Source of the DNA: Inmirania thermothiophila
GTDB lineage: Bacteria > Pseudomonadota > Gammaproteobacteria > DSM-100275
Assembly (NCBI RefSeq): GCF_003751635.1
Contig: NZ_RJVI01000002.1
Coordinates: 793,986 to 857,985 of the forward strand
Direction of reading: 5' to 3'
Length of the DNA stretch: 64,000 nt
Shown here: positions 1 through 64,000 of the stretch, piece by piece
Layout of the letters: every line of letters begins with the position of its first letter
Position numbering within the stretch: the stretch's first letter is position 1
Notes under the pieces: model-generated
Seen by the model: only the letters and a program-made list of their open reading frames with translations
What the model was told of the DNA's origin: nothing
Database searches by the model: none
Made by a program: the position numbers and the translations under genes

Positions 1-2931
1 GGCCAGCGCCTGGTCGAGGGCCTCCGGATCGAGGCTGCCGAAGCCCTCGTCCACGAACAGGGCGTCGAGCCGGGTGCCCCCGGTGTAGGCCTGGACCACG
101 TCGGCGAGCCCCAGCGCCAGGGCCAGGGAGGCCAGGAAGCCCTCCCCGCCGGAAAGGGTGCCCACCGGGCGCGGCTCGCCGGTGTAGGCGTCGTCCACCT
201 CGAGGTCGAGGCCGCCGGCACGCCGGCGGTCGGCGGCCGCCGCCGCCCGCCGCAGGGCGTAGCGGCCCTGGCTCATGCGCCGCAGCCGCTCGGAGGCGGC
301 GACGAGGACGTCGTCGAGCAGGCTGCCGAGGACGAAGCGCTCGAAGGTGATGCGCGCCGGGTTCTGCCCCGAGGCCGCCTCGGCGATGCGGCCGGCGGTG
401 GCATAGCGGGCGTCGAGCTCGGCGATGCGCGCCGCAAGCCGCGCCACGTCCTTGCGCAGGGCGTCGAGCCGACGCACCCGCGCGCGCAGCTCGCCCAGGC
501 GCTGCTGCACCGCCTCGAGCCGCCCGCGGGCGGCGTCCAGCTCGGCGGCGGCGCCCGCCACGTCCGGCTCGGCCACGCCCTCGGCGCGCGCCGCCGCCGC
601 GTCGAGACGCGCCCGCGCCGCCGCCACGGCCTTCTCGTAGGCGTCGATCTCCCCGGCGAGCGCCTCCATCGCCGCCGCCTCCATGCGGGCGGCCTCGTAG
701 TCGCGCAGATCCTCGAAGCCGGCCTCGCGCAGCCGCTCCGCAAGGCGCGCCTCGGCCTCGCGCAGGGCGTCGCCCGCGCGCTCGGCCTCCCGTCGCGCCG
801 CATCCCGCGCCGCCTCGGCGCGCGCCAGCCGCTCCCCCGCCGCGCGCACGCCCTCCTCGGCCCGGCGCCGGGCCTCCTCCAGGGCCTGCAGCCGCTGCGC
901 CACCGTCGCCAGCGCCTGCTCCAGGGCCCCCTCCGCCCGCAGCGCCTCGGGCACCTCGGCCTCCGCCTCCTCGACCCGGGCGCGGGCGGCGGCATGCTCC
1001 GCCTCGAGACGCCGCAGCCGCGCCCCCACCTCGGCCAGACGCGCCTCCGCCCGGCGCACGGCCTGCGCCCACCGCTCGCGCGCCTGCTCCAGCGCCGCGA
1101 GGCGGCGCGCATCGGCCTCCGCCGCCTCCGCCTCCGCCCGCACGCGCCGAAGCTCCGCCTCCAGCGCCTCGGCCTCCCCCGCCTGCGCCCCGAGGGTCTC
1201 CTCGTCCTCGCGCACCTGGGCGGCGAGGGCCTCGACCCGGGTCTCGCACGCGGCCACGGCGCGCTCCGCGCTCGAGAGCCGGTCCTCCGCCTCGTCGAGC
1301 CGCACCCGCGCCGCCGCGATCTCGGCCTCCTCCGGCAGCGCCTCCGCCCCGCGGGCCGGGGCCGGATGCTCGGTGCTGCCGCAGACGGGACAGGGCTCGC
1401 CCGGGCGCAGGGTGGCGGCGAGCCGTGCCGCCTCGCCCTGCAGCCTCCGCGCCTCGAGGCGCTCGAGGATCTCCCGCGCCGCCTCCCGCCCCGCCCGCGC
1501 CCCCTCGAGGGCCCGGCGCTCGGCGTCGAGCTTGCGTTCGGCCCGCCGAAGCGCCTGCCGGCGCTCGCCGAGGCGGCGCACGGCGGCGACGAGCGCCTCG
1601 AGCCGCGCCGCCTCCGCCGCCAGGCCCTCGCTGCGCGCGGCCCGAAGCGCCGCCTGGGCATGGGCCTGCTCGGCCTCGGCGAGCGCCTCGCCCGACCGTG
1701 CCCGCTCGGACCGCGCCTCCGCCTCGGCGGCCTCCGCCTCGGCCCGGGCCGACGCCAGCGTCTGCAGCGCCGCGCGCCCCTCGGCGAGGCGGGCAAGGCG
1801 CGGCCGCAGCCCCTCGAGCCGCGCCCGCTCCCGCCGCAGCGCATCCCCCTCGCCCTCCCGGGTCTGCTCGGCGGCGAGGCCGGCCCGCGCCTGCTCGGCC
1901 GCGGCCGCCGCCTCCCCATGGGCGGCCTCGGCGAGGTCGCGCCGACGCTCCGCCTCGCGCGCCGCGCCGCGGGCCTCGGCCCACCGCGCCACCACCGCCT
2001 CGAGGACCGCCGCCGCCTGCGCACGGGCAAGGCGCGCCCGCCGCTCGGTCATGGCCGCGGCCTGCGCCTCGAGGTCTGCGAGGGCGCTGCGGGCCTGCTC
2101 GCGCTCGGCAAGCAGCCGCGCCGCCTCGCGCGCCGCCTCGAGCCGCCGCTCCGCCTGCGCCGCCTGCCGGCGCAGCGTCTCGGCCTCTTCCTGCGCCGCG
2201 GCAAGCTCGTCGGCCGCCGCGGCGTGGACACCGGCCAGCGCCTCGGCGCTCTCCACCCCCTCCTGGCCGAGGAGGGCCGCGAGGCGGTCCGCCTGGCCCT
2301 CGCGCTCGCGCCGCAGCTGCTCGGCGCGCTCGCGCAGGGCCTGCTCGATCTCGCGGTAGCGCCCGGTGGCGAAGAGCCGCTGCAGGATCGCCTGGCGCGT
2401 GGCCGAGTCGGCGGTGAGGGCGCGCCGGAACTCGCCCTGCGGCAGCAGCACCACCTGCCGGAACTGCTCCACGTTGAAGCCCAGCAGCGCCTCGATGCGC
2501 TCGGTGACCGCGGCGGGGCCCGAGGCGACGGCACCGGCCGGCTCCAGCGCCCCGTCCGGGGCGCGGCGCAGCCGCTCCAGCTCCGCCTTCGCCGGCACCC
2601 GCGTGGTGCCCCGGCCCCGCCGCTTGGCGCGCTCGTAGGCGGGGCTGCGCCGGACCCGGTAGAGGGTCTCGCCGACGGCGAAGTCGAGCACCACCTCGGT
2701 GTCCCGCTCGGGCGGGGCGAGGTCGCTGCGGACGCGCTCGTCGTGGCCGCGGTCGGTGCCCGTGGTCTCGCCGTAGAGGGCGAAGCACAGGGCGTCGAGG
2801 ATCGAAGTCTTGCCCGCCCCCGTGGGCCCGTGCACGAGGAAGAGCCCGGCCTGCGAGGCCCCATCGAAGGCGATCTCCTGCCGCTCCAGGTAGGGCCCGA
2901 AGCCCTCCATCACCAGGCGCAGCGGTCTCAT
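1..2931 (-). CDS. sbcC: Exonuclease subunit SbcC, C-terminus cut by window edge
   Basis: SbcC is the SMC-like ATPase of the SbcCD nuclease, which opens hairpins and processes DNA ends during repair and replication. The frame opens with MRPLRLVMEGFGPY and has a Walker A motif GPTGAGKT near residue 40, a long Arg/Glu/Ala-rich coiled coil, a zinc-hook CPVC at about residue 513, the signature LSGGEGF near residue 925 and a Walker B LFVDEGFGSLD that reaches the window edge. The 977 visible codons run without a stop and lack only the extreme C-terminus. The ATG overlaps the sbcD stop by four bases (ATGA), so the two are translationally coupled and expressed as sbcD-sbcC. Confidence 0.95.
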   Translation of the reverse strand, partial: MRPLRLVMEGFGPYLERQEIAFDGASQAGLFLVHGPTGAGKTSILDALCFALYGETTGTDRGHDERVRSDLAPPERDTEVVLDFAVGETLYRVRRSPAYERAKRRGRGTTRVPAKAELERLRRAPDGALEPAGAVASGPAAVTERIEALLGFNVEQFRQVVLLPQGEFRRALTADSATRQAILQRLFATGRYREIEQALRERAEQLRREREGQADRLAALLGQEGVESAEALAGVHAAAADELAAAQEEAETLRRQAAQAERRLEAAREAARLLAEREQARSALADLEAQAAAMTERRARLARAQAAAVLEAVVARWAEARGAAREAERRRDLAEAAHGEAAAAAEQARAGLAAEQTREGEGDALRRERARLEGLRPRLARLAEGRAALQTLASARAEAEAAEAEARSERARSGEALAEAEQAHAQAALRAARSEGLAAEAARLEALVAAVRRLGERRQALRRAERKLDAERRALEGARAGREAAREILERLEARRLQGEAARLAATLRPGEPCPVCGSTEHPAPARGAEALPEEAEIAAARVRLDEAEDRLSSAERAVAACETRVEALAAQVREDEETLGAQAGEAEALEAELRRVRAEAEAAEADARRLAALEQARERWAQAVRRAEARLAEVGARLRRLEAEHAAARARVEEAEAEVPEALRAEGALEQALATVAQRLQALEEARRRAEEGVRAAGERLARAEAARDAARREAERAGDALREAEARLAERLREAGFEDLRDYEAARMEAAAMEALAGEIDAYEKAVAAARARLDAAAARAEGVAEPDVAGAAAELDAARGRLEAVQQRLGELRARVRRLDALRKDVARLAARIAELDARYATAGRIAEAASGQNPARITFERFVLGSLLDDVLVAASERLRRMSQGRYALRRAAAAADRRRAGGLDLEVDDAYTGEPRPVGTLSGGEGFLASLALALGLADVVQAYTGGTRLDALFVDEGFGSLDPEALDQALA

Positions 2932-4091
2932 GCGGCGTCCTCCTCCCCGCGGCGGCGCCGCTCCAGCGCCTCCAGCACCTCCGCGAGCAGCCTCCGCCCG
3001 GCCTCGTCCAGGGGCGCCCCCGTGACCTGCTCGAAGAAGGCGGCGAAGAGGGCCTCGTCGCCGAGCCGGCCGGCGGGGGCGGATGCGGCGAGGCCTTCCC
3101 CGGCGGGGGCGTCGAGGATCGGGCGCTCGATGTGGAGGACGTTGGGATAGACGCGGCGCAGCCGGCCCATGGCGTCGAGCACGGGCCCCGGGTCGAGGAG
3201 CCGGGCGACGACGTAGTCGTCGCGGCGCGGGTCCCCGGCCGCGCCCCGCTCCAGCTCCGCCAGCGTGCCCTCGATGCGGCGAAGATCCCGCCGCGGCGCG
3301 AGGGCGACGGCCTCCATCCGGCAGGCGCCGGCGCCGTCCATCTCCACCAGGGTGACGGATTTCTCGTGGCCGATCTCCGAGAAGGAGTACTTGAGGAGGG
3401 AGCCGGCGTAGCGGATGGCGGCCCCGTCCACCCCCTGCGGGCGGTGCAGGTGGCCGAGGGCGACGTAGTCGAAGCCCGCGAGCAGGGAGGCGGGCACCGT
3501 CTCGGCGCCGCCGATGGCGAGCGGGCGCTCGGACTCGCTGGTCTCGCAGCCGAGCACCGCGGCATGGGCGACGAGGACGCTGCGCCGCGCCGGATCCCGC
3601 GCCGCGCGCACCCGCGCGAGCACCGCGGCGAGGGCCTGGGGCTGGTCGCGCACCGCCTCGTCGTCGAGGGCGTGGCGCACGCGCAGCGGGTCGAGGAAGG
3701 GAAGCGCCCACACCTCCACCGCGCCGTGGCGGTCCTCGAACCGCAGCGGCCGCGGCTCGGGCCCGATCCCGCCCACCACGTGCAGGCGCTGGCCTGCGAG
3801 CAGGCGGGCACCGAAGGCCAGCCGCTCGGGGCTGTCGTGGTTGCCGGCGGTGAGGACCACCGGCAGGCGCAGCTCGCCGCACAGGCGCGTCAACACCTCG
3901 TCGAGGAGCGCCACCGCCTCCTGCGGCGGCACCGCGCGATCGTAGACGTCGCCCGCGATCACCACGAGGTCGGGGCGGAACTCGCGTGCGAGCGCCACCA
4001 GCTGCTCGAGCACGTGGGCCTGGTCGTCGGTGAGGTGGACGCCGTGGAGGATGCGCCCGAGATGCCAGTCGGCGGTGTGCAGAATCCTCAT
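2928..4091 (-). CDS. sbcD: Exonuclease subunit SbcD
   Basis: SbcD is the Mn-dependent nuclease subunit that pairs with SbcC. The 387-residue protein has the calcineurin-type phosphoesterase motifs in order: D8-x-H10 in TADWHLGR, GD at 47-48 in AGDVYD, GNHD at 83-86, a later LVAH and GHLH in the capping half. Length matches the family (about 400). It is the first gene of the sbcDC pair. The 174-bp gap upstream holds several GC-rich inverted repeats (for example 4134-4160) but no convincing promoter. Confidence 0.96.
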   Translation of the reverse strand: MRILHTADWHLGRILHGVHLTDDQAHVLEQLVALAREFRPDLVVIAGDVYDRAVPPQEAVALLDEVLTRLCGELRLPVVLTAGNHDSPERLAFGARLLAGQRLHVVGGIGPEPRPLRFEDRHGAVEVWALPFLDPLRVRHALDDEAVRDQPQALAAVLARVRAARDPARRSVLVAHAAVLGCETSESERPLAIGGAETVPASLLAGFDYVALGHLHRPQGVDGAAIRYAGSLLKYSFSEIGHEKSVTLVEMDGAGACRMEAVALAPRRDLRRIEGTLAELERGAAGDPRRDDYVVARLLDPGPVLDAMGRLRRVYPNVLHIERPILDAPAGEGLAASAPAGRLGDEALFAAFFEQVTGAPLDEAGRRLLAEVLEALERRRRGEEDAA

Positions 4092-4265
4092 GCCCTCGCT
4101 CGCCCTCCCGATCCGTACCGTCTCCGCGCCCCCGACGCCGGGGCCCCGGGGCGGCGGCGTCCCGCACAGGATGCCAGACCCTCGGAGCCCCGGGTGCGGG
4201 GCGCCATCGCAGGCCCCGGTGCCGCCGCCCGCACCGGCGGCCGCGACCGGCGCCGCGCCCCCGGG

Positions 4266-5258
4266 TCAGCGCCGCGAGCGCCGCGCCCGCACCGACGCCC
4301 GCGCAAGCGCCCAGTCGCCGCTGCCGCGCCCGCCCTCGACCTCGGTAAAGGCCATGAGGTGCACGAGCCGCCCCTCCCAGACCAACGCGCCGCCGACGAT
4401 GCCCGAGGGCTCGAAGCGCAGGCCTTCGCCGAGCCCCACCGCGCGGTGGCGGCGCACCGGCGCGGCCGCCACCGCCTCCAGCAGCGCGCGGGGGTCGTCC
4501 GACTCGATGCCGCCAAGTTCCCCGGCCGGGAGGGGGGACAACGCCTCCACGGCCCAGCTGCGCACGATGCGCGCGGCGCACTGGGCAAAGGCGTCGGCGC
4601 TGTCGAAGAGCTCGAGCCCCAGCAGCCGGCCCTCCATCGCCGCCACCAGCCCCAGCTGCCCCTCGGCGGCAGGGAACGCGGCCACGTAGCGCTCGATCTC
4701 GTCCTCGCGCGACTCGTAGAGGGCGGCGGCGGCGCGGGTCGGGGCCTCGACGCCCGCCATGCGCGCAAGCCGCGCGTCGATCTCCCACCAGATCTCCCCC
4801 TGGTCGGCCATGGCCACACCGGCCTCGGCGAGGTTGCGGCTCACCGCCGCCGCCTTGCGAGCCCGGCCCATGGCGAAGTGGACCCGCCCGGCGTCGCGGA
4901 AGGCCGCCTCACGCCAGGCCCAGCGCCCGGCCTCGACACAGGAGACCGGTACCACCAGGGTCGCCTTCGGCGGCGCCAGGAGGGTGAGGTTGAGGATGCG
5001 GTTCTGCTTCGCCCCCACGAGCTCCTGCCCGTCGAGCAGCAGCACCGGGCGGTCGGCCTCGTTGACCAGGGCGAGCTCCGGCACCGAGCCCCCCTCCGAG
5101 ACCTCGGTGACGCGGGCGAGGCCGGCCTCGATGGCCTCGTGCAGGAGCAGATAGTCGCGCGGGCGGTCGGGCCCGAAGAGCGGATACAGGGTCAGCCGGC
5201 CGTGGGACCGCGCGGGCCCGGCCTCGACGCCCTCGAGCAGCGTTGCAATGGTGTCCAT
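4266..5258 (-). CDS. ARPP-1 family domain protein
   Basis: The 330-residue product matches my memory of the ARPP-1 (ARG and Rhodanese-Phosphatase-superfamily-associated protein) family: an N-terminal LTLYPLF segment, then TEVSEGGSVPEL, LLLDGQELVGAKQNR and VVPVSCVEAGRWAW, all hallmarks of that family. The biochemical function is unknown. I chose the ATG at 5258 because the family homology begins there and a GGAGGAGGGCG ribosome-binding site precedes it; the frame is open further upstream but that part is low-complexity. There is no signal peptide or membrane segment. It lies on the same strand as sbcDC but 174 bp away, so co-transcription is uncertain. Confidence 0.8.
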   Translation of the reverse strand: MDTIATLLEGVEAGPARSHGRLTLYPLFGPDRPRDYLLLHEAIEAGLARVTEVSEGGSVPELALVNEADRPVLLLDGQELVGAKQNRILNLTLLAPPKATLVVPVSCVEAGRWAWREAAFRDAGRVHFAMGRARKAAAVSRNLAEAGVAMADQGEIWWEIDARLARMAGVEAPTRAAAALYESREDEIERYVAAFPAAEGQLGLVAAMEGRLLGLELFDSADAFAQCAARIVRSWAVEALSPLPAGELGGIESDDPRALLEAVAAAPVRRHRAVGLGEGLRFEPSGIVGGALVWEGRLVHLMAFTEVEGGRGSGDWALARASVRARRSRR

Positions 5259-5488
5259 GACGCCCTCCTCCCCCCGGCCGTGCCGGGGCCGACAGTGGAT
5301 GACGCGCGGAGTCTGCCGCAGCGGGTGGCTCAGGAGGTGAGCCCGGCAGGGTTGCCGTGGCGGCCGCGCCCGGGCTTGGGGGGAGCCCGCCGCACGGCCT
5401 CCGGCAGCGACGGCGGGCGGTGTCGGGCCGGCACCCGGCGGCGCAGCGTCTATACTGGAGGGACCCCCTCCCCCCCGAGGCCTTCCCC

Positions 5489-6706
5489 ATGCACCACCCC
5501 ACAACGGCCGGGGCCGTGCCGGCACGGGCGCTTCCGCCCCTGCTCCGAACCTTCGTCGCCGCGGCCGTCGCCGCCGGGCTCGCAGCCGCGCCCGGCGGCG
5601 CCGACGCCGCGCTGTTGGAGCGTCTCAAGGAGAAGGCCGGAAAGGCCCTGGGGAGCGCGATCCCCGGCGGGCAGGGCAGCCGGCCGGAACCGGCAGGAGG
5701 CGGCACCGCCCCGGAGCCCGCGGCGACGGCCGCCGCCCCCCTCATCGGCTCGGTGGACCACCTCATGGCCCGCTGGCCCTACCGGACGCCCAAGGGCGGG
5801 CGGGCGGCGGCGGTGGCGCTGCGCGGCGTGCGTCTGGGGCAGCCCCTTCCGGAGGCCCACCGGGCCCTGCTGGAGGCCGGCTTCAGCCATGTCGACCAGG
5901 TCGGCGCCACCTACAACTACCGGATGCAGTACGTGGAGGCGGCGGGCGCGCGGCGGTGGGTGCCGCAGAGCGAGGTCTCCGCCCTCCGAAAGGAGCCCGG
6001 TTTCCGGGTGATCCGGACCCTGCACATGCGCATCGAGGCGGTCACCCCCTCGAAGGCGATCCTGGCGGAGCTCGCGCCCTACCCGGCGCAGCCGGCCCGG
6101 CCCCGGGGCGCGGGCGCAGCGACTGACGCCCGGTCGGCGCGGACGCGGCGTCCGCCCCAGCCCGCCTCCGGCCCGCGGCTGCCGCCGCAGCCCCTGTACG
6201 TGTCGGAGATCGTGTACCTGCAGCGCTTCATCTCCGGCGAGCAGGTGGACTGGCCGGCGCTGCTGCGCCAGGCGCGCGAGCGCTTCGGCGAGCCCAACTA
6301 CGCCCTCCCCGACATCCAGCGCCAAGGCGCCGCCTACAAGAGCTCCGGCGCCGGCTCCCTCTGGTATCTGGACGCGGCCCTGGAGGAGCCGGCGCGGATC
6401 CGGCGGATCCTCGCCACGGTGGAGCCCGATCGGCCGCAGTCCGACCTGAGGACCATGGTCTGGAAGGACATGATGCACCCCGGCATCTTCGCCAACGTGA
6501 GCTACGCCACCCAGGGCTTCGCCGGCTACGAGCAGGCCGTGGAGGCCATGCGGGTCGCGGGCGCCCCCTTCCTGGCCGTGACGCGGAGCAACGGGCTCAT
6601 GGTCCGGCTGAGCTGGCCGTTCCTGAAGTACGAGGCCTCGGCCCGCCGCATCCACGACGAGGCGCAGGCGCGCGGCGCCCGGCCGAAGGCGGACGTGCGG
6701 TTCTGA
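5489..6706 (+). CDS. Exported protein of unknown function
   Basis: This 405-residue protein is not recognised. It has an N-terminal export signal (hydrophobic LLRTFVAAAVAAGLAA followed by small residues ending near GADA), then a Pro/Gly/Ala-rich linker, then a globular region in two blocks separated by a second Pro/Arg-rich linker at about residues 195-230. Phrases such as VRLGQPLPEAHRALLEAG suggest repeats of a small periplasmic domain that reads a partner, but no family is evident. A TATACT -10-like hexamer lies at 5451-5456, about 30 bases before the ATG, with no clear -35. It is convergent with the WYL regulator. The antisense frame over the same stretch lacks any domain signature. Confidence 0.6.
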   Translation: MHHPTTAGAVPARALPPLLRTFVAAAVAAGLAAAPGGADAALLERLKEKAGKALGSAIPGGQGSRPEPAGGGTAPEPAATAAAPLIGSVDHLMARWPYRTPKGGRAAAVALRGVRLGQPLPEAHRALLEAGFSHVDQVGATYNYRMQYVEAAGARRWVPQSEVSALRKEPGFRVIRTLHMRIEAVTPSKAILAELAPYPAQPARPRGAGAATDARSARTRRPPQPASGPRLPPQPLYVSEIVYLQRFISGEQVDWPALLRQARERFGEPNYALPDIQRQGAAYKSSGAGSLWYLDAALEEPARIRRILATVEPDRPQSDLRTMVWKDMMHPGIFANVSYATQGFAGYEQAVEAMRVAGAPFLAVTRSNGLMVRLSWPFLKYEASARRIHDEAQARGARPKADVRF

Positions 6707-6720
6707 CCGCGGGCGGTCAG
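6703..6720. terminator. Hairpin spanning two convergent stop codons
   Basis: A perfect 7-bp stem, CTGACCG with CGGTCAG and a 4-base loop, contains the TGA of the exported protein on one strand and the TGA of the WYL regulator on the other. It could act as a bidirectional transcription end, but no T-tract follows on either strand. Confidence 0.4.
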
Positions 6721-7685
6721 GGCTCGCGGTAGCGGGCCGCCGCCGCCTCGAGCTCCGCCGCCACCCGCGCCCGCAGCGCCCGGGGGGCGAGGACCTCCAC
6801 CTCCGCCCCGTGCCGCAGCACGTCCATCACCAGCTCCCGCTCGTCGCTGTAGGGCAGCTCCAGGTGATAGCAGCCCGCCTCGTCGAACCAGCCCCGCTGG
6901 CGCGGATGCCACCGCTCGGCCGCCACCCACCGCGCCCGCTCCGGCGTGAAGCGAAGATGCGCCACCGCCTTCGCCGGCCCCGCAAAGATCCCGTAGCCCT
7001 CGGCGAAGTGGGCGTCGAGCCGCTCCTCCGCCACCTCCTCGGCCGCCTCCTCCAGCACCCGCACCGCCCGGATCGCCTCCAGCGCGAAGCTGCGAAGATC
7101 CCCCCGCAGGTGGCACCACGCATCCAGATACCAGGTGTTGCGGTAGTGCACGAGCCGCTGCGGCGAGACCTCGCGCTCCGTCTCCTCGTCCCGCACCCGG
7201 CTGTAGTGCCGGATCCACAACCGCCTGCGCGCGAGCAGCGCATCGGCCACGGCGCGGAAGTGCTCGGGATCGGGGCCCCGCGCCTGGACCCCGAGGACGC
7301 GGACCCGGCGCCGCACCGCCTCCGCTTCCCGCTCGTCGGCGCCCAGCATCGCCCGCACCCGCTCCCGCAGCGCCGCGATCCGCGGCCCGAGCAGCCCGGG
7401 CTCCAGCCCCTCCAGCAGCACCTCCACCGTGAGCAGGGCGTGCGCCTCCGAGGCCGTGAACCACGCGCCCGGCAGCTCCCAGCACCCCTCCGCCTCGTCC
7501 AGACGGTAGCCGCCCGCCTCGCGGTCATAGACGATGGGCGCCCCGAGCCGCTCGCGCAGGTACTCGAGGTCGCGCTTGAAGGTCGCCAGGGAGACCTCCA
7601 GGGCCTCGAGGAACTCCCCCCGCGACACCACGCGCCGCGCCTTCAGCAGCGCGACCATGCGCTGGAATCGCTCCGTGCGGTCCAT
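6717..7685 (-). CDS. WYL-domain transcriptional regulator
   Basis: The 322-residue protein has an N-terminal winged helix-turn-helix of the HTH_11/DeoR type (RTERFQRMVALLKARRVVSR through about residue 60), a central WYL domain (WIRHYSRVRDEETEREVSPQ, HYRNTWYLDAWCH) and a C-terminal WCX-like extension. WYL proteins are ligand-binding regulators that often control defence loci, including CRISPR-Cas. The ATG at 7685 is used because the conserved HTH begins there; the open frame extends ten codons upstream. It is divergent from cas3 across 426 bp, so it is a candidate regulator of the cas operon. That role is inferred from position only. Confidence 0.88.
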   Translation of the reverse strand: MDRTERFQRMVALLKARRVVSRGEFLEALEVSLATFKRDLEYLRERLGAPIVYDREAGGYRLDEAEGCWELPGAWFTASEAHALLTVEVLLEGLEPGLLGPRIAALRERVRAMLGADEREAEAVRRRVRVLGVQARGPDPEHFRAVADALLARRRLWIRHYSRVRDEETEREVSPQRLVHYRNTWYLDAWCHLRGDLRSFALEAIRAVRVLEEAAEEVAEERLDAHFAEGYGIFAGPAKAVAHLRFTPERARWVAAERWHPRQRGWFDEAGCYHLELPYSDERELVMDVLRHGAEVEVLAPRALRARVAAELEAAAARYREP

Positions 7686-8111
7686 CGCCCCCTCCCGCAA
7701 GCCCGCCGCGGCCACATAGGCTCACCGGCCCATGAGCCCTGAGTCTAGACGGTCCGCCGGCCGCTTCCAGCACACGTCGCAGCGCGGCGGCAGTCCCACC
7801 GACGACGGTCGTGCCCCGCGGAAGCGGACCCGCCCCCCACGGCGGCGCACCTGGTGGCTCACCTCCTGAGCCTGCGCCACCCGAGAATCGGGCATGACCG
7901 CCCGGGCCCTGCGCCCGGGACGGCGCGAGGGCGCACGGCGGAGGTGCAGGCCTTGTTGCCATGCGGGGGTTGTGGAGATACTGGATCCGCCCGCCGCGAA
8001 CGGACGCCCGCGGCGTGGAGCACGGTGGCGGTGTGAAGGACCACGCAGCGCAGCACAAAGCAGGCCGAGGGCGGCAGACGGTCCCCGGGCGCCGTGCGGA
8101 GGCCCTGGGCC
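7686..8111. other. Divergent intergenic region between WYL regulator and cas3
   Basis: No gene is supported in these 426 bases. It holds a GTCTAGAC palindrome at 7743-7750 close to the regulator start, a GCCCGGG inverted pair near 7900-7920 and a possible cas promoter (see the next entry). It is the natural place for operators of the WYL protein. Confidence 0.6.
7956..7982 (+). promoter_or_regulatory. Possible sigma-70 promoter for the cas operon
   Basis: TTGCCA (5 of 6 to the -35 consensus) at 7956-7961 and GATACT (4 of 6 to the -10 consensus) at 7977-7982 are separated by 15 bases, which is short. It would leave a leader of about 120 bases before cas3. An alternative -35, TTGTTG at 7953, gives 18-base spacing. 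Confidence 0.3.
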
Positions 8112-10784
8112 ATGTCTGAGCCCCGGGCGGCCTCGGCCCGCCTCTTCTGGGGCAAATGCACGGAGGGGGGTCTTCTCCCCCTGAGCTGCCACGCTCTGGA
8201 CGTCGCCCTGACCTTCCGCACCCTGTGTGGCCTGCCGGGCATTCGGCGGGCGCTGGAGGCGGCGGCCGGGCGGCACCTCCATGCGCGCGACCTCGACCGG
8301 CTGGCCGTCCTCGCCCTCCTGCACGACGTGGGCAAGGCCAACCTCGGGTTTCAATACAAGGTCTTTCCCAACCCGCCCTTCAAGCACGCCAAGAGCGCCG
8401 GCCATGTCGCCGAGCTGGCGGCACTGTTCGACGACGCCCACCCGGAACTGAACCAGGCCTTTGCCCGCGCCCTGCAGGTGAAGGTGCTGTCCGGGTGGTT
8501 CGCCGAGGACGGGTGCGGTCTCGAGGCCTTTCTCCTCGCCACCTGGTCCCACCATGGCCGGCCGGTGTCGTTTGCCGGAAGCCTCGCCGGGCGGGCCGGG
8601 ACCTGGGCCCGCTATTGGCGCCCTTATCAGGGCCACGACCCCATGGCGGCGGTGGCCGAGCTGGTGGCCTGTGCCCGGAAGGCCTTCCCCGCCGCCTTCG
8701 AGCCCGGCGGTGTCCCCCTGCCGGAATCGCCCCGCTTCCAGCACCTCTTCGCCGGGCTGGTGATGCTCGCCGACTGGCTCGGCTCCCATCCCCACTGGTT
8801 CCCCGTCGAGGACGTGGATCCGGCCGCCCGCCTGGCGCACGGCCGCCGGGCCGCCGCGCGGCAGCTCCAAGCGGTGGGGCTCGATCCCGATCCCCTGCGC
8901 CCGGTGCTGGCGGGCGGACCGTCGGCGTTTCAGGGCCGCTTCCCCTTCGCCCCTCGTCCCCTGCAGCAGGCCGTGCACGAGCAGAACCCCGACGATTCAG
9001 CGACCCGCCTGCTCATCGCCGAGTCGGAGACCGGCTCGGGCAAGACCGAGGCGGCGCTCGACTGGTTCTTCACCCTCTTCGCCGCCGGCCGAGTGGACGG
9101 CCTCTACTTCGCCCTGCCCACCCGGGTGGCCGCGCGCGAGCTCTACACGCGCGTGCAGGCCACCATGGCGCGCTGGTTCCCGGCCCCGACCCGCCGCCCG
9201 GTCACCGTCCTCGCCGTGCCCGGCTACGCCCAGGTGGACGGCCTGCCCGCCGAGCAGGTCCTGCCCCCGGCGGAGGCCGCCAACCTCTGGCAGGACGATG
9301 CACAGGAACGGCTACAGGAACGGGTTTGGGCCATCGAGCACCCCAAGCGCTTCCTCGCCGCCACCGTGGCGGTGGGCACCATCGACCAGGCCCTGCTCTC
9401 TGCTGTGCAGACCAAACACGCCCACCTGCGCGGGGCCTGCCTGGCCCGCAGCCTCCTGGTGGTGGACGAAGTGCACGCCTCCGACCGCTACATGAGCCGC
9501 CTGCTGGAGCATCTCCTCGAGCACCACCTCGCCCTGGGCGGATACGCCATGCTGCTCTCCGCCACCCTGGGTGCGGCCGCCCGCGAGCGCTACCTGGCGG
9601 TGGCCCGGGGGCAGAATCCGAACCGCGTCGGGCCCCCGCCCCTGGACGACTGCCAGCGCCTGCCGTATCCCCGCCTCACCCGCGCCGACGGCAGCGCCCG
9701 GCCTTGTGGCCGGGACGTGCGCGCCAAGGCGGTCGCGGTGGAGGAGGTGCCGCTGGCCTTCGCGCCCGAGGCCCTGGCCGAGCGCATTGCCGAGGCCCTC
9801 CGGGCCGGTGCCCGGGTGATGGTGGTCATGAACACCGTGGCCCGCGCCAACGCCCTGCACCGCGCCCTGGAGAGACAGGCGGACATGGATCCCGCCTGGG
9901 GCTTTCGCTGCGCGGGCGTCCCCTGTCCCCATCACGGCCGCTTCGCCCCCGAGGACCGCCTGCTGCTGGACGCCGCCGTGAGCGCGCGCCTGGGCAAGGA
10001 GGGACCGCGCGGGCCGGTGCTCCTCATCGGCACCCAGACCCTGGAGCAGAGCCTGGACATCGACGCCGATCTGCTGGTCACCGATCTTTGCCCGGCGGAC
10101 GTGCTCCTGCAGCGCATCGGCCGCCTGCATCGCCATAATCGATCCCGCCCGCATGAATTTGAACAAGCCTGCTGCCTCCTCCTGGTGCCCGAAGGGGACC
10201 TGCTCGGCGGCCTGGACGAACAGGGCTATGCCAAGGGCGAGTACCGTCGCATCGGCTGGGGTTTTGGTGCAAAGGGCGGCGGGATCTACGAAGACTTGCG
10301 TACCCTGGAGCTCACCCGCCGGGCCCTGGCCGTGACGCCCACCATCGAGATTCCCGCGGACAACCGCCGGCTGGTGGAGGAGGCCACCCACCCGGAATCC
10401 CTCGCCGCCCTCGAGGGGGAGGATGAGCGCTGGGCGCGACACGGCCAGCGCGTCCTGGGTGGTGACATCGTCAAGGGCCAGCAGGCCGAGGCCGTGGTCC
10501 TGCACTTCGACCGCTGCTTCGGCGATTTGGCCTTCAACGAGATGGGGCTGAAAGTGGCCACGCGCCTCGGCGCCGAGGCCCTGCGCCTGCCCCTGGACCG
10601 CCCGGTCACCAGCCCCTTCGGCCAGGCCCTGCACGAGATCACCATCCCCGAACACCTGGCCCCGGAACAGCCTGAAGAAAAAATCACCGTGGAGGATCAC
10701 GCGGACGGCGTCATCCACCTGCGCTGCGCCGGCGTCCGCTACACCTACTCCCGCCACGGCCTGGAAAAGAAGGAGGAACCATGA
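8112..10784 (+). CDS. cas3: CRISPR-associated helicase/nuclease Cas3 (type I-E)
   Basis: Cas3 is recruited by target-bound Cascade, unwinds DNA and degrades it. The 890-residue protein (E. coli Cas3 is 888) has an N-terminal HD nuclease with H27, H71-D72 in LLHDVGKAN and a WSHHGRP motif, then a superfamily-2 helicase with Walker A ETGSGKT near residue 308, DEVH near 451, SATLG, and motif VI in QRIGRLHRH. A C-terminal domain follows. The ATG at 8112 was chosen because the HD homology begins just after it. The stop overlaps the cas8e start (ATGA). No catalytic residue is obviously missing. Confidence 0.97.
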   Translation: MSEPRAASARLFWGKCTEGGLLPLSCHALDVALTFRTLCGLPGIRRALEAAAGRHLHARDLDRLAVLALLHDVGKANLGFQYKVFPNPPFKHAKSAGHVAELAALFDDAHPELNQAFARALQVKVLSGWFAEDGCGLEAFLLATWSHHGRPVSFAGSLAGRAGTWARYWRPYQGHDPMAAVAELVACARKAFPAAFEPGGVPLPESPRFQHLFAGLVMLADWLGSHPHWFPVEDVDPAARLAHGRRAAARQLQAVGLDPDPLRPVLAGGPSAFQGRFPFAPRPLQQAVHEQNPDDSATRLLIAESETGSGKTEAALDWFFTLFAAGRVDGLYFALPTRVAARELYTRVQATMARWFPAPTRRPVTVLAVPGYAQVDGLPAEQVLPPAEAANLWQDDAQERLQERVWAIEHPKRFLAATVAVGTIDQALLSAVQTKHAHLRGACLARSLLVVDEVHASDRYMSRLLEHLLEHHLALGGYAMLLSATLGAAARERYLAVARGQNPNRVGPPPLDDCQRLPYPRLTRADGSARPCGRDVRAKAVAVEEVPLAFAPEALAERIAEALRAGARVMVVMNTVARANALHRALERQADMDPAWGFRCAGVPCPHHGRFAPEDRLLLDAAVSARLGKEGPRGPVLLIGTQTLEQSLDIDADLLVTDLCPADVLLQRIGRLHRHNRSRPHEFEQACCLLLVPEGDLLGGLDEQGYAKGEYRRIGWGFGAKGGGIYEDLRTLELTRRALAVTPTIEIPADNRRLVEEATHPESLAALEGEDERWARHGQRVLGGDIVKGQQAEAVVLHFDRCFGDLAFNEMGLKVATRLGAEALRLPLDRPVTSPFGQALHEITIPEHLAPEQPEEKITVEDHADGVIHLRCAGVRYTYSRHGLEKKEEP

Positions 10785-12334
10785 ACCTGCTCACCGACCC
10801 CCTCGTCCCCGTCACCACCGCCCAGGGGCAAACGTTCGTCAACCTGCCCGCCCTGCTCGCCGGCCTGGGTGACGACACCGTCCGGCGCATCGACGGCCTC
10901 CAGCGCCATCAGGAAGACGCCTTCCACGTCTTCCTCTGCTACCTGGCCGGGGCGGTGCTGGCGCGCGACGGGGACTGGAACCCGGTACGCGACGAGGCCT
11001 TTTGGCGGGACGGGATGCGTTTCCTCGCCGGCGATGCAGGCGATGATGCTTGGCGGCTCGTGGTGGACGACCTCTCCCGCCCCGCCTTCATGCAGCCGCC
11101 CCTGCCCAAGGCAGACCACGGCAAGCTCAAGCTCCAGGCCGAGACCCCCGATGCCCTGGATCTGCTGCCCACCGCCAAGAATCACGACCTCAAGCAGGCC
11201 CGTGCCGCCCGAGCGCAGCCCCATGAGTGGCTCTACGCCCTGGTCAGCCTGCAGACCATGAGCGGCTATTTTGGCCGCGGGAACCCCGGCATCGCCCGCA
11301 TGAACAGCGGCTTCGGCAACCGACCCGTGGTGGAGGTGGCCCGCTCCCGGGAACAGGCGCCGCGTTGGCGGGACGTGGTCCTGCGGCTGGAGGCGCACCG
11401 CCGCCAGGTCCTGGCCGGCAGCCTCCCGTTCCGGGACGATGGTCTGGTGCTGGTCTGGCTGCGATTCTGGGACGGGAAGACCAGCTTGTCCCTCTCCGAG
11501 CTGGATCCCTTCTTCCTGGAGATCTGCCGTCGGGTGCGCCTGCAAGGAGACGGCGAGCAGATCACCCAGGCCGCGGGCCTGCCTTCCGATGCCAATCGGA
11601 TCGCCGCCAAGGAGCAGAACGGCCTGGTGGGGGACGCCTGGCTCCCGGAAGACCACTCGGACAAGAAAGGGGCCAAGGCCCTCACCGTGTCCGCCGACGG
11701 CTGGACGGCGGATCGCTTGCGGCGCCTCCTGTTCGAGGACGGCATCCGCCATACCCTCCTGCAGAAACCGGCGCCGGACTGGGAAGGAGACGTCTGGTTG
11801 CTGGCCTCCGTGCTGGTGCGCGGGCAAGGCACCACCGACGGCTTCCACGAGCGCCACCTCCTCATCCCCGCCCAGGTGAAACGGCGACTCTTCGCACCCA
11901 AGCCGCAAGTCGATCCCCTGGCCGCGCTGGCCAAAGAGGCCGTCGAGCTCGCCGGCCTCATGCAGAACCGGGTCTTGAAACCTGCGGTGCTCGTGCTCGC
12001 GCAGGGTGCACCGGAGAAACTCGCCTTCGACGACGACACCACCAGCGCTTGGTGGCAACGTTTCGCGGCGCGCTTCGGCAACCGTTGGTCCGACGAGTAT
12101 TTCCCCTGGCTCTGGTCCCTGCCCGACCCTCTCGATCGGGCCGAGGCGCGGCTCGATTGGGCTCGGCGCCTCAAGGCGCACGCCGAGACCGTCCTGCACG
12201 AGGCCGAACGGATCCTGCCTCAGCACACCGGCCGCCTCTGGCATGCCCGCGTCGCCGCCCGGCGTGCTTTCAACGGCGCCCTCTACAAGCACTTCCCCGA
12301 CCTCAAGGAGGCCCGTCATGAACGCATCGCCTGA
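10781..12334 (+). CDS. casA: Cascade large subunit Cas8e (Cse1/CasA)
   Basis: Cas8e is the large subunit of Cascade, which reads the PAM and recruits Cas3. The 517-residue protein opens with MNLLTDPLVPVTT, typical of Cse1 (NLLTDPWIPV-like), and carries family segments such as DAFHVFLCYLAGA and LVSLQTMSGYFGRGN. Length is close to E. coli CasA (about 502). Its start overlaps the cas3 stop by four bases and its end overlaps cas11 by 17 bases, consistent with one tightly coupled operon. Confidence 0.93.
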   Translation: MNLLTDPLVPVTTAQGQTFVNLPALLAGLGDDTVRRIDGLQRHQEDAFHVFLCYLAGAVLARDGDWNPVRDEAFWRDGMRFLAGDAGDDAWRLVVDDLSRPAFMQPPLPKADHGKLKLQAETPDALDLLPTAKNHDLKQARAARAQPHEWLYALVSLQTMSGYFGRGNPGIARMNSGFGNRPVVEVARSREQAPRWRDVVLRLEAHRRQVLAGSLPFRDDGLVLVWLRFWDGKTSLSLSELDPFFLEICRRVRLQGDGEQITQAAGLPSDANRIAAKEQNGLVGDAWLPEDHSDKKGAKALTVSADGWTADRLRRLLFEDGIRHTLLQKPAPDWEGDVWLLASVLVRGQGTTDGFHERHLLIPAQVKRRLFAPKPQVDPLAALAKEAVELAGLMQNRVLKPAVLVLAQGAPEKLAFDDDTTSAWWQRFAARFGNRWSDEYFPWLWSLPDPLDRAEARLDWARRLKAHAETVLHEAERILPQHTGRLWHARVAARRAFNGALYKHFPDLKEARHERIA

Positions 12335-12821
12335 AGATCTCGCCCATATCATCGCCCACGTGGCCGGCACCCTGGCCAGCGAGCACTTCCCCACCGGCGA
12401 GCGTGCCGCGCTCCGGCGCATGAGCCCCGGGCAGCCCCCGCCTCTCTACTTCTACCGCTTCGCCCTGCGCCACCTGCCCGGGAACTGGGAGGCCGTGGAG
12501 GCGGACTGGGTCACCCTTACCGCCGGCATGGCTCTCATGGCGCCGAACGCGCACCGGCCGGGATTCAGCCTGGGCACGGCCCTGGGCGAGGCGGGCTACA
12601 GCGAGGGGCGAATGGAGCGCCTGCTGCAGAGCGACGGCGACACCCGCCGCATCTTGTTCCTGCGCGCCGTGCGCTTTCTTGCCGCCAAGGCCCAGCCCTT
12701 CGACTGGCTGGACGGCGCCCGCCTGCTCCTCACCCGGGATGCAAAAAAGCGCGAAGGCGTGCACCGGCGCATCGCCCGCGATTTCTACACCCTCGTCGAT
12801 CAACAGAAAAAATCCGCCTGA
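12318..12821 (+). CDS. casB: Cascade small subunit Cas11 (Cse2/CasB)
   Basis: Cse2 is the small subunit that lines the R-loop in Cascade (two copies per complex in E. coli). The 167-residue product is helical, with GERAALRRMSPGQPPPLYFYR matching the Cse2 core in position and style, and a C-terminal stretch ending VDQQKKSA. I chose the ATG at 12318 because a GGAGG ribosome-binding site lies 6-7 bases before it; the open frame continues upstream inside cas8e, but that extension is out-of-frame shadow. Length fits the family (about 160). Confidence 0.88.
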   Translation: MNASPEDLAHIIAHVAGTLASEHFPTGERAALRRMSPGQPPPLYFYRFALRHLPGNWEAVEADWVTLTAGMALMAPNAHRPGFSLGTALGEAGYSEGRMERLLQSDGDTRRILFLRAVRFLAAKAQPFDWLDGARLLLTRDAKKREGVHRRIARDFYTLVDQQKKSA

Positions 12822-12835
12822 CAAGGAGAAGCCCC

Positions 12836-14008
12836 ATGTTCCTGCAGATCCACTTCCTCACCAGCTACCACGCCACCCTCTTGAACCGCGACGACGCGGG
12901 CCTGGCCAAGCGCATCCCCTTCGGCGGCGCCGAGCGCCTGCGCGTCTCCAGCCAGTGCCAGAAGCGCCACTGGCGCGAGTGGCTCATGGCGCAGACCTAC
13001 CTGCCTTCCGGCCTGCGCACACGGGAATTCTTCGGCCGGGAAGTGAAACGGCGCCTGGTGGAGGGCGGCATGGACGAGACGCTGGCCCACGCCCTCATCC
13101 TGCACTTGGCCAAGGCCCTGCTCACCGCCGCCGGCGAGAAGGACGCGGTGGACAAGAAGACACTGGCCATGAAGCAGCCGGTGCTGTTCGGCAGGCCGGA
13201 GGCGGATTTCTTCGTCTGGCTCATCCAAGAGGCCGCAAAGCAGGGAGACGAGAAGGCGGCGAGCGCGTGGTTCGACGAGCAGCTCAAGGCCGGCAAGAAA
13301 AACCTCAAGGCCCTCATGAACCAGGCCGGGGCCCACAACCTCGCCGCCGGCTTCGAGGGGGCCCTGTTCGGGCGTTTCGTCACCTCCGACATCCTCACCC
13401 GCCTCGACGCGCCCGTGCACGTGGCCCACGCCTTCACCACCCATGCGCTCGACACTGAGGTGGACTTCTTCACCGTGGTGGATGACCTCAACAAGGACGA
13501 GGAGACCGGCGCCGCCCACGCCGGCGACATGGAGCTGGGCGCGGGCATCTTCTATGGCTACGTGGCGGTGGACGTGCCCCTGTTGGTGTCCAACCTGACC
13601 GGCGCGGACGCCAAGGACTGGCGGAAACAGGACCACGCCGACGCCCGGAATCTCCTGGAACAGCTCATCCGCGCCATCGCCCAGGTCTCCCCCGGCGCCA
13701 AGCGGGGTGCCACCGCCCCCTACGCCCACGCCGAATGGATGCTGCTGGAGGTGGGCGAGACCCAGCCCCGAAGCCTGGCCAATGCCTACCTGCAGCCGGT
13801 GAAGCTCTCGGAGCGGATCCACCCCCTGGCCCAGTCCGCCGAGGCGGCGGCCGAATATCTCACCGGCATGGAGGCGATGTACGGAAAGGACCACACGGGA
13901 CGGTGGGTCTCCAGCCGTCACCCCTGGCCCCGCGCGGCCGAGCCCGTCCTGCCCCTGCCCGAGGCCGTCGGGCAGGCCCTGGACCGCATCTTCGGTGCCG
14001 CATCATGA
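12836..14008 (+). CDS. casC: Cascade backbone subunit Cas7e (Cse4/CasC)
   Basis: Cas7e forms the six-copy crRNA-binding backbone of Cascade. The 390-residue protein starts MFLQIHFLTSYHATLLNRDD and continues with PFGGAERLRVSSQCQKRHWR, the RAMP-type signature of the family. Later segments RFVTSDILTRLDAPVHVAH and HAFTTHALDTEVDFFTVVDD are also typical. It is slightly longer than E. coli CasC (363). A CAAGGAG ribosome-binding site precedes the ATG, 14 bases after cas11. Its stop overlaps the cas5 start (ATGA). Confidence 0.95.
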   Translation: MFLQIHFLTSYHATLLNRDDAGLAKRIPFGGAERLRVSSQCQKRHWREWLMAQTYLPSGLRTREFFGREVKRRLVEGGMDETLAHALILHLAKALLTAAGEKDAVDKKTLAMKQPVLFGRPEADFFVWLIQEAAKQGDEKAASAWFDEQLKAGKKNLKALMNQAGAHNLAAGFEGALFGRFVTSDILTRLDAPVHVAHAFTTHALDTEVDFFTVVDDLNKDEETGAAHAGDMELGAGIFYGYVAVDVPLLVSNLTGADAKDWRKQDHADARNLLEQLIRAIAQVSPGAKRGATAPYAHAEWMLLEVGETQPRSLANAYLQPVKLSERIHPLAQSAEAAAEYLTGMEAMYGKDHTGRWVSSRHPWPRAAEPVLPLPEAVGQALDRIFGAAS

Positions 14009-14745
14009 AGGCCCTGATCCTGCGCCTGGATGCGCCGCTCATGAGCTTCGGCGGCGTGATAATCGACCAGCACGGCTTCACCGAGCGCTTCCCCGGCAAG
14101 AGCCTGCTCACGGGCCTGCTCGCCAACGCCCTGGGCTGGCGCCACGGTGATTTCGAGCGTCTGCAGGCCTTGCAGGCACGGCTCGAATACGCCGCCCGCT
14201 GGGACGTGCCACCCGAACGCCTGGTGGACTACCACACCGTGGACCTGGGCCAGCCCAAGATGCGCGAACCGGGTTGGACCACGCGCGGCGAGGTGGAGCA
14301 TCGCGCCGGTGGGCCGGACGCCCGCTACGGCACCCACATCCGCTACCGCCACCACTGGGCCGACGGCCTCATGACCGTCGCCCTCGCCCTCACCGGGGAG
14401 GGCGAGCCGGACCTGGAGACCGTGCGCCAGGCCCTGACCCGCCCCGCCCGGCCGCTGTTCCTCGGCCGCAAGGCCTGCCTGCCCGCCCGCCCCCTGCTCG
14501 ATCCCGAGCCCATGCGCCAAGGGCCGGATCTGCTGGCCATCCTGCGCGCCGTGCCCCGCTGGGACCGGCACGGCCGGCCGCGGCAAGACACCGGCGTTGA
14601 GAAGATGGAGGCCTGCTGGCCCGCGGACCTCGGCATCCCCGAAGGCACGCGCGGCGAGATCCGCCGCGTCTACGACCTGCGTGACTGGCCCAACCAGCTC
14701 CCGGCCGGAAGCCGGGAGCGGGCCGAAGGCATCCTCGGAGGCTGA
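14005..14745 (+). CDS. casD: Cascade subunit Cas5e (CasD)
   Basis: Cas5e caps the 5-prime handle of the crRNA in Cascade. The 246-residue protein begins MKALILRLDAPLMSFGG, a standard Cas5 opening, and includes FPGKSLLTGLLANALGWRHGD, then RYRHHWADGLMTVALAL and RPLFLGRKACLPARPL, which match the RAMP core and C-terminal part of the family. The ATG at 14005 overlaps the cas7 stop; the longer upstream frame runs through cas7 and is rejected. E. coli CasD has 224 residues. Confidence 0.94.
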   Translation: MKALILRLDAPLMSFGGVIIDQHGFTERFPGKSLLTGLLANALGWRHGDFERLQALQARLEYAARWDVPPERLVDYHTVDLGQPKMREPGWTTRGEVEHRAGGPDARYGTHIRYRHHWADGLMTVALALTGEGEPDLETVRQALTRPARPLFLGRKACLPARPLLDPEPMRQGPDLLAILRAVPRWDRHGRPRQDTGVEKMEACWPADLGIPEGTRGEIRRVYDLRDWPNQLPAGSRERAEGILGG

Positions 14746-14747
14746 CC

Positions 14748-15482
14748 ATGGAGCCCCTTTACATGATCCAGTGCACCCTCGACTCCAAGGCCCTTATGAC
14801 CTTCGCCCGCGAGCAGGGCCTGGACCCCGGCCGCGACGAGCTGGACCTGGGCTACCTGGGACACGCCTGGCTCAAAGCCGCCTTCGGCGAACTCGCCCCC
14901 CGCCCCTGGCGCCTGCTCATGCCCCAGCGCCCCACCAGCCACCAGCCCAGCCGCATCCTCGCCTATTCCGACCACCCGGGCGAGGCCCTCGCCGACCACC
15001 TGGCCCGCTTCGCCACCCCTTCCGTGGCGGCGGTCTGCCCACCCGAGGCGGTTCTGGGCAAGGCGTTGCCGCAAGAATGGCCCGCGGGGCGGCGTTATGC
15101 CTTCGAAGCCTTGTGCTGCCCCGTGGGGCGCAAGGCCGGGTCGGGGCAGGAAAAAGACGTCTTCCTCATCGAGGCCGACCACGCCCCCCAGGCCCAACTG
15201 AAACGGGCCGAGGTCTACCAAAGCTGGTTCCGGAGACAAACAGAAGGGCAAGAAGGGCGCGTGCGGGTGGAAGAGGTCGCCCTGGAAGGTTTTCGCTTGG
15301 CCAAGATCCTGCGCAAGACGCAAGACAGCCCCCGAACATCGCATCACCGAGTGCGACCGCAGGCGCAGTTCCGCGGCGTCCTCCGGACCGAAGACGGCTC
15401 GGGGCTGATGGCCCTGTTGCGCCGCGGCATCGGCCGCCACCGCGCCTTCGGCTTCGGCATGCTCCTCCTGCGGCCGGCCTGA
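14748..15482 (+). CDS. casE: CRISPR RNA endonuclease Cas6e (CasE)
   Basis: Cas6e cuts the precursor transcript at the base of the repeat hairpin and stays bound to the 3-prime end of the crRNA. The 244-residue protein has two ferredoxin-like halves and a C-terminal glycine-rich loop, RRGIGRHRAFGFGMLLLRP, diagnostic of Cas6. It is longer than E. coli CasE (199); the extra residues lie mostly in the central PVGRKAGSGQEKDVFLIE to RQTEGQEGRVRVEE region. A GGAGG site sits just before the ATG at 14748; an internal ATG at 14763 is an alternative. Confidence 0.93.
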   Translation: MEPLYMIQCTLDSKALMTFAREQGLDPGRDELDLGYLGHAWLKAAFGELAPRPWRLLMPQRPTSHQPSRILAYSDHPGEALADHLARFATPSVAAVCPPEAVLGKALPQEWPAGRRYAFEALCCPVGRKAGSGQEKDVFLIEADHAPQAQLKRAEVYQSWFRRQTEGQEGRVRVEEVALEGFRLAKILRKTQDSPRTSHHRVRPQAQFRGVLRTEDGSGLMALLRRGIGRHRAFGFGMLLLRPA

Positions 15483-15485
15483 GCG

Positions 15486-16385
15486 ATGGGCCGCGGCAGC
15501 CTCTTCCCCGGACGGCTGGGTCTAGCCGAAAGCCGCGTCCCGCACGCGGACCGGCACGGCCTCCTGTGGCTCGTGCGCGGCAACCTCTACGTGCAGGAAG
15601 GGACCCTGCGCTTCCTCGCCGCCGCCAGCGACCTCTTCGAGCCCGGCGACTACGCCATCCCCTATCAGGCCGTCTCCATGATTCTCATGGGTCCCGGCAC
15701 CACCGTAAGCCACGACGCCCTGCGCATCCTTGCCCGCCACGGCACCCTGCTGGCGGCGGTCGGCGAGGGCGGGGTCAAGCTCTACACCGCCCCGCCCATG
15801 GGACAGGGCCGCTCAGAGGTCGCCCGCGCCCATGCCCGGCTATGGGCCGATGAGAAGGCCCGCCTGGACGTGGCCCGACGCATGTATGCCTTCCGCTTTG
15901 GCGAGGTCCTGCCCCACCGCGACATCACCGTGCTGCGCGGGATCGAGGGCGGGCGGGTGAAGGCCCTGTACAGGACCTGCGCCGAACGGTATCGCATCCC
16001 CTGGCGCGGGCGGCGCTACGACCGCCAGAACCCGGGCGCGAACGACATCCCCAACCAGGCGCTGAACCACGCGGCCACGTTCGTCGAGGCTGCGGCGGAC
16101 ATCGCAGTGGCCGCGGTCGGAGCCTTGCCGCCCTTGGGTTTCGTCCACGAGGACTCCAGCAACGCCTTCACCCTCGACATCGCCGACTTGTGGCGTGGCG
16201 AGCTGACCGTCCCCCTTGCATTCTCCGTCGCCCGCAGGGTGCTCGACGACCCTGATCTCGTGCTGGAGCGCGAGATCCGCTTCACCGCCGCAGGCTGGTT
16301 TCGCAAGAAGAAGCTGATCCCCGCGATGATCGACCGCATCAAGGAGCTGCTTCATGTCGACGATGACCGTGGTGGTGACTCGTAA
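15486..16385 (+). CDS. cas1: CRISPR integrase Cas1 (type I-E)
   Basis: Cas1 with Cas2 inserts new spacers at the leader end of the array. The 299-residue protein keeps the metal ligands of the family: E154 in LRGIEGGR, H221 in GFVHEDSS, and D231 and D234 in FTLDIADLW. Length matches E. coli Cas1 (305). It begins three bases after the cas6e stop and overlaps cas2 by 32 bases, the usual coupling for subtype I-E. The C-terminus ends in an acidic tail, HVDDDRGGDS. Confidence 0.97.
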   Translation: MGRGSLFPGRLGLAESRVPHADRHGLLWLVRGNLYVQEGTLRFLAAASDLFEPGDYAIPYQAVSMILMGPGTTVSHDALRILARHGTLLAAVGEGGVKLYTAPPMGQGRSEVARAHARLWADEKARLDVARRMYAFRFGEVLPHRDITVLRGIEGGRVKALYRTCAERYRIPWRGRRYDRQNPGANDIPNQALNHAATFVEAAADIAVAAVGALPPLGFVHEDSSNAFTLDIADLWRGELTVPLAFSVARRVLDDPDLVLEREIRFTAAGWFRKKKLIPAMIDRIKELLHVDDDRGGDS

Positions 16386-16704
16386 CGTCTCGCCGCGCAT
16401 GCGCGGCTTTCTCGCCTCCACCATGGTCGAGCTCGCCCCTGGCGTCTACAGCGCGCCGCGGCAATCGCCCGCCGTGCGCGACCGCATCTGGCACGTGCTG
16501 CAGGAATGGTTCGTACTGGAGCGGGACGCCTCCGTGGTCCTGCTCTGGGAGGAGCCAACCATGCCGGGCGGACAGGCCGTGAGGACGCTGGGGGTTCCGC
16601 CGGTCGATCTGTGCGAGGTGGACGGGCTGCTGCTGGCGCGTCGAAGGATGGACCCGGAAGCCGCCGCGGCCGGGTGGCTCAAAGCCTGCCGCGGAATCCG
16701 CTGA
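16354..16704 (+). CDS. cas2: CRISPR adaptation protein Cas2 (type I-E)
   Basis: Cas2 forms the dimer at the centre of the Cas1-Cas2 integration complex. The 116-residue protein is of the Cas2e (CT1978) type: MTVVVTRNVSPRMRGFLAS at the N-terminus and SPAVRDRIWHVLQEWF in the middle. It is somewhat longer than E. coli Cas2 (94-97), with a C-terminal extension after LCEVDGLLLARRR. It is the last gene before the array; its stop lies 61 bases from the first repeat. Confidence 0.95.
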   Translation: MSTMTVVVTRNVSPRMRGFLASTMVELAPGVYSAPRQSPAVRDRIWHVLQEWFVLERDASVVLLWEEPTMPGGQAVRTLGVPPVDLCEVDGLLLARRRMDPEAAAAGWLKACRGIR

Positions 16705-16765
16705 GTCTCTGGACTCGTCGCTCTTTCAAAAGAGGTCGCGTACAATCATGGAGTTGCATGCTAGG
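16705..16765 (+). promoter_or_regulatory. CRISPR leader with IHF-like site
   Basis: Only 61 bases separate cas2 from repeat 1. AATCATGGAGTTG at 16744-16756 fits the IHF consensus WATCARNNNNTTR with one mismatch (T for R at position 6) and ends nine bases before the repeat. In E. coli, IHF bends the leader to guide Cas1-Cas2 to the first repeat. A TACAAT hexamer at 16741-16746 could be a -10 element for array transcription, but no good -35 is visible. A CTCTTTCAAAAGAG near-palindrome lies at 16721-16734. Confidence 0.6.
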
Positions 16766-18351
16766 GTCTCCCCCGCACACGCGGGGATCGACCGCTGACG
16801 AGCTTGCGGATGAAGAGTGGGACCGAGTCTCCCCCGCACACGCGGGGATCGACCTTCGCCGCGCCCTGGCCCGCAGCCCGGGCTGGTGTCTCCCCCGCAC
16901 ACGCGGGGATCGACCTAGCTCGTCCATCGCTCCCCTTTCTGCGGGCTAGTCTCCCCCGCACACGCGGGGATCGACCCCGGTGGGCCCGATCAGGCAGGGG
17001 CGCAGCCGCGTCTCCCCCGCACACGCGGGGATCGACCGCGCGCGCTGCCGCCGCGGGGGCTACTGGACCCGTCTCCCCCGCACACGCGGGGATCGACCGC
17101 GTCCGAGACTGCACAGCTGCGAGCTGCACGCGTCTCCCCCGCACACGCGGGGATCGACCTAGCTAGTAGATAGTAGTAGATGGTGTCGAATGGTCTCCCC
17201 CGCACACGCGGGGATCGACCTGGGCGGCCGAGGCCACCAAGCGGCCCGTTCTTGTCTCCCCCGCACACGCGGGGATCGACCTAGGGTGAGGGCGACCGAG
17301 AGCTGTTCCCCGGTGTCTCCCCCGCACACGCGGGGATCGACCCCAAGTAGATCTGCTCCAGGCCATCGTCCGGCAGTCTCCCCCGCACACGCGGGGATCG
17401 ACCGCAGTCGCGCCGCCTGGATAACACCCGCCTTGAGTCTCCCCCGCACACGCGGGGATCGACCTGTGCGCTGCCTCATGCAGCAGCAGGGTCACCCGTC
17501 TCCCCCGCACACGCGGGGATCGACCTTTATATGGGGATGGGTGGAGGAGAAGGACACCGTCTCCCCCGCACACGCGGGGATCGACCCCGAGGCAGGGAAA
17601 AGCCCATCCAGCGCCGCACGTCTCCCCCGCACACGCGGGGATCGACCCGGCACCGTGTTCCGCGGACGTGTCGACACCCAGTCTCCCCCGCACACGCGGG
17701 GATCGACCCGCGGGCTGGCTATCGACCGATCAGGCGCAGCGGTCTCCCCCGCACACGCGGGGATCGACCGACACCATTCTTTACTACCATTCCTTACTAC
17801 AGGTCTCCCCCGCACACGCGGGGATCGACCCTGGTAGAAGAAGGACTGACGAAGAGCAATCTTGTCTCCCCCGCACACGCGGGGATCGACCTCAATGACT
17901 TGTTGTCGCTTGTGACACATGTGAGTCTCCCCCGCACACGCGGGGATCGACCAGCGCGCGCGGACGGAAGCTGGGGTCGGTGCCAGTCTCCCCCGCACAC
18001 GCGGGGATCGACCCAGCGACAGCCACCGGCTCTCGCTGCGCGAGGCGTCTCCCCCGCACACGCGGGGATCGACCGTTCGGCCAGGGGAAGATCCCCGATC
18101 CGCGGCTGTCTCCCCCGCACACGCGGGGATCGACCGCCGGTGCGTATGATCAAGGCGGATCCCGTAATGTCTCCCCCGCACACGCGGGGATCGACCGCGA
18201 TGGCTGCGACGTTTTCCAGGAAGACGTATGTCTCCCCCGCACACGCGGGGATCGACCTGTGCCGGCGCATCGGGGGCTCGCCTATATCGTGTCTCCCCCG
18301 CACACGCGGGGATCGACCTCGTGTGACAGGTGGCTTCTCCGACCTGTCACA

Positions 18352-18379
18352 GTCTCCCCCGCACACGCGGGGATCGGCC
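18352..18379 (+). repeat. Variant CRISPR repeat (handle change)
   Basis: This copy has G instead of A at repeat position 26 (18377), inside the region that becomes the crRNA 5-prime handle. The two neighbouring repeats are canonical. Confidence 0.95.
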
Positions 18380-19815
18380 CAGCACGGGCTTCGCGCTCAC
18401 GGTCAAGACCTCGTCTCCCCCGCACACGCGGGGATCGACCTAAATTGGTGCCCATCCAGGAACGCCAGCAGTAGTCTCCCCCGCACACGCGGGGATCGAC
18501 CCGCCGGGCTCGACGACATCCTCGACAAGTACTGGTCTCCCCCGCACACGCGGGGATCGACCCATCTTGTCGGCCATCCTGGGCACCCCGGTGAAGTCTC
18601 CCCCGCACACGCGGGGATCGACCTTGATCGAGCCGTCCTCCTTGATCAGGCAGTCGGTCTCCCCCGCACACGCGGGGATCGACCCCGCGCAGAGATGCGC
18701 TGCGGATCAACCTTTTGGTCTCCCCCGCACACGCGGGGATCGACCCTACGTCGGAGGAGTGTTGGTCAACGCGCGCAGGTCTCCCCCGCACACGCGGGGA
18801 TCGACCGATATTCACGTCCCGTGCCCCTTCCGTATACAAGTCTCCCCCGCACACGCGGGGATCGACCCGCGCGCGGGTCCGCTCCGTATTTCGCGCGCAG
18901 GTCTCCCCCGCACACGCGGGGATCGACCCCAGAGCCTCGGCGAGACCTGGGAGGACCGCTCGTCTCCCCCGCACACGCGGGGATCGACCTCGGCGAGCGC
19001 CTCGCCGGCGATCTCCAGCGTCGTCTCCCCCGCACACGCGGGGATCGACCCAGCACCGGGACGACCACCTACACTGTGGGCACGTCTCCCCCGCACACGC
19101 GGGGATCGACCCGTGCCGGCGCATCGGGGGCTCGCCTATATCGTGTCTCCCCCGCACACGCGGGGATCGACCCGGGCATGCTTCCAGTTCCTTTCGCGCC
19201 GGCGCGTCTCCCCCGCACACGCGGGGATCGACCCCAGAGCCTCGGCGAGACCTGGGAGGACCGCTCGTCTCCCCCGCACACGCGGGGATCGACCCCTCAA
19301 GGAGCTGCGGAAGGAGGAGCGCTGATGGTCTCCCCCGCACACGCGGGGATCGACCCGCCACGGGCTGGGCATGCATGTGCGAGCCGCAGTCTCCCCCGCA
19401 CACGCGGGGATCGACCGCAAAGTACCTGGAATCCGCGATAAACGACCGCGTCTCCCCCGCACACGCGGGGATCGACCGTGCGCATCCATCGTAAGGGGAT
19501 GCCTGTGAGGGTCTCCCCCGCACACGCGGGGATCGACCCCTCGTCCGTGCCCCACACGCCCGTGGTAAAGAGTCTCCCCCGCACACGCGGGGATCGACCG
19601 CAGTTCGGAGGCGCCGCCGTCCGCGCATCGTCGTCTCCCCCGCACACGCGGGGATCGACCCGCCACGGGCTGGGCATGCATGTGCGAGCCGCAGTCTCCC
19701 CCGCACACGCGGGGATCGACCGCGGTCATTCAGCTCGCACCGGACCTGCTCGTAGTCTCCCCCGCACACGCGGGGATCGACCTGTCCTGTTTGCACAGAA
19801 AAGACGGGAGAAGTA

Positions 19816-19843
19816 GTCTCCCCCGCACACACGGGGATCGACC
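19816..19843 (+). repeat. Variant CRISPR repeat (stem change)
   Basis: Repeat position 16 (19831) is A instead of G. This breaks the loop-closing C-G pair of the Cas6e hairpin, so this copy may be cut less well. Confidence 0.95.
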
Positions 19844-20425
19844 CGCGGCGATGATGGTCTCCTCCACCTCCTCCGCGTCTCCCCCGCACACGCGGGGATC
19901 GACCCCGGCTGCATGGCGGCGACGATGATGGTCTCCGGTCTCCCCCGCACACGCGGGGATCGACCCTCGACAAAGCTGGCGGGGAGCAGCTTTCTGTTGT
20001 CTCCCCCGCACACGCGGGGATCGACCGTGAGCGATGCTTGGGCGGTGGATTCGGAATGTGTCTCCCCCGCACACGCGGGGATCGACCTGGTGCCGAATGG
20101 TGCTGTAGTAAAGAATGGTGGTCTCCCCCGCACACGCGGGGATCGACCCCTTCACCTTGTGCAGCTTGGGCCGTGGCTTGGGTCTCCCCCGCACACGCGG
20201 GGATCGACCCTATGCGCGAGTCGGTCCGTATCGTGCTGGAGGGTCTCCCCCGCACACGCGGGGATCGACCGGCCACCCGGACGCTCGGGCCGGTCTTCAT
20301 CGAGTCTCCCCCGCACACGCGGGGATCGACCCGCCGGGCTCGACGACATCCTCGACAAGTACTGGTCTCCCCCGCACACGCGGGGATCGACCCCTGTGGG
20401 GTGGGTGGCCGAGGGCGCCGGCCTC

Positions 20426-20453
20426 GTCTCCCCCGCATACGCGGGGATCGACC
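20426..20453 (+). repeat. Variant CRISPR repeat (loop change)
   Basis: Repeat position 13 (20438) is T instead of C, in the 4-base hairpin loop (ATAC instead of ACAC). The stem is intact. Confidence 0.95.
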
Positions 20454-21097
20454 CGTATACAGTCTGAACCTGCTACAGATGCTGAAGTCTCCCCCGCACA
20501 CGCGGGGATCGACCGCACCCCCGCGTCGCCGCTGCCATCGCCGCCATGTCTCCCCCGCACACGCGGGGATCGACCCGGCTGGATGAGCGGGAAGATGTTC
20601 ATGGTCGGGTCTCCCCCGCACACGCGGGGATCGACCGCAGGCGCAGCAGCACAGGGTCCATGTGCGGCCGTCTCCCCCGCACACGCGGGGATCGACCTGG
20701 GGCGGTTTCAACCCCTGCAAGGCCAGGACGGTCTCCCCCGCACACGCGGGGATCGACCGCACCCCCGCGTCGCCGCTGCCATCGCCGCCATGTCTCCCCC
20801 GCACACGCGGGGATCGACCCTCACCCCCGGAAGCCCGTCGTGGTTTGCGGTTGTCTCCCCCGCACACGCGGGGATCGACCCCAGCGACAAATCAAACACT
20901 TGACAGCTGTCAAGTCTCCCCCGCACACGCGGGGATCGACCCCGGCGGTTTCACCGCCCGGCCGAGGAACCCGCGTTCGTGAAAAGCCCGTGGGCGGGCC
21001 GCGCCGGTGCCGGCTGCACCGGGCCCGAGGCGCCACCGCGCAGCGCACGGCAACCCTGCCGTGCGCCGCTTGGGGCGGCCTGCTCGTCGGGCCGGTG

Positions 21098-21229
21098 ATG
21101 CTCTTCTTCCTGACCACCGGCGCGTTCCTGCTCAAGCTGGGCGCGCTGGCCGTGGTGGGGGTGATCGCCGCTTACGCCCTGGTGCCGGCCCTCCTGATCT
21201 TCGCCATGTTCGACCGGCGTTGCAGGTGA
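21098..21229 (+). CDS. Possible small membrane protein
   Basis: A 43-codon frame from ATG reads MLFFLTTGAFLLKLGALAVV and a second hydrophobic stretch, VIAAYALVPALLIFAMF, ending in a basic DRRCR tail; a GTG at 20990 in frame would give 79 codons. The composition (one or two membrane helices, positive C-terminus) looks like a real small membrane protein rather than random GC-rich frame. No ribosome-binding site is obvious and the family is unknown. Confidence 0.35.
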   Translation: MLFFLTTGAFLLKLGALAVVGVIAAYALVPALLIFAMFDRRCR

Positions 21230-21267
21230 CGGCCGCGCACCGGGGGCAGCCCCGTGCGGAGACGGAA

Positions 21268-21288
21268 ACGGCCGCCCGGGGCGGCCGT
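21268..21288 (-). terminator. Intrinsic terminator after the tRNA cluster
   Basis: A perfect 9-bp stem ACGGCCGCC/GGCGGCCGT with a 3-base loop lies 10 bases beyond the tRNA-Lys gene. On the minus strand it is followed by a short TTTCC, a weak T-tract, consistent with the end of the tRNA transcript. Confidence 0.55.
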
Positions 21289-21298
21289 GGGTGGGGGT

Positions 21299-21374
21299 TG
21301 GTGGGCCGTCAGGGACTCGAACCCCGGACCTACTGATTAAGAGTCAGCTGCTCTACCAACTGAGCTAACGGCCC
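21299..21374 (-). tRNA. tRNA-Lys (CTT)
   Basis: A 76-base cloverleaf with encoded CCA. The acceptor stem GGGCCGT/ACGGCCC is perfect, the T-arm contains GGTTCGAGTCC and the anticodon loop reads CTCTTAA, giving anticodon CTT. It is last in the four-tRNA cluster. Confidence 0.95.
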
Positions 21375-21423
21375 CGAAGAGACCCGGAAGGATACCCGCA
21401 GCACGGCGCGGGCATCAAGGTCT

Positions 21424-21500
21424 TGGGGTGAGCGATGGGACTCGAACCCACGACAACCGGAACCACAATCCGGGGCTCTACCGACTGAGCTACGCTCACC
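21424..21500 (-). tRNA. tRNA-His (GTG)
   Basis: The anticodon loop reads TTGTGGT (anticodon GTG). The extra 5-prime G (position -1) and a C at position 73 are the identity marks of tRNA-His. CCA is encoded. The acceptor stem GTGAGCG/CGCTCAC is perfect. Confidence 0.95.
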
Positions 21501-21530
21501 ATCGCCTGTGTCTGCCGCCACCCGGAGAGG

Positions 21531-21607
21531 TGGCACGCCCGGCAGGACTCGAACCTGCAACCGTCGGCTTAGAAGGCCGATGCTCTATCCGGTTGAGCTA
21601 CGGGCGC
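21531..21607 (-). tRNA. tRNA-Arg (TCT)
   Basis: A 77-base cloverleaf with encoded CCA; the anticodon loop reads CTTCTAA, giving anticodon TCT. The T-arm contains GGTTCGAGTCC. The acceptor stem GCGCCCG/CGGGCGT has one G-U pair at its end. Confidence 0.94.
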
Positions 21608-21637
21608 ATGGTGCAGCTCCTGCGCGGGCGGGAACGG

Positions 21638-21714
21638 TGGTCGGGGTAGAGGGATTCGAACCCCCGACATCCTGCCCCCAAAGCAGGCGCGCTACCAGAC
21701 TGCGCTATACCCCG
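21638..21714 (-). tRNA. tRNA-Pro (TGG)
   Basis: A 77-base cloverleaf with encoded CCA; the anticodon stem-loop CTGC-TTTGGGG-GCAG gives anticodon TGG. The acceptor stem CGGGGTA/TACCCCG is perfect. It is first in the minus-strand cluster Pro-Arg-His-Lys. Confidence 0.95.
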
Positions 21715-21853
21715 CAGCACGCGGAATCCTACCGGCGCCCCGGCAGCCACGCAAGGCGCGCCAATGGTACGGATCGCCCCCTGCGCCGTCAACGCCGCCT
21801 TGCCGCCCCGCGCGCGCCCGTGCGAGAATCCGCGCCTTTTCGGGGGGAGGGCC

Positions 21854-22723
21854 ATGGGCGCGCAGATCCTCGACGGCAAGGGGCTTTCGGCACGGCTTCG
21901 CGCGCGGCTGCGCGAGCGCATCGAGGCGCTCGCCGCCGCCGGCCATCCGCGGCCCGGACTGGCCGTGGTCCTGGTGGGCGACGATCCCGCCTCGGCCATC
22001 TACGTGCGCAACAAGCGCCGCGCCTGCGAGGAGGCGGGCATCCGCTCCGTCGCCCACGACCTGCCCTCCACCACCTCGGAAGCGGAGCTGCTCGCCCTCA
22101 TCGACCGCCTCAACGCCGACGACGAGGTGGACGGCATCCTCGTCCAGCTCCCGCTCCCGGAGCACATCGACACCGAGCGGGTGATCGAGCGCATCCACCC
22201 CGACAAGGACGTGGACGGCTTCCACCCCTACAACATCGGCCGCCTCGCCCTGCGCATGCCGCGGCTGCGGCCCTGCACGCCCCGCGGCGTGATGCGCCTG
22301 CTCGACAGCCACGGCATCGACCCCGCCGGGCGGGAGGCGGTGGTGATCGGGCAGTCGCGCATCGTCGGTCGCCCCATGGCCCTGGAGCTGCTCGCCGCCC
22401 GTGCCACCGTCACCGTGTGCCACTCGCTCACCCGCGACCTCGAGGCGCACGTGCGCCGCGCCGAGGTCCTGGTGGTGGCGGTGGGCCGCCCCCGCTTCAT
22501 CCCCGGCGGCTGGGTCCGCGAGGGTGCGGTGGTGGTGGACGTGGGCATCAACCGCCTCGCCGACGGCAGGCTCGCCGGGGACGTCGACTTCGAGGGGGCG
22601 TGCGAGCGCGCGGGGTGGATCACGCCGGTGCCCGGCGGGGTCGGCCCCATGACCATCGTCACCCTGCTGGAGAACACGCTGGAGGCGGCGCGCCTGCGCG
22701 GCCGCATCCCGGCGGACGTCTAG
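21854..22723 (+). CDS. folD: Bifunctional methylene-THF dehydrogenase/cyclohydrolase FolD
   Basis: FolD interconverts 5,10-methylene-, methenyl- and 10-formyl-tetrahydrofolate in the cytosol. The 289-residue protein has the family motifs: [14 protein letters not shown] with the catalytic lysine, [26 protein letters not shown], the NADP-binding [14 protein letters not shown] and the C-terminal [19 protein letters not shown]. The ATG at 21854 follows a GGGGGGAGGG ribosome-binding site; the frame is open upstream but not conserved. It is convergent with cysS, a common gammaproteobacterial neighbour. Confidence 0.97.
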
Positions 22724-22735
22724 CCGCCGCGCCCC

Positions 22736-24118
22736 TCAGGCCCGCCGCCAGGTGGTCCCCTGCGGCGTGTCCTCGAGCACGATCCCCCTCGCCTTGAGCT
22801 CGTCGCGGATCGCGTCGGCGCGGGCGAAGTCGCGCGCCCGGCGCGCCTCGGCCCGCTCCGCCACCAGCCGCTCGATCTCCTCGTCGGACAGCCCCGCCCC
22901 GCTGCCGGCACCGCGCAGGTAAGCCTCGGGGTCCTGCTGCAGCAGGCCGAGGATGCCGCCGAGGCGGCGAAGCGCCGCGGCGAGCCCCGCCGCCCGCTGC
23001 GCCTCCTCGGCGCGGGCGCGGTTGACCTCGCGCGCCAGCTCGTGCAGCACCGCCAGCGCCTCCGGGGTGTTGAAGTCGTCCTCCATGGCGGCGTGGAAGC
23101 GCGCCTCGAACGCCTCCGCCCCCGCAGGTTCGGCCTCGGGCAGGCCGCGAAGGGCGGTGTAGAGGCGGCGCAGGGCCTCGCGCGCCTGCGCGAGCTGGTC
23201 CTCGCTGTAGTTGAGGGGGCTGCGGTAGTGCGCGGTGAGGATGAAGTAGCGCACCTCCTCCGGGCGGTAGCGCTCGAGGATCTCGCGGATGGTGAAGAAG
23301 TTGCCCAGGGACTTGGACATCTTCTCCTCGTTGACGCGCACGAAGCCGTTGTGCATCCAGTAGCGCACGAAGGGCCGGCCCGTCGCCCCCTCGGACTGGG
23401 CGATCTCGTTCTCGTGGTGAGGGAACTGCAGATCCTGCCCGCCGCCGTGGATGTCGAAGGTCTCGCCGAGGCAGCTCGTGGACATGGCCGAGCACTCGAT
23501 GTGCCAGCCCGGCCGGCCCCGGCCCCACGGGGCGTCCCATGCCGGCTCGCCGGGCTTGGCCGCCTTCCAGAGGGCGAAGTCGAGGGGGTCATCCTTGGCC
23601 TCGCCCACCTCGACGCGGGCGCCCGCGCGCAGCTCCTCCGGGCGCTTGCCGGAGAGCCTGCCGTAGCCCTCGAAGCGGCTGACGTCGAAGTAGACGTCAC
23701 CGTTGTCGGCGACGTAGGCGTAGCCCCGCTCGATCAGGCGCTGGATCATGGCGATGATCTCGCCCATGTGGGCGGTGGCGCGCGGCTCCTCGTCCGGCGG
23801 CAGCAGGCCCAGCGCCTCGGCGTCCTCGTGCATGGCGCGGATGAACTCCTCGGTCAGCGCGCGGAAGTCCACGCCGCGCTCCCGCGCGCGGGCGATGATC
23901 TTGTCATCGATGTCGGTGATGTTGCGCACGTAGGTGACCTCGTAGCCGCGCGCCCGCAGGTAGCGCACGACGACGTCGAAGACCACCATGGCGCGGGCAT
24001 GGCCGAGGTGGCAGTGGTCGTAGACGGTCATGCCGCAGACGTACATCCGCACCCTGCCGGGCTCCAGCGGCTCGAAGGGCTCCTTGCGGCGGGTCAGCGT
24101 GTTGTAGATCCTGAGCAT
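22736..24118 (-). CDS. cysS: Cysteinyl-tRNA synthetase
   Basis: This class I synthetase charges tRNA-Cys. The 460-residue protein has the zinc ligand CGMTVYD at the start, the HIGH-type HLGHARAM, the second zinc site HIECSAMS with [15 protein letters not shown], and KMSKS in [12 protein letters not shown]. Length matches the family (461 in E. coli). It starts three bases after the gltX stop, so the two synthetases are co-transcribed. Confidence 0.98.
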
Positions 24119-24121
24119 GGT

Positions 24122-25561
24122 TCAAAGGGTCTCCTCGCGAATCCGGTCGAGCGCCTGCCGCAGCCGGCGCCGCCGCCCCTCGGGGCCGAGCAGCGCCCAC
24201 AGCGCCCCCAGCTCCGGCCCCGACGTGGTCCCCGTGAGCGCCGCGCGCAGCGGCAGGTAGAGGGCCCGCCCGCGCCGGCCGGTGGCGGCGGCGATGCGCG
24301 CTGCGGCCTGCCGCAGGTCGGGGGCGTCGGCGGCGGCGAGCGCGGCCTCCAGGAAGGCCGCGCCGGCCCCCTGCAACGCCGCCACCGCCTCCGGCTCGGG
24401 CGCGCCCTCGCCCCAGAGCCGCTCCGCCCAGACCAGCGCCTCCCGCGGCAACAGCACGTTGTCGCGCACGGCGGCGGCGAAGGCCGCGCCCCGCCCCGGC
24501 GGCACCCGCGCCGCGAGCGCCGGCGCGCCCGTGCCCATCCACGCCCACAGCGCCTCGTCGCCGAGCCGCGCCAGGGCCTCGCGCTGCCAGTGCGCCAGCG
24601 CCTGCGCATCATAGCGCGCCGGCGCCCGGCCGATGCGCGCCGGATCGAAGCCGGCGGCCATCGCCTCGGGCTCGAGCCAGCCCGCCTCGCGGCCGCGGTG
24701 CCCCAGCCGGGCGAGCAGGTTGCGCACCGCGCCGGGCAGGTAGCCGGCCTCGCGCAGGGCCGCCACCGCGGCATCGCCGCGGCGCTTGGCGAGCGGACGG
24801 CCGTCGGCGCCCACGAGCAGCGGCAGGTGACCGTAGCGCGGCGGTACAAGGCCGAGCCGCTCCAGCAGCAGGAGCTGGCGCGGCGTGTTGGCGACGTGGT
24901 CCTCGCCCCGCAGGACGTGGGTCACGCCCATGAGGGCGTCGTCCACGGCGTTGGCGAAGAGGAAGGCGGGGGTGCCGTCGGCGCGGCGGATGACGAAGTC
25001 GCCGAGCGCGTCGGAGCGCACCGCCTGCCGCCCGCGCACGAGATCCTGCCACACGATCTCGCGCCCCGCCGGCACGCGCAGCCGCAGCGCCGCGGGCTCG
25101 CCCGCCGCAAGCCGCCGCCCCGCCTCCCGCGCCGAGAGCGCGGCGCAGGTGCCAGGATAGCGCGGCGGCCGCCCGGCGGCGCGGGCGCGCGCACGCGCCG
25201 CGGCGAGTTTCTCCTCCGCGCAGAAGCAGGGATAGGCAGCGCCGGCCGCGAGCAGGCGCGCGAAGGCCTCCTCGTAGAGGGCGCCGCGCGCCGACTGGCG
25301 GTAGGGCCCGTGGGGGCCGCCCACGTCCGGCCCCTCGTCCCAGTCCAGCCCCAGCCAGCGCAGGTCCTCCATCAGCGCGGCCTCGTGGCCGGCATCGGAG
25401 CGACCGCGGTCGGTGTCCTCGATGCGCAGCAGAAAACGCCCCCCCGCCCGGCGCGCGAGCAGCCAGGAAAAGAGCGCCGTGCGCGCGTTGCCCACGTGGA
25501 GCCGCCCCGTGGGGCTGGGCGCGAAGCGGGTCACCACCTCGTGCTGCGGCATGGCGCGCAT
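24122..25561 (-). CDS. gltX: Glutamyl-tRNA synthetase
   Basis: This class I synthetase charges tRNA-Glu. The 479-residue protein has HIGH-type [25 protein letters not shown], the GRDPH-like [16 protein letters not shown], and a KMSKS-type motif that reads PLAKRRGD instead of the usual (L)SKRHG. The C-terminal anticodon-binding helical domain is present. A second start at 25552 (MPQHEV) is possible. It heads the gltX-cysS operon and is divergent from the cyclophilin gene. The unusual active-site loop is discussed in the findings. Confidence 0.95.
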
Positions 25562-25641
25562 GGTACCGGAAGGGGGCGCGGGCGACGAGGAAGCCTCGTG
25601 CGCCCTTTCCCGGCGATGCGCGAACGATTATCCTTCCGCGC

Positions 25642-26217
25642 ATGCGCACGCTGATCCTCCTGCTGGGCCTGCTCGTCGGCGTCGTCGCTGCGGCGGCCGA
25701 GCGGCCGCGGGTGGCGCTGGAGACCACCCTCGGCCGGATCGTGGTCGAGCTCGACCCCGAGCGGGCGCCGCGGACGGTGGCCAACTTCCTGCGCTACGTG
25801 GACGAGGGCTTCTACGACGGCACGGTGTTCCACCGCGTGGTCCCGGGCTTCGTCATCCAGGGCGGCGGCTTCACCCCCGACCTGCGCCTCAAGCGCCCCC
25901 ACTCCCCCATCCCCAACGAGGCCGACAACGGGCTGTCCAACCGGCGCGGCACCCTCGCCATGGCGCGCACCGCGGACCCGCACTCCGCCAACAGCCAGTT
26001 CTTCATCAACCTCGTGGACAATCCCTTCCTCGACCACCGCGACCGCACGCCGCGCGGCTGGGGCTACGCGGTCTTCGGGCGCGTCGTCGAGGGCATAGAC
26101 GTGGTGGACCGGATCGGTCGTGTCGACACCGGGCCGGCGGGCCCCTTCCCGCGCGACGTGCCGCGCACGCCCGTGGTCATCGAGCGGGCGTACCGGGTCG
26201 AGGAGCCCGCCGCTTGA
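25642..26217 (+). CDS. ppiA: Exported cyclophilin-type peptidyl-prolyl isomerase
   Basis: Cyclophilins speed proline isomerisation during folding. The 191-residue protein has a clear signal peptide ([19 protein letters not shown]), which places it in the periplasm, then the cyclophilin core: [33 protein letters not shown] with the catalytic arginine region, and [12 protein letters not shown]. It is the size of E. coli PpiA (190). Its TGA overlaps the TTG start of lpxH, so the two are coupled. Confidence 0.94.
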
Positions 26218-26960
26218 GCGAGCACCTGTTCCTGTCCGACCTCCACCTCGACCCGGCCCGCCCCGGCATCACCGACGCCTTCCTCGACTTCCTCGCCCAG
26301 CGCGCGCCCCGCGCCGAGGCCGTCTACATCCTCGGCGACCTCTTCGAGGTCTGGATCGGCGACGACGACCCGAGCCCGCTGGCGCGCACCGTGGCCGGCC
26401 AGCTCCACGCGCTCGCCGCAGCCGGCGTGCGCGTCCACCTGCTGCGCGGCAACCGCGACTTCCTCATCGGCGAGACCTTCGCCGTGGAGGCCGGCCTGAC
26501 GCTGCTCGAGGACCCCACCGCCCTCGAGCTGCACGGGGTGCGCACCGTGCTCAGCCACGGCGATGCGCTGTGCACCGACGACGTCGAATACCAGGCCTTC
26601 CGCGCGAAGGTGCGCGAGCCCGCCTGGCAGGCCGCCTTCCTCGCCCAGCCCCTCGCCGTGCGGGCGCGCGCCGCCCGCGAGCTGCGCGAGGCCAGCCGCC
26701 GCCGCTCGCGCGAGAAGCCCGAGGCGATCATGGACGTGAACCCGGCCGCGGTGCGCGAGCTCATGGCGCGGCAGCGGGCGCAGCGGCTCATCCACGGCCA
26801 CACCCACCGCCCCGGACGCCACCGGCTCGCCCTCCCCGGCGGGCAGGGCGAGCGGCTGGTGCTCGGGGCCTGGGACGAGGCCGGCGGCATCCTCGTCCGC
26901 GTGGACGCCGCAGGTGCCGCCCTCGAGCGCTTCCGCGCCCGCGCCGCCGCCTTCGCCTGA
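26214..26960 (+). CDS. lpxH: UDP-2,3-diacylglucosamine pyrophosphatase LpxH
   Basis: LpxH removes UMP from UDP-diacylglucosamine in lipid A synthesis, so the cell has lipopolysaccharide. The 248-residue product starts with TTG (26214) that overlaps the cyclophilin stop as TTGA; no ATG lies near the conserved N-terminus. Metal-site motifs are complete: [40 protein letters not shown] and HGHTHRPG. Length fits the family (240). The unusual start suggests translational coupling. Confidence 0.95.
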
Positions 26961-26977
26961 AGGGGGTCGCGCCTCAG
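26957..26977. terminator. Hairpin spanning two convergent stop codons
   Basis: CTGA(A)GG pairs with CCTCAG, a 6-bp stem with one bulged A and an 8-base loop; both strands contribute their TGA stop. It may end transcription of lpxH and of the glycerate kinase gene. There is no T-tract. Confidence 0.3.
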
Positions 26978-28218
26978 CGGCGCAGCCCGATCACGAGATC
27001 CATGACGTTGGTGCCGGTGGGTCCGGTGCGGATGAGGTCGCCGGCCGCCTCGAGGAAGGTGCCGGCGTCCGCCCGCGCCAGGGCCTCGTCGGGATCGAGC
27101 CCCGCGGCCCGCCCCCGCTCGATGGTGCCGCTGTCCACGAGGGCGCCGGCATCCCCGCCCGGGCCGTCGCTGCCGTCGGTGCCGGCGGCGAGCAGCCAGG
27201 CCGCGCCGTGGCCGGCGAGCTCCTCCGCCGCGGCGAGGGCCAGGGTCTGGCTGCGCCCGCCACGGCCCGGGTGCTCGGGCAGGCGCACCGTGGTCTCCCC
27301 GCCCCAGATGTGGACCGTCCCCGGCGCCTCCTCCAGCAGGGCGCGGGCGCAGGCGCGCCCGGCCTCCGCCGCATCCCCGCCGAGGAAGGTGCGGTGGCGG
27401 CTGACCTCGTAGCCGAGCTCCACCGCGCGCGCCGCCGCCGCGGTCTTCGCCTCCTGCAGCGAGCCCACCACGTGGCACTCCACCCGGCGCAGGTTGCCGT
27501 TGCCGGGCGGGGCGGTGTTGCGGGCCGCCAGCGCCTGGAGCCAGTCCGGCAGCTCCAGGTCCGAGATGTCGCCGCCGCGCCGGTCCGCCACCAGGAGGCC
27601 GGAGCCGATCACCGCCGGATCGTCGTCGGGTACGTCCGAGATGAGCAGACAGAGCACCGGGCGCCCCCGCAGGTGGGCCGCCAGCCGGCCGGCCTTGATC
27701 GCGGAGATGGCCTTGCGCACGCGGTTCATCTGCGTGATGTCGAGCCCGCTCGCCAGCAGCCAGCGGTTGGCCCGCTCGAGCTCAGCGGGCGCCACGCCCG
27801 GCGGCAGCACCTCCACCAGGGCCGAGGCCCCGCCCGAGATCAGGAACAGGAACCGGGCCTCGTCCGGGGCCTCCTCCAGGAAGCGCACCAGGCGCGCCCC
27901 TGCGGCGAGGCTCGCCGGCCCCGGCAGCGGATGATCGGCCTCGAGGCACTCGATGCCCGGCTCGGCGCAGAGGGCGGGGTCGAGGTGGCCGTGCTTGGTG
28001 ATCACGAGCCCCCGCAGGATGCGGGGCCCGAGCGCGTCCAGCGCCCCGCGGGCCATGGCGGCCGCGGCCTTGCCGATGGCGACCAGGTGGACGGGGCCGG
28101 ACGGCGGGCACTCGTCCAGGAACTCGGCCACCCGCGCCCGCCCCTCCACCGCCTCGATGGCGGCGCGGTAGATGGCCAGGAGGTCGGATCTCGGTCCGGA
28201 TGGGCCGTCTTCGGTCAT
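26974..28218 (-). CDS. Glycerate 2-kinase (MOFRL/DUF4147 family)
   Basis: Members of this family phosphorylate D-glycerate to 2-phosphoglycerate; older annotations call them hydroxypyruvate reductase (TtuD). The 414-residue protein has the N-terminal DUF4147 domain (LVAIGKAAAAMARGAL, ITKHGHLD, EADHPLP, FLISGGASAL) and the C-terminal MOFRL domain (WGGETTVRLP, GRGGRSQTLAL, AAGTDGSDGPGGDAGALVD). The DGSDGP motif is diagnostic. The gene stands alone between lpxH (convergent) and the sensor kinase. Confidence 0.92.
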   Translation of the reverse strand: MTEDGPSGPRSDLLAIYRAAIEAVEGRARVAEFLDECPPSGPVHLVAIGKAAAAMARGALDALGPRILRGLVITKHGHLDPALCAEPGIECLEADHPLPGPASLAAGARLVRFLEEAPDEARFLFLISGGASALVEVLPPGVAPAELERANRWLLASGLDITQMNRVRKAISAIKAGRLAAHLRGRPVLCLLISDVPDDDPAVIGSGLLVADRRGGDISDLELPDWLQALAARNTAPPGNGNLRRVECHVVGSLQEAKTAAAARAVELGYEVSRHRTFLGGDAAEAGRACARALLEEAPGTVHIWGGETTVRLPEHPGRGGRSQTLALAAAEELAGHGAAWLLAAGTDGSDGPGGDAGALVDSGTIERGRAAGLDPDEALARADAGTFLEAAGDLIRTGPTGTNVMDLVIGLRR

Positions 28219-28287
28219 CGTCCTCGGGCGATGCGAGGGAGCCGCAGGGCAAGATAGCAGAAGCGCGGGGCCGCCACCAAGCGCTCC

Positions 28288-30564
<2,277 letters not shown>

Positions 30565-30573
30565 CCCGCCTCC

Positions 30574-31404
30574 TCACAGGAAGAGGTTGGCGCTGCGGTT
30601 GAGGGCGTCGATCTCCCGCAGGCAGGCGAGCGCCTCCTGCTCGCCGAGCCCGAGCCGCCGCCAGGCCGCCTCGTCCGGCGCCGGGACCCGGTCGCAGCCC
30701 CCGTTGCCGATCTCGAGGGCCCGCGTCATGGCATCGGCGACGTGCACCACCGCCGCCTCCGGGGCGTCACCGGGAGCGTGGTGGCCCGCCACCGCGGCCA
30801 CGATCACCGGCGGCAGCCGCCAGTGCTCCGCCACCCGCCGCCCCACCTCGGCGTGGTCGATGCCGAGCACCTCCCGCTCGGCCTCGATGAAGGGCAGATC
30901 GGCCTCCGCGCAGCGCCGCACGACGCGGCGGTAGAGCGGCTCGAAGAGGGTGTCCAGGACGAGCTTGCCGATGTCGTGCAGCAGCCCCGCGGTGAAGGCG
31001 GTCTCCCGCTCCAGGCCGACGCGGCGCCCGAGCACCTGGCTCGCCACGCCGACGCCGATGGCGTGCTGCCAGAGCCCGACGCGGTCCAGGGCGCCACCGG
31101 CCTCCGGCGGGAAGAGTCCGATGATGCCGGCGGTGGTGACGACGTTGCGGATGGTGTGGGTGCCGAGCAGCACCGTGGCCTCGTGGATGGAGGTGATCTC
31201 CCGCGGCATCCCGTAGAAGGGCGAGTTGGCCACCCGGAGCACGCGCGCCGCCAGGGCCTGGTCCTGCGAGAGCTTGTGCTCGATGGCGGCGAAGTCGGCG
31301 TCGTCGCGGTCGAGCAGCCGCAGCACCTCCTGCACCACCAGCGACAGCGAGGGCAGCCGCTGCACCCCCTGCTCGAGCTCCTCGAGGATGACGCCCGTCT
31401 TCAC
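30574..31404 (-). CDS. HDOD domain protein
   Basis: HDOD proteins are HD-related output modules without a complete metal site, found in signal transduction. The 276-residue protein has the diagnostic LPSLSLVVQEVLRLLDRDD start, QDQALAARVLRVANSPFYG and AFTAGLLHDIGKLVLDTLF; here the HD pair is retained in LLHDIGK, and a GHHAPGDAP motif follows. It overlaps the upstream small gene by four bases (ATGA) and ends 9 bases before the kinase gene, so it belongs to the same operon. Confidence 0.93.
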   Translation of the reverse strand: MKTGVILEELEQGVQRLPSLSLVVQEVLRLLDRDDADFAAIEHKLSQDQALAARVLRVANSPFYGMPREITSIHEATVLLGTHTIRNVVTTAGIIGLFPPEAGGALDRVGLWQHAIGVGVASQVLGRRVGLERETAFTAGLLHDIGKLVLDTLFEPLYRRVVRRCAEADLPFIEAEREVLGIDHAEVGRRVAEHWRLPPVIVAAVAGHHAPGDAPEAAVVHVADAMTRALEIGNGGCDRVPAPDEAAWRRLGLGEQEALACLREIDALNRSANLFL

Positions 31405-31721
31405 CGCAGCCTCTCCTGCCGGTAGGCGAGCACCGCCCGGCGCAGCTCGCCGGCCGCCCCGTCCTCGGGCAGGCCGCGGAAGAGATGGGCCACCCGCTCC
31501 GCCACCGCCTCGCGCCGGGCCGCGAGCCCGGCCTCGTCGAGCTCCGCCTCCACGTAGATGGAGACCGCGCGCACGCCGCGGCGGGCGAGCCCCTCGATCA
31601 CGTCGCGGCCGAGGAAGGCCCCGGCCCCCAGCAGGCAGCGGCCCTCGTCGTCGAGGACTTCGGCGGCGAGCTCGGCCCCCTCCGGGACCTCCTCCAGCGG
31701 CACCTGCCGAACGTCGCGCAT
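31401..31721 (-). CDS. Small protein of a signalling operon
   Basis: The 106-residue product opens MRDVRQVPLEEVPEGAELAA and continues with DDEGRCLLGAGAFLGRDVIEGL and RRGVRAVSIYVEAE. This pattern resembles the beta-rich module that often precedes HD-GYP domains (a resemblance from memory, not a search). The remainder is helical. I chose the ATG at 31721 because it directly follows the REC-PAS stop (TGA, four bases, ATG); longer frames run into that gene. It overlaps the HDOD gene by four bases. Confidence 0.75.
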   Translation of the reverse strand: MRDVRQVPLEEVPEGAELAAEVLDDEGRCLLGAGAFLGRDVIEGLARRGVRAVSIYVEAELDEAGLAARREAVAERVAHLFRGLPEDGAAGELRRAVLAYRQERLR

Positions 31722-31725
31722 CCGC

Positions 31726-32559
31726 TCAGTCCTCCCCGCCCAGCAGCACCAGCACCACTCCGCGCGGGGCCTCCGGCGGCCCCATGGGGCTGGCCACGAG
31801 ACGGGAGCCGTCGGCGAGCACCGCCGTCCCCCGCCGATCGGCGACGAAGTCCCGGTAGAGCTCGGCCGCCTCCGCCGGCAGCACCGCCTCGGCCGGCAGG
31901 CCGACGAGCACACCGCCCGGGGCCAGATGCTCCATCGCCGCCTGGTTGGCGACCACCACCGCACCCTCGTCGTCGATGCCCACGACCCCCACCGGCAGGT
32001 GCTCGAGCACCTCCTGGGCGATGCGCAGCGAGCGGATGTTGACGGCGAGCTCCCGCGTCTTGCGCTCGACCCGCTCCTCGAGCTCCTCGTTGATGCGGCG
32101 CAGCTCCTCGTTGGCGGCCCGCAGCTCCCGGGCCAGACGGGCGTTCTCCGCCGCCATCTCGTACTGGCGGAAGGCCTCGGCGATATTGCGCCGCAGCAAC
32201 TCGTCGTCCCAGGGCTTGGTGAGGAACTTGTACACCGCCCCGCGGTTGATGGCCTCCGTGACCGCCTCGAGCTCGGTGTAGCCGGAAAGCACGATGCGCA
32301 CGGTGTCGGGATGGCGCTCCCGGACCTCGCTCAGGAACTGCACCCCGCTCATCTCCGGCATCCGCTGATCGGAGACGATCACCCCCACGGGCTCGCGCTC
32401 AAGCCAGCCGAGGGCCTCGCGCGGGCTGGTGGTGGCGAGGATGCGGTAGCCGTCGCGCCGGAAGACGCGACGCAGCGCGCGCAGGATGTTCTCCTCGTCG
32501 TCGACGAGCAGCAGCGTCCGCGTCGTCCCGCCCTGCGGGGATCCCTCCGGCCGATCCAT
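31726..32559 (-). CDS. Response regulator with REC, coiled coil and PAS
   Basis: The 277-residue protein has an N-terminal receiver domain (LLLVDDEENILRALRR, phospho-acceptor aspartate in VIVSDQRMPEMSG, LSGYTE, and lysine in YKFLTKPW), a charged coiled coil (about residues 135-180) and a C-terminal PAS-like domain (EHLPVGVVGIDDEGAVVVANQ). There is no DNA-binding or enzymatic output, so it likely works by protein contact. It is the first gene of the operon REC-PAS, small protein, HDOD, histidine kinase. It starts 61 bases downstream of metZ. Confidence 0.92.
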   Translation of the reverse strand: MDRPEGSPQGGTTRTLLLVDDEENILRALRRVFRRDGYRILATTSPREALGWLEREPVGVIVSDQRMPEMSGVQFLSEVRERHPDTVRIVLSGYTELEAVTEAINRGAVYKFLTKPWDDELLRRNIAEAFRQYEMAAENARLARELRAANEELRRINEELEERVERKTRELAVNIRSLRIAQEVLEHLPVGVVGIDDEGAVVVANQAAMEHLAPGGVLVGLPAEAVLPAEAAELYRDFVADRRGTAVLADGSRLVASPMGPPEAPRGVVLVLLGGED

Positions 32560-32620
32560 GCCCCCTCCCGACGGATGCCTGATTCCCGAGGGAATGATAG
32601 CAGCCGCGGGCGCCGCGCCG

Positions 32621-33817
32621 TCAGCGACCCCGCGCCGCGGCGAGCCCCCGCGCCAGGTCGGCCTCGATGTCGGCGGGGTCCTCGAGGCCCACCGAGATCC
32701 GGATCAGACCCTCCGTGATCCCCGCCTCGGCCCGCTGCTCGGGGCTGAGGCGCCCGTGGGTGGTGCTCGCGGGGTGGGTGATGGTGCTCTTGGCATCGCC
32801 CAGGTTGGCGGTGATGGAGAGCAGCCGCGTGGCGTCGATGAGCCGCCAGGCGGCCTCGCGCCCGCCCTCCACCTCGAAGCTGACGATGCCGCCGAAGGCG
32901 CGCATCTGCCGCGCGGCGAGCGCATGCCCCGGGTGCTCCTCGAGGCCGGGATAGAAGACCCGCCGCACCTCCGGCCGGCGCCGCAGCCAGGCGGCGATGC
33001 GGGCGGCGGCGGCGCTGTGGGCCTGCATGCGCAGCGACAGCGTCTCCAGCCCCTTCAGGAAGACCCAGGCGTTGAACGGGCTCATGGCCGGGCCCGCGGT
33101 GCGCAGGAAGCCGAAGATCTCCTTGCCCACCAGCGCCTCCGGCCCCACCACGGCGCCGCCGACACAGCGCCCCTGCCCGTCCAGGTACTTGGTGGCCGAG
33201 TGCACGACCAGGTCCGCCCCCAGCGCCAGCGGGCGCTGCAGGGCCGGCGTGGCGAGCACGTTGTCCACCACCAGGAGCGCCCCGTGCGCGTGCGCGATCG
33301 CCGCCAGGGCGGCGATGTCGGCGATCTCCAGCAGCGGGTTGGTGGGCGTCTCCACCAGCAGCAGGCGCGTCTGCGGGCGCATCGCCGCGGCCCAGGCCGA
33401 CGGGTCCGTGACCGGGACGAAGTCCACCGCGACCCCGAAGCGGACGAGGTAGTTGGCGAGCAGCGAGGTGGTGGTGCCGAAGAGACCCCGCGCCGCCAGC
33501 ACGTGGTCGCCGGCGCGCAGCAGCGCCATGCACACGCTGAGGATCGCGGCCATGCCCGAGGCGGTGGCCAGCGCCCGCTCGCCCCCTTCCAGCGCGGCGA
33601 GGCGCTCCTCGAAGGCGCGCACGGTGGGATTGGTGAAGCGGGAGTAGACGTTGCCCGGGGCCTCGCCGGCGAAGCGCGCCGCCGCCTCCGCCGCCGAGGC
33701 GAAGCAGAAGCTCGACGAGGTGAAGATGGGCTCGGCCTGCTCGCCCTCGCCGCTGCGCCGGTGGCCGGCGCGCACCGCCCGGGTGGCGAAGCCCGCGTGC
33801 TCGAGGATGTCGTCCAT
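32621..33817 (-). CDS. metZ: O-succinylhomoserine sulfhydrylase MetZ
   Basis: MetZ makes homocysteine directly from O-succinylhomoserine and sulfide. The 398-residue PLP enzyme of the Cys/Met metabolism family has NVYSRFTNPTVRAFEERLAALEGGE, VETPTNPLLEIADI, DNVLATPALQRPL and the PLP-lysine motif VVHSATKYLDGQG, with ITEGLIRISVGLED at the end. The ATG at 33817 follows a GGGAGGG site; the open frame upstream crosses a terminator and a riboswitch and is rejected. Expression is predicted to be shut off by S-adenosylmethionine through the leader at 33878-33973. Confidence 0.93.
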   Translation of the reverse strand: MDDILEHAGFATRAVRAGHRRSGEGEQAEPIFTSSSFCFASAAEAAARFAGEAPGNVYSRFTNPTVRAFEERLAALEGGERALATASGMAAILSVCMALLRAGDHVLAARGLFGTTTSLLANYLVRFGVAVDFVPVTDPSAWAAAMRPQTRLLLVETPTNPLLEIADIAALAAIAHAHGALLVVDNVLATPALQRPLALGADLVVHSATKYLDGQGRCVGGAVVGPEALVGKEIFGFLRTAGPAMSPFNAWVFLKGLETLSLRMQAHSAAAARIAAWLRRRPEVRRVFYPGLEEHPGHALAARQMRAFGGIVSFEVEGGREAAWRLIDATRLLSITANLGDAKSTITHPASTTHGRLSPEQRAEAGITEGLIRISVGLEDPADIEADLARGLAAARGR

Positions 33818-33877
33818 CGGCCCTCCCGTGGGACGTCGCGCGTCCCCTCCCCGGTCCAGCGAGCGGGCCTCGGAACG

Positions 33878-33911
33878 AAAAAACCCGCTTCGCGCACGCG
33901 CCAAAGCGGGG
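33878..33911 (-). terminator. Intrinsic terminator in the metZ leader
   Basis: CCCGCTT (33910-33904) pairs with AAGCGGG (33890-33884), and the inner GC-rich bases can extend the hairpin. It is followed directly by six T residues (33883-33878) on the minus strand. It lies between the SAM-II aptamer and metZ, so it is an attenuator and not an operon end. Confidence 0.88.
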
Positions 33912-33920
33912 TCCTCGCCT

Positions 33921-33973
33921 CGCTTTAGCTGCATTTGTAACGCGCCCGCAAGCTGAGCATCAAATCGGCGCGA
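33921..33973 (-). promoter_or_regulatory. SAM-II riboswitch controlling metZ
   Basis: On the minus strand this segment reads TCGCGCCGATTTG, then a CAGCTTGCGGGCGCG block, then TTACAAATGCAGCTAAAGCG. The order and spacing match the SAM-II (metA) aptamer as I know it: a GCGC P1 stem, the GAUUU loop and the conserved AAAUGNAGCUAAA 3-prime strand that makes the pseudoknot. SAM-II riboswitches sense S-adenosylmethionine and precede methionine genes in proteobacteria. The 3-prime GCTAAAGCG can instead pair with CGCTTTGGC (33908-33900) of the terminator, giving a simple on/off switch. Confidence 0.88.
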
Positions 33974-33980
33974 AGTGTGG

Positions 33981-34009
33981 AGGTTAGGCGCCGAAACCCG
34001 CCCTGTCAA
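33981..34009 (-). promoter_or_regulatory. metZ: metZ promoter
   Basis: A perfect -35 TTGACA (34009-34004) and a -10 TAACCT (33986-33981, 3 of 6 to consensus) are 17 bases apart. Transcription would begin about ten bases before the SAM-II aptamer, the geometry expected for a riboswitch-controlled transcript. Confidence 0.7.
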
Positions 34010-34050
34010 CGGGGGTATGCCGTCGCGGCACGGCGCTTCGGCTCCCCGAA

Positions 34051-37000
34051 CTAGACCCCGCCCCGCCGGCGCCCGGTCCGACCCCAGGCGATGCCCTCGC
34101 GCACCGCGGCGAGCAGCGCCGCCTCCTCCCACGGCTTGTCGAAGACGCGATGGACGCCGGCGCGGTTGACCGCATCGGCGAGCGTCTCGCGATCGGCCCG
34201 GGCGCTCAGCAGGATCCGGTAGGTGCCGGGATAGAGCCCGCGCACGCGGGCCAGCAGATCGACCCCGCTCATGCCGGGCAGATCCTGGTCGCTCACCACC
34301 ACCGCCACCTGCTCGGCGGCGAGGATCGCCAGCGCCTCGGCCGCATCACCCGCCTCGTGCACGGACACCCCGAGCGGGGCGAGCGCCCGGGCGAGCGCGC
34401 GGCGCACCCCCGCCTCGTCGTCCACCACCAGCACCCCGCCCTGCCCCTCGCCCCCGGGATCCCATCGCACCCCCGCCGCCAGGTAGCCGCGCAGCCGCCC
34501 CAGCGGCATCGGCCGCGCGAAGTAGAAGCCCTGCACCTCGTCGCAGCCCGCCCGCCACAGCCAGCGCACCTGCGCCTCGCGCTCCGCCCCCTCGGCGACC
34601 ACGCGAAGGCCCAGGGAGCGGCCGAGGGCGATCACGGTGCGCATCACCGCCGCATCGCGCGGCGCCTCCACCACCGAGGCGACGAAGGTGCGATCGGCCT
34701 TGAGGACCCGGATGGGCAGCTCCCGCACCAGCGCCAGGTTCGAGTGGCCGATGCCGAAGTCGTCGATGGCCACCGCAACGCCCAGCTCCGCCAGCGCCCC
34801 GATCACGGCGCGCGCCCGCGCCGGGTCCTCCGCCACCGCCGTCTCCGTCAGCTCCAGCTCCAGCGCCTGCGGGGGGAGCCCCGTCTCGGCGAGCACCGCG
34901 CGCACACCCGCCACCAGGTCGGGGTCGTCGAGCTGGTGCGCCGAGACGTTGACGCCCACGCGCACGTCGTACCCCTCGGCACGCCACGCCGCGGCGTCGC
35001 TGCAGGCCCGGCGCAGCACCCAGCGGCCGAGGTCGCCGATCAGCCCGCACGCCTCGGCGAGCGGCACGAACTCCGCCGGCGGCACCAGCCCGTGGCCCGC
35101 GCGCGGCCAGCGCACCAGCGCCTCGGCCGCCACCACCCGCCCCGTGGCCAGCTCCACCCGCGGTTGGTAGTGCAGCTCGAGGGCGTCGGCCTCGATGACC
35201 GCGGCCAGGGCGCGCTCCAGGGCGCGCCGCCGCTGCAGCCGCTCGGTGAGCTCGCCGCGGTAGAAGACCACCCGCTCGCCGCCGGCACCGCCGGCCTCGT
35301 GCATGGCCGCATCGGCCGCCCGCAGCAGCGCCTCCGCGTCCCCGCCATGGCCGGGGAAGAGGGCCACGCCCATGCGCACCCCGAGGCGCACCGGCTCGCC
35401 GCCCACCTCGAAAGTGCGTGCGAAGACCGCCTCGATCCGGCCCACCAGGGCCACGGCGTCGTCCGGGGCCGCGATCCCCTCCAGCACCACCACGAAGTGG
35501 TCGCCGCCGAAGCGCGCCACGGTGTCGCCGCTGCGCACCGCCGCCCGCAGCCCCCGCGCCACCGCCTGCAGCAGGGCGTCGCCCGCGGCGTGGCCGTGCA
35601 GCTCGTTGACCTCCCGGAAACGCTCGAGGTCGACGTAGACCACCGCAACCCCGGTGCCCGTGCGCGCGGCACGATCCAGGGCGTGCACCAGCCGGTCCTC
35701 CAGCGCCGCCCGGTTGGGCAGCCCGGTCAGCTCGTCGGTGAGGGCCCGCCGCTCCAGCGCCTCCTGGTAGCGGACGAGATCGGTCAGATCCGAGACCACG
35801 GCGACGTGGTGCGAGACCCGCCCCGCCGCATCCCGCATCGGCGCAACCCGCACCCGGGCCCACCGCGCCCCGTCGTCACGACGCAGCCGCACCACCACCT
35901 CGCAGGGCTCGCCCGCCGCCACCGCCCGCCGCAGCGCCGCCCGCGCCCGCTCGTCGCCGCCCAGCGTCTCGTAGAGCTCGGCCGCCGGCCGCCCCACGGC
36001 CGCCGCCGCCTCCCGTCCCGCGAACCGCTCGAAGGCGGGGTTGACGTAGACCACCGGGAGCGCCGGATCGTCCGCGGCCGCGATGAGCACCCCGTCGCCG
36101 ATGCTGCCCATGGCGTGGCCCATGAGCTCCAGGTGCCCGCGGGCCGCCTCGTGGGCCGCACGCAGCCGGTGCCCCTGGATGCCGTAGGCCACGTCCGCCG
36201 CCAGCCGGCGCAGCAGGTCCCGCTCCTCCTGGCCCGGCGTGCCCGCCTCGCGCCCGTGCAGCCCCAGCACGCCGAGGACGCCGGTCACGGTCCCGTCCTC
36301 GGCAAGCGGCAGGAAGGCGGCGAAGCGCAGACCCGCCCGGCGCGCCCCCTCGGCCCAGGGACCGGCGACCGCGCCCAGGTCCTCCACAAAGACCGCCTCG
36401 CCCCGCATCGCCGCCCGCCAGGGCAGATCCTCCCCCTCCGCACCCAGCAGGCCGAGGTCCAGCGCCTCCTCCTCGCCGGCGGCGGCGAGGAGGACGAGCC
36501 CCGGCGCGTCGTCGCGCCGCACCGCGACCCAGGCGAGGGCGTAGGCCCCCACCCCGACCAGCTCCGCGCACACGTCCCGCGCAAGCGCCGGCTCGTCACG
36601 GCTGCGAAGCAGCGCCTCGTTGCACGCCGTGAGCAGCCCAAGGCTCCGGTTGAGCCGGGCGAGACGCGCCTCGCGCACCCGCTCCTCGGTGACGTCCACG
36701 AGGACCCCGGCCATCCCGTCCGGGACCGGGACCGCGCGCTCGCGCACGTGGCGGACCTCCCCGTCCGGCCCGATCACGCGGTATTCGCTCGCGAACGCTC
36801 CGCCGCCGGCGCGGGCGCGGGCGACCCGCTCGCGGTCCTCGCCGTGGACGCGGGCGAGCGGCGGCGCCCCCTCGCCCGGGGCCGCAGGCCCGAGGATGCG
36901 CAGCGCCCCCGGAGAAAGCTCGATCCGCCCGCCCTGCACCCGCCAGCTCCCCGTGCCTCCCTCGCCCTCGGCGGCGCCCACCGCGGCGAGCCCCGCCTGC

Positions 37001-37740
37001 AGGCTGCGCCGCCGCCGGGCACTCCAGCCGGCGAGGGAAACCGCCGCCGTGGTGAGCACGAGGCCGCCCCCCAGCGCGACCCCGGCGGGCAGCCAGGGCA
37101 CCGCCACCTGCGGCGGCGCGGCGAAGACCTGCACCGGCACGCCCGCGCCGGCCAGGGAGAGCCGCGTGCGCAGCACCGGCCGCCACCCCGGCGGCCCCGC
37201 CTCGCCCGCCCAGCGCACGGCGAGCCCCGGCACCGCCGGCAGCGTGAGGTCCAGCATCGCCTCGAGGTGGCCGCGCCCCCCGCCCACCGGGAGGCCGAAG
37301 ATCCCGCGCCCGTCCATGCCCATGCGCACGAGGCGCGGCTCCGCCGCGCCCGAGAGCGCGGGCGCCGCCTCTTCGAGGGCCGCCCCCGCCGCCGCGTCGG
37401 CGCCGGCGAGAAGCACCCCCTGCCCCGGGCGGTGCCAGGCCAGCGCGGCGAGGCGCGGGTTGCCCGAGAGCAGCAGGCGGGCGAGCGCCCGGAAGCGCTC
37501 CTCCCCCGCCTCCCGCTCCGCCAGCACCCGCACCAGCAGCAGCAGCCCCTCGCCGCTCCCGGCGAGGGCCTCCTCGAGCCGCCCCGCGAGGCCGCGCGCC
37601 GCGGCCTGCTGCGCCGCCACCGCGGCCTCGCGGGCGCGCAGCCGCTCGCGGCCGTGGATCGCCGAGGCGGCGGCCAGCGTCACCGCAAGCCCCACCGCCG
37701 CAACCCGCACGAAGCCCCGCCATCCGCGCCCGACGCCCAC
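34051..37740 (-). CDS. Membrane sensor with PAS-GAF-PAS-GGDEF-EAL-REC
   Basis: The 1229-residue protein has a membrane anchor (about residues 10-27), a periplasmic sensor region, a second membrane segment (about 216-236), PAS (255-350), GAF (360-510), PAS (525-650), GGDEF (660-820), EAL (835-1080) and, at the C-terminus, a receiver domain (1095-1215, SDQDLPGMSG). The GGDEF motif reads GGDHF, so cyclase activity is doubtful. The EAL site looks complete: EALVRW, NVSAHQL, ELTET, IDDFGIGHSNL, LKADRTF and AEGAE, so a cyclic-di-GMP phosphodiesterase is likely. A receiver after EAL is unusual. It lies between the second sensor gene and metZ. Confidence 0.9.
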   Translation of the reverse strand: MGVGRGWRGFVRVAAVGLAVTLAAASAIHGRERLRAREAAVAAQQAAARGLAGRLEEALAGSGEGLLLLVRVLAEREAGEERFRALARLLLSGNPRLAALAWHRPGQGVLLAGADAAAGAALEEAAPALSGAAEPRLVRMGMDGRGIFGLPVGGGRGHLEAMLDLTLPAVPGLAVRWAGEAGPPGWRPVLRTRLSLAGAGVPVQVFAAPPQVAVPWLPAGVALGGGLVLTTAAVSLAGWSARRRRSLQAGLAAVGAAEGEGGTGSWRVQGGRIELSPGALRILGPAAPGEGAPPLARVHGEDRERVARARAGGGAFASEYRVIGPDGEVRHVRERAVPVPDGMAGVLVDVTEERVREARLARLNRSLGLLTACNEALLRSRDEPALARDVCAELVGVGAYALAWVAVRRDDAPGLVLLAAAGEEEALDLGLLGAEGEDLPWRAAMRGEAVFVEDLGAVAGPWAEGARRAGLRFAAFLPLAEDGTVTGVLGVLGLHGREAGTPGQEERDLLRRLAADVAYGIQGHRLRAAHEAARGHLELMGHAMGSIGDGVLIAAADDPALPVVYVNPAFERFAGREAAAAVGRPAAELYETLGGDERARAALRRAVAAGEPCEVVVRLRRDDGARWARVRVAPMRDAAGRVSHHVAVVSDLTDLVRYQEALERRALTDELTGLPNRAALEDRLVHALDRAARTGTGVAVVYVDLERFREVNELHGHAAGDALLQAVARGLRAAVRSGDTVARFGGDHFVVVLEGIAAPDDAVALVGRIEAVFARTFEVGGEPVRLGVRMGVALFPGHGGDAEALLRAADAAMHEAGGAGGERVVFYRGELTERLQRRRALERALAAVIEADALELHYQPRVELATGRVVAAEALVRWPRAGHGLVPPAEFVPLAEACGLIGDLGRWVLRRACSDAAAWRAEGYDVRVGVNVSAHQLDDPDLVAGVRAVLAETGLPPQALELELTETAVAEDPARARAVIGALAELGVAVAIDDFGIGHSNLALVRELPIRVLKADRTFVASVVEAPRDAAVMRTVIALGRSLGLRVVAEGAEREAQVRWLWRAGCDEVQGFYFARPMPLGRLRGYLAAGVRWDPGGEGQGGVLVVDDEAGVRRALARALAPLGVSVHEAGDAAEALAILAAEQVAVVVSDQDLPGMSGVDLLARVRGLYPGTYRILLSARADRETLADAVNRAGVHRVFDKPWEEAALLAAVREGIAWGRTGRRRGGV

Positions 37741-37847
37741 CCGCCGGCCTCGATTTCCACAAAGATATGTCGCTTATACGCTAGCAGACGGCACCGCTGG
37801 CTGCCAAGCAATCGGCTCGATGCGTTCTGATCGGATTTTGCGCAAGA

Positions 37848-40481
37848 TCAGGCCGGCGTCCGCGCCAGCTCCGCCTGCGCGTGCCGCAGCAGCGCCTCGG
37901 CGCGGTCGCCGTGCCCGGGCGCGACGGCGAGGCCGATGCGGGGACGCAGGGCGAGCGCCTCGCCCCCGCCGAGGCGGCGTGGCGCCGCGAGCGCCTTGCG
38001 CAGACGCTCCGCGGCCCGTCGCGCGTCCGCCGCCGTGACCGCATCGGTGACGACGACCACGAAGCGGTCGCCATCCGCCGCGACGGTGTCGGCCTCGCGC
38101 AGAAGGCCCTGCAGCTCGGCGGCGAGCGCCGCCCGCAGCCGTCGCGTCCCTTCCTCGCCGAGACGCGGCGCCGCCTCGGCGAGCCCGTCCAGCTGCAGCA
38201 CCAGCACGCCGACGCCGCGGCCGCCCCGGCGCACCACCGCGAGCAGCCGCTCGAGGCGGTCGGCGAGGAGCGCCGGTCCCGGCAGGCCGGTCTCGCCGTC
38301 GGTCAGCAGGCCGTGCTCCAGGGCCTTCTGACGGCGCATGAGCCCGGTCACGTCCACGGCGACGGCGACGTGGCCGCGGTCCTCGTCGAGCGGGGCGGAG
38401 GCCACGCAGGCCCAGTACTCGCCGCCCTCGGGCCTGCGCCCGCGGACCAAGGCCTCGCGCGGCCCGGCGGCCGTGAACATGCCGGCCAGCGGCGCCGCCG
38501 CCCCGGCGCCGGCCCCGCCCGCCAGCACCTCTTCCGGGGTCCGTCCGAGAGCCCATCCGGGCGCCCGACCGGTGAGCGCAGCGAGCGCGGCGTTGGCCCA
38601 CGTGACGCGCGCCACCGCACCCTTGCGCTCCACCAGCAGCACGCCCGCCGGCGCCTGCGCCAGCGCCTGCGCCCGCCGCCGCGCCTCGGCCATGCCGTCG
38701 ACCCGCGCCGCCTCGTTCCGCGCCTGCCGCAGCCGCCGCCCGAGCCCCGCCGCGAGCACGGCCAGCGCCTCCAGCTCCTCGGCGTCCACCCGTGCCGGGT
38801 CGGCGGCGGCCACGGCCAGCACGCCGCCCCCGGCGCCCTCGTCGAAGGGCACCACCGCCACCGCGCATCCGCCCCGGGCGTCGCCCCCCAGCCACCGCGC
38901 AAGCTCCGGCTCGGCGCCGAGGTCGCACCGCACCAGCGGCCGCCCCTCCCGCAGCGCCGCCGCCACCGCCCGCGGGGCCTCACGCACCCCCGCATCACCC
39001 GCGGGGGCCACCCGCTCCAGCCGCCCCTCGCCCACGAGGCGGTCCACCACGGCGAGGACGTAGTCGCCGAAGCCGCAGAGCTCGCGGCAGAGGGCGCCGG
39101 CGAGGGCGCGCGCGTCGCCCTCCCCCGCGAGGACGGCGGCCGCCCGCGCGAGGAGGTCGCATCGCCGCCCCAGCGCCCGCACCCGCGCCTCCAGGGCGCG
39201 CGGTCCGGTGACCTCGAGGAGCACGCCGACCACGCGCCAGCCCGCCGCCTCGCGCCGGGCGTGGGCGACGTGCCGCACCGTGCGCAGCCCGTCCCCGTCG
39301 GCGAGACCGTGCTCGAGAGCGAAGGGGCGCCCCTGGCCGACGGCGGCCTCGAGGGCGGCCCCGACGCGGGCGCGGTCGCCCTCGGCGACGCGCCCGACCA
39401 GGGCGGCGCGGGAAACCGCCCGCCCCTCGAGGCCGAGCAGCGCCCGCGCACCCCGCGACAGGCGCAGCCGCCGCCGCTCCGGATCCCACTCCCAGTGGCC
39501 GAGCCCGGCCACCGCCTCGGCCTCGGCGCGCCGCTGCGCCTCGCGGTGCAGCCGCGCCCGCGCCCGCCCCAGCACGCGCACCAGGGCCGCGAGGCGCGCC
39601 TCGTGGGCGAGCCGCGCATGCACCCCCAGCGCGAGCGCGAGCGCCGCGGCCAGCCCCGCCGCCAGCGTCGCCAGCGCCGGCCGCGGCGAGACCGACGGCA
39701 GCGGCTGCCCCAGCCGCACCTGCAGCCGCCACGGCACCCCGAACGCCTCCACGAGGATGCGCTCGCCCTCCGGCGGCGCCATCGCCGGCGTCCCGGGGGC
39801 CCGCACGGGCCCGCCCCCGGCGACGCTCAGCCACGCCCACTCGCCGCGGCGGGCCGCCGCCCGGGCAACGTCGGCGAGCAGCGCCTCGAGGTCGAGACGG
39901 ACGAAGAAGAACCCGATCAGACCGGCCTCGCGCTGGAGCGGCTCGCGCCGCGCCAGGGCCGCACCGTAGGCCGGCCGCACCCCCAGCACGACCCCCTCGG
40001 ACAGGACCAGGAGCGCGGATCCCGCCGCCGCGCCCGCCCGCGCCAGGACCGCACCCGCCTGCGGCACCGCGGCGAGGTCGCCGCCGGGCACACCGCTGGC
40101 CGTGCCGTCGGAGAAGTAGAGCCGCACCGGAAACCCGCCGTCCCGGCGCGGCGCCCAGCCGATCCCGGCGATGCCGGCGCCGAGGTCGCGGGCGAGGGCG
40201 GCGAGGGCGCGCAGCCGGGGCGGATCCACCGTGCGGCCGCTCTCCTGGATGCGGGCGGGCAGCGCCAGCAGCCCGTCGGCGAGCCGCAGCGCCGCCTCCA
40301 GCGCCCCGCGCCAGGCGCCGAGCCGCTCCTCGGCCGCGGCACGGGCGAAGGCCCGCGCCTGCAGCGCGGTCAGGCGCTGCACCTGCCACGCCGCCGCCGC
40401 CGCGGCCAGTGCCCCCAGCAGCAGCACCAGCACCGCCCAGCGCCCGGCCCCGGGCGCCGGCCTCCCGATCCCTGGCCGCAT
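37848..40481 (-). CDS. Membrane sensor with PAS, GAF and degenerate GGDEF
   Basis: The 877-residue protein has a membrane segment (about residues 15-35), a CHASE-like periplasmic region (GLIGFFFVRLDLEALLADV is typical of that class), a second membrane helix (about 265-285), a PAS (about 320-430), a GAF-like domain (440-590), another PAS (600-710) and a C-terminal GGDEF-class fold (720-875). The catalytic motif reads DGDRF instead of GGDEF, and the usual D-x-D/N contacts are altered, so it is probably a non-enzymatic output or nucleotide sensor. It shares architecture with the neighbouring 1229-residue protein, suggesting duplication. Confidence 0.85.
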   Translation of the reverse strand: MRPGIGRPAPGAGRWAVLVLLLGALAAAAAAWQVQRLTALQARAFARAAAEERLGAWRGALEAALRLADGLLALPARIQESGRTVDPPRLRALAALARDLGAGIAGIGWAPRRDGGFPVRLYFSDGTASGVPGGDLAAVPQAGAVLARAGAAAGSALLVLSEGVVLGVRPAYGAALARREPLQREAGLIGFFFVRLDLEALLADVARAAARRGEWAWLSVAGGGPVRAPGTPAMAPPEGERILVEAFGVPWRLQVRLGQPLPSVSPRPALATLAAGLAAALALALGVHARLAHEARLAALVRVLGRARARLHREAQRRAEAEAVAGLGHWEWDPERRRLRLSRGARALLGLEGRAVSRAALVGRVAEGDRARVGAALEAAVGQGRPFALEHGLADGDGLRTVRHVAHARREAAGWRVVGVLLEVTGPRALEARVRALGRRCDLLARAAAVLAGEGDARALAGALCRELCGFGDYVLAVVDRLVGEGRLERVAPAGDAGVREAPRAVAAALREGRPLVRCDLGAEPELARWLGGDARGGCAVAVVPFDEGAGGGVLAVAAADPARVDAEELEALAVLAAGLGRRLRQARNEAARVDGMAEARRRAQALAQAPAGVLLVERKGAVARVTWANAALAALTGRAPGWALGRTPEEVLAGGAGAGAAAPLAGMFTAAGPREALVRGRRPEGGEYWACVASAPLDEDRGHVAVAVDVTGLMRRQKALEHGLLTDGETGLPGPALLADRLERLLAVVRRGGRGVGVLVLQLDGLAEAAPRLGEEGTRRLRAALAAELQGLLREADTVAADGDRFVVVVTDAVTAADARRAAERLRKALAAPRRLGGGEALALRPRIGLAVAPGHGDRAEALLRHAQAELARTPA

Positions 40482-40532
40482 CCCTGCCTCCTGCGGGCGC
40501 CCCTGCGCCCGGAGCGCCCCGCGGTGGTGGCT

Positions 40533-42059
40533 TCAGCTCACATTGTAGAGGTCGATCAGCGCCGGGTCCGCCGCGGCCTCCAGCTCGCGGCGCTGCTGCT
40601 CCTTGGCGGCGTCGCTGCGCAGGGCCTTCAAGTGGCGCAGATAGGCCTCGGTGACGCCGCCGGTGACGTAGTCGCCGTCGAAGACCGAGGCGTCGAAGCG
40701 CGGGATCGCCGGGTTGCCCCGGCGCACGGCGTCGACGAGGTCCGCGAGGTCCTGGTAGATGAGCCGGTCGGCGCCGATGGCGCGCCCCACCTCCTCCTCG
40801 CTGCGGCCGTGGGCGATGAGCTCGTCGGCGGCGGGCATGTCGATGCCGTAGACGTTGGGGTGGCGCACCGGCGGCGCGGCGGAGGCGAAGTAGACCTTGC
40901 GCGCGCCGGCCTCGCGGGCCATGCGGATGATCTCGCCCGAGGTAGTGCCGCGGACGATGGAGTCGTCCACCAGCAGCACGTTCTTGCCCTGGAACTCGAG
41001 GCCGATGGCGTTGAGCTTCTGGCGCACCGAGCGGCGGCGCTGGGTCTGCCCCGGCATGATGAAGGTGCGCCCGATGTAGCGGTTCTTGATGAAGCCCTCG
41101 CGGTACTTGACGCCGAGGCGGTGGGCGAGCTCCAGGCCGGCGGTGCGGCTGGTGTCCGGGATGGGGATGACGACGTCGATGTCGTGGTCGGGCCAGACGC
41201 GCAGGATCTTCTCGGCCAGGGCCTCGCCCATGCGCATGCGCGCCTTGTGCACGGAGACGCCGTCGAGGATGGAGTCGGGGCGGGCGAGGTAGACGAACTC
41301 GAACAGGCAGGGCGAGAGCACGGGGTCCTCGGCGCACTGGCGGACGTAGACGCGCCCGCGCTTGTCGATGAAGACCGCCTCGCCGGGGGCGACGTCGCGC
41401 TCGAGGGTGAAGCCGAGGGCGTCGAGGGCGACGCTCTCGGAGGCGAACATGAACTCGGGCCCGTCGCGGGTCTCGCGGCGGCCGAAGACCAGGGGCCGGA
41501 TCCCGCAGGGGTCGCGGAAGCCCAGCACCCCGTAGCCGGTGATCATGGCCACCGCGGCGTAGGCGCCGAGGCAGCGGCGGTGCACCGCGCGCACGGCGCG
41601 GAAGAGATCCTCCTCGGTGGCGCGCAGCTTCCCGCCCTGCTGCAGCTCGTGGGCAAGCACGTTGAGGAGGATCTCCGAGTCGGAGTCGGTGTTGATGTGG
41701 CGCAGGTCGTCGCGGAAGAGGTCCTCCTTGAGCTCGCGGGCATTGATGAGGTTGCCGTTGTGGGCGAGGGTGATCCCGTAGGGCGAGTTGACGTAGAAGG
41801 GCTGGGCCTCGGCCGAGGACGGCGAGCCCGCGGTGGGATAGCGCACGTGGCCGATCCCCATGCTGCCGCGAAGGCGCAGCATGTGGCGGGCCTGGAAGAC
41901 GTCACGCACGAGCCCGTTGTCCTTGCGCAGAAACAGCCGCGCGCCCTCGCAGGTGCAGATGCCGGCGGCGTCCTGCCCCCGGTGCTGGAGCACGGTGAGG
42001 GCGTCGTAGAGGTCCTGGTTGACCGGCCCGCGCCCGACGATGCCGACGATGCCGCACAT
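40533..42059 (-). CDS. purF: Amidophosphoribosyltransferase PurF
   Basis: PurF makes phosphoribosylamine from PRPP and glutamine, the first step of purine synthesis. The 508-residue protein starts [11 protein letters not shown], with Cys2 as the glutaminase nucleophile after Met removal, continues [23 protein letters not shown] and THNGNL-type [10 protein letters not shown], and has the PRPP site in [13 protein letters not shown] and [14 protein letters not shown]. Length matches E. coli PurF (505). It follows cvpA (52-bp gap), the usual pair. Confidence 0.98.
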
Positions 42060-42111
42060 GGACGTCAGACCCTCCGATGCCGTGCCTGCGGCGCCGCCCG
42101 GTGGCCGCGGC

Positions 42112-42603
42112 TCACGGGAAGCGGAAGTTGGCGGCGATGTCGCGGGGCAGGTACTGCCGCAGCCACAGCGCCAGGTCCTGGAACGGCCCGATGAGGGCCG
42201 AGTCGCGCCACCAGGGATCCTGCGGCAGGGGCGTGAGGCCCGCGAGCAGCACCAGCGCCGCCACCAGCACCACCCCGCGGGCGGCCCCGAAGAGGGCGCC
42301 GAGGAGGCGGTCAGTGCCCGACAGCCCCGTTCGGTCCACGAGCCGGCCGATGAGGAAGTTGACCCAGCCCCCGAGGATCAGGGTGGCGAGGAAGAGGCCG
42401 AGGAAGGCCAGCGCGGCCCGCGCCGAGGGCAGCGCCACCACGCCCGAGAGGAGCCCGGCCACCTCGTCGGAGAAGGCGAGCCCCACCCACAGCGCGAGCC
42501 CCCAGGCGGCGAGCGAGAGGACCTCGCGGACGAAACCGCGCCAGAGGCTCACCAGCGCCGAGACCGCCACCACGGCGACGATGACGTAGTCGATCCAGAT
42601 CAC
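42112..42603 (-). CDS. cvpA: CvpA family membrane protein
   Basis: CvpA is an inner-membrane protein linked to purF and colicin V export. The 163-residue protein has four hydrophobic segments ([20 protein letters not shown], then [35 protein letters not shown], and a [18 protein letters not shown] stretch) and the typical [10 protein letters not shown] motif. A TACAAT hexamer at 42639-42634 lies 30 bases upstream of the ATG and may be the -10 of the cvpA-purF promoter; no clear -35 was found. Confidence 0.93.
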
Positions 42604-42669
42604 GGACGAAGCCCGTCCCGCCGGAAAGCGCGCATTGTACCGGATGCGGCGCCGGGCGCGAGCGCCCCC

Positions 42670-43296
42670 TCACCAGCGGGCGTGCAGGACCCCCGCCTCG
42701 ACCTTGGTCTCGAAGCGGCGAAGCGGATGCCTGCCCTTGGCCACGCACGCCCCGGTGGTGATGTCGAAGACCCAGCCGTGCCGGGGGCAGGTCAGGCGCT
42801 CGCCGTCGAGGGCGAGATGCGGGATGTCGGTGACCTGGTGCGGGCAGCGGCTGTCGTAGACGTGGAAGCGGTCGCCCTCGCGGTAGACGAAGACGCTGCG
42901 CGGCCCCACGTCGAAGCGGCCCGCCTCCCCCTCGGGGATCTCCGCCACCGGGGCGACCGCGTGCCAGGCGGGCTCGGCGTCGATGAGCTCCGGGTGGAAC
43001 TCCGGGATGTCCATGTCGAGGATGACGTCGATGGCCCACAGGATCTTGGTCAGCCCCAGGACCGGGAAGGCCATCAGCAGGGCGTCGATGATCTCGTGGG
43101 GGGTGGCGCCGTTGCGCAGCGCGCGCGGCAGGTACTGGCGCAGCCCCCGCTCGCTCTGGGTCGCCACCTTGGTGATGACCGAGATGAGGTCGCGGGTGCG
43201 GGTGTCGAGGTGGCGGCCCGAGGCCTTGAGGAACTGGAAGTAGGGCCTGGCCGCATCGGGCCGGACCTTGATGAAGTAGTCGAGGGCATCGCTCAT
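42670..43296 (-). CDS. Fusion of carboxymuconolactone-decarboxylase-like and Rieske domains
   Basis: The N-terminal half (about residues 15-110) has the helical CMD/AhpD-like fold pattern (DTRTRDLISVITKVATQ, LRNGATPHEIIDALLMAFPVLG). It lacks the redox CxxC of AhpD, so it may not be a peroxidase. The C-terminal half is a Rieske [2Fe-2S] domain with ligands C151-H153 (RCPHQ) and C170-H173 (CPRHGW). The combination suggests a small redox protein; substrate unknown. It is upstream of cvpA on the same strand, 66 bp apart. Total length is 208 residues. Confidence 0.88.
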   Translation of the reverse strand: MSDALDYFIKVRPDAARPYFQFLKASGRHLDTRTRDLISVITKVATQSERGLRQYLPRALRNGATPHEIIDALLMAFPVLGLTKILWAIDVILDMDIPEFHPELIDAEPAWHAVAPVAEIPEGEAGRFDVGPRSVFVYREGDRFHVYDSRCPHQVTDIPHLALDGERLTCPRHGWVFDITTGACVAKGRHPLRRFETKVEAGVLHARW

Positions 43297-43376
43297 GCCG
43301 GATCCTCCGCACGGGCACCACAGCCGCCGATTCTAGCCCGCACCGCCGCGGCACCGCCCCTCCCCGGGCGGGGGGG

Positions 43377-44489
43377 TCAGAGCGCGGCGAGCAGCGGCGC
43401 CGCCCGCCGCCCGATGCGCCGGCGCAGCCGCGCCCGCGCCCCCGCCACGTCCAGCCCCGCCCGCCCCAGCGCCGCCACCAGCCGCACCAGGCCGGCGAGG
43501 TCGGCCACGTGCACCGACTCCGGCGCCGGCGCCCCGTCCGCGCCCTGGTTGTGGTAGCGCACGAGGGGGACGGCGAGACCGGCCGCGGCCCCGCCCCAGG
43601 CCTGCGCCGCGGTGGCCTCGCAGGTGCCGCCGTCCATCAGCCGGCGCTGGAAGCCGCCGGCGCCGAGGACGCGGCGGGCGAGGCGTGCCAGCGCCTCGCA
43701 CCCGCCCGGGTCGAAGACCATGCTGCGGTCGCCGAGGCGCACCACCGGGCCGCCCCCCGGCCGCGCCCCGGGCCCCGCGGCCGAGGCCTCGAGGCTGACC
43801 AGCACCGCATCCTCCAGCGGGCCGTGGCGCTCCAGGTGCCCCACCAGCCCCACGAAGCCCACCTCCTCGGCGCGCGTCAGCAGCCCCGGGGGCGGGGCAC
43901 GGCGGCGCCGCACCGCGGCGCACACGACGGCGAAGACGCCGGCGAGGTCGTCGAAGGCCCGCGCGTAGAGGCGCGCGCCGCGCCGCCACGCCGCCGGCTC
44001 GAAGTCGAGCCCGCCGGAGAGGGCCGCCGCAGGCCGCTCCAGCGGCTCGTCGGGGACCACGCGCAGGGGCGTGCCGCCCCGGCCGGGGCGGCCGGCCTCG
44101 CGCACCACCCCGCGGGCGAGGATGCGCCCGCCGGCGGCGAGCCACACCCGCGCCCCGGCAAGCCGCCCCAGCGGCCCGCCGCCGAGCCAGCGCGCCTCGA
44201 GGGTGCCGTCGCGGCGCCAGCGCCGGCCCACCAGCCCGGGGTGGTCCATGTGGGCGCAGGCGACGACGCCGTGGACCCGCACCCGCGCCCGCCACGCCGC
44301 CGGCGAGGCCTCGCCCACGAGGAGGTTGCCGACGGCGTCGCGGCACCAGGGGACGCCCGCGGCCTCCAGCCAGCCCGCGGCCCAGGCCGCCACCGCCTCC
44401 TCGCGGGTGGGGGCGGTGGGGCAGGCGAGCAGCGCGGCCAGACGCGCCCACTCCCCCGCCCGCAGCCCCGGCGGCGGGCGGCCGATCAC
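43377..44489 (-). CDS. M42 family aminopeptidase-like protein
   Basis: The 370-residue product resembles M42 glutamyl aminopeptidases/endoglucanase-like enzymes, dizinc cocatalytic peptidases. Metal and catalytic motifs are visible: AHMDHPG (H and D), DDLAG, EEVGF (general base and ligand), EAS, and YHNQGADG near the end. The GTG at 44489 overlaps the upstream stop codon (GTGA), and a longer in-frame extension is rejected because it crosses the upstream radical SAM gene. It probably trims peptides in the cytosol. Sequence is very GC-rich and Arg/Ala-rich throughout. Confidence 0.82.
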   Translation of the reverse strand: MIGRPPPGLRAGEWARLAALLACPTAPTREEAVAAWAAGWLEAAGVPWCRDAVGNLLVGEASPAAWRARVRVHGVVACAHMDHPGLVGRRWRRDGTLEARWLGGGPLGRLAGARVWLAAGGRILARGVVREAGRPGRGGTPLRVVPDEPLERPAAALSGGLDFEPAAWRRGARLYARAFDDLAGVFAVVCAAVRRRRAPPPGLLTRAEEVGFVGLVGHLERHGPLEDAVLVSLEASAAGPGARPGGGPVVRLGDRSMVFDPGGCEALARLARRVLGAGGFQRRLMDGGTCEATAAQAWGGAAAGLAVPLVRYHNQGADGAPAPESVHVADLAGLVRLVAALGRAGLDVAGARARLRRRIGRRAAPLLAAL

Positions 44490-45373
44490 AGCGCCCGCGT
44501 CCACTCGGGGCGCAGCAGCGCCTGCGGCCGCGCCATGGCCAGGCGCACCTCGGCCAGCAGCCGCTCGCGGTCGCGCCCGAGTACGCCCTTCAGCACCAGG
44601 CGGTTGGAGGCGTGGTCGCTGCGGAAAATGGTGCGCTCGAGGGCGGTGTGGGCGATGAGGGTCTCCATCTCGCGCAGGGACCCCATGAGGTCGAGGGGCT
44701 CGTAGCCGGGGCCGAAGGCGGCGCGGAAGCGGGCGTCGCCCAGCGGGTGCATGAGGGTCAGCACCGCCGCGTACTCGGGCTGCACGGCGTTGAGCACCTC
44801 GGCCGAGGCCACGGCGTGCCGCTGCGAGAGGGCGCGCCCGGCGAGGCCGTTGATGATCATCACCGAGACCGCGATGCCGGCCTCGCGCGCGCGGCGCAGC
44901 CCCTGGATGGTGCTGTCTCGGGTCTCGCCCTTGCGGATGCGGGCCAGCACCTCGTCGTCGCCGGACTCGACGCCGACGTAGAGGAGCCGCAGCCCGGCCT
45001 CGCGCAGGGCGGCCAGCTCCTCCCGCGGGCGGCGCAGGATCTGGCGCGGCATGGCGTAGGCCGAGACCCGCTGCACGCCGCCGATGTGGGTGCGGATCGC
45101 CTCCAGGATCGCCAGCAGCCGGCGCGTCGAGAGCACGAAGGCGTCGCCGTCGGCGAGGAAGACCCGGCGCACGGGCCCGAGGCGCGCCCCCACGGCGCGG
45201 ATCTCCGCCAGCACCTCCGCCTCGGGACGCGGGCGGAAGCGCTTGCCCGTGTACATCTCGCAGAAGGCGCAGCGGTTCCAGGAGCAGCCCAGCGTCACCT
45301 GCAGGATCAGCGACTCGGCCTCGCTGGGCGGCCGGTACACCGGCTCCTCGTAGCGCAGCGGCAGCATCCACAC
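44486..45373 (-). CDS. Radical SAM protein
   Basis: The 295-residue protein has the radical SAM cluster as GCSWNRCAFCEMY (C-x4-C-x2-C), then the SAM-binding DGDAF region and a VESGDDEVLARIRKG motif of the Elp3-like core fold. This C-x4-C-x2-C spacing occurs in a subgroup of uncharacterised radical SAM proteins. No extra C-terminal cluster is seen. It may act with the adjoining peptidase, whose GTG overlaps its stop, but no reaction can be assigned. Confidence 0.85.
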   Translation of the reverse strand: MWMLPLRYEEPVYRPPSEAESLILQVTLGCSWNRCAFCEMYTGKRFRPRPEAEVLAEIRAVGARLGPVRRVFLADGDAFVLSTRRLLAILEAIRTHIGGVQRVSAYAMPRQILRRPREELAALREAGLRLLYVGVESGDDEVLARIRKGETRDSTIQGLRRAREAGIAVSVMIINGLAGRALSQRHAVASAEVLNAVQPEYAAVLTLMHPLGDARFRAAFGPGYEPLDLMGSLREMETLIAHTALERTIFRSDHASNRLVLKGVLGRDRERLLAEVRLAMARPQALLRPEWTRAL

Positions 45374-45442
45374 GGCGCGATCACCTCCGCCCGCCGGCGC
45401 TCCCCGGCGACGGCCCCCATTCTGGCGCCGCCGCCGCCGCTT

Positions 45443-47782
45443 TCAAGCCCGTCCCCCGGCCCCGTCGGGGGGCTCCAGGTGCACGCGCAGGGGCACCGCG
45501 CTTCGCAGGTGCAGATCGCGCTGCGGGTAGGCGATCTCGATGCCGGCCTCGCGGAAGAGGCGGTCGATGCGGTGGCGCACGTCGCTCGCCACCTCGCGGT
45601 AGTCGCGGTCGGGCCGCTGGCGGACCCAGAAGTTGGCGGTGAAGACGAGGGCGCTGTCGCCGAAGTCCTCGAACAGCACCTGCGGCGGCGGGTCCTCCAG
45701 GATCTCGCCGTGCTCGGCGAGGATGCGGTCCATGAGCCGCGTCACGTCCCGGGTCGGCGAGCCGTAGGCGACACCCACCGAGACCGAGATGCGGACGCGG
45801 TCGTCGGACAGGGTCCAGTTGATGACGTTGCGCTCGAGCAGGACGCTGTTGGGCACCAGGATGTCGACGCCGTCGATGCGGCGGATCTGGGAATAGCGGG
45901 CGCCGATGTGGGTGACCCGTCCGCGCAGCCCGTCCACCTCGATCACGTCGCCGTGGCGCACCGGCCGCTCCACCAGCAGGATGAGGCCGCTGATGAAGTT
46001 GTTGATGAGGTTCTGGGCGCCGAAGCCGACGCCGATGGCGAAGGCGCCGCCGAGGAAGGCGAACAGCGTCAGCGGGATGTTGAAGGACTCCAGCGCGAAC
46101 AGCGCCAGCACCACCAGGATCAGCACGTGCGTGATCCGGTGCACCAGCGTGGCCAGGCCCCGCTCCATGCGCAGCCGCCGCTCCAGGAGGCGGCGCACGA
46201 GGCCGGCCACGCGCCCGGCGAGCCACAGCCCCAGCAGCAGCACCGCGAGCACGGAGAAGGTCCGCCCGACGGTGATCCCGCGCCGCCCCACCACCACCTC
46301 GCCGTCGACCGTGATCCGGTCCTCGATGCTGAGCAGCTCGTAGTTCCACACCGCGCGGGCGGCCTCGAGGGTGCGCGCGGCGACGTCGCGCAGGCGCGCC
46401 TCGGCGCCGACCCCCTCGCCGAAGACGGCGAGCTCCGCGCGCCAGCGCGCGAGCAGACCCTCGAGCTCCTTGACCCGATCCAGGGCCTTGCGCAGGGAGC
46501 CGATGCGGCTCTCCAGGGAACGCACGGTCTGGCGGGCGAGCGCGAGGCGGGGATCGTCGCGCGCCATGGCCTCGAGCTCGCCGCGGCGGGCCTCGGCCTC
46601 GCTGAGCGCGGCGTCGAGCTGCGCCAGGAGGTCGTCGCGCCAGCCCTGCAGCCACTGCAGCTCCGCCTCGACGCGGGCGCGCGCCTCGGCGATGGCCGCA
46701 GGGTCGCGCCGCTGCGCCGCCTCGTGGCGCTGCTGCCAGATGCGCGCCTCGCGCGTGTAGCTCTCCTCCAGGCGCCGTCGCAGGGCGAGCTCCACCGCCG
46801 CCGTCTCCGCGATCACGCGGCGGGCCTCGGCCACGAACTGGGCGCGCCCGATGGCCTCGAGCACCGCCGGCTCCGGCGCGCCCTGCTCCGCCGACCGCTC
46901 GCGCAGCGCCCCGAGGGCCTCGCGCGCCGCCCGCAGCTTTTCCTGCGCCGCCCGCAGCGCCGCCTCCGCCTGCGCCACCTCCCGCCGCAGGGCGGCCGCG
47001 CGTGCGGTCGCCGTCTCCACCTTGGCGTCGCGATCGGCGGCGGTCAGGGGCGAGGCGCGCGTCGCCTCCTCGGCCCGCGCCCGCAGGCCCGCCAGGCGCT
47101 CGCCGCCGCGGGCCAGGGCCCGCTCGAGGACGCGCCGCTCCTCCGCCACCGCGGCAAGCTCCGCCTCCAGCACCTGCACCGCCAGGGCCGCAAGCTGCAC
47201 CCGCCAGCGCGCCGCCTCGCGCTGCGCCTCCTCCCCCGCGGCCACCTTCTCCAGCGCCTGCTGCGCCTCGCCCAGGGCGCTGCGGGCCCGGTCGGTCTCG
47301 GCGCGCAGGGCGTCCTGCTCCGCCTCCAGCCGGCGCAGCCGCTCCCGCAGCGCCCGGTTGGCCGCCTCCTGCGCCAGCACCTGCGCCCACAGCGCCTCGA
47401 GCTGATCGATGCCGAGAGGCAGCTTGAGCGGCTCCGCCGCCACCTCCGGCTGCGGCGCCTCGGCCCGCGCGAGGGCGTCGAGGCGGCGCTGCAGCGCCGC
47501 CGCGAGCCGCAGCAGAAGATCCCGGCGACGGGTGAGTTCGTCCTCGCCGATGCCCGCGGGCAGCGTCTTCGCGGCGACCGCCGCCTCGAGGGCGGCGAGC
47601 TCGCGCCGGGCCTCGGCCAGGCGCTCGCGCAGCCGGTCGCGCAGGGCCTCCGGGGTCTCCGCCGCGGCCGGCGCAGCGGCCGCCGGCTTGCCCTCCGGCG
47701 CGGCCACCTTGGGCGGCGCCGCGGGCAGGGCCGCGGGCAGCAGAAGGGCGAGGAGCAGGGCGGCGAGGCGGCGGATGGACAT
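45443..47782 (-). CDS. MscS/MscK-type mechanosensitive channel
   Basis: The 779-residue protein has a signal peptide (MSIRRLAALLLALLLPAALPA), a long periplasmic coiled-coil region (about residues 45-470) rich in Ala/Glu/Arg, and a C-terminal MscS channel core: pore helix FAIGVGFGAQNLINNF, then SGLILLVERPVRHGD and the beta domain VDGLRGRVTHIG. It opens under membrane tension to release solutes. It is shorter than MscK (about 1120), with two or three membrane helices before the pore. A possible extended -10, TGCTACGCT, lies about 40 bases upstream on the minus strand (47827-47819). Confidence 0.9.
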   Translation of the reverse strand: MSIRRLAALLLALLLPAALPAAPPKVAAPEGKPAAAAPAAAETPEALRDRLRERLAEARRELAALEAAVAAKTLPAGIGEDELTRRRDLLLRLAAALQRRLDALARAEAPQPEVAAEPLKLPLGIDQLEALWAQVLAQEAANRALRERLRRLEAEQDALRAETDRARSALGEAQQALEKVAAGEEAQREAARWRVQLAALAVQVLEAELAAVAEERRVLERALARGGERLAGLRARAEEATRASPLTAADRDAKVETATARAAALRREVAQAEAALRAAQEKLRAAREALGALRERSAEQGAPEPAVLEAIGRAQFVAEARRVIAETAAVELALRRRLEESYTREARIWQQRHEAAQRRDPAAIAEARARVEAELQWLQGWRDDLLAQLDAALSEAEARRGELEAMARDDPRLALARQTVRSLESRIGSLRKALDRVKELEGLLARWRAELAVFGEGVGAEARLRDVAARTLEAARAVWNYELLSIEDRITVDGEVVVGRRGITVGRTFSVLAVLLLGLWLAGRVAGLVRRLLERRLRMERGLATLVHRITHVLILVVLALFALESFNIPLTLFAFLGGAFAIGVGFGAQNLINNFISGLILLVERPVRHGDVIEVDGLRGRVTHIGARYSQIRRIDGVDILVPNSVLLERNVINWTLSDDRVRISVSVGVAYGSPTRDVTRLMDRILAEHGEILEDPPPQVLFEDFGDSALVFTANFWVRQRPDRDYREVASDVRHRIDRLFREAGIEIAYPQRDLHLRSAVPLRVHLEPPDGAGGRA

Positions 47783-47886
47783 GGGCGTCGGGACGGGTCT
47801 TGGCTCGGGGCGGAAAGCGTAGCACGCGGAAGGCCTGCGCGCGCTCCGGCGGGCCGGGCCGCGGCATCCCCCGGACCTTGCGCGCC

Positions 47887-50800
47887 TCAGGGCGCCACCT
47901 TCTCCCACTGCCGTTCCAGGCGCGCCTCCGAGACCTTCGCCGCGGTGCCGAGCTCCTGGGCGAAGAGCGAGACCCGGAACTCCTCCAGCATCCAGCGGAA
48001 GCGCTCGAGCTCGGGGTCGGCGAGGCCGCGCGCGGCGTGGGCTTCGCGCCGCGCCCGCAGCCGCTCGGCGAAGGGGGCGATGCGGGCGAGCCGCTCGGCG
48101 TCGCGCCGCGGGTCCTGCTCGAGGCGCTCGATCCGCCGGCGCACCGCTTCGAGGTAGCGGGGCAGGTGGCGCAGCCGCTCGCGCGGCAGCACGCGCGCCA
48201 TGCCCGGAAAGAGCAGGGCGTCGAGCTGGCCCTCGATGTCGGCCACCGCGGTGCGCCACGCGGGAGGCGCCCGGCGCAGGCGGCCGCGCACCTCGCGCGC
48301 GGTCTCCAGGGCGCGCAGCAGCCAGCCCGCCTGCTCGGCCACCGCGGCGGCGAGCCGGCCCCGCCCCGCCTCCAGCCGCGCGCGGAAGGCGGCCTCGTCC
48401 CGCGGCACGGGCTCGGCGGCGAAGAGCGCGAGCGCCACCCCCATCAGCAGATCGTCCACCAGCGCCTCGCAGGGGCCGAGCCCGGCGTGGAGCAGGCACA
48501 GGCGCTGGCGGTCCGGGATCTGGCGGCGCAGCGCCTGCGCCAGCGCGCCGAGCTCGAGGAGCGCCAGGCGCGCCACCCCCGCGGGATGGCGCCGCGCGCT
48601 CTCGGCGGCATCGTCGAGGAGCCGCAGCGCCACCCGCCCGCCCTCGTCCACCAGCGTCGGGTGGACCTCGATGGCGAGGCCGCCGCGGCGGATCCGCCGC
48701 GGCGCCAGGGTCCCCACGTCCCAGCGGCGCAGGTCCTCGCGCTCGCCCTCCGCGGCGCCCAGGGCGGCGCGCACGCCGCGCGCCTGCTGCGCGAGCCCGG
48801 CCTTGAGGGCGGCCAGATCGCGCCCCGCGGCGAGGGTCCGCCCGTCCTCGTCGACGACCCGGAAGCGCATGCGCAGGTGCGCGGGCAGATCCGCCGGCCA
48901 CGCCTCGGGCGCGATCTCGACCCCGGTCATGCGCTTGAGCTCGGCCGCGAGGGCCTCGGTGAGCGGCCGCGCGCCGGGAGTCAGGGCGGCGAGGGCCGCG
49001 TCGGCGAAGTCCGGCACCGGCACCAGGGCCCGGCGCGTGGCCTTGGGCAGGCCGCGCATGAGGTGGATCACCTTGTCGCGCAGCAGCCCCGGGACCAGCC
49101 AGTCGAAGGGGGCGGGGTCGAGCTGGGGCAGCGCCGCCAGCGGCACCACCGCGGTGACGCCGTCGGCCTCGTGGCCGGGCTCGAAGCGGTACTCCAGCGC
49201 CAAGCGCAGGCCGCAGGCCTCGATGTGGTCCGGGAATTCGGCCCGCGAGGCAGCCCCCGCGGCGTCGCGGACGAGGTCCTCCTCGCGCAGGAAGAGGCGC
49301 TCGGGGTCGGCCCGCTCGGCCTCGCGGCGCCAGCGCTCCAGGGTCGGATGGTCGCGCACCTCGGCGGGCAGGCGGGCGTCGTAGAAGGCGTAGAGCGCCT
49401 CCTCGTCCACCACCACGTCGCGCCGGCGCAGCCGCGCCTCCTCCTCGCGCAGGCGCGCGATGAGCGCCTGGTTGTGGCGCCAGAAGGGGGCGCGGCTTGC
49501 GTAGTCGCCCGCCACCAGGGCCTCGCGGATGAAGATCTCGCGCGCCCCGGCGGGGTCGACGGGACCGTAGTCCACCTTGCGCCGCGCCACCAGGGTCAGG
49601 CCCCAGAGGTTGACGCGCTCGTAGGCCATCACGCGGCCGGCGCGCCGCTCCCAGTGGGGCCCGGCCCAGGACCGCTTGACCAGGTGGGCGGCGGCCTGCT
49701 CGATCCACTCCGGCTCCACCGCGGCCACGGTGCGGGCGTAGAGGCGCGTGGTCTCGACGATCTCGGCGGCCACGATCCAGCGCGGCGTGCGCCGCGCAAG
49801 CCCCGAGCCCGGGTGGATGCGCAGCTTCGCCCCGCGCGCCCCGGTGTACTCCCCGCTGCCTGCGCCGCCCCGCAAACGCCCGCCGCCAGCCCCCCGACCG
49901 TCTTCTTCCGCCGCCCACGCCCCCAGCTCCGAGACGGCAGCATTCGGCGCTCCCCGCGACTGGGCGCCGCGCACCCCCGTGTCCGCGCCGATGTCGCCGA
50001 GCTGCGCCACCTGGCCGAGGAGGCCGGCGAGGAGCGCGCAGTGGACGGCCTCGTAGGAGGCGGGCTCGGTGTTGAGGCGCAGGCCCATGTCCTTGACGAG
50101 GCCGGTGAGCTGCCCCGCCACGTCCTGCCACTCGCGCATGCGCAGGTAGGCGAGGTAGCGCTCGCGGCACCAGGCCCGCTGCCTGCGGTTGGAGAGGTGG
50201 CGGCGCGCCTCCTGCCAGGCCCGCCACAGCCTGAGCAGGGCGACGAAGTCCGAGCGCTCGTCGTGGAAGGCGGCGTGGGCGCGGTCGGCCGCCTCCTGCG
50301 CCTCCATGGGCCGCTCGCGGGGGTCCTGCACCGAGAGCGCGGCCGCCAGCACCACCATCTCGGCCAGGGCCCCATGCTCGGCCGCGGCGAGGAGCATGCG
50401 CCCGATCCGCGGGTCCACCGGCAGCCGCGCAAGCCGCCGCCCGATCTCCGTGAGCCGCCCCTCGGGATCGAGGGCCCCGAGCTCCTCCAGCTCGCGCAGC
50501 CCCGCGCGGACCTGGCGCGGGTCGGGCGGGTCGAGGAAGGGGAAGTCCTCCACCTCGCCGAGGCCCAGGGCCTTCATGCGCAGGATCACCGCCGCGAGGT
50601 TGGTGCGCAGGATCTCGGGGTCGGTGAAGCGGGGGCGGGCGAGGTAGTCCTCCTCGGCGTAGAGGCGGAAGCAGATGCCGGGCCCGACGCGCCCGCAGCG
50701 CCCGGCGCGCTGGTCCGCCGAGGCCCGCGAGATGGGCTCCACGGGCAGGCGCTGGATGCGCGAGCGGGGGCTGTAGCGGCTGATGCGGGCAAGCCCCGTG

Positions 50801-51912
50801 TCCACCACGTAGCGGATCCCGGGCACCGTGAGCGAGGTCTCGGCGACGTTGGTGGCGAGCACGATGCGCCGCCCGGCGTGGGGCCGGAAGATGCGCTGCT
50901 GCTCCGCCGCCGAAAGGCGCGCATAGAGGGGCAGGATCTCGGTCCCGGGCGGGTGGTGCTTGCGCAGGGCCTCGGCCGCCTCGCGGATCTCGCGCTCGCC
51001 CGGGAGGAAGACCAGGACATCGCCGGGACCGCAGGCGGCGGCCTCGTCCACGGCGTGGAGGATGCCCTCCAGCAGGGTGCGGTCCTCCTCGTCCGGGTCC
51101 TCGCTCACCAGGGGCCGGTAGCGGACCTCCACCGGGTGGCTGCGGCCCGGGACCTCCACCACGGGGGCGCCGCCGAAGTGGCGGGCGAAGCGCTCGGGGT
51201 CGATGGTGGCGGAGGTGACGATGACCTTGAGCTCGGGCCGCCGCTCCAGCAGCCGCCGCAGGTAGCCGAGGAGGAAGTCGATGTTGAGGCTGCGCTCGTG
51301 GGCCTCGTCGACGATGAGGGTGTCGTAGGCGAGCAGCCACGGGTCGCCCTGGGTCTCGGCGAGGAGGATGCCGTCGGTCATGACCTTGACGTAGGCGTCG
51401 CGCCCGACGTGGTCGGCGAAGCGCACCTTGTGGCCGACGAGCCGGCCCGGGGGGCTGCCGAGCTCCTCGGCGATGCGCGCCGCCACCGAGCGGGCGGCGA
51501 TGCGCCGCGGCTGGGTGTGGCCGATGAGGCCGGCCACCCCGCGCCCGAGCTCGAGGCAGATCTTGGGCAGCTGCGTGGTCTTGCCGGAGCCGGTCTCGCC
51601 GCACACCACCACCACCGGGTGGGCGGCGATGGCGGCGGCGATGGCCTCCCGATGGGCGCAGACCGGGAGACCGTCGTCGAAGCGCGGCCGCGGGAGGGCG
51701 GCGGCGCGGGCCTCGCGGCGGGCGCGCGAGGCCTCGATGGCGGCCTCGATCTCGTCCAGCACCCCCTGCGGGGGCGGTCTGCGGCGGCGGGCAAGGCCGC
51801 GCAGCCTGCGCCGCAGACGATGGGCGTCGGCGAGCATGCAGCCCTCGAGCCGGGATGCCAGCTCGCGCAGGCGGCGGCGGGGATCGTCGGGTTGCGGTCG
51901 CGGCGCGGCCAT
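47887..51912 (-). CDS. hrpA: ATP-dependent RNA helicase HrpA
   Basis: HrpA is a large DEAH-box helicase. The 1341-residue protein has Walker A GETGSGKTT, DEAH in VDEAHERSLN, SATID, motif VI QRAGRCGR, an OB-like region and the C-terminal HrpA-specific DUF3418 part. Length is near E. coli HrpA (1300). An additional low-complexity stretch of about 45 residues occurs between DIG (near residue 640) and EYTGARG (near 688), where E. coli has a few residues; see findings. It lies between the MscS-type gene and the double TusA gene on the same strand. Confidence 0.96.
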   Translation of the reverse strand: MAAPRPQPDDPRRRLRELASRLEGCMLADAHRLRRRLRGLARRRRPPPQGVLDEIEAAIEASRARREARAAALPRPRFDDGLPVCAHREAIAAAIAAHPVVVVCGETGSGKTTQLPKICLELGRGVAGLIGHTQPRRIAARSVAARIAEELGSPPGRLVGHKVRFADHVGRDAYVKVMTDGILLAETQGDPWLLAYDTLIVDEAHERSLNIDFLLGYLRRLLERRPELKVIVTSATIDPERFARHFGGAPVVEVPGRSHPVEVRYRPLVSEDPDEEDRTLLEGILHAVDEAAACGPGDVLVFLPGEREIREAAEALRKHHPPGTEILPLYARLSAAEQQRIFRPHAGRRIVLATNVAETSLTVPGIRYVVDTGLARISRYSPRSRIQRLPVEPISRASADQRAGRCGRVGPGICFRLYAEEDYLARPRFTDPEILRTNLAAVILRMKALGLGEVEDFPFLDPPDPRQVRAGLRELEELGALDPEGRLTEIGRRLARLPVDPRIGRMLLAAAEHGALAEMVVLAAALSVQDPRERPMEAQEAADRAHAAFHDERSDFVALLRLWRAWQEARRHLSNRRQRAWCRERYLAYLRMREWQDVAGQLTGLVKDMGLRLNTEPASYEAVHCALLAGLLGQVAQLGDIGADTGVRGAQSRGAPNAAVSELGAWAAEEDGRGAGGGRLRGGAGSGEYTGARGAKLRIHPGSGLARRTPRWIVAAEIVETTRLYARTVAAVEPEWIEQAAAHLVKRSWAGPHWERRAGRVMAYERVNLWGLTLVARRKVDYGPVDPAGAREIFIREALVAGDYASRAPFWRHNQALIARLREEEARLRRRDVVVDEEALYAFYDARLPAEVRDHPTLERWRREAERADPERLFLREEDLVRDAAGAASRAEFPDHIEACGLRLALEYRFEPGHEADGVTAVVPLAALPQLDPAPFDWLVPGLLRDKVIHLMRGLPKATRRALVPVPDFADAALAALTPGARPLTEALAAELKRMTGVEIAPEAWPADLPAHLRMRFRVVDEDGRTLAAGRDLAALKAGLAQQARGVRAALGAAEGEREDLRRWDVGTLAPRRIRRGGLAIEVHPTLVDEGGRVALRLLDDAAESARRHPAGVARLALLELGALAQALRRQIPDRQRLCLLHAGLGPCEALVDDLLMGVALALFAAEPVPRDEAAFRARLEAGRGRLAAAVAEQAGWLLRALETAREVRGRLRRAPPAWRTAVADIEGQLDALLFPGMARVLPRERLRHLPRYLEAVRRRIERLEQDPRRDAERLARIAPFAERLRARREAHAARGLADPELERFRWMLEEFRVSLFAQELGTAAKVSEARLERQWEKVAP

Positions 51913-51962
51913 GTCGGGGGCGCGAGCCTACCAGCGCGCGCCCCCCCGGGGAAGCCGCTGCC

Positions 51963-52442
51963 CTACTTGCGGATGAAGAAGTGGTGCGCCCCCTCGGCGT
52001 CGCGCACCGCCTCCAGGAGCTCATGGCCCGTGTTGGCGGTCCAGGCGCGCACGTCCTCGGGCGTGCCGGGGCAGGTGGAGACGAGCTCCATGATCTCGCC
52101 CTCGCCCATCCCCTCGAGGACGCGCCGGGCCTCCACCACCGGGCCGGGGCAGCGGGCCCCGCGCATGTCCAGGCGGACCGCCACCGGCCAGCGGCGGGCC
52201 TTCTGCACGTAGTAGCCGCGCCGCCCCTCCGCCAGGCCCTCGACGTGCAGCAGCCGGTTGCCGGTGTGGCGGGCCCAGGCCCTGAGGTCGTCCTCGACGC
52301 CGGGGCAATCCGAGACCAGCAGCATGACCTGCCCGGGCTCGAGCTCTTCGGCGATGCGCTTGGCCGCAGGCAGCGGACCCGGGCACACGACGCCGCTGAG
52401 GTCCACGGTGACGTCCGCCTTGTGCTCCCCGTGCCGCTCCAT
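51963..52442 (-). CDS. Tandem TusA/SirA-family sulfur carrier
   Basis: TusA proteins carry sulfur on the cysteine of a CPxP motif. The 159-residue product has two copies: VVCPGPLPAAKRI (C20) and ARCPGPVVEARRV (C98), each followed by a second conserved Cys-Pro-Gly (C46 in SDCPG, C124 in STCPG). Each repeat is about 78 residues, the size of one TusA. The ATG at 52442 gives the natural start. The fused pair could hand sulfur between two sites or act in dissimilatory sulfur oxidation; no partner gene (rhodanese, DsrE) adjoins it. It is divergent from the RND adaptor gene. Confidence 0.9.
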   Translation of the reverse strand: MERHGEHKADVTVDLSGVVCPGPLPAAKRIAEELEPGQVMLLVSDCPGVEDDLRAWARHTGNRLLHVEGLAEGRRGYYVQKARRWPVAVRLDMRGARCPGPVVEARRVLEGMGEGEIMELVSTCPGTPEDVRAWTANTGHELLEAVRDAEGAHHFFIRK

Positions 52443-52618
52443 CCTCGCCTCCCGCCCCGCAGGGCGCGTCCCGAACCGCCTGCCGACCATGCTATGGGGG
52501 CCCCGCGTGCCGGTCCATCCCCCCGCTGGGGGAGCGCCCACCCCGCCGCCGTGGGGAGGGGGAGGCGCCCCCGCCTCTGCTACGATAGCGCGCCGCACCG
52601 CCCGGGGGACGACAGGAC

Positions 52619-53857
52619 GTGGGACGCCCGCTTCGCCGCCTTGCCGCCGTGCTGCTGCCGCTGCTGGTCCTCGCCGCGGGCGCCGGCGGTCTCGTCCTGC
52701 TCGCCCGCAGCCGCCCCCAGCCTGCCGCGGCCCCGGCCGAGGCGCGGGCCTGGCGGGTCGCGGTGCGCACCGTGCACCCGGGCCCCAAAGCGCCGGTGCT
52801 GACCCTGTACGGGCGGGTGGAGGCGCCGCGGCTTGCGCGCCTGCGCGCGGCGGTGGGGGCGGAGGTGGTGGAGGTGGCGGTGCGCGAGGGCGAGGCGGTG
52901 GCCGCAGGCGCCCTCCTCGTCCGCCTGGACGGGGCCGAGATCACCGCCGAACTCGCCCAGCGCCGCGGCGAGGTGGCGGAGATCGAGGCCGCCCTCGCCA
53001 GCGAGGCCCTGCGCGACGAGGCGGACCGCACGGCGCTCGCGCGGGAGCGGGAGCTGCTGCGGCTGGCGGAGGCGGAAGTGGAGCGGGTGCGCGGGATGAT
53101 GGCGCGTGGCCTCGCCTCCGACGCCGAGCTCGACCGCGCCCGCCGCGAGCTGCTGCGCCAGCGCCTGGCGGTGGACCAGCGCGAGGCGGCGCTGCGCGAC
53201 CACGGCAACCGGCTCGCCCAGCTCCGCGCGCGCCTGGCCCAGGCCCGGGCCCGCCTGCGCCGCGCGGAGCTGGATCGGGCCCGCACCCGCATCACGGCGC
53301 CCTTCGCCGGGCGGATCGCGGCGGTCGCGGTGGCCCCCGGCGACCGCGTCCGCGCGGGCGACGCCCTCGCCGAGATCTACGACCTCGCGGCGCTGGAGGT
53401 GCGGGCGCAGATCCCGGGACCGCGGCTGGCGCTCGTCCGCGCCGCCCTCGCCCAAGGCCCCCTCGAGGCCGACGGACGCGTCGACGGGGCGCCGCTTCGC
53501 CTGCGCCTCGAGCGCCTCGCCGGGCGGGCCGAGGCCACCGCGGGCGGGCTCGACGGCCTCTTCCGCATTCTCGACGCCCAGGAGCCGCCGGCCCTCGGCC
53601 GCTTCGTCGCGGTGCGCCTCGCGCTGCCCCCCCAGCCCGCGGCGGTGGCCCTGCCGGCCGAGGCGCTCTACGGCGACGACCGCGTCTACGAGGTGGTGGA
53701 CGGGCGCCTGCGCGCGGTGCGGGTGGAGCGGCTCGGCACCGACGCCGAGGGGCGCGTGCTGGTGCGCAGCCCGGAGCTTGCCGACGGCGACCGCGTCCTC
53801 GTCACCCAGCTGCCGGAGGCGGTGACGGGGCTCGCGGTCGAGGCGGTGGAAGGCTGA
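52619..53857 (+). CDS. RND efflux periplasmic adaptor (HlyD/MFP family)
   Basis: The adaptor links the inner-membrane pump to an outer-membrane channel. The 412-residue protein starts with GTG, has a membrane anchor or signal (LLPLLVLAAGAGGLVLL), the lipoyl-like half AAVGAEVVEVAVREGEAVAAG, a long hairpin coiled coil (about residues 110-210), the second lipoyl part (APFAGRIAAVAVAPGDRV) and beta-barrel and membrane-proximal parts. A TACGAT hexamer at 52581-52586 is a possible -10. It is followed after four bases by the pump gene. Confidence 0.92.
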   Translation: MGRPLRRLAAVLLPLLVLAAGAGGLVLLARSRPQPAAAPAEARAWRVAVRTVHPGPKAPVLTLYGRVEAPRLARLRAAVGAEVVEVAVREGEAVAAGALLVRLDGAEITAELAQRRGEVAEIEAALASEALRDEADRTALARERELLRLAEAEVERVRGMMARGLASDAELDRARRELLRQRLAVDQREAALRDHGNRLAQLRARLAQARARLRRAELDRARTRITAPFAGRIAAVAVAPGDRVRAGDALAEIYDLAALEVRAQIPGPRLALVRAALAQGPLEADGRVDGAPLRLRLERLAGRAEATAGGLDGLFRILDAQEPPALGRFVAVRLALPPQPAAVALPAEALYGDDRVYEVVDGRLRAVRVERLGTDAEGRVLVRSPELADGDRVLVTQLPEAVTGLAVEAVEG

Positions 53858-53861
53858 GGCC

Positions 53862-56800
53862 GTGTCCTTCCGCCACCGCGAGGACCTCGTCGGCGTCTTC
53901 GCCCGCCACCCGGTGGCGGCCAACCTGCTGATGCTGATGATGATCCTCGCCGGGGCCTGGGCGCTGACCCGCCTCAACGTGCAGTTCTTCCCCACCTTCG
54001 AGCTCGACCTGGTCCTGGTGCGGGTGACCTGGCCGGGCGCGGGCGCCGAGGACGTGGAGGAGGCGGTGACCACACCGCTCGAGCGCGAGCTCAAGTCCGT
54101 GGACGGGCTCAAGGAGATCACCTCCACCTCGGCCACCGGGGTGGCGGCGATCACCCTCGAGTTCGAGGAAGGCACGGACATGGCCGAGGCCACCGAGCGG
54201 GTGAAGGAGCGGGTGGCCCGCGTCGACACCCTGCCGGAGAGCGCCGAGACCCCGGAGGTGATCCGCATCGCGCGCTACGACCGCATCGCCCGGCTGCTGG
54301 TCTCGGGGCCGCTCGCCCCCGCCGAGCTTCGCCGCCTGGTCCACCGCTACGAGCGGGAGCTGCTCGACCGGGGCGTCTCCCGGGTCACCCTCCACGGACT
54401 GCCCGACGAGGAGATCGCGATCCAGGTGCCCGCCGCCCGCCTCCAGGAGCTCGGGCTCGGCCTGGGCGAGCTCGCCGCCCGCATCCGCGCCCTCTCCAGC
54501 GATCTGCCCGCCGGCATCGCCGGGCGCGAGGACGTGGCGCGGCTGCTGCGCAGCCTCGACCAGCGCCGCAGCCCCGCCGCCTTCGCCGATCTGCCGGTGC
54601 TCGCCGATGCCCGCGGGCGGCTCCTGCGCCTCGGCGACATCGCCACCATCGAGCGCCGGCCGCAGGACGGCGAGGTGCTGCTGCGCCGGGGCGGCGAGCC
54701 CGCGGTGGAGCTGGAGCTGGAGCGGGCGCAGTCGGCCAACACCCTGACCTCGGCCCGTATCCTGCGCGAGTGGCTCGCCGCGGCGCGGCCCCCGCAGGGG
54801 ATCCGGCTCTCGGTCTACGACGAGACCTGGCGCCTCGTCCGCGACCGCATCATGCTCCTGGTCAAGAACGGCGCCGGCGGCTTCCTGCTGGTGCTGGTGG
54901 TGCTCTACCTCTTCCTCAACGGGCGGGTGGCGTTCTGGGTCGCGGTGGGGGTCCCGGTGGCGTTCATGGCGACCCTGGCGGTGCTCCACCTCGCCGGCGG
55001 GTCCATCAACATGGTGAGCCTGTTCGGGCTCATCATGACGCTGGGCATCATCGTCGACGACGCCATCGTCGTCGGCGAGGACGCCATGGCCCACTACCAG
55101 GCGGGCGAGGACCCGCTGGAGGCGGCGGAGGGCGGCGCCCGGCGCATGCTCGCCCCGGTCCTCTCCGCCTCGCTGACCACGATGGCCGCCTTCCTGCCCC
55201 TGATGCTGGTGGGCGGCGTCATCGGCAAGATCCTCTCGGCGATCCCGCTGGTGGTGGTATGCGCCCTCGCGGCCTCGCTCCTGGAGAGCTTCCTCGTCCT
55301 GCCCGGACACCTGCGCCACAGCTTCGCGCGCATGCACCACGCGCCCCCGGGGCGGCTGAGGACGACCTTCGACGCCGCCTTTACGGCGGTGCGCGAGCGC
55401 CTCTTCCGCCCCCTCGTGCGCGCCGCCGTGCGCCACCGCGCGACCACCCTGGCGGCGGCGGTCGCCTCGCTGCTCCTCGCCCTCGGCCTCGTGGCCGGCG
55501 GCCGCATCGGCTTCACCTTCTTCCCGCAGATCGAGGGCACCGTGGTCTACGCCAACGTCGGCTTCGTCCCGGGCACCCCGCGCGAGCGGGTCGCGGCCTT
55601 CCTCGCCGAGCTGGAGCGCGCCCTGCGCGAGGCCGAGGCCGCCCTCGGCGGCGGGCTCGTGGAGCACGTGGTGCGCCGCGAGGGCCTCGGCGTCTTCGCC
55701 GGCGGCGCCGTCACCAGCGAGGGCGAGCACCAGGGCTCGCTCCTGGTGGAGCTGACCGAGCCCGACCGGCGCCGCGTGCGCAACCGCGACCTCGTCCGCG
55801 CCTGGCGCGAGCGGGTGCGCCGGCCGCCGGGCCTCGAGACCTTCAACATCACCGAGCGCCTCGTGGGCCCGCCCGGCCGCGACATCGACGTCCGCCTCGT
55901 GGGCGCCGATCCGGTGCGCCTGAAGGCGGCGGCGCTGGCGCTGGCCGAGCGGCTGCGCGCCCTTCCCGGGGTGGGCGCGGTGGAGGACGACATGCCCTGG
56001 GGCATGCAGCAGCTCGTCTACCGGCTCACCCCCGAGGGCCGCGCCCTCGGCCTCACCGTGGAGGAGCTGGGCCGGCAGCTGCGCGCCGCCTACGAGGGGG
56101 TGGAGGTGCAGGTCTTCCAGGACGCCGGCGACGAGGTGGAGGTGCGGGTGATTCTGCCGGACGCGGAGCGCCACCGCCTGGCGAGCCTCGCGCGGCTCGG
56201 CATCCGCACCCCGGCGGGCGGGTTCGTGCCCCTGGAGGCGGTGGCGCGGCTCGAGGCGCGGCGCGGCTTCGACGTCCTGCGCCACGACGGCGGCGACCTC
56301 GCGGTGCACGTCACCGCCGAGGTGGACGCCGCGACGGCCAACCCCGGGCGCCTGCGCGCGGCCCTCGCGCGCGAGGTCCTGCCCGAGATCGCGCGCCGCC
56401 ACGGCGTGCGCTGGAACTTCGAGGGCCGCGCCCAGGAGCAGGCCGAGACCCTCGGCGACATGCGCCGCGGGCTGGTCTTCGCCCTCGCCATGATCTATCT
56501 CGTGCTGGCCTGGGTCTTCGCCTCCTACCTGCGCCCGCTGGTGGTGATGGCCATCATCCCGTTCGGCCTCGTGGGGGCCGTCGCCGGCCACTGGCTCGCC
56601 GGGCGCGACCTCACGATCCTGTCGCTGTTCGGCATCTTCGGCCTCTCCGGCATCGTCGTGAACGACGCCATCATCCTCGTCTCCTTCTACCGCCGCCTGC
56701 GGGCCGAGGGGATGAGGATCCGCGAGGCGGTGGTGGAGGCGGCCTGCCAGCGCCTGCGGGCGGTGCTGCTCACCTCGCTCACCACCATCGCGGGCCTGAC

Positions 56801-56984
56801 GCCGCTGCTCTTCGAGACCTCGGTCCAGGCCCAGTTCCTGATCCCCATGGCGCTCGCCATCAGCTCGGGCCTCGCCTTCACCACCGTGCTGGTGCTGGTG
56901 GTGATCCCGGCGCTGCTCTCCTGGACCGAGGAGCTCGCGGCGAGGCTGCGGCCCGCACCGCGGCCGGCACCGTCCGGGACGTGA
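53862..56984 (+). CDS. RND-family efflux pump (AcrB-like permease)
   Basis: The proton-driven trimeric pump exports drugs, lipids or other compounds from the periplasm. The 1040-residue protein starts with GTG (MSFRHREDLVGVFARHPVA), has the 12-helix RND layout in two halves with large periplasmic loops, and the proton-relay Asp pair in TM4 (GIIVDDAIVVGEDA). The substrate cannot be predicted. No outer-membrane TolC-like gene adjoins it, so the channel is elsewhere. It follows the adaptor by four bases, and the stop lies in a palindrome (56981-56994). Confidence 0.95.
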   Translation: MSFRHREDLVGVFARHPVAANLLMLMMILAGAWALTRLNVQFFPTFELDLVLVRVTWPGAGAEDVEEAVTTPLERELKSVDGLKEITSTSATGVAAITLEFEEGTDMAEATERVKERVARVDTLPESAETPEVIRIARYDRIARLLVSGPLAPAELRRLVHRYERELLDRGVSRVTLHGLPDEEIAIQVPAARLQELGLGLGELAARIRALSSDLPAGIAGREDVARLLRSLDQRRSPAAFADLPVLADARGRLLRLGDIATIERRPQDGEVLLRRGGEPAVELELERAQSANTLTSARILREWLAAARPPQGIRLSVYDETWRLVRDRIMLLVKNGAGGFLLVLVVLYLFLNGRVAFWVAVGVPVAFMATLAVLHLAGGSINMVSLFGLIMTLGIIVDDAIVVGEDAMAHYQAGEDPLEAAEGGARRMLAPVLSASLTTMAAFLPLMLVGGVIGKILSAIPLVVVCALAASLLESFLVLPGHLRHSFARMHHAPPGRLRTTFDAAFTAVRERLFRPLVRAAVRHRATTLAAAVASLLLALGLVAGGRIGFTFFPQIEGTVVYANVGFVPGTPRERVAAFLAELERALREAEAALGGGLVEHVVRREGLGVFAGGAVTSEGEHQGSLLVELTEPDRRRVRNRDLVRAWRERVRRPPGLETFNITERLVGPPGRDIDVRLVGADPVRLKAAALALAERLRALPGVGAVEDDMPWGMQQLVYRLTPEGRALGLTVEELGRQLRAAYEGVEVQVFQDAGDEVEVRVILPDAERHRLASLARLGIRTPAGGFVPLEAVARLEARRGFDVLRHDGGDLAVHVTAEVDAATANPGRLRAALAREVLPEIARRHGVRWNFEGRAQEQAETLGDMRRGLVFALAMIYLVLAWVFASYLRPLVVMAIIPFGLVGAVAGHWLAGRDLTILSLFGIFGLSGIVVNDAIILVSFYRRLRAEGMRIREAVVEAACQRLRAVLLTSLTTIAGLTPLLFETSVQAQFLIPMALAISSGLAFTTVLVLVVIPALLSWTEELAARLRPAPRPAPSGT

Positions 56985-57024
56985 CCGCGGTCACGGCGGA
57001 AGGGGCGCCGGCAGGGGCTATACT
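56981..57024 (+). promoter_or_regulatory. Palindrome and -10 element before two small genes
   Basis: A perfect 14-bp palindrome, GTGACCGCGGTCAC (56981-56994), overlaps the RND stop codon, and TATACT (5 of 6 to the -10 consensus) lies at 57019-57024, 29 bases before the next ATG. No -35 hexamer is seen, so the palindrome may bind an activator or repressor. Confidence 0.4.
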
Positions 57025-57052
57025 GCCCTCGGGAGCGTGGGAGGCAGGCGGC

Positions 57053-57283
57053 ATGAGCACGCCGATCACCGAGGCCGGGATCGGCATCCGGCGCGGCCTC
57101 GAGGGGCTGCGCCGGGACGCGGCGGCGCTCGCCCGCGCGCCACAGGCGGCGCCGCTCGCCCGCGACCGCTTGGAGGCGCTGGTGGATCTCGCCCGCCAGC
57201 GCACCCTGGTGGAGGCCTCGGTGGCGGCCCTGCGGCGGGTGGACGAGGCGCTGGCGACCCTGCTCGCGCCCGCAGGCCGCTGA
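57053..57283 (+). CDS. Small helical protein of unknown function
   Basis: The 76-residue product (MSTPITEAGIGIRRGLEGLR and on) is helical, with an even distribution of Leu, Arg and Ala and no Cys; it looks cytosolic. A GGAGGC-like site precedes the ATG and a TATACT -10 is 29 bases upstream, which support a real gene. I do not recognise a family. It is followed after 24 bases by another unknown gene that could share the transcript. Confidence 0.6.
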   Translation: MSTPITEAGIGIRRGLEGLRRDAAALARAPQAAPLARDRLEALVDLARQRTLVEASVAALRRVDEALATLLAPAGR

Positions 57284-57307
57284 TCCGCCGAGGCCCGGGA
57301 GCCGCCC

Positions 57308-57757
57308 ATGGTCGTGGTGGCCGACACCAACGCCCTCAACGCCTACCTGGGACCGGCGCCCGGGCTGCACCCGGAGCCGGCGGCGGCCGCGCTCGCCCCC
57401 CTGGAGGCGGTGCGGCCCGTCCACGAGGGGCCCTTCGGCGGCGGCCTCGGCGGCCAGACCCCCGAGCAGCACGCGGCCCTCGCCCGCGGCGTGCCCCGCA
57501 CCCCGCCGCCCCCCGCGGCCGCCCCCGCGCAGCGGGCCGCGGCGGCGGCGTGGGCCACACCCGCCCTCGCCCTCACCCGCCCGGAGAGCACCGCCGCGGT
57601 GCTCGCGCGGCGGGCCTTCGAGCCCGTCGCGGGGCCGACCCGGGCGCCGGCACGGCGGGCCCCGGCCGATGCCGCCTCGCTGCGGCGGGAGCTTCGCGGC
57701 CTCGGGCCCGAGGCCGCCGAGCCTCCGGCCCCGCGGCTCGTCGCCGTCCTCGACTGA
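57308..57757 (+). CDS. Pro/Ala-rich protein of unknown function
   Basis: The 149-residue product is rich in Ala, Pro and Arg with a Gly-rich HEGPFGGGLGGQTPEQ segment near residue 40. No family is recognised. The start follows a CGGGAGCCGCCC stretch. It has no signal peptide. The high Pro/Ala content could also be an accident of GC-rich DNA, so the gene call is uncertain; its position after the small gene and its stop inside a shared hairpin support it. Confidence 0.45.
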   Translation: MVVVADTNALNAYLGPAPGLHPEPAAAALAPLEAVRPVHEGPFGGGLGGQTPEQHAALARGVPRTPPPPAAAPAQRAAAAAWATPALALTRPESTAAVLARRAFEPVAGPTRAPARRAPADAASLRRELRGLGPEAAEPPAPRLVAVLD

Positions 57758-57770
57758 GCCCGGCTCAGTC
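57752..57770. terminator. Hairpin spanning two convergent stop codons
   Basis: A perfect 8-bp stem, GACTGAGC with GCTCAGTC and a 3-base loop, contains the TGA stop of the plus-strand gene and the TGA of the AlgH-like gene on the minus strand. No T-tract follows. Confidence 0.45.
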
Positions 57771-58346
57771 GCGCACCGCACCCGCCGGCGCCAGCGCCCA
57801 CTGCCCGTAGGCGAGGCGCCGCCAGAGCCCCTCGGGGTCGGCGGCGAAGACGTCCTCCGCCCGCGCCGGCACCACCCGCCAGTCGCCGCGGGCGATCTCG
57901 GCCTCGAGCTGCCCCGGGGCCCAGCCGGCATAGCCGGCGTAGGCCCGCCACGGCGTCTCCGGCCGCGCCAGGGCCGCGCCCAGGGCCTCGCGGCTGAGGC
58001 TCATCCACACCCCGGGAATCACCTCGCGGGCCTTCGGCAGCGCCTCGGCGCTGCGGGCCAGCACGGAGACGACCCCGCGCGCCACCGGCCCGCCGATGTA
58101 GAGGGGATCCTCGCGTCCGGCCAGCGCCGCGATGTCGGGCAGGGCCTCGGCCACGGAGACGCGGCTCGGGCGGTTGAGCACCAGCCCCATGGTGCCGCCG
58201 CCGTGGGAGACCAGCAGCACCACGGTGTGGACGAAGTTGGGATCGCGCAGGTGCGGCGCGGCCACGAGCAGGTTGCCGGGGCCCGGCTCGGCGGCGCGGG
58301 CGAGGCCGGCGATGAGCAGCGCGACGAGGGCGAGGAGCCTGCCCAT
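57765..58346 (-). CDS. yqgE: YqgE/AlgH family protein with a signal peptide
   Basis: The 193-residue protein contains the whole UPF0301 (YqgE/AlgH) fold: [48 protein letters not shown] and the C-terminal [14 protein letters not shown]. Family members are normally cytosolic, but this one starts [18 protein letters not shown], a clear secretory signal. Function is unknown; AlgH was named for alginate regulation. The ATG is one base after the stop of the exported cytochrome gene upstream, so the two are translationally coupled. Confidence 0.9.
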
Positions 58347-58347
58347 C

Positions 58348-59364
58348 TCACCACCACGGCCGCGGCGAGCCCTCGTGGGGCACGCTGTGGCAGCGCTCGC
58401 AGACGAAGGGGCTGAAGGCCACCTTGCCGTGGCAGCGCCCGCACTGCTCGCCGCGCAGGATCTCGTCCATGCGCAGGTCGTTGGCCCCCTTGCGGGCGAC
58501 GAAGATGGCGTCGTGGCAGTTGGCGCAGGCGAGCCAGCGGCTGTGGATGTCGTGGGGGAAGGCCACCCACGGCATCTGCCGCGTGTCCTTCATGAGGATC
58601 ACGTCGTCGCGGACCTCCACGGCCTCCCCGTCCGTGAGCGCCGCCCGCGGCCGGATCACGCCCTGCCGCAGCGCCGCCGCCCAGTCGGGCGCGCCGGTGC
58701 GGTCCTTGGGCAGGGGTGCGAAGGCCTCCTCCGGCCGCTGCAGCAGACCGAGATCGGGGTTGGTCGGATCGTGGATGCCGTCGTCCGCCGGGGCCTCGTC
58801 CCCGCCGGCTTCGCTGCGGTGAAAGACCAGGGGCCGGCCTCGCACCAGCCGCACCTGGAAGGTCACGCTGTCCTTGAGCACGCTCTTGGTCGCGCCGTCG
58901 GCCATGTCCACCGCCCAGGCGTAGCCGTCGTTCTCGGGGTCCTCGCCGGCCGACCAGAAGATCGCGTTGGGCAGCGTGCCCGGGAAGACCTCGGTGTTGA
59001 CCGCCGGCTCCACGCAGGCCCGCTCCACGATGGACTCGAGCTCCTGGATGTTGGGCAGGCGCCAGTCCGCGTGACCCGCGAGACGCGCCTCGGCCGCCGC
59101 CTCCTGCGCCTCCCGCCACGAGAACCAGACCGCGTAGGGCTTGCCCGGCTGACAGGTGCGCCCGTCCCAGGGCTGGCCCACGGGGCAGCGCGCCCAGGTC
59201 AGGCGGGTGACGCGGTCGGTGACGGTGCCGTCCTCGTTGACGATGAAGCGCTCGGCGGGCGAGGTGCGCCGCGCCCCGGGGTCGCAGCGCTGCACGGCGG
59301 GCGCCGCCGCCGCGCCGAGCAGCAGCACCGTCGCCGCCAGCCATGTCCGCACCCCGCCGCGCAT
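58348..59364 (-). CDS. Exported Lcl-domain and c7-type triheme cytochrome fusion
   Basis: The 338-residue protein has a signal peptide ([13 protein letters not shown]), an N-terminal Lcl/DUF1566 domain ([27 protein letters not shown], and [19 protein letters not shown], the repeat typical of that family) and a C-terminal haem region with three CxxCH sites: CANCHD, CGRCHG and CERCHS. The second half matches the c(7)-type triheme cytochrome pattern I know. It would carry electrons in the periplasm or at the surface. An upstream in-frame ATG at 59382 is possible. It adjoins the exported AlgH-like gene. Confidence 0.88.
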
Positions 59365-59467
59365 CCCGGTCCCGTGTACCATCCCGACCGCGGCGATTCT
59401 ACAACCTCGGCGGCGCACCCGCGCGCTACACTGCATGACAGGTCCGTCGGGAGCCGCCGGCACGTCC

Positions 59468-60880
59468 ATGGGCGCGCACCGATCCATCCACCGGGCGGGG
59501 GTGCTCCTCCCCACGCTCCTCCTGCTGCTGAGCTGTGCCGGAGCGGCGCCGCGGGGGGCCGCGCACCTGCTCACCATCGCGGGCGCCATCGGGCCGGCCA
59601 CCGCCGACTACGTGGTGCGCGGCATCGAGGGGGCGGCCGCCGCCGGCGCCGAGGTGGTGATCCTGCGCATGGACACCCCGGGCGGGCTCGACGGCGCCAT
59701 GCGCGACATCATCCGGGCCATCCTCGCCTCGCCCGTGCCCGTGGTGACGTGGGTCGCGCCCTCCGGGGCGCGCGCGGCGAGCGCCGGCACCTACATCCTC
59801 TACGCCAGCCACGTCGCCGCCATGGCCCCCGCCACCAACCTCGGCGCGGCCACGCCGGTGCAGATCGGGGGACTGCCGGCGCCCACCGGGCCGGAGCGCG
59901 GCCCGGAGCGGCCGGGCCCGGCGCCGGAGGGCACACCGTCCGGGGAGACAGGCGGCGAGGCGCCGGCCGACCCCATGAAGCACAAGATCGTCAACGACGC
60001 CGTGGCCTACATCCGCGCCCTCGCCGAGCTGCGCGGGCGCAACGCCGAGTGGGCGGAGAAGGCGGTGCGCGAGGCGGCGAGCCTCTCGGCGCAGGCCGCC
60101 CTCGAGGCCGGGGTGATCGACCTCATGGCGGGGGTTCTCCCGGCGCTGCTGGAGGCCATCGACGGGCGCACGGTGCGCACGGCGGCGGGCGAGCGCAGGC
60201 TCGCCACCCGCGGCCTCGCCGTGGTGGAGGTGGAGCCGGACTGGCGGGCCCGCCTGCTTGCCGTGATCACCGACCCCAACGTCGCCTACATCCTGATGCT
60301 GCTGGGGATCTACGGCCTCTTCTTCGAGCTCGCCAACCCCGGCTTCGTGGTCCCGGGGGTGGTGGGGGCGATCTCGCTGCTGCTCGCCCTCTTCGCCTTC
60401 CAGGTGCTGCCCGTCAACTACGCCGGCCTCGCCCTCGTCCTGCTCGGGATCGCCTTCATGGTCGCCGAGGCCTTCATGCCCAGCTTCGGCGCCCTCGGCA
60501 TCGGCGGCGTGATCGCCTTCGTCGCCGGCTCCGTGCTGCTCATGGACCGCGACGTCGAGGGCTTCGGCATCGCCTGGCAGCTCATCGCCGGCGTCGGCGC
60601 CACCACCGCGGTGCTGTTCATGGTCGTCGTGGGCATGGCGGTGCGCGCCCGGCGCCGCCCGGTGGTGAGCGGCGCCGAGGAGCTGCTCGGCGCCACCGCC
60701 GAGGCGGTGGAGGACTTCGAGGGCACGGGCCGGGTGCGCCTGCACGGCGAGCTTTGGCAGGCCGAGAGCCCGGTGCCGGTGCGCCGCGGCCAGCGCCTTC
60801 GCGTCACCGCCGTCGAGGGCCTCAGGGTGCGCGTCGCACCCCTCGGGGAAGGGGACGAAACCGCGGAGGAAGCGACATGA
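59468..60880 (+). CDS. NfeD family membrane serine protease
   Basis: NfeD1-type proteins are membrane proteases that associate with slipins. The 470-residue protein has an N-terminal signal/anchor, a ClpP-like domain ([20 protein letters not shown] and the catalytic region [14 protein letters not shown] with the nucleophilic Ser, and a conserved Lys in [14 protein letters not shown]), several membrane helices ([19 protein letters not shown] and on) and the C-terminal OB domain. A TACACT -10 at 59427-59432 fits a start at 59468. The stop overlaps the slipin ATG. Confidence 0.94.
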
Positions 60881-61659
60881 CCTTCAGCTTCGGCATCCTG
60901 GCGCTGCTGCTCCTGCTGCTGGCCTCCTCCATGAAGATCCTGCGCGAGTACGAGCGCGGGGTGGTCTTCCTGCTCGGACGCTTCTACAAGGTCAAGGGGC
61001 CGGGGATGATCATCATCATCCCGGGGATCCAGCAGATGGTGCGCGTGGACCTGCGCATCGTCGCCCTCGACGTGCCGACCCAGGACGTGATCTCGCGCGA
61101 CAACGTCTCGGTCAAGGTCAACGCCGTCATCTACTACCGCGTCATCGACCCGCAGAAGGCCATCATCCAGGTGGAGAACTTCCACGTCGCCACGAGCCAG
61201 CTCGCCCAGACCACCCTGCGCTCGGTCCTCGGCCAGCACGAGCTGGACGAGATGCTGGCCGCCCGCGACCGCCTCAACCACGACATCCAGGCGATCCTCG
61301 ACGCCCAGACCGACGCCTGGGGGATCAAGGTCTCCAACGTCGAGATCAAGCACGTGGACCTCGACGAAAGCATGATCCGCGCCATCGCCAAGCAGGCCGA
61401 GGCCGAGCGCATGCGGCGGGCCAAGATCATCAACGCCGAGGGCGAGCAGCAGGCGGCGCAGAAGCTGCTCGAGGCGGCGCAGATCCTGGGCGGCCGCCCC
61501 GAGGCCATGGTCCTGCGCTACCTGCAGACGCTCATCGACATCGCGGGCGAGAAGAGCTCCACCATCGTCTTCCCCTTGCCCGTGGAGGTGCTCAAGCCCA
61601 TCATGGCGGCCTGGGAGAAGCGGCCGCCTGCAGGCGGCGGAGGAGAGGAGAAGCCATGA
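60877..61659 (+). CDS. Slipin (stomatin-like SPFH protein)
   Basis: Slipins form ring-like membrane scaffolds and are partners of NfeD proteases. The 260-residue protein has a membrane segment ([16 protein letters not shown]), then the SPFH core ([49 protein letters not shown]) and the C-terminal helical part ([20 protein letters not shown]). The start overlaps the nfeD stop as ATGA and the end overlaps the CBS gene as ATGA. Confidence 0.95.
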
Positions 61660-62102
61660 TCCGGGTCGCGGACCTGATGACCACCGATCTCTACACCCTG
61701 CGCACCACCGACTCGCTGCGCACGGCGCGCATGGCCATGACCGAGCGGCGCATCCGCCACGTCCCCGTGGTGGACGAGCGCAACTGCTTCGTGGGCCTGG
61801 TGAGCCAGCGCGACGTCCTCGCCGCCTCGGTCTCGCGCCTGGCCGACATCGCGCCCGAGGAGCGCGACGCCATCGAGTCCGCGATCCCCGTCTCCGAGGT
61901 CATGACCACGTCGGTGGCGGCGGTGGACGAGGACACGCCGCTGCTCGACGCCGCCCGCTACCTGCTCGAGCACAAGTACGGCTGCCTGCCGGTGCTGCGG
62001 GGCGACCGCGTCGTGGGCATCATCACCGAGACCGACTTCCTGCGCTTCGTCATCCACCTGCTGGAGCTCGAGGAGGCGGAGGCGCTGGGCGAGGAGGTCT
62101 GA
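61656..62102 (+). CDS. CBS domain protein
   Basis: The 148-residue protein consists of a tandem CBS pair (about residues 1-60 and 75-140): [61 protein letters not shown] and [23 protein letters not shown] pairs bind adenosine nucleotides and regulate partners. Its ATG overlaps the slipin stop, so it is the third gene of the NfeD-slipin-CBS operon and likely tunes that system. Confidence 0.95.
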
Positions 62103-62117
62103 GCGCCGGCGCCGCCC

Positions 62118-62456
62118 TCACTCGCCGCCCGGCGGGCGCGGCGCCGGCATCGGGAAGGGGGTCACCTTGGCCGCGCCCTCGGCGAGCGGGGTGATCTTGG
62201 CCACCCCCTCCTTCTCCACCTCGTCGATGCGGATGACGGCGTGCAGGGGCACGTAGGTGCGGGCGACCCCGGCGAACTCGGCCTTGAGCCGCTCCTCGGC
62301 GGGGTCCACCACCACCGAGCTGCGCTCGCCGAAGATCAGCCCCTCGATCTGCACGAAGCCGTAGAGGTCGGGCTGGCCGACCCCGCGCGCATAGATCTCG
62401 TAGACCTTGCCCTGGTTGACGAACTGGATGCGGTAGATCCGTTTCCTGCGGCTCAT
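62118..62456 (-). CDS. DUF1820 family protein
   Basis: The 112-residue protein opens MSRRKRIYRIQFVNQGKVYE and continues with GQPDLYGFVQIEGLIFGE and RTYVPLHAVIRIDEVEKEG, the conserved DUF1820 pattern found in many gammaproteobacteria. Function is unknown. It starts inside the end of the Nudix gene (four-base ATGA overlap) and so is downstream in the same operon. Confidence 0.9.
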   Translation of the reverse strand: MSRRKRIYRIQFVNQGKVYEIYARGVGQPDLYGFVQIEGLIFGERSSVVVDPAEERLKAEFAGVARTYVPLHAVIRIDEVEKEGVAKITPLAEGAAKVTPFPMPAPRPPGGE

Positions 62457-62884
62457 GGGGTCTCCTCCGCGCGCGCCTCGCGCCAGCGCCGGTAGTCGGC
62501 GAGGATCCGCCCGTGGTCGAAGGCGAGCGGCGCAGGCAGGGCATCGGGCGGGAACACCCCGACGCCGCCGGCGTCGTCGCCGGCGCGCGGCTCGCCCGCG
62601 GCCTCGCCCACGTAGACCACGCTCACGGTGTGGCCGCGGGGATCGCGGGCGGGGTCCGAGTAGACCCCGAGCAGCGCCCGCAGCGTCACCGCAAGCCCCG
62701 TCTCCTCGGCGGCCTCGCGCACCGCCGCCGCCTCCACCGTCTCACCGATCTCCACGAATCCGCCCGGCAGGGCCCATCCCGGCGGCGGGTGCGCGCGGCG
62801 TACCAGCACCACCGGCCGCCCCGGACGGTCGGCGAGCTCGATCACCACATCGACGGTGAGCGCTGGCGTGCGCGGTCGTGCCAT
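62453..62884 (-). CDS. Nudix hydrolase
   Basis: Nudix enzymes cut nucleoside diphosphates linked to other groups. The 143-residue protein has the full Nudix box GFVEIGETVEAAAVREAAEETGL (split here: GFVEIGE at about 41 and REAAEETGL at about 56), all catalytic glutamates present. The substrate is not evident. Its promoter region is shared with the divergent DAHP synthase gene; it overlaps the DUF1820 gene by four bases. Confidence 0.93.
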   Translation of the reverse strand: MARPRTPALTVDVVIELADRPGRPVVLVRRAHPPPGWALPGGFVEIGETVEAAAVREAAEETGLAVTLRALLGVYSDPARDPRGHTVSVVYVGEAAGEPRAGDDAGGVGVFPPDALPAPLAFDHGRILADYRRWREARAEETP

Positions 62885-62906
62885 GCCTTCCCGGCCCCGC
62901 TATGAT
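62878..62906 (+). promoter_or_regulatory. Probable promoter of the DAHP synthase gene
   Basis: GTGCCA (4 of 6 to -35) at 62878-62883 and TATGAT (5 of 6 to -10) at 62901-62906 are 17 bases apart and lead to a leader of about 55 bases before the ATG at 62969. It overlaps the start of the divergent Nudix gene. Confidence 0.5.
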
Positions 62907-62968
62907 ACGCAGCCTCTCGACCGATGGCGCCTTCCGGCCACCGGCCCCCGAAACCCCGAGAGACTAGC

Positions 62969-63988
62969 ATGCTCATCGTCATGGAACACCACGCCACCCA
63001 GGCGCAGATCGACGCCGTGGCGGCGCGCATCCGCGAGCTCGGCTACGAGCCGCTCCCCATCCCCGGCGCCAACCGGGTCGCCATCGGCGTGCTCGGCAAC
63101 CGCGGCTACGTGGACGAGGAGCCCTTCCGCGATCTTGCGGGCATCCAGGAGCTCATCCACGTCACCAAGCCCTACAAGCTCGCGAGCCGCGACTTCCACC
63201 CCGAGGACACGGTGGTGCGCATCGGCACCGTCGAGGTGGCCTGGCACCGGCCGCCGGTGATCATCGCCGGCCCCTGCGCGGTGGAGAGCCGCGAGCAGAC
63301 GCTGGCCGCCGCGCGTGCGGTGAAGGCCGCCGGCGGCCGGGTGCTGCGCGGCGGCGCCTTCAAGCCCCGCACCAGCCCTCACAGCTTCCAGGGGCTCGGC
63401 GAGGAGGGCCTGGAGATCCTCGCCGAGGCGCGCGCCGAGACCGGGCTTGCGGTGGTCACGGAGGTGATGCGCATCGACCAGATCGAGCGCGTGGCCGAGG
63501 TCGCCGACTGCCTCCAGGTGGGCGCGCGCAACATGCAGAACTTCGACCTCCTGCGCGCCCTCGGCGAGGCGGGCCGGCCGGTGCTGCTCAAACGGGGGCT
63601 GTCGGCGACCCTCGAGGAGTGGCTCGCCGCGGCGGAGTACATCGTCGCCTCCGGCAACGACCAGGTGATCCTCTGCGAGCGCGGCATCCGCACCTTCGAG
63701 CGCGCCCTGCGCAACACGCTGGACCTGGGGGTGGTGCCGTGGCTGCGGCAGGTGACGCACCTGCCGGTGATCGTGGACCCCAGCCACGCCCTCGGGCGGC
63801 GCGACCTGGTGCCGCCGCTGGCGCGTGCGGCCTGGGCGGTGGGCGCCTGCGGGATCATGGTGGAGGTCCACCCCGACCCCGCCCGCGCCCTCTCCGACGG
63901 GCCGCAGTCCATGGACCCCGAGGGCTTCGCCGCCCTCTGCGCCGAGCTGGACCGCCTCGGCGCGCTGCTGGATGCGGCGGCGCCGTGA
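62969..63988 (+). CDS. DAHP synthase, type I-beta, with N-terminal regulatory domain
   Basis: The enzyme condenses PEP and erythrose 4-phosphate, the first step of the shikimate pathway. The 339-residue protein has an N-terminal ferredoxin-like domain ([20 protein letters not shown], about residues 1-68), known in this family as the site of aromatic amino-acid feedback, then the TIM barrel with [50 protein letters not shown], and [10 protein letters not shown]. This Thermotoga-like arrangement differs from E. coli AroF/G/H (type I-alpha). Confidence 0.95.
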
Positions 63989-64000
63989 GCGGGCGCGGTG

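What the first reader, a model, noticed from the sequence alone, without database searches (positions are those of the whole stretch)
16766..20941. Base after each CRISPR repeat is almost never A
I counted the base directly after all 68 repeats followed by a spacer: C 33, G 18, T 16, A 1. In E. coli I-E the equivalent 29th repeat base derives from the PAM and is always G. Here that base varies but A is nearly absent, so it may be a PAM-derived position with a C/G/T preference, or Cas1-Cas2 may favour it. Every spacer is 33 bases, consistent with 32 plus a variable repeat base.
Basis: partly seen in the sequence, partly recalled or inferred. Interest (0 to 1): 0.65.

Follow-up and report, generated by a model that had tools for sequence, protein, structure and literature searches.

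The report
PAM-derived first spacer base, rarely A
In this bacterium's CRISPR memory, the first letter of each stored virus fragment is almost never A, most likely because it is the last letter of the short tag (AA followed by C, T or G) that the capture enzyme reads on virus DNA, and relatives of the enzyme show the same rule with changes in the contact residues that may explain it.

Summary
The count is exact: 69 repeats of 28 nt, 68 spacers, all 33 nt, first base C33 G18 T16 A1. After removing duplicates A is 1 of 64 against 11.5 expected (P=5e-5). The bias replicates: in 27 arrays with an unfixed 29th base (the window and relatives), A starts 51 of 1501 spacers against 307 expected (P=1e-84). 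The locus is a complete type I-E system. No protospacer was found for the window's own spacers, but relatives of the same Cas1 clade have them. Salinibacter ruber (54% Cas1 identity): 10 spacers hit Salinibacter phages, 9 preceded by AA, first base matching in 10 of 10. Sister-class genomes with an unfixed base (59-60%): 4 of 4 near-perfect hits preceded by AA, first base matching. So the first spacer base is the -1 position of an AAN PAM, as in E. coli (AAG), but with a different allowed letter. Rare A-starting spacers look like one-nucleotide register slips. Cas1 co-varies: Lys211, which contacts the -1 partner in E. coli, is present in all 10 fixed-G systems compared and none of 29 others. 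AAY and AAN PAMs are already described for I-E, so this is a relaxed variant, not a new kind.

The parts
16766..20941 (+). CRISPR array: 69 repeats of 28 nt (61-bp period) and 68 spacers of 33 nt
   Evidence: only array of this repeat in the genome
16794..16794 (+). first example (G) of the variable 29th position; it recurs every 61 bp (16794, 16855, 16916 ...), 68 times: C33 G18 T16 A1
17953..17985 (+). spacer 20, the only one that starts with A (AGCGCG...); readable as AA|G captured one base early
   Evidence: slip pattern in relatives
18258..18290 (+). spacer 25, identical to spacer 39 except for first base T
19112..19144 (+). spacer 39, identical to spacer 25 except for first base C
16705..16765 (+). 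leader region between cas2 and the first repeat (61 bp)
   Evidence: sequence; role inferred from its position as in other I-E loci
8094..10784 (+). cas3 (HD nuclease and helicase)
   Evidence: NCBIfam TIGR01587 and TIGR01596 above cut-off
10781..12334 (+). cas8e/casA
   Evidence: TIGR02547, 180 bits, cut-off 70
12306..12821 (+). cas11/casB
   Evidence: TIGR02548, 77 bits, cut-off 28.5
12836..14008 (+). cas7/casC
   Evidence: TIGR01869, 274 bits, cut-off 178
14005..14745 (+). cas5e/casD
   Evidence: TIGR01868, 147 bits, cut-off 69
14748..15482 (+). cas6e/casE
   Evidence: TIGR01907, 50 bits, cut-off 45
15486..16385 (+). cas1e; E. coli Lys211 -> Ser, Tyr188 -> Glu, Tyr217 -> Leu, Lys224 -> Arg; short acidic C-terminus in place of the E. 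coli PAM-binding tail
   Evidence: TIGR03638, 305 bits, cut-off 216; alignment
16354..16704 (+). cas2e, overlaps the end of cas1
   Evidence: TIGR01873, 81 bits, cut-off 33

Best explanation
[quoted passage not shown] As in E. coli, the third PAM base travels with the prespacer and lands directly after the 28-nt repeat, so each unit is 28 nt of repeat, 1 nt from PAM position -1 and 32 nt of spacer. In E. coli that letter is read strictly as G. Here the reading is relaxed to 'not A' (C over G and T), so the apparent 29th repeat base varies, and A is missing because AAA sites are not captured or are cut in another register. The relaxation belongs to a Cas1 clade that has lost Lys211 (contact of the -1 partner base in E. 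coli) and the E. coli-type PAM-binding C-terminal tail. Shown: the bias, its recurrence in relatives, AA plus a templated first base in relatives, and the Cas1 differences. Inferred: that the same PAM holds in the window's own system, that selection happens at Cas1-Cas2 capture, and that residues 188/211 and the tail cause it.
For: Exact counts and P values in the window. A-depletion in every well-sampled relative: 2/124, 4/139, 2/119, 0/81, 8/182; pooled 51/1501 against 307 expected, P=1e-84. Protospacers: Salinibacter ruber SP73 (Cas1 54% identical), 10 spacers on Salinibacter phages, 9 AA|C and 1 TA|C, first base matching 10/10; AA background 4.4%, P=6e-12. Sister-class genomes with an unfixed 29th base (Cas1 59-60%): L075_119, L075_6, L075_24 and L073_1, 1-3 mismatches, all AA|C with matching first base; AA background 5.6%, P=1e-5. 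Weaker: L129_112 AA|T. A-starting spacers have T in second place in 55% against 27% expected (P=3e-5) and A in 6%, so their second base behaves like the normal first base: 1-nt slips. Lys211 present in 10/10 fixed-G systems and 0/29 others. E. coli: last repeat base comes from the PAM G (PMC10011333); Lys211 and Ile291 contact C28, the partner of that G (PMC6395717).
Against: No protospacer of the window's own 64 spacers was found in phages, plasmids, the own genome, eight related genomes or (about ten spacers plus the 25/39 pair, exact matches only) IMG/VR, so the PAM is carried over from relatives at 54-60% Cas1 identity. All strong protospacers have C at -1; AAT has one weak hit and AAG none. 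Some weaker hits show AG instead of AA, and one spacer that hits its own genome shows CG|G. The loss of Lys211 is one or two evolutionary events, so its association is confounded with ancestry. Counts cannot separate capture bias from later selection by Cascade.
Confidence: 0.83

Rival explanations
1. Cas1-Cas2 recognises only AA and is indifferent to the next base, but in runs of A it always cuts after the last A, so A never comes first (register rule, no reading of the -1 letter).
For: Explains missing A without a -1 pocket; A-starting spacers do look like register slips; AA is the conserved part in protospacers.
Against: It predicts that C, G and T follow their frequencies after AA. In the window G is 17 against 28.6 expected and C 30 against 12.4; in L076 G is 3 against 55. 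Close relatives L010 and L034 have no G at all in 41 spacers. So the letter itself is read.
Confidence: 0.1
2. The letter is not chosen at capture but afterwards: spacers with an AAA PAM are acquired but do not protect (or are not gained by priming), so cells carrying them are lost.
For: Natural arrays are filtered by selection, and the PAM is also read in interference. Priming gives more canonical PAMs than naive capture (PMC10011333).
Against: The bias is not weaker in the leader-proximal, younger half of the arrays (A 20 of 744 against 31 of 758 in the older half, P=0.15). The preferred letter changes with Cas1 residues 188/211. Neither point is decisive, since Cas8e was not compared.
Confidence: 0.2
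3. The base is a decaying 29th repeat base, copied from the previous repeat and mutated, not taken from the target.
For: In more distant relatives the base is fixed and reads as part of the repeat (L014-L016).
Against: The other 28 repeat bases are nearly invariant (3 substitutions in 69 copies) while this one is a three-letter mixture; neighbours are independent; protospacers in relatives match the base 14 of 14.
Confidence: 0.02
4. Chance or composition of the spacers.
For: The window is 75% G+C and A is rare in it.
Against: Expected 11.5 A at the measured A content of the spacers, P=5e-5, and replication in 27 arrays, P=1e-84.
Confidence: 0.001

Closest known systems
Type I-E CRISPR-Cas of Escherichia coli K-12 (PAM AAG, 29-nt repeat)
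   Same: Same gene set, 61-bp unit, 33-nt capture with the third PAM base placed after the 28-nt repeat (PMC10011333)
   Different: Third PAM base is C/G/T instead of fixed G; Cas1 lacks Lys211 and the E. coli-type C-terminal tail
Type I-E systems with AAY PAM (Gardnerella vaginalis, Lactobacillus casei; Table 1 of PMC4246573; L. salivarius self-targets, PMC11288051)
   Same: PAM third base is a pyrimidine, A excluded
   Different: There found in Actinobacteria and Firmicutes by computation; here G is also accepted in the window (27%) and the arrays belong to one Cas1 clade; the Cas1 of those species was not compared here
Type I-E repeat cluster with AAN PAM (Klebsiella), and AAC/AAT clusters, in the PAM catalogue of Vink et al. 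2021 (PMC8482600)
   Same: Relaxed or different third PAM base in I-E
   Different: The passages read give N without an exclusion of A and without a link to Cas1 residues
Salinibacter ruber SP73 plasmid pSR118 I-E system (L146)
   Same: Same Cas1 clade (54% identity), AA then C, first base from the PAM in 10 of 10 protospacers
   Different: Third base nearly fixed as C (87 of 95)

Membership tests
Type I-E CRISPR-Cas | cas3, cas8e, cas11, cas7, cas5, cas6e, cas1e, cas2e in one operon next to an array | tested here: met
   NCBIfam matches for all eight, coordinates 8094-16704, array from 16766
Type I-E CRISPR-Cas | 28/29-nt palindromic repeat with a CCCCGC...GCGGGG hairpin and 61-bp unit | tested here: met
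Type I-E CRISPR-Cas | PAM with AA at -3/-2 | tested here: inconclusive
   Met in relatives of the same Cas1 clade (13 of 14 close protospacers); no protospacer for the window itself
E. coli-like AAG I-E | 29th base fixed as G | tested here: not met
   C33 G18 T16 A1
E. coli-like AAG I-E | Cas1 Lys211 and PAM-binding C-terminal tail | tested here: not met
   Ser at 211, tail LLHVDDDRGGDS; Lys and a longer tail in all 10 fixed-G relatives compared, E. coli-like in most
AAY I-E (pyrimidine at -1) | -1 base C or T only | tested here: not met
   17 of 64 unique window spacers start with G; nearly met in relatives L010, L034, L068, L076
AAN I-E (any base at -1) | all four bases accepted at -1 | tested here: not met
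   A 1 of 64 in the window, 51 of 1501 in the pooled arrays

The most novel reading that the evidence does not exclude
Cas1 positions 188 and 211 (E. coli numbering), together with the C-terminal tail, form a readable code for the third PAM base in type I-E: Lys211 with a tail gives G; Glu188 with Ser/Ala211 gives 'anything but A'; another residue at 188 with Ser211, or Glu188 with Pro211, gives C. The PAM of an unstudied I-E system could then be predicted from Cas1, and changed by exchanging these residues.
Probability: 0.35. Interest if true: 0.62.

Novelty: new variant of a known kind. Interest (0 to 1): 0.42.

Why it matters
It shows that the third PAM letter can be read off an I-E array without any protospacer, from the composition of the first spacer base, and that this letter drifts between G, C, C/T and C/G/T across Cas1 relatives while AA stays. 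It offers a concrete residue-level hypothesis for how Cas1-Cas2 reads that letter, testable in laboratory E. coli. Spacer databases that trim or keep this base inconsistently will misplace PAMs by one position in such systems.

Tried and rejected
Window spacers against phages, plasmids, own genome and eight related genomes: only chance-level hits (29 nt at 93%, E about 0.2). MuA-like protein of a protospacer-bearing contig against IMG/VR: no relative. Overlapping spacers inside the array, to read PAMs from each other: only weak similarities. L076 against phages and plasmids, L078 against phages, L086 against plasmids: no match; Bifidobacterium array against phages: array-like matches only. Inverted insertion as the source of A-first spacers: last-base composition gives no support. 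Search by family or order gave no further genome, since only the window's own genome is held there.

Full report
OBSERVATION. The array at 16766-20941 has 69 repeats of 28 nt and 68 spacers of exactly 33 nt; the base after the repeat is C33 G18 T16 A1. Without exact duplicates it is C30 G17 T16 A1 against 11.5 A expected from the rest of the spacers (P=4.7e-5). The next lowest A count of any position is 5. The repeats themselves are nearly invariant (three single substitutions), and neighbouring first bases are independent. One pair of spacers (25 and 39) is identical in 32 bases and differs only here (T, C).

CONTEXT. The array follows a complete type I-E operon, cas3-cas8e-cas11-cas7-cas5-cas6-cas1-cas2, on the same strand. 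It is the only array with this repeat in the 2.6 Mb genome, and no spacer has a target elsewhere in that genome.

RELATIVES. Cas1 relatives were found in genome contigs, in whole genomes and on plasmids, and their arrays were parsed by script. Three classes appear. (i) 28-nt repeat, variable 29th base, A-poor: the window, L009-L012, L034, L052, L068-L070, L072-L076, L082 and the arrays of genomes G412, G419 and G375. (ii) the same clade with the base mostly or wholly C: L014, L050, L077-L081, L084-L088, Salinibacter L146. (iii) a distant clade with the base fixed as G: L015, L016, Acidiphilium, Acetobacter, Roseomonas, Streptomyces albus, Thermus, Synechococcus, Paracoccus, Vibrio. In class (i), A starts 51 of 1501 unique spacers against 307 expected (P=1e-84). 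G is also avoided in part of the class: 0 of 41 in L010 and L034, 3 of 139 in L076.

IS THE BASE FROM THE TARGET? For the window's spacers no target could be found. For relatives it could. The L075 array searched in 48 sister-class genomes gave near-perfect protospacers: L075_119 (GGAA|C), L075_6 (TGAA|C), L075_24 in three contigs (ACAA|C); L073_1 (AGAA|C) was found on a contig fetched later. All have AA directly 5' of the 33-nt match and the first base matches. The contigs carry phage-like genes, by my reading of the translated frames (adenine methylase and integrase on L119; a 710-residue MuA-type transposase on L121), not by a family search. Salinibacter ruber SP73, in the same Cas1 clade, has 10 spacers that match sequenced Salinibacter phages with 0-4 mismatches: nine read AA|C, one TA|C, and the first base matches in all ten although other positions differ. 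AA is 4.4% of dinucleotides there (P=6e-12). So in this clade the 33-nt spacer begins at PAM position -1 and the PAM is AAN, as in E. coli where the G of AAG becomes the last repeat base (PMC10011333).

WHY NOT A? If only AA were read, the first base should follow the letters found after AA. It does not: in the window C is 2.4 times over and G 0.6 times that expectation, A 0.07 times; in L076 G is 0.05 times. Hence the -1 letter is read, loosely. The rare A-starting spacers are informative: their second base is T in 55% against 27% expected (P=3e-5) and A in 6%, that is, it resembles the usual first base. They look like capture one base too early, A|A|Y. The one A-first spacer with a (weak) protospacer reads GAAA|ATC. 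Position 2 is mildly A-poor as well (12% against about 20%), partly but not wholly explained by dinucleotides; I have no explanation for the remainder.

CAS1. In the E. coli structure C28, the partner of the PAM's G, is contacted by Lys211 and by the backbone of Ile291 in the C-terminal tail, and T29 by Gln287 (simulation of crystal structures, PMC6395717). Lys211 is kept in all 10 fixed-G systems compared and in none of the 29 others, and most fixed-G Cas1s keep an E. coli-like tail, which the window clade replaces by a short, often acidic end. Within the Lys211-less set, Glu188 with Ser/Ala211 never goes with a fixed C (0 of 15), any other combination usually does (12 of 14). The tree shows few independent changes: about one or two for Lys211 (Bifidobacterium L154, Asn211 with G and T, is a possible second, on a long branch) and about three for the fixed C. 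The association is therefore a hypothesis, not a proof.

KNOWN OR NEW. AAY PAMs were reported for I-E of Gardnerella and L. casei (Table 1 of PMC4246573), and AAN, AAC and AAT clusters in the catalogue of PMC8482600. A relaxed third PAM base in I-E is thus known. What I did not find described is the 'not A' form with C, G and T together, its persistence over a Cas1 clade spanning several phyla, the register-slip signature of the exceptions, and the link with Cas1 residues 188/211 and the tail. The literature search was limited to open papers.

LIMITS. The window's own PAM is inferred. Strong protospacers show only C at -1. Capture and later selection cannot be separated from natural arrays. 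Names of the sister-class genomes were not available; from one single-contig 4.7 Mb member I suspect Magnetococcia, from memory only.

Noticed in passing
window 18258-20791 (spacers 29/59, 36/41, 43/48, 62/66, 25/39): Five single spacers occur twice at distances of 4 to 30 units, without block duplication; repeated capture of the same prespacer seems more likely than recombination.
   Followed up: partly
window spacers 17, 55 and 7 (17770-17802, 20088-20120, 17160-17192): Spacers share GTAGTAAAGAATGG-type repeats, 17 and 55 on opposite strands, as if from a repeat-rich region of one invader.
   Followed up: partly
window spacers 26 and 68 (18319-18351, 20881-20913): Spacers contain inverted repeats (TGTGACAGG...CCTGTCACA; TTGACAGCTGTCAA), possibly operator or origin sites of a phage.
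   Followed up: no
pooled arrays with a free 29th base, spacer position 2: The second spacer base is also A-poor (12% against about 20%), beyond dinucleotide expectation.
   Followed up: partly
L038 (IMGVR_UViG_3300020045_011830) about 5480-6437: A viral contig carries a small degenerate I-E-like array (GATTCCCCCGCACACGCGGGGATTGACC) whose units differ from each other.
   Followed up: no
L135:17070-17102 and L136:14954-14974 (genome G412): Spacer L090_19 matches its own genome with 1 and 3 mismatches and CG instead of AA upstream: a tolerated self match.
   Followed up: partly
L011 array, spacers ATACCCTTGACAATTGC.. and ATACTCTTGACAATAGC..: Two divergent spacers apparently from the same site both start with A, so the A exceptions of that array are one site.
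   Followed up: no
window 21299-21714: Four tRNA genes (Lys, His, Arg, Pro) on the minus strand directly behind the array.
   Followed up: no
L154 (Bifidobacterium longum plasmid) array: I-E system outside the window's Cas1 clade, with Asn at Cas1 211 and a 29th base of G12 T9 A1 C1: a different relaxed preference.
   Followed up: partly
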